11,252 bases of DNA from Myxococcales bacterium (GTDB lineage: Bacteria; Myxococcota; Bradymonadia; REDH01), in contig JAGWVZ010000066.1 of NCBI GenBank assembly GCA_018970625.1, positions 1 to 11,252 on the forward strand. The letters run 5' to 3'. The notes below the pieces were generated by a model. The model was not told where the DNA came from and did not search any database. It saw only the letters and a list, made by a program, of their open reading frames with translations. Both the position numbers and the translations under genes were made by a program. Shown one piece after another: positions 1-11,252 of the stretch (position 1 is its first letter; each line of letters begins with the position of its first letter).

Positions 1-635
1 GCATGTCGCAGTACCCTCGTTGCCAGATGGACGACCGCGCCCGGCTGCTCCGTTACGCGCTGCCGGCAGACTCTGCCACGCCGCTCGGCGAGCCCGAGCA
101 GCTAACGCTGGCCGCGTGTAACCCGGTACACATCGAGCGCCACGACGACACGCTGTGGGTGGCCCACGCCGGCAACTTCCGCAGCCTTGTCGGGCAGACC
201 GGCGCCTCTGACGCCGGGCAGGACGGCGGTCTGGAGCAGATTGACCTGCGCGCGTTCACGTCGTCCGGGCTTGTGCTGCGCGAGTCTGACACGGCCGGTC
301 GCGACCTGCTTTTCATTGGGCGCTCCGATTCGGGTCGTTTCTGGACATTGCTTTCGAACGCCGATTTTACGGTAACCTTGCACGAACTAATGCCTTCCGA
401 CGCGACCTGGACCCTTCGCGATGCGGTATGGACCGCTGACGGCGAAGGCATCTCGGACGCCCTGCTGCACAACGGGCACATCTGGCTGGCCGATCGTTCC
501 CGTCAACGTCGAGGCGTGGTGGTCATTGCCGAAGCGACGGGCGAGGCATTGTTCGAAGGGGCAGCGCTGGACACCGGCCTGCCGCCGTTCGATCTGCAGC
601 TGGTGTCGGGGGTGCCGGGGTGTTGGATGGAGTGA
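1..635 (+). CDS. Beta-propeller-like protein, C-terminal part (5' end outside window)
   Basis: An open frame runs from the left edge to a TGA at 633-635 and gives about 210 residues. It starts without a signal peptide or ribosome binding site, and the ATG at position 3 is probably internal, so I treat it as the 3' part of a longer gene. The text reads like blades of a YncE/YVTN-type propeller: short beta-strand phrases such as DTLWVAHAGN, GGLEQIDL, GHIWLADRS and GVVVIAEATGEALF, ending in a DTGLPPFDLQL phrase that I associate with the last blade of such proteins. Proteins of this type are usually exported or lipid-anchored, but the export signal would lie outside the window. The partial propeller gene at the right edge is the same general kind. 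No catalytic or heme motif is visible. The fold assignment is moderately sure; the function is unknown. Confidence 0.65.
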   Translation, partial: MSQYPRCQMDDRARLLRYALPADSATPLGEPEQLTLAACNPVHIERHDDTLWVAHAGNFRSLVGQTGASDAGQDGGLEQIDLRAFTSSGLVLRESDTAGRDLLFIGRSDSGRFWTLLSNADFTVTLHELMPSDATWTLRDAVWTADGEGISDALLHNGHIWLADRSRQRRGVVVIAEATGEALFEGAALDTGLPPFDLQLVSGVPGCWME

Positions 636-798
636 GGGTTTTCGCCGCTTGCGACAACTTCTGAGGCCACAGCCGTAGAGACCAACGCAAAGTGTATCAG
701 GTCAGCGTTTTCGCGAGCATCGTGCGACAGCTTGCTCCTCGCTACCCGCCGAGCTACTTTCGCACTCGCTCGCACTTCGCACGTCTTCGGAGCTCATT

Positions 799-1500
799 AT
801 GGCCGCTGCCCTAAACCTACGCGACTCGTTGTACGCCGAGTTGGAAGCCTTGCCAGACAACGTCACCGGCGAGATCGTTGCGGGGGAGCTGGTCGTGAGT
901 CCACGGCCGGGTCTGGACCACTCTCGTGCTGCGAGCACTGGCCTCGCCCAACTCCTACCTGCCTTTGTGTGGCAAAAGGCAGGCGGTGGCGGTGGACCTC
1001 GCCGCTGGTTCCTTACCGTAGAGCCGGAACTTCACCTCGGCGACGACGTCCTCGTCCCTGACCTTGCTGGCTGGTACGCTGACCGCCTTGGAGATACGCG
1101 AGGCAGGACGGTGCTGACGCTGGCTCCCGACTGGGTTTGCGAGATTCTCAGCCCCTCGACGGCCAGACGTGATCGCGGTTCCAAAGCTGACCGCTACGCG
1201 ATGCACGGCGTGCGCTGGCTCTGGTTGGTCGACCCCGCCGAAGAGTTGATTGAAGCATGGGAGCTTGTGAATCAGCGCTGGACGCGACTGGGTGTATGGA
1301 GCGGCGACGACGTCGCTGCCATTGCCCCGTTCGAAACGCTACCGCTTGAATTGTGCCGTTGGTGGGGCCGTGAACCGGGTGAACGCGACACCAGGGATGC
1401 GGGCAATACCGCGGTCGGCGGCGACGGTGCCGATGACCACGCCATGGTTAAACCCAAGGGCGATTCAGATGAGCAGGGCGTTGGTACGCCCGGCGACTGA
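799..1500 (+). CDS. Uma2 family (DUF820) putative endonuclease, PD-(D/E)XK fold
   Basis: This 233-residue protein matches the Uma2/DUF820 family of putative restriction-like nucleases. Visible family marks are E25 in EIVAGEL, the VPDLAGW segment with P87-D88, the core E115 in CEILSPST, then K129 and Y133 in SKADRYAMHGVRWLWLVDP. D88, E115 and K129 are the likely metal-binding and catalytic residues. The start is supported by GGAG at 789-792, six bases before the ATG. The usual domain ends near residue 190 (LPLELCRWWG). The remaining 43 residues form a Gly/Asp-rich tail without clear structure. It stands alone: the next gene is convergent and no partner methylase or toxin-antitoxin mate is visible. 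Uma2 genes are common in multicellular or large-genome bacteria and their targets are unknown. Family assignment is firm; nuclease activity is inferred. Confidence 0.9.
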   Translation: MAAALNLRDSLYAELEALPDNVTGEIVAGELVVSPRPGLDHSRAASTGLAQLLPAFVWQKAGGGGGPRRWFLTVEPELHLGDDVLVPDLAGWYADRLGDTRGRTVLTLAPDWVCEILSPSTARRDRGSKADRYAMHGVRWLWLVDPAEELIEAWELVNQRWTRLGVWSGDDVAAIAPFETLPLELCRWWGREPGERDTRDAGNTAVGGDGADDHAMVKPKGDSDEQGVGTPGD

Positions 1501-1578
1501 TGAGATTGCGGGCCTTTACCGCCGGAATCAACCCGGCCGCTGCCTGGCGGAACACGCCTGACTCACTGGCTGCAGGGT

Positions 1579-2685
1579 TCAATCCAACTGCGGCAGCATG
1601 GACGTCCAGGCAAACCCGCCGCACCCGTCGGTGGTGAGGGAGCTCGCGTCCGCCAGCGGAGCGAGCACCGCTTCGAGCAGGGTCGCGCCATCAAAGACGG
1701 TCTGGCAGTACCAGAGCTGGTCGAACGCATCGGCATCGACCACGACTTCGAAGCGGGACCATCGCCCCGGAAAGAACTCGTTGGTGTCGGCGTTTCGGGC
1801 GACGTAGGCGCTGCTGATCCAGCCTACATAGGAAAATTCCTCAAAAGTAATGCCATCATAGCTGCGGCGCCATGCTGCAGGCCCAATCTCCTGAAACCCG
1901 CCGAATTCGTCCTGGTAGTTTCCGGTGAACGCGGAGCCATTCCGGGGGTAAATCAGATTCCATGGCTGACCATAGCAACCAGAATCGAGATTGGCACTGT
2001 CGAGGCCGGTGAGCGCCAGCGCGGCGTCCAGTCCGGATTCACCGTCTTCGTCGATGCAGAACCAGCCCTGCCGAGGTTCTTCGAGCGAGTCCGAGAGCAG
2101 CCAGTTCATGCGGACCCAGCGACCAGCCAGCGGCGATTCACTGGCATCGGCCACCTGCACCACAAACTGTGAGGCGTCATAATCGACCTGAACCACGATG
2201 CCAGCCAACGCAGCGGGCCCCACGTCGGCAAAGAAGTAACCGTCTGCGAAGACGATCGCCTGCCCGGTCTCCTGACCCCAGACACCGCTCGGCCAGCGCG
2301 GGTCGGCAAACCAGCCGCCCGGCTCAACGACATCGGTGTTGGTGTCATCAAGGGTGTCGGCGTCACCATTGCTGGTCGCGTCAGCATCAGCGGGCGTGCT
2401 GGCGTCGGCATCAGCGGGCGTGCTGGCGTCGGTGACGGCATCGCTCGGGGCCGCGTCTCCGGCGCCGGTGTCCGTGCCACTATCAGCGCCTGCATCGGTC
2501 GTGGCGTCTGCGCCGGCATCCTCTGTGACGGCGTCGGGCGTGACGTCGGAGCCGGCATCGACGGCGTCGGTTTCCTCGGCATCGGTATCGGGGGCAGGGC
2601 CGACCTCGTCGGAACCACCGCAGGCGACGAGCGAGGTGCTGGCAAAGAGGAGCGTGGCGAGCGCGCGCAATTGGGTCGGTGACAT
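1579..2685 (-). CDS. Riboswitch-led lipoprotein with acidic linker and duplicated Cys module
   Basis: This is a 368-residue lipoprotein. The start at 2685 is chosen over the in-frame ATG at 2712 because AGGAG (2692-2696) lies six bases before it and because it gives a clean lipoprotein signal: a hydrophobic stretch and the lipobox LVAC with C22. Gly23 after the cysteine agrees with outer-membrane sorting. Residues 23-122 are an Asp/Ala/Thr-rich linker with a repeated DASTPADA phrase, likely a flexible stalk. Residues 123-368 form a Trp-rich globular part with two related modules (about 172-247 and 290-365). Each has GRW, then W[FY]C, then GC, then W: C210/C237 and C327/C355, which may be disulfide pairs. 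I know of no function for this module. A cobalamin riboswitch lies in its 5' leader, so cobalamin-bound leader RNA should lower its expression. A role in B12 capture at the cell surface is inferred from that context only. Confidence 0.88.
   Translation of the reverse strand: MSPTQLRALATLLFASTSLVACGGSDEVGPAPDTDAEETDAVDAGSDVTPDAVTEDAGADATTDAGADSGTDTGAGDAAPSDAVTDASTPADADASTPADADATSNGDADTLDDTNTDVVEPGGWFADPRWPSGVWGQETGQAIVFADGYFFADVGPAALAGIVVQVDYDASQFVVQVADASESPLAGRWVRMNWLLSDSLEEPRQGWFCIDEDGESGLDAALALTGLDSANLDSGCYGQPWNLIYPRNGSAFTGNYQDEFGGFQEIGPAAWRRSYDGITFEEFSYVGWISSAYVARNADTNEFFPGRWSRFEVVVDADAFDQLWYCQTVFDGATLLEAVLAPLADASSLTTDGCGGFAWTSMLPQLD
1591..1818 (-). repeat. Lipoprotein module copy B (residues about 290-365)
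   Basis: This is the second copy of the duplicated module. Its landmarks are GRWSR, a hydrophobic strand, LWYCQ, an Ala/Leu-rich stretch, DGCGG and AW. The W[FY]C and GC cysteines keep nearly the same spacing as in copy A. The boundaries are approximate. Confidence 0.65.
1945..2172 (-). repeat. Lipoprotein module copy A (residues about 172-247)
   Basis: This is the first copy of the protein-level duplication. Its landmarks are GRWVR, a hydrophobic strand, GWFC, an Ala/Leu helix-like stretch, SGCYG and PWN. The same order recurs in copy B (1591-1818). The boundaries are approximate and were aligned by eye. Confidence 0.65.
2384..2431. repeat. Perfect 24-bp tandem duplication in the lipoprotein linker
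   Basis: Two exact, adjacent copies of a 24-base unit (2384-2407 and 2408-2431) encode the repeated DASTPADA phrase in the acidic linker of the minus-strand lipoprotein. The unit is a multiple of three, so copy-number change would alter linker length without a frameshift. The identity of the copies points to a recent slippage event. Confidence 0.9.
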
Positions 2686-2691
2686 CTGTGT

Positions 2692-2696
2692 CTCCT
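2692..2696 (-). promoter_or_regulatory. Ribosome binding site of the riboswitch-led lipoprotein
   Basis: AGGAG on the minus strand is followed by six bases and the ATG at 2685. It decides the start against the upstream in-frame ATG at 2712. It lies immediately beside the hairpin-forming leader segment 2698-2722, so its access could be controlled by RNA folding. Confidence 0.8.
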
Positions 2697-2697
2697 G

Positions 2698-2722
2698 GAC
2701 GAATGACGCCATTCTGGCGTCC
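2698..2722 (-). promoter_or_regulatory. Leader hairpin, probable riboswitch expression platform
   Basis: In the minus-strand transcript a perfect 7-bp stem GACGCCA/TGGCGTC with a GAA loop (2705-2721) lies just upstream of the Shine-Dalgarno. An alternative pairing, GGACG (2718-2722) with CGTCC (2698-2702), uses the same 5' bases and reaches to one base from the AGGAG. There is no U-tract after the stem, so it does not look like an intrinsic terminator. A translational switch fits better. The mechanism is inferred. Confidence 0.5.
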
Positions 2723-2825
2723 TATGGGTCATGCCGCGACCGGGGTCGGTTCACAGCGAGTGGGCTCTTTCCGCGCAAGCGTGCCGTCCCTCGAGACACG
2801 CAAACCATCCGCACGAATGCGAATG

Positions 2826-3010
2826 ACCGAGGGCAGGTCTTCGGGCTCACCACCGTGTCCCGTTTCCGGGCTGGCCTACTCTTCGCCGCTTCCCAGGCCA
2901 GGCCCAGTGCATGCTCGCGAATTTCGTTGTGGCTTACCGCTGCGGGGCAGCCCTGGAGTCAAACCAGGTTCCCTCTTACGTCTGGACGCAGAGCGCACAG
3001 AACCGTCGGC
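2826..3010 (-). ncRNA. Cobalamin (B12, adenosylcobalamin-type) riboswitch aptamer
   Basis: Read on the minus strand, the segment has the conserved blocks of the cobalamin riboswitch in order. GAGGGAA is at 2969-2975. A CCTGG...CCAGG stem follows, then CTG and CCCCGCAGCGGTAAGCC at about 2931-2950. Next come CACTGG and CTGGGAAG at about 2886-2909, and a CCCG-GAAA-CGGG hairpin at 2859-2870. The 3' B12 box AGCCCGAAGACCTGCC ends at 2833. A closing P1 helix can form between GCCGA (3006-3010) and TCGGT (2826-2830). The B12 box ends about 147 bases before the lipoprotein start at 2685, which is room for an expression platform. No other minus-strand gene lies between, so this lipoprotein is the regulated gene. 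Riboswitches of this class repress their target when cobalamin is bound. Confidence 0.95.
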
Positions 3011-3017
3011 AAGCCGC

Positions 3018-3046
3018 GCTTTCGCACGATAGCCGCGACGTGTCAA
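3018..3046 (-). promoter_or_regulatory. Candidate promoter for the riboswitch transcript
   Basis: On the minus strand a perfect -35 hexamer TTGACA occupies 3041-3046. At a 17-base spacing the -10 position (3018-3023) reads GAAAGC, a poor match. The placement is right: transcription would start close to 3011, just before the P1 helix of the riboswitch. The assignment rests on the -35 match and the geometry. Confidence 0.4.
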
Positions 3047-3162
3047 CGGGGGGAGTGGCACCCAAGTCATACCCACCGCCCGCGTCACGCCCACCGCCCC
3101 GCACCTTGCAGAATCAGCCCCGATCGCGGTAGCAGCGCAGGCGCCTAAACCACCGCCGCCCT

Positions 3163-5934
3163 GTGCCTGCCATGATGAACGAGACGACCGAACGAGTGCT
3201 CAAAAGTTGGCTGCGTGCATCGCTACGAGGAGCAGAGCCGGCGCAGGCGTTGTCGGGTTCGCAGGTGTGGCGCTGGGCTGTCGATGCATTTGTAGTGCGC
3301 GAGGGCGAGCACACCGCCTGGTTGCGGGTCGACGGCGAGGCTGCCGAACGCGTGCTGCGTGCGATTCAGCTGCCCGAGCTGCGCCCGGGGTTGCTGGATG
3401 CAAGGCCCCGGCTTTGCGCTGAAGAGGTGGTGCGCGCGCCCGTAGGCGGCCTTGTCGTCGCGGTACACACGAGCGTCGGCGATCGTATTTCGCCCAACCC
3501 TGCCGACCGCGCGGGCGCGACTGTGGCTACCGTGGAATGCATGAAAACCGAGTATCCCGTGATCATGCAGAGCGCCGGCACCATAACGCGCATGGTGGCG
3601 CCGCCGGGCTCTGTGGTGGCCGCGGGCGATATTATTCTGGAGTTTTCTTCCGAATTTTCGCCGTCCCATGACATCGTGGACGCCTGTCAGGTAACGCTGG
3701 CGGTCGCTCCCGGCGACGCGGAAGTTCTGGAAGCTGTTCTTCAGGGCGGCAGTGTGCCGGACGATGTGCTTCGCGACAGCGTGGAACGGCAACCCGAAAT
3801 GGCTGCGCGACTGCTAAGCCAGGCCATGTACCGCCTTTGGCCGGCGGGGTGGGCCTGTGATAAGCCGTGCACCCATGCTCGAACGAATCATGCGCACGGA
3901 AATGCTGGCGTTTCGCAGGCATCGACCGAATCGGGTTTCAGCGCCGACGCATCCCACCTCCTGGCGACCAGCACGCACCATACCTCGCTTGATCCCGCTC
4001 TGTGTCAGCTGTTTGGGGAACGTCGCTGGCAGAAATTCTCGGCGGACTACGCTGCGCAGGACCATTTATTTTCAGCAACCCTTGCGGCGCTGAGCGAACG
4101 CGGTGCTGCGCAGGTTTCCGTACCCGAAAACAGACAACTGGCGGCCACGATCTATCCGAAAACAGGCGCCGCACTCACTACGCTCGGTTTCGCGGTGCCG
4201 AACGACGCCGAATTTCCACGAAAGCGTTTTTACGCACTTTGTGCTGCAGGTCGCTGGAAGAACTGGTTTGGTGTGGAAGCGGTCCACCCGACGCCGGACG
4301 CGCCTGCGAGTGAGGCGGACAGCAAAAGGATGCAGCAACTGCGCCGCGGAGTCATTCACCCGGCGTTCGTTCTGTCCACCGTACTCGACGAGCAGGACAC
4401 CTTTGTTGAGTATAGGGAACGGGCGGGCATGGTGCCGGTTGCGTGGCAACCCGACGTACCGCGCAGCTCGGCTGCAGCGGTTTTCGGGCTTGTGATTCCC
4501 GAGGGCGAAGGTCGAACATCGCAGAGCGCGCACAAAATGCAGAAATACGTATTTCTGTGCAGTGACCCCACCCGCAATATGGCGTCGCTAACCAACGCAG
4601 AGTGCGACGTGGTAGAGGCGGCGTTGACGCTGGCCGAGCACGAACAATGCGATGTGGTCTGGTTTGCGACGAGCTCGGGCGCGCGCATCGACATGAAAAG
4701 CGGCACCGAGAATCTCGATGGAACGGCGCGGGCGCTGCGTCGTGTCGCGCTATTTTCGAGGGGCCCGCTTCGCATTCACGCGGTCGCCATGGGCCCGTGC
4801 GTGGGTGCTCAGGCGTACTGGCTGTCTGCGGCATGCATCGCGATGGGTTCGCGCGGTACGCTCGTCATGACCGAGCGTGGGAGTCTGATTCTGAGTGGTC
4901 GACGCGCGCTGGAAGTTTCTGGCGGCGTTCCCGCGGCATCTGAGCGTGCGCTGGGTGGCTACGACGTGCTTGGACCGGTTGGGCAGGCGGCATTTGGCGT
5001 GCAGGATATTGCTGCGGCATGGGCATTATTGCGGCGACGCCTTGAAAACCCCGCGGCAATAGAACATGACCACCGCCCTGCCCTTGCCGACACGTTACTG
5101 TACGAACAAACGCCGGATCAGTCTGTAAATGCGCTGCTGAAAATTGGCGATGTATTTGACGACGAAAAAAATAAAGGACGACGACGTGCATGGCCAGTCG
5201 CGCCGCTGATGAATCGGGTACTGGATATCGAACCGGAGGGTTCAGGACCGTTGTGTCCATGGTCGGCGTGGGCAGAGGCACGTCAGGCGGTGGTCATGTG
5301 GGGCCGCATTGCAGGGCGGCGAGTTACGCTGATTGGGGTGGATAATCAGGCGACCGACGCCGAGTGGGAGTCATCGCATGCACAGGGACAGACCTTCGCG
5401 GCGGGGACGCTTTATCCGGCCTCGTCGCGGAAAATTGCCCGGGCGATTCATGCAGCGTCGGGACGAGAACCGGTGATCGTATTTGCCAATATGGCGGGTT
5501 TTGATGGATCGGCGTGGTCGCTCGCAGCGGGGCAGCTGGAGTTTGGAGCCGAGGTGGCGACAGCAGTGGCGACGTGTGAGAGTCCGATTCTGGTGGTCGT
5601 GCTCACCCGATATCACGGCGGTGCATTTGTCGTATTTTCCCGACAGCTAAATCCAGATTTGCAGTCGATTGCCATACAAGGCAGCCAGGCGTCGGTGATT
5701 GGGGGCGGCGCAGCGGCTACCGTGGTATTTTCGGCCGATATTCAGAAACGAACGCAGGCGGCAGGTGGAGGTGCGGAAGCTCGCGCGGCGGTGCTACAGG
5801 AGCTGGCGCAGGCTTTTGATGCACACCACAGCATTGAACGTGCGCAGCAGGCGGGCTCGGTTGACCGCATTATTTCGCTACATGAATTACCGTCGGCGCT
5901 GGCAGAATTTGTGGGGCGCGCGCCGAAGGGGTAG
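3163..5934 (+). CDS. Biotin carrier-carboxyltransferase fusion of the acyl-CoA carboxylase family
   Basis: The 923-residue product joins a biotinyl carrier domain (about 88-161) to a carboxyltransferase. The biotin site reads VECMKTE with K128 as the biotinylated lysine; the usual motif is EAMKM. Residues 165-430 match nothing I recognise and resemble a linker or central domain. The N-lobe of the transferase (about 438-625) shows FGLVIPEGEG, SGARI at 505-509, GPCVGAQAYWLSA and a LGGYDVLGPVGQAAFGV segment. The C-lobe (about 708-862) shows VFANMAGFDG, LEFGAEVA and YHGGAFVVFSRQLNPDL. These enzymes move CO2 from carboxybiotin to an acyl-CoA in the cytosol; the substrate cannot be told. No biotin carboxylase domain or gene is in the window. 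The start is unsure: GTG 3163, ATG 3172 and ATG 3175 all lack a ribosome binding site, and a stop at 3130 limits any extension. Residues 231-275 read oddly (see findings). Confidence 0.83.
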   Translation: MPAMMNETTERVLKSWLRASLRGAEPAQALSGSQVWRWAVDAFVVREGEHTAWLRVDGEAAERVLRAIQLPELRPGLLDARPRLCAEEVVRAPVGGLVVAVHTSVGDRISPNPADRAGATVATVECMKTEYPVIMQSAGTITRMVAPPGSVVAAGDIILEFSSEFSPSHDIVDACQVTLAVAPGDAEVLEAVLQGGSVPDDVLRDSVERQPEMAARLLSQAMYRLWPAGWACDKPCTHARTNHAHGNAGVSQASTESGFSADASHLLATSTHHTSLDPALCQLFGERRWQKFSADYAAQDHLFSATLAALSERGAAQVSVPENRQLAATIYPKTGAALTTLGFAVPNDAEFPRKRFYALCAAGRWKNWFGVEAVHPTPDAPASEADSKRMQQLRRGVIHPAFVLSTVLDEQDTFVEYRERAGMVPVAWQPDVPRSSAAAVFGLVIPEGEGRTSQSAHKMQKYVFLCSDPTRNMASLTNAECDVVEAALTLAEHEQCDVVWFATSSGARIDMKSGTENLDGTARALRRVALFSRGPLRIHAVAMGPCVGAQAYWLSAACIAMGSRGTLVMTERGSLILSGRRALEVSGGVPAASERALGGYDVLGPVGQAAFGVQDIAAAWALLRRRLENPAAIEHDHRPALADTLLYEQTPDQSVNALLKIGDVFDDEKNKGRRRAWPVAPLMNRVLDIEPEGSGPLCPWSAWAEARQAVVMWGRIAGRRVTLIGVDNQATDAEWESSHAQGQTFAAGTLYPASSRKIARAIHAASGREPVIVFANMAGFDGSAWSLAAGQLEFGAEVATAVATCESPILVVVLTRYHGGAFVVFSRQLNPDLQSIAIQGSQASVIGGGAAATVVFSADIQKRTQAAGGGAEARAAVLQELAQAFDAHHSIERAQQAGSVDRIISLHELPSALAEFVGRAPKG
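3424..3645 (+). other. Biotinyl/lipoyl carrier domain with VECMKTE biotin site
   Basis: This domain of the fusion protein has the two-fold pattern of biotinyl domains: VVRAPVGGLVVAVHTSVGDRI before the lysine hairpin and IMQSAGTITRMVAPPGSVVAAGDIILEF after it. The conserved Met before Lys is kept (M127-K128). The position after Lys is Thr instead of Met, and the residue before Met is Cys instead of Ala. A lysine in this setting should still be accepted by a biotin ligase, but that is inference. Confidence 0.85.
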
Positions 5935-5952
5935 CTGGCCGAAGCCTTCAGT

Positions 5953-8094
5953 TCATGCCTGACCGGCGGCGGCGTTTACCGGTGGGTGCGACCGGCGCCA
6001 GTCTGACCACCAGGCATCGGCCTCGTGGCTGGTCCATGGCACGGAAAGAATCACGGCATCCAGCGCTTCCATGAACTCCTGAGCTGACGCAAATCGTTGC
6101 GATGGAGATTTCGCCAATGCCCTCAGAATGACCGCATCCAGTGATTCGGGAATGGCGAGCACACATCGGCGCGAGGGCGGAATGGGCTGTTCATGCACAT
6201 GCTGAAAACACAGCTCTACCACGGAAGGCCCCTGAAAAACGGGCTCACCGGTAAGCAGGTAATAGGCGACGGCTCCGACCGCGTAGAGATCGGCCCTGCC
6301 ATCCACGGTTTCGGTGCCGAGAATCGCCTCGGGTGACAGATACTGCGGCGTTCCCAGAATCAGGCGGTTCTGGGTGATGGCGACATCGGCTTCGGTGCGG
6401 GTCTCTTTGACCAGTCCGAAATCGAGCACTTTGACAAAATCAGGAATTCCACCACGGACGGAGACCATCAGGTTCGCCGGTTTGATGTCGCGGTGAATCA
6501 GCCCGATGGCGTGGGCCTCGGCAAGCGCGCCGAGAACCTGTCGAATCAGATGCACCACACGAGCCGCCGGAAGCGGTCCGGCTTCCCGAATGAGGCTTTC
6601 AAAGCTAACGCCGTCCAGCAGCTCCATGGCGTAATAAAAATCACCTTCGTCGGTTCTTCCGAAATCATAAATGGCGATGGTATTCGGATGCGTCAGCCGG
6701 GAGGTGAGCTGCACTTCTCGTTCAAAGCGAGCGATGAGCGTGGCGTCGTTGCCTCTTTGCAGCAGCTTGACGGCAGTGGGACGCTGCAAAAAGGCATGTC
6801 GTGCCGCATAGACAAGGCCCACGCCGCCCTGGCCGAGTGGCTGTAGCAGGGTGTACTGCCCCAGTTGGCGTGCGGCTTCGACCTCGCGGCGCAGGTGTGT
6901 GATCGTGGTAGAAGCGGCGACCACGCTGGCGCCCAGCAGTGTAACGAACGCACCGAGCGCCAGCGTCAGCCAGCTCAGGGCGGAGTGTCGAACCGGGACC
7001 CGGTTCACAAACTGCAGGCGCCAGTTCCTGGATGCGTAGTCCCATTCCGACACCTGACTCCCGGGTGCAGCCGCGTCGAATGCAGTATCTGTCCAGGACC
7101 GTGCGAAGAGAGAAACGGCGGTGTCATCGGTTACATCCAGCAGGCGAAACGCGAGCCCCTCGCCATCTTCCTGGCCCAGCGCCCGCTCCATGATGGCATG
7201 TAACCTGAAAATGACGATGGCGAGGCCGCGGGGATGCTCGACCCTCTCGGTTGTGGTCGCAGGCCAGTCATTGCCCTCATAAACCGCCAGATACACCGCG
7301 ATCGAGCGGTGTTCCGGCGCGTCCTCGGCGAGCACGAAGGGAGGCGATGCGAGTGGGTTTCCGCTGGCGACGGCCTGCCTTACCCGGCCGCGCCGTAACG
7401 CCTCGGAGAGCAGGTCAAAGCCCAGCGCGGTGGGGTCATCGGCCGGCGCCATGAACATCAGCGGATAATACTCGCGGCGTTGGGCGGCGGTAGCAAAGGC
7501 GCCATTGGCCTGCAGCTCAGAGATGGCAAAACCCGGGTATTGCGCGGCCATTTCTGCTTCAAATCGCTCGCGCTCGTGCTCCTGAATGCGCGGCGCCCAC
7601 TCCAGCAGGCTCACAGAGGGATAACGACGCAAGGCATCGGCAACAAACCGATCAAACTCTTCCCGTGTCACCGTTTCACTGGCGCCAAAGAAAGCACGAA
7701 CAGAACGCAGTACTTCAACCGGAAGCTCGAACTGCCGCTGCAGCAGCTGGGTGACGCGCGACGCTCGCTGACTGAAGGCATGATGATGCTCGCCAATCTC
7801 ACGAGCACGGACTGCGCGAAAAGCCACCAGACTGACAAACAAACCAACGACCAGAATCGCGACCGCGGGCACGACTCGGACCCAGACCGTCGTATGCGAC
7901 GCTCCCCGCACGCCAATGAAAGGCCCGGTACCGCGCAGTGAGCGGACATTTTGCTTCTGATAAGGGTCCGACGTCAACGTAAACTCGGCAATCAGGACAG
8001 CACAGAATCGCGCGCGGGCACCGCACCGGGAGGGTGTAGTCACAAGGGCGTGCGTTCGACAAGCGTCCTGCAAACCGTGGGAGCTCGCGTTCAC
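5953..8094 (-). CDS. Transmembrane Ser/Thr protein kinase with CHASE-like sensor
   Basis: The order is a membrane segment (about 74-93), an extracytoplasmic CHASE-like region (about 105-365, including RYPSVSLLEWAPRI), a second membrane segment (about 373-394), then a C-terminal Hanks-type kinase. The kinase motifs look complete: glycine loop GQGGVG (421-426), AVKLL with K443, helix-C E460, catalytic HRDIKPAN with D536 and N541, DFG at 558-560, and GTPQYLSPEA at 581-590. It should sense a small ligand outside the inner membrane and phosphorylate Ser/Thr inside. CHASE domains are best known on histidine kinases and cyclases. The protein ends soon after the kinase fold. The start is uncertain: GTG 8094 gives the longest form, but the first 60 residues look unlike protein and no Shine-Dalgarno is seen. 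GTG 7911 would begin just before the first membrane helix. It is convergent with the carboxylase fusion, with 18 bases between stop codons. Confidence 0.9.
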   Translation of the reverse strand: MNASSHGLQDACRTHALVTTPSRCGARARFCAVLIAEFTLTSDPYQKQNVRSLRGTGPFIGVRGASHTTVWVRVVPAVAILVVGLFVSLVAFRAVRAREIGEHHHAFSQRASRVTQLLQRQFELPVEVLRSVRAFFGASETVTREEFDRFVADALRRYPSVSLLEWAPRIQEHERERFEAEMAAQYPGFAISELQANGAFATAAQRREYYPLMFMAPADDPTALGFDLLSEALRRGRVRQAVASGNPLASPPFVLAEDAPEHRSIAVYLAVYEGNDWPATTTERVEHPRGLAIVIFRLHAIMERALGQEDGEGLAFRLLDVTDDTAVSLFARSWTDTAFDAAAPGSQVSEWDYASRNWRLQFVNRVPVRHSALSWLTLALGAFVTLLGASVVAASTTITHLRREVEAARQLGQYTLLQPLGQGGVGLVYAARHAFLQRPTAVKLLQRGNDATLIARFEREVQLTSRLTHPNTIAIYDFGRTDEGDFYYAMELLDGVSFESLIREAGPLPAARVVHLIRQVLGALAEAHAIGLIHRDIKPANLMVSVRGGIPDFVKVLDFGLVKETRTEADVAITQNRLILGTPQYLSPEAILGTETVDGRADLYAVGAVAYYLLTGEPVFQGPSVVELCFQHVHEQPIPPSRRCVLAIPESLDAVILRALAKSPSQRFASAQEFMEALDAVILSVPWTSHEADAWWSDWRRSHPPVNAAAGQA

Positions 8095-8172
8095 ATGTGC
8101 GACTTGACTTACATGCGTATCTCATGCAGGAAATCGCGCGTATTCTGGTGGCTCCTGTGTCGGAAATATACA

Positions 8173-9804
8173 ATGAATGACTCTGTTTTCCGTATCGTAG
8201 CGTCTATTTCCCTGATTTGTGCGCTGTCTGGTTGCAGCGATACGTCGTCATCCGATTGCGAAGTGGACGACGCGTCTTCGACGGATGCCGTGGATCAGGA
8301 CGCTGCAGAGACCTCCGAGGGTTCAACGCAGGCGGGGTCGATTCCGCTGCGTCCCCGCGCCAACCCGACTGAGTATGTGGCATTGACCGTCCGGCTGCCC
8401 GTCGAGGATGCGGACGTTCGCACAGTGCTGGGGCCGATCTTCGGACTGGATGGCGCCTATCACAACAACTTCGTCATTCAGGATGGGCTGTTGCTGGGTT
8501 CAGCGGCCGATACGCGCACCAGTGAACAGGGTGTCGTCACGTTGACCATGGAGACCTCGACCGGTGATACGCCGACCCTTCGGACCATCGCCAGTGTCCC
8601 GGTAGGCAACGAATATGGACGGATTTTTGTGGATGCCGTGGAAGCGGCCGTCGCACAGGCCGCGACCCGCGTGGACGATGACGGCAGTGAGCCCTGGCGC
8701 ATTGAATATCGAACGCGCAGCGCCAACGGTGGCAACCTGACCATCGGGTTTGACTCGACCGGCACGGAACACCAGATTGTGTTTTCGACGCAATCGCCCA
8801 GAACCTCGCTGCTGGCCGATTCGATTAACCAGCCCGCGCTTCAGGGTGCACCCTACGAATCCGTGTACGGTCTGGTCTACTTCACGCTGTCCCGCGACAA
8901 TTTCAGCTTCTTTGTGGACAGGGCGTATGGCATCTCCGAGGGCGCGGCGCAGAATTTCAACGATTTCTATCTGATCCCGCACAACTGGCTGCGTCTGACC
9001 GTGACACCCGAGCTGGATGACGACCGCGTCGATGTCGCGTTCGAGGTGGTGACCACCGACAATCGCCGCATTCCCATCGCCCGTGCGCCCGCCTCACTGG
9101 TGGCCGGTGAGCAGTTCAAACAGACGGTTTTTCGTCTGATCGACACCATGCTGGCAGCCGAAGAGGCGCAGCCGGGTAGCTCGACCCCCTGGGAGGCCCC
9201 CTTCTATTACGATGACCCGCAGGGCGGCGGTATCGTGGAAGTCATCGCGCAGGGCGTCGAGGGGCGGTTCCGAATTGCGTACGCCGTCGAGTCTCCGGTC
9301 AACGAGCTGGTCGATACGGAGTTTGTGCCCTGGCAGGGCGAAGTGGTTGTGCCACCCGACTGGGACCAGGTAGACCCGGGCTGCGCTGAGCTGGGCTCTG
9401 AGCCGGCCGCGCAGGGCTTCTTTGACGTGCGCTTCGAGGCGTCGGGCACCATTCGGGAGTCCCGCAACGTCGACGGTGAGCTGCGCGGCCCCGTGTGGGG
9501 AAGTGTTTACCGCTCGCAGGACGTCATCATTACGGGCCCCTTGCCCGGCACAGAAGCGGTCGCGAGCTTTGCGTTCGAAGACGTGGACGTCATTAATGGC
9601 CCTTCCGAGCAGGTATTCCGAATTGATGCGCCCCTGCAGGCCGGCGACTATCAGATCCTTGGTTTCATGGACATCGACGACAACGCCGACCCTGCAGACC
9701 CGGGCCCGGAACAGGGCGACCCGGTCATGATTCCCATCGGCGGATTCACGATGCAATGCGCCGTCCAGCCCATTACGGCAGAGTTCGCCATTCTGCTGCC
9801 CTGA
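8173..9804 (+). CDS. Lipoprotein of unknown function with two tandem diverged modules
   Basis: The start at ATG 8173 gives a short hydrophobic signal ending in the lipobox LSGC with C21, followed by an Asp/Ser/Thr-rich linker (22-56). Only a weak GGAA at 8162-8165 precedes it. An upstream in-frame ATG at 8113 would make an unusually long signal. The mature part holds two related modules (about 67-213 and 231-379), then a C-terminal domain (about 410-543) with beta-strand text such as VWGSVYRSQDVIITGPLP. That domain also has an Asp-rich loop, MDIDDNADPADPGPEQGDP (499-517), which could bind calcium. C404 and C529 may pair. Ser22 after the lipid cysteine is compatible with outer-membrane sorting. 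The gene is divergent from the CHASE-kinase and lies 90 bases upstream of the propeller gene on the same strand. I do not recognise a family and assign no function. Confidence 0.85.
   Translation: MNDSVFRIVASISLICALSGCSDTSSSDCEVDDASSTDAVDQDAAETSEGSTQAGSIPLRPRANPTEYVALTVRLPVEDADVRTVLGPIFGLDGAYHNNFVIQDGLLLGSAADTRTSEQGVVTLTMETSTGDTPTLRTIASVPVGNEYGRIFVDAVEAAVAQAATRVDDDGSEPWRIEYRTRSANGGNLTIGFDSTGTEHQIVFSTQSPRTSLLADSINQPALQGAPYESVYGLVYFTLSRDNFSFFVDRAYGISEGAAQNFNDFYLIPHNWLRLTVTPELDDDRVDVAFEVVTTDNRRIPIARAPASLVAGEQFKQTVFRLIDTMLAAEEAQPGSSTPWEAPFYYDDPQGGGIVEVIAQGVEGRFRIAYAVESPVNELVDTEFVPWQGEVVVPPDWDQVDPGCAELGSEPAAQGFFDVRFEASGTIRESRNVDGELRGPVWGSVYRSQDVIITGPLPGTEAVASFAFEDVDVINGPSEQVFRIDAPLQAGDYQILGFMDIDDNADPADPGPEQGDPVMIPIGGFTMQCAVQPITAEFAILLP
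8371..8811 (+). repeat. Module copy 1 inside the 8173 lipoprotein (residues about 67-213)
   Basis: Landmarks aligned by eye with copy 2 are EYVALTVRL, FGLDGA followed by NNF, VVTLTMETSTGD, PVGNEYGRIFVDAVEAAVA, EPWRIEY, NGGNLTIGFD, and GTEHQIVFSTQSP. The duplication is at protein level only; the DNA copies are not obviously similar. Confidence 0.6.
8863..9309 (+). repeat. Module copy 2 inside the 8173 lipoprotein (residues about 231-379)
   Basis: Landmarks corresponding to copy 1 are VYGLVYFTL, YGISEGA followed by FNDF, VDVAFEVVTTDN, LVAGEQFKQTVFRLIDTML, TPWEAPFYY, QGGGIVEVIA, and GVEGRFRIAYAVESP. The order and spacing follow copy 1 over about 145 residues, with conservative replacements. Confidence 0.6.
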
Positions 9805-9894
9805 ACATCGGCAGCATGAACGTCACGCACGACCGTTGACCACTGGCGAGACGCGTCGCGATCGATATCCGCAGCCAAACCCCGGCCACAAAGA

Positions 9895-11252
9895 ATGTTC
9901 CGCAACGCAACAGTCGGCACCACCCTGCTCCTGATGACGTGCGGATGTCTGGCGCCCGAATACACGGAGCCGCAGCCCCCCGGAGTAACTTCCTCGGCGG
10001 GCTCCACGATCGCGTACGAGGCCGCCAACGGGCGAGTCTGGCTCACCTCGCCAGACGATGACCGCGTGGTCGTGCTCGACGCGGAATCACTTCAGCAGGT
10101 GTTAACGTACGATGTCACCGATGAACCCGCTCATCTGGCGATTCTCAATGGCGCGCTGATCGTCACCGCAACACATGACAGCCGGGTCTGGCTGCTGCCA
10201 CCCGCGAGCGAACAACCGCTGACCATCGAGACTCCCTGCGGCGCGACAAGGGGTGTGGCGTGGCTGGATGCGGCGGCCACGCGTGCGCTGGTGTCGTGCC
10301 CGTGGGACGAACGGCTCTTGCTCATCGACACCGACTCAGGCGCCGTGTCAGGCGTCTTCGCTGCGCCCGCCAGACCCACCGCCGTCGCCGTCACGCAGGG
10401 CATTGTCCACGTCACATCCTCGGTCGAAGGGGTCGTGTACAGCGCTCCTGCCAGCGCCTTCTACGATGCCGGAACCACCAGCCTTCGTCCGATCGGCTGG
10501 CAGGCACCACCTCGGCAACACGCACCCGATCGACAGGGCACACAGCTGGACGCGCTCACTGTTTCCAGCAGGGGTGTCAGTGGCGTCATGCAGATTGTCG
10601 ACAACGACAACGACCGCACGCGAGCTCCAGAGGACGGAGGCTATGGGCAGGTCGAAGATGGAAACCCCCGCATCGAACCCTTTATTGTGGGTAGTTGTGC
10701 AGGACGTTACGCTATTTTCGACGGTGGAGACCGTATCTTCTCGGGTCCGACGGCAATCGCGGAAGCTCCGGAAGCGAATCTCTGGGTGCTGAATGCCGGC
10801 ACGCAAAACCTTGCGCGGGTGCTTTGCGCCGGTCAACCGTCTACGACCGAATGGCGTGCAGTGGGTGGCCAGTGGCCGGTGGGCGGCGGCGCGCGTGGTC
10901 TGGCCACCTCGGCAGATGGCACCATTGTGTGGGTGGACGTCGGCTATGACCACGCGGTTACTCGGCTGCAGGTGCTCGCCGACGGCACGGAGGTCTCGTT
11001 GCAGACGGTGCGTCGCGAGCCTGGGCCCATGGAATGGTCGAATGCAGCCTTGCAGGGCCGCCGCCATTTCTCGAACGCCACCGACACCCACCTGACCCCC
11101 AGCGGGGTAGTGGCCTGTGCCACATGCCACCCGGAGTCGGGCGAAGACGGGCTGAGCTGGTTTATTCACACCACCGGAATTCAGCGCAAACTGCGGCGAA
11201 CGCCCTCGGCGCGTGGCATGGACACCGCCGCACGACCGTTACACTGGGATGG
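9895..11252 (+). CDS. Exported beta-propeller protein with c-type heme motif (3' end outside window)
   Basis: The frame is open from ATG 9895 to the right edge (452 complete codons, no stop), so the gene is 3'-partial. The N-terminus has a hydrophobic segment TTLLLMTCGC (9-18). It may be lipidated at C16 or C18, though neither site is a perfect lipobox. Residues 35-385 read as YVTN/YncE-like propeller blades, for example GRVWLTSPDDDRVVVLDAES, DERLLLIDTDSGAVSG and NLWVLNAGTQNLARV. Then follow GRRHFSNATDTHLTPSGVVACATCHPE and DGLSW, with heme-binding C408, C411 and H412, and RRTPSARGM...LHWDG. This arrangement is typical of propeller proteins with a cytochrome-c/MauG-like C-terminus acting in electron transfer or peroxide chemistry outside the inner membrane. 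The second half of that domain is beyond the edge. No strong Shine-Dalgarno is seen. It follows the 8173 lipoprotein by 90 bases and may be co-transcribed with it. Confidence 0.85.
   Translation, partial: MFRNATVGTTLLLMTCGCLAPEYTEPQPPGVTSSAGSTIAYEAANGRVWLTSPDDDRVVVLDAESLQQVLTYDVTDEPAHLAILNGALIVTATHDSRVWLLPPASEQPLTIETPCGATRGVAWLDAAATRALVSCPWDERLLLIDTDSGAVSGVFAAPARPTAVAVTQGIVHVTSSVEGVVYSAPASAFYDAGTTSLRPIGWQAPPRQHAPDRQGTQLDALTVSSRGVSGVMQIVDNDNDRTRAPEDGGYGQVEDGNPRIEPFIVGSCAGRYAIFDGGDRIFSGPTAIAEAPEANLWVLNAGTQNLARVLCAGQPSTTEWRAVGGQWPVGGGARGLATSADGTIVWVDVGYDHAVTRLQVLADGTEVSLQTVRREPGPMEWSNAALQGRRHFSNATDTHLTPSGVVACATCHPESGEDGLSWFIHTTGIQRKLRRTPSARGMDTAARPLHWD
11116..11130 (+). other. CxxCH heme c attachment site
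   Basis: TGT-GCC-ACA-TGC-CAC encodes Cys-Ala-Thr-Cys-His at residues 408-412 of the right-edge propeller protein. The flanking text fits known cytochrome-type domains, with GRRHFSNA before it and a conserved DGLSW after it. The motif requires export, which agrees with the N-terminal signal. Confidence 0.85.

Follow-up and report, generated by a model that had tools for sequence, protein, structure and literature searches.

A cobalamin riboswitch-associated lipoprotein domain of Myxococcota with a probable part in B12 uptake

B12 is a shared and contested nutrient, and the ability to scavenge it shapes communities. The closest described systems are the B12 uptake operons of Bacteroides, whose BtuG, BtuH, BtuJ and BtuK are presented as surface lipoproteins in the cited parts of the reports on them (PMC8941943, PMC12751083, PMC13398666, PMC6143338, PMC10404256). 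As far as the surveyed portions of the literature go, accessory lipoproteins for B12 capture are those of Bacteroides and the DUF4465 relatives. The loci described here share with these operons the presence of lipoproteins under a cobalamin riboswitch, some of them with a TonB receptor near BtuB, and the frequent partner of the new domain, termed Y, shows the predicted fold of the B12-binding domain of BtuH. The new domain itself, termed X, is a predicted barrel that occurs in one to several copies, and as such would differ from the propeller of BtuG, the domain of BtuH and the DUF4465 jelly-roll of BtuJ; it comes from a different phylum and is known here from its sequence and predicted fold.

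The founding example lies in a window of 11,252 nucleotides, the whole stretch of contig JAGWVZ010000066.1 that was analysed. An earlier note on this DNA had suggested that a cobalamin riboswitch controls an unrelated B12-capture or uptake factor, and the features that bear on this proposal are the following:

2815..3022, minus strand: cobalamin riboswitch aptamer RF00174, full length (cmscan, 96.5 bits, E 1.5e-23)
2785..2799, minus strand: candidate anti-Shine-Dalgarno segment, able to pair with the ribosome binding region (duplex computed from one sequence)
2779..2801, minus strand: competing hairpin, the formation of which would leave the ribosome binding region unpaired (local fold, -12.8 kcal/mol)
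2688..2701, minus strand: ribosome binding region (AGGAG at 2692-2696), coverable by the anti-Shine-Dalgarno segment (sequence, duplex)
1579..2685, minus strand: lipoprotein gene, 368 aa (stop included) (open reading frame; five close homologues)
2620..2685, minus strand: signal peptide and lipobox LVAC with lipidated Cys22 (sequence; Cys22 invariant in 6 aligned sequences)
2326..2619, minus strand: low-complexity Asp/Ala/Thr stalk, residues 23-120 (sequence, alignment)
1960..2325, minus strand: first, diverged copy of domain X, residues 121-242 (blastp to the second copy; X profile, 37.6 bits)
1582..1959, minus strand: second copy of domain X, residues 243-368, a predicted lipocalin-like barrel (X profile, 90 bits; AlphaFold2; fold matches)

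The aptamer, which the earlier note had placed at 2826-3010, falls within a match to positions 1-189 of the RF00174 covariance model that exceeds the gathering score of 31.5 bits threefold. The leader is shorter than the roughly 147 bases given before, as 129 bases separate the end of the model match at 2815 from the start codon at 2685; the AGGAG of the ribosome binding site is present as described, and a second in-frame ATG lies upstream at 2712. The stretch from aptamer to start codon contains neither a terminator-like site nor four consecutive U, and the anti-Shine-Dalgarno candidate, for which there is an alternative hairpin, can pair with 2683-2701 in a duplex of -21.0 kcal/mol that was equalled in 7 of 1000 dinucleotide shuffles. 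Both observations favour a translational switch, which on these grounds is the better guess for how the window riboswitch acts. Within the coding region two terminator-like sites were counted against a shuffle mean of 1.1, and the promoter scan found nothing. As four 5-mers of the L5 loop have no exact complement in the leader, no kissing-loop platform was placed.

Translation from the ATG at 2685 to the stop that ends at 1579 yields the lipoprotein, which is indeed the sole gene behind the aptamer: no minus-strand open reading frame of at least 80 aa lies wholly between the two, where an unannotated B12 gene would have spoken against the proposal, and the next gene past the lipoprotein, encoding a Uma2 protein (799-1500), is on the plus strand. 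The riboswitch-lipoprotein unit therefore looks monocistronic. The protein had been characterised as stalked and rich in Trp and Cys, which fits, as a stalk rich in Asp, Ala and Thr leads into a globular part that holds four Cys and is rich in Trp; the lipobox was read by eye and with a regular expression. The globular part is a duplicated domain, the halves of which are 32% identical (blastp E 8e-8 without composition correction) and keep two cysteines each.

Database searches with the window lipoprotein gave no match in Pfam, one chance-level match in NCBIfam, chance matches only in the PDB (E 0.07 and worse) and no match by tblastn against plasmids. Five close homologues are 73-97% identical over the globular part, and would by themselves have pointed to an orphan; a genome contig scan revealed a distant relative at locus L001, 38% identical and with a single X domain, which opened a wider family. 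The X gene of L001 lies directly behind a cobalamin riboswitch of 91.8 bits. Its contig (CAMAWH010000010.1) is titled as a Klebsiella pneumoniae MAG, a title that looks wrong given that its X and Y relatives occur in apparent Myxococcota. The X profile, which included the window sequence among its own, locates the first copy at 1945-2208; the link to L001 is independent of this profile. The first copy as query at 1e-5 matched none of 377 genomes in a search that ran without a positive control.

Domain X is predicted to be a lipocalin-like barrel of about 110 aa. The AlphaFold2 model of the second copy (1585-1938) is a barrel of 118 residues with a pLDDT of 91.3 and a pTM of 0.82, and Foldseek pairs it with the lipocalin-like lipoproteins Tp0751 (5jk2), BACEGG_00036 (4i95), BACUNI_03039 (4iab) and BACOVA_00364 (4gzv) at 9-14% identity, the best E being 0.033 (4iab). 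We know of no link to B12 for any of these four proteins. BtuH, BtuJ and BtuG are not among the fold matches listed, and a PDB search with the X profile returned nothing below E 0.7. A kinship with BtuG finds no support in the size of the barrel, as a YncE-like propeller has about 300 residues, or in the window protein, which has no propeller family match. The window protein does not match the Pfam family DUF4465 of BtuJ, and none of 121 X domains does at E<=0.01. Across 121 aligned rows C78, G105, C106 and W111 never vary and several aromatic positions hardly do, and each X domain is predicted to hold a disulphide.

With the L001 domain as query, X was found in 117 of the 377 sampled genomes, which were apparently drawn from Myxococcota; one of the X proteins is listed under Lujinxingia sediminis, a member of a genus that we take to belong to Bradymonadales. 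The loci examined are 89 (L005-L093) from 84 of the 117 genomes and, from G001, L001, which brings the coverage to 85 of 117. Not counted are L002-L004 (the L001 locus again in L003 and L004, the other riboswitch of G001 in L002), about 15 weaker listed matches and all unlisted ones. At 65 of the 89 loci (23/29, 15/20, 15/20 and 12/20 by batch) X is preceded on its own strand by a cobalamin riboswitch; the 89 contain near-duplicates such as L024/L025 and L009/L012 and are not fully independent. One of the 65, L014, was counted through an RF01482 match of 46.3 bits, under the cut-off of 50, and its RF00174 match of 34.8 bits is over the cut-off. At eight of the 24 riboswitch-less loci fewer than 420 bases precede the chosen start, at seven of them fewer than 150, and several riboswitch-less loci have no upstream sequence on the contig at all. 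When at least 350 bases upstream are required, and the window and L001 are included, the riboswitch is present at 67 of 84 loci and absent from 17. The distance from aptamer to chosen start codon at the 67 loci has a median of 105 bases (range 21-861). Copies of X per locus number one at 47, two at 32, three at 10, four at one and five, in fragments, at one of 91 loci. In three genomes (L033, L041 and L045) the riboswitch-X gene is closely preceded by tRNA genes and the gene for the small SRP RNA, a conserved neighbourhood.

Thirty X-bearing genomes hold 59 cobalamin riboswitches in 198.8 Mb (a sum of rounded sizes); 25 of these riboswitches precede X, with Y in between at L008 and L010. By hand calculation, and for genomes chosen as X-bearing, about 0.013 of the 89 genes would have a riboswitch within 1 kb upstream by chance. 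Because the arrangement recurs, X is very probably part of B12 uptake.

Partner Y is encoded at most X loci, and at L015, L020 and L044 X is fused ahead of it in one lipoprotein; 17 of the 67 riboswitch-X loci, the window among them, have no Y on the fetched stretch, and Y may lie elsewhere in those genomes. Asn78 and Phe80 are invariant in 61 aligned Y rows and have, judged by residue number, the spacing of Asn399 and Phe401 in BtuH2; the latter two residues, together with Tyr510, Trp511, Trp577 and His476, are given as B12 contacts of BtuH2 in the cited part of PMC8941943. A PDB search with the Y profile gave no match. At L057, L080 and L108 the X-Y genes run on into a TonB-dependent receptor with BtuB as its closest solved relative (E 6e-20, 2e-11 and 3e-18), each scoring far under the NCBIfam BtuB cut-offs; at L080 and L108 MxcH, a siderophore receptor model, outscores the BtuB models. 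Homologues never associated with B12 riboswitches or transport genes would, by the earlier note, have refuted the proposal; the riboswitch counts, the partner and these three operons show that they are associated.

A further 20 riboswitch loci from the same genomes place X in a wider setting. X occurs in none of them and Y in one (L128), and the eight first-gene receptors tested (L125, L127, L128, L130, L134, L135, L136, L142) are TonB receptors by Pfam; that of L130 has BtuB as its closest solved relative (E 3e-16), and MxcH is the top NCBIfam model for all six receptors searched from these loci. Among the remaining riboswitch loci are some with a gene for a periplasmic binding protein, an ABC ATPase, enzymes of cobalamin synthesis or a ribonucleotide reductase. 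Since riboswitch loci in the same genomes thus hold TonB receptors, transport genes and cobalamin synthesis genes, X is a member of a B12 regulon. A family of about 365 aa, found behind the receptors of L125, L126, L127, L130 and L142 and also in L066 and L080, may perhaps be a YncE/BtuG-like propeller: its alignment finds only YncE-family and WD40 chains in the PDB (E 0.09 and worse), two members searched singly against the PDB gave no match, and Pfam gave nothing except one PQQ_2 match (0.009). At L129 the large subunit of ribonucleotide reductase lies downstream of a cobalamin riboswitch, and at L150 (G029:C24) an open frame of 796 residues with a Y domain at its end follows one.

Both domains have relatives in Leptospira. 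At E<=0.01, 84 of the 121 X domains match the NCBIfam family NF047669 (LIC13354 family exoprotein), and at E<=0.001, 42 of the 52 Y domains match NF033170 (LIC_13355 family lipoprotein); the highest of ten X proteins reaches 46.2 bits against an NF047669 cut-off of 130, and the window protein has no match to this family at E<=1. LIC_13354 and LIC_13355 are consecutive by locus tag in the cited part of PMC5348505, and their induction in host-adapted cells is similar (3.77- and 3.72-fold; PMC3953431). Unlike at most X loci, no riboswitch is reported at this pair in the part of PMC3953431 cited; the two cobalamin riboswitches of the species are located elsewhere and btuB was unchanged, which counts against universal riboswitch control of the pair. 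LIC_13355 has been studied as a binder of laminin and plasminogen, according to the cited portion of PMC11891782. Among the matches listed, no literature was found that links the X family to B12.

The explanation favoured here, with a probability of roughly 0.62, is a surface lipoprotein under riboswitch repression, which would capture cobamides or present them to BtuB. At low B12 the riboswitch would keep the ribosome binding site accessible; the lipoprotein would be translated, lipidated at Cys22 and taken to the outer membrane, where the stalk would hold it off the surface, exposed to the outside rather than to the periplasm. There the two X barrels would catch cobamides, or hold them ready, for a TonB-dependent receptor of the BtuB type. 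With ample B12, ligand binding by the aptamer would allow 2785-2799 to cover the ribosome binding site and so halt translation. The riboswitch, the partner of predicted BtuH fold and the ties to BtuB-like receptors support, at the level of sequence and predicted fold, the earlier suggestion of a B12-capture or uptake factor. Against it stand the 17 of 84 well-bounded X loci without a riboswitch and the Leptospira pair.

That X itself binds cobamides is, judging from modelled fold and gene neighbourhood, somewhat better than an even bet; it is the likeliest role for X because the domain is made without a nearby Y at 17 of 67 loci and the predicted barrel is of a ligand-binding kind. X may instead serve the uptake complex as an accessory with no B12 binding of its own: on its stalk it could act as a docking, dimerising or lid domain for Y and BtuB, in the manner of the PKD domains of BtuH2 or of BtuL. 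X often adjoins Y and, where fused, takes the place ahead of Y that PKD or propeller domains take ahead of the B12-binding domain in BtuH proteins, as the cited part of PMC8941943 has it, and BtuL of the B. theta operons is reported to show no cobalamin binding in that of PMC12751083. The loci without Y, however, mean that X is often made with no attached partner domain, and the invariant residues and aromatics suggest more than a spacer, even if they could also reflect the fold; an accessory role is accordingly judged unlikely, if far from negligible.

Binding of another ligand tied to B12 status, for instance a metal like cobalt or a nutrient that stands in for a B12-dependent route, is improbable: the best-conserved X positions are aromatic residues, Gly and the Cys pair and include no cluster of His, a single His is common (80%) but has Gln in its place in the second copy of the window, and the usual partner has the predicted BtuH fold. 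A chance or decayed arrangement without shared function could be entertained for the window on its own, but its aptamer is full length and far above threshold, and recurrence at 65 of 89 other loci, against about 0.01 expected, refutes it for the family, so that it merits hardly any weight. Returning to cobamide capture, the present loci add a domain family that lacks annotation, is subject to this same kind of RNA control and has a frequent partner of predicted B12-binding fold; it occurs in 117 of the 377 genomes sampled from a phylum other than that of Bacteroides. The broadest version, in which X is a new class of cobamide-binding domain that forms with its BtuH-fold partner a riboswitch-controlled outer-membrane capture machine across Myxococcota, with LIC_13354/LIC_13355 as the same pair, is tentative and falls slightly short of even odds. 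A set of "hypothetical proteins" and the two Leptospira proteins can now be tested directly for cobamide binding.

Elsewhere in the window, a match to mir-648 at 10324-10407 was read as chance (22.5 bits against a cut-off of 84). Propionate-type carboxylation feeds a B12-dependent route, and a protein of 923 aa (3163-5934, plus strand) has a biotin-carrier domain ahead of a carboxyltransferase domain; it is transcribed away from the riboswitch and nothing ties it to the switch. A CHASE domain is joined to a Ser/Thr protein kinase domain at 5953-8094 (minus strand), and a propeller-like protein with CxxCH near its end and weak PQQ-repeat-type matches begins at 9895 (9895-11250, plus strand) and runs off the window.
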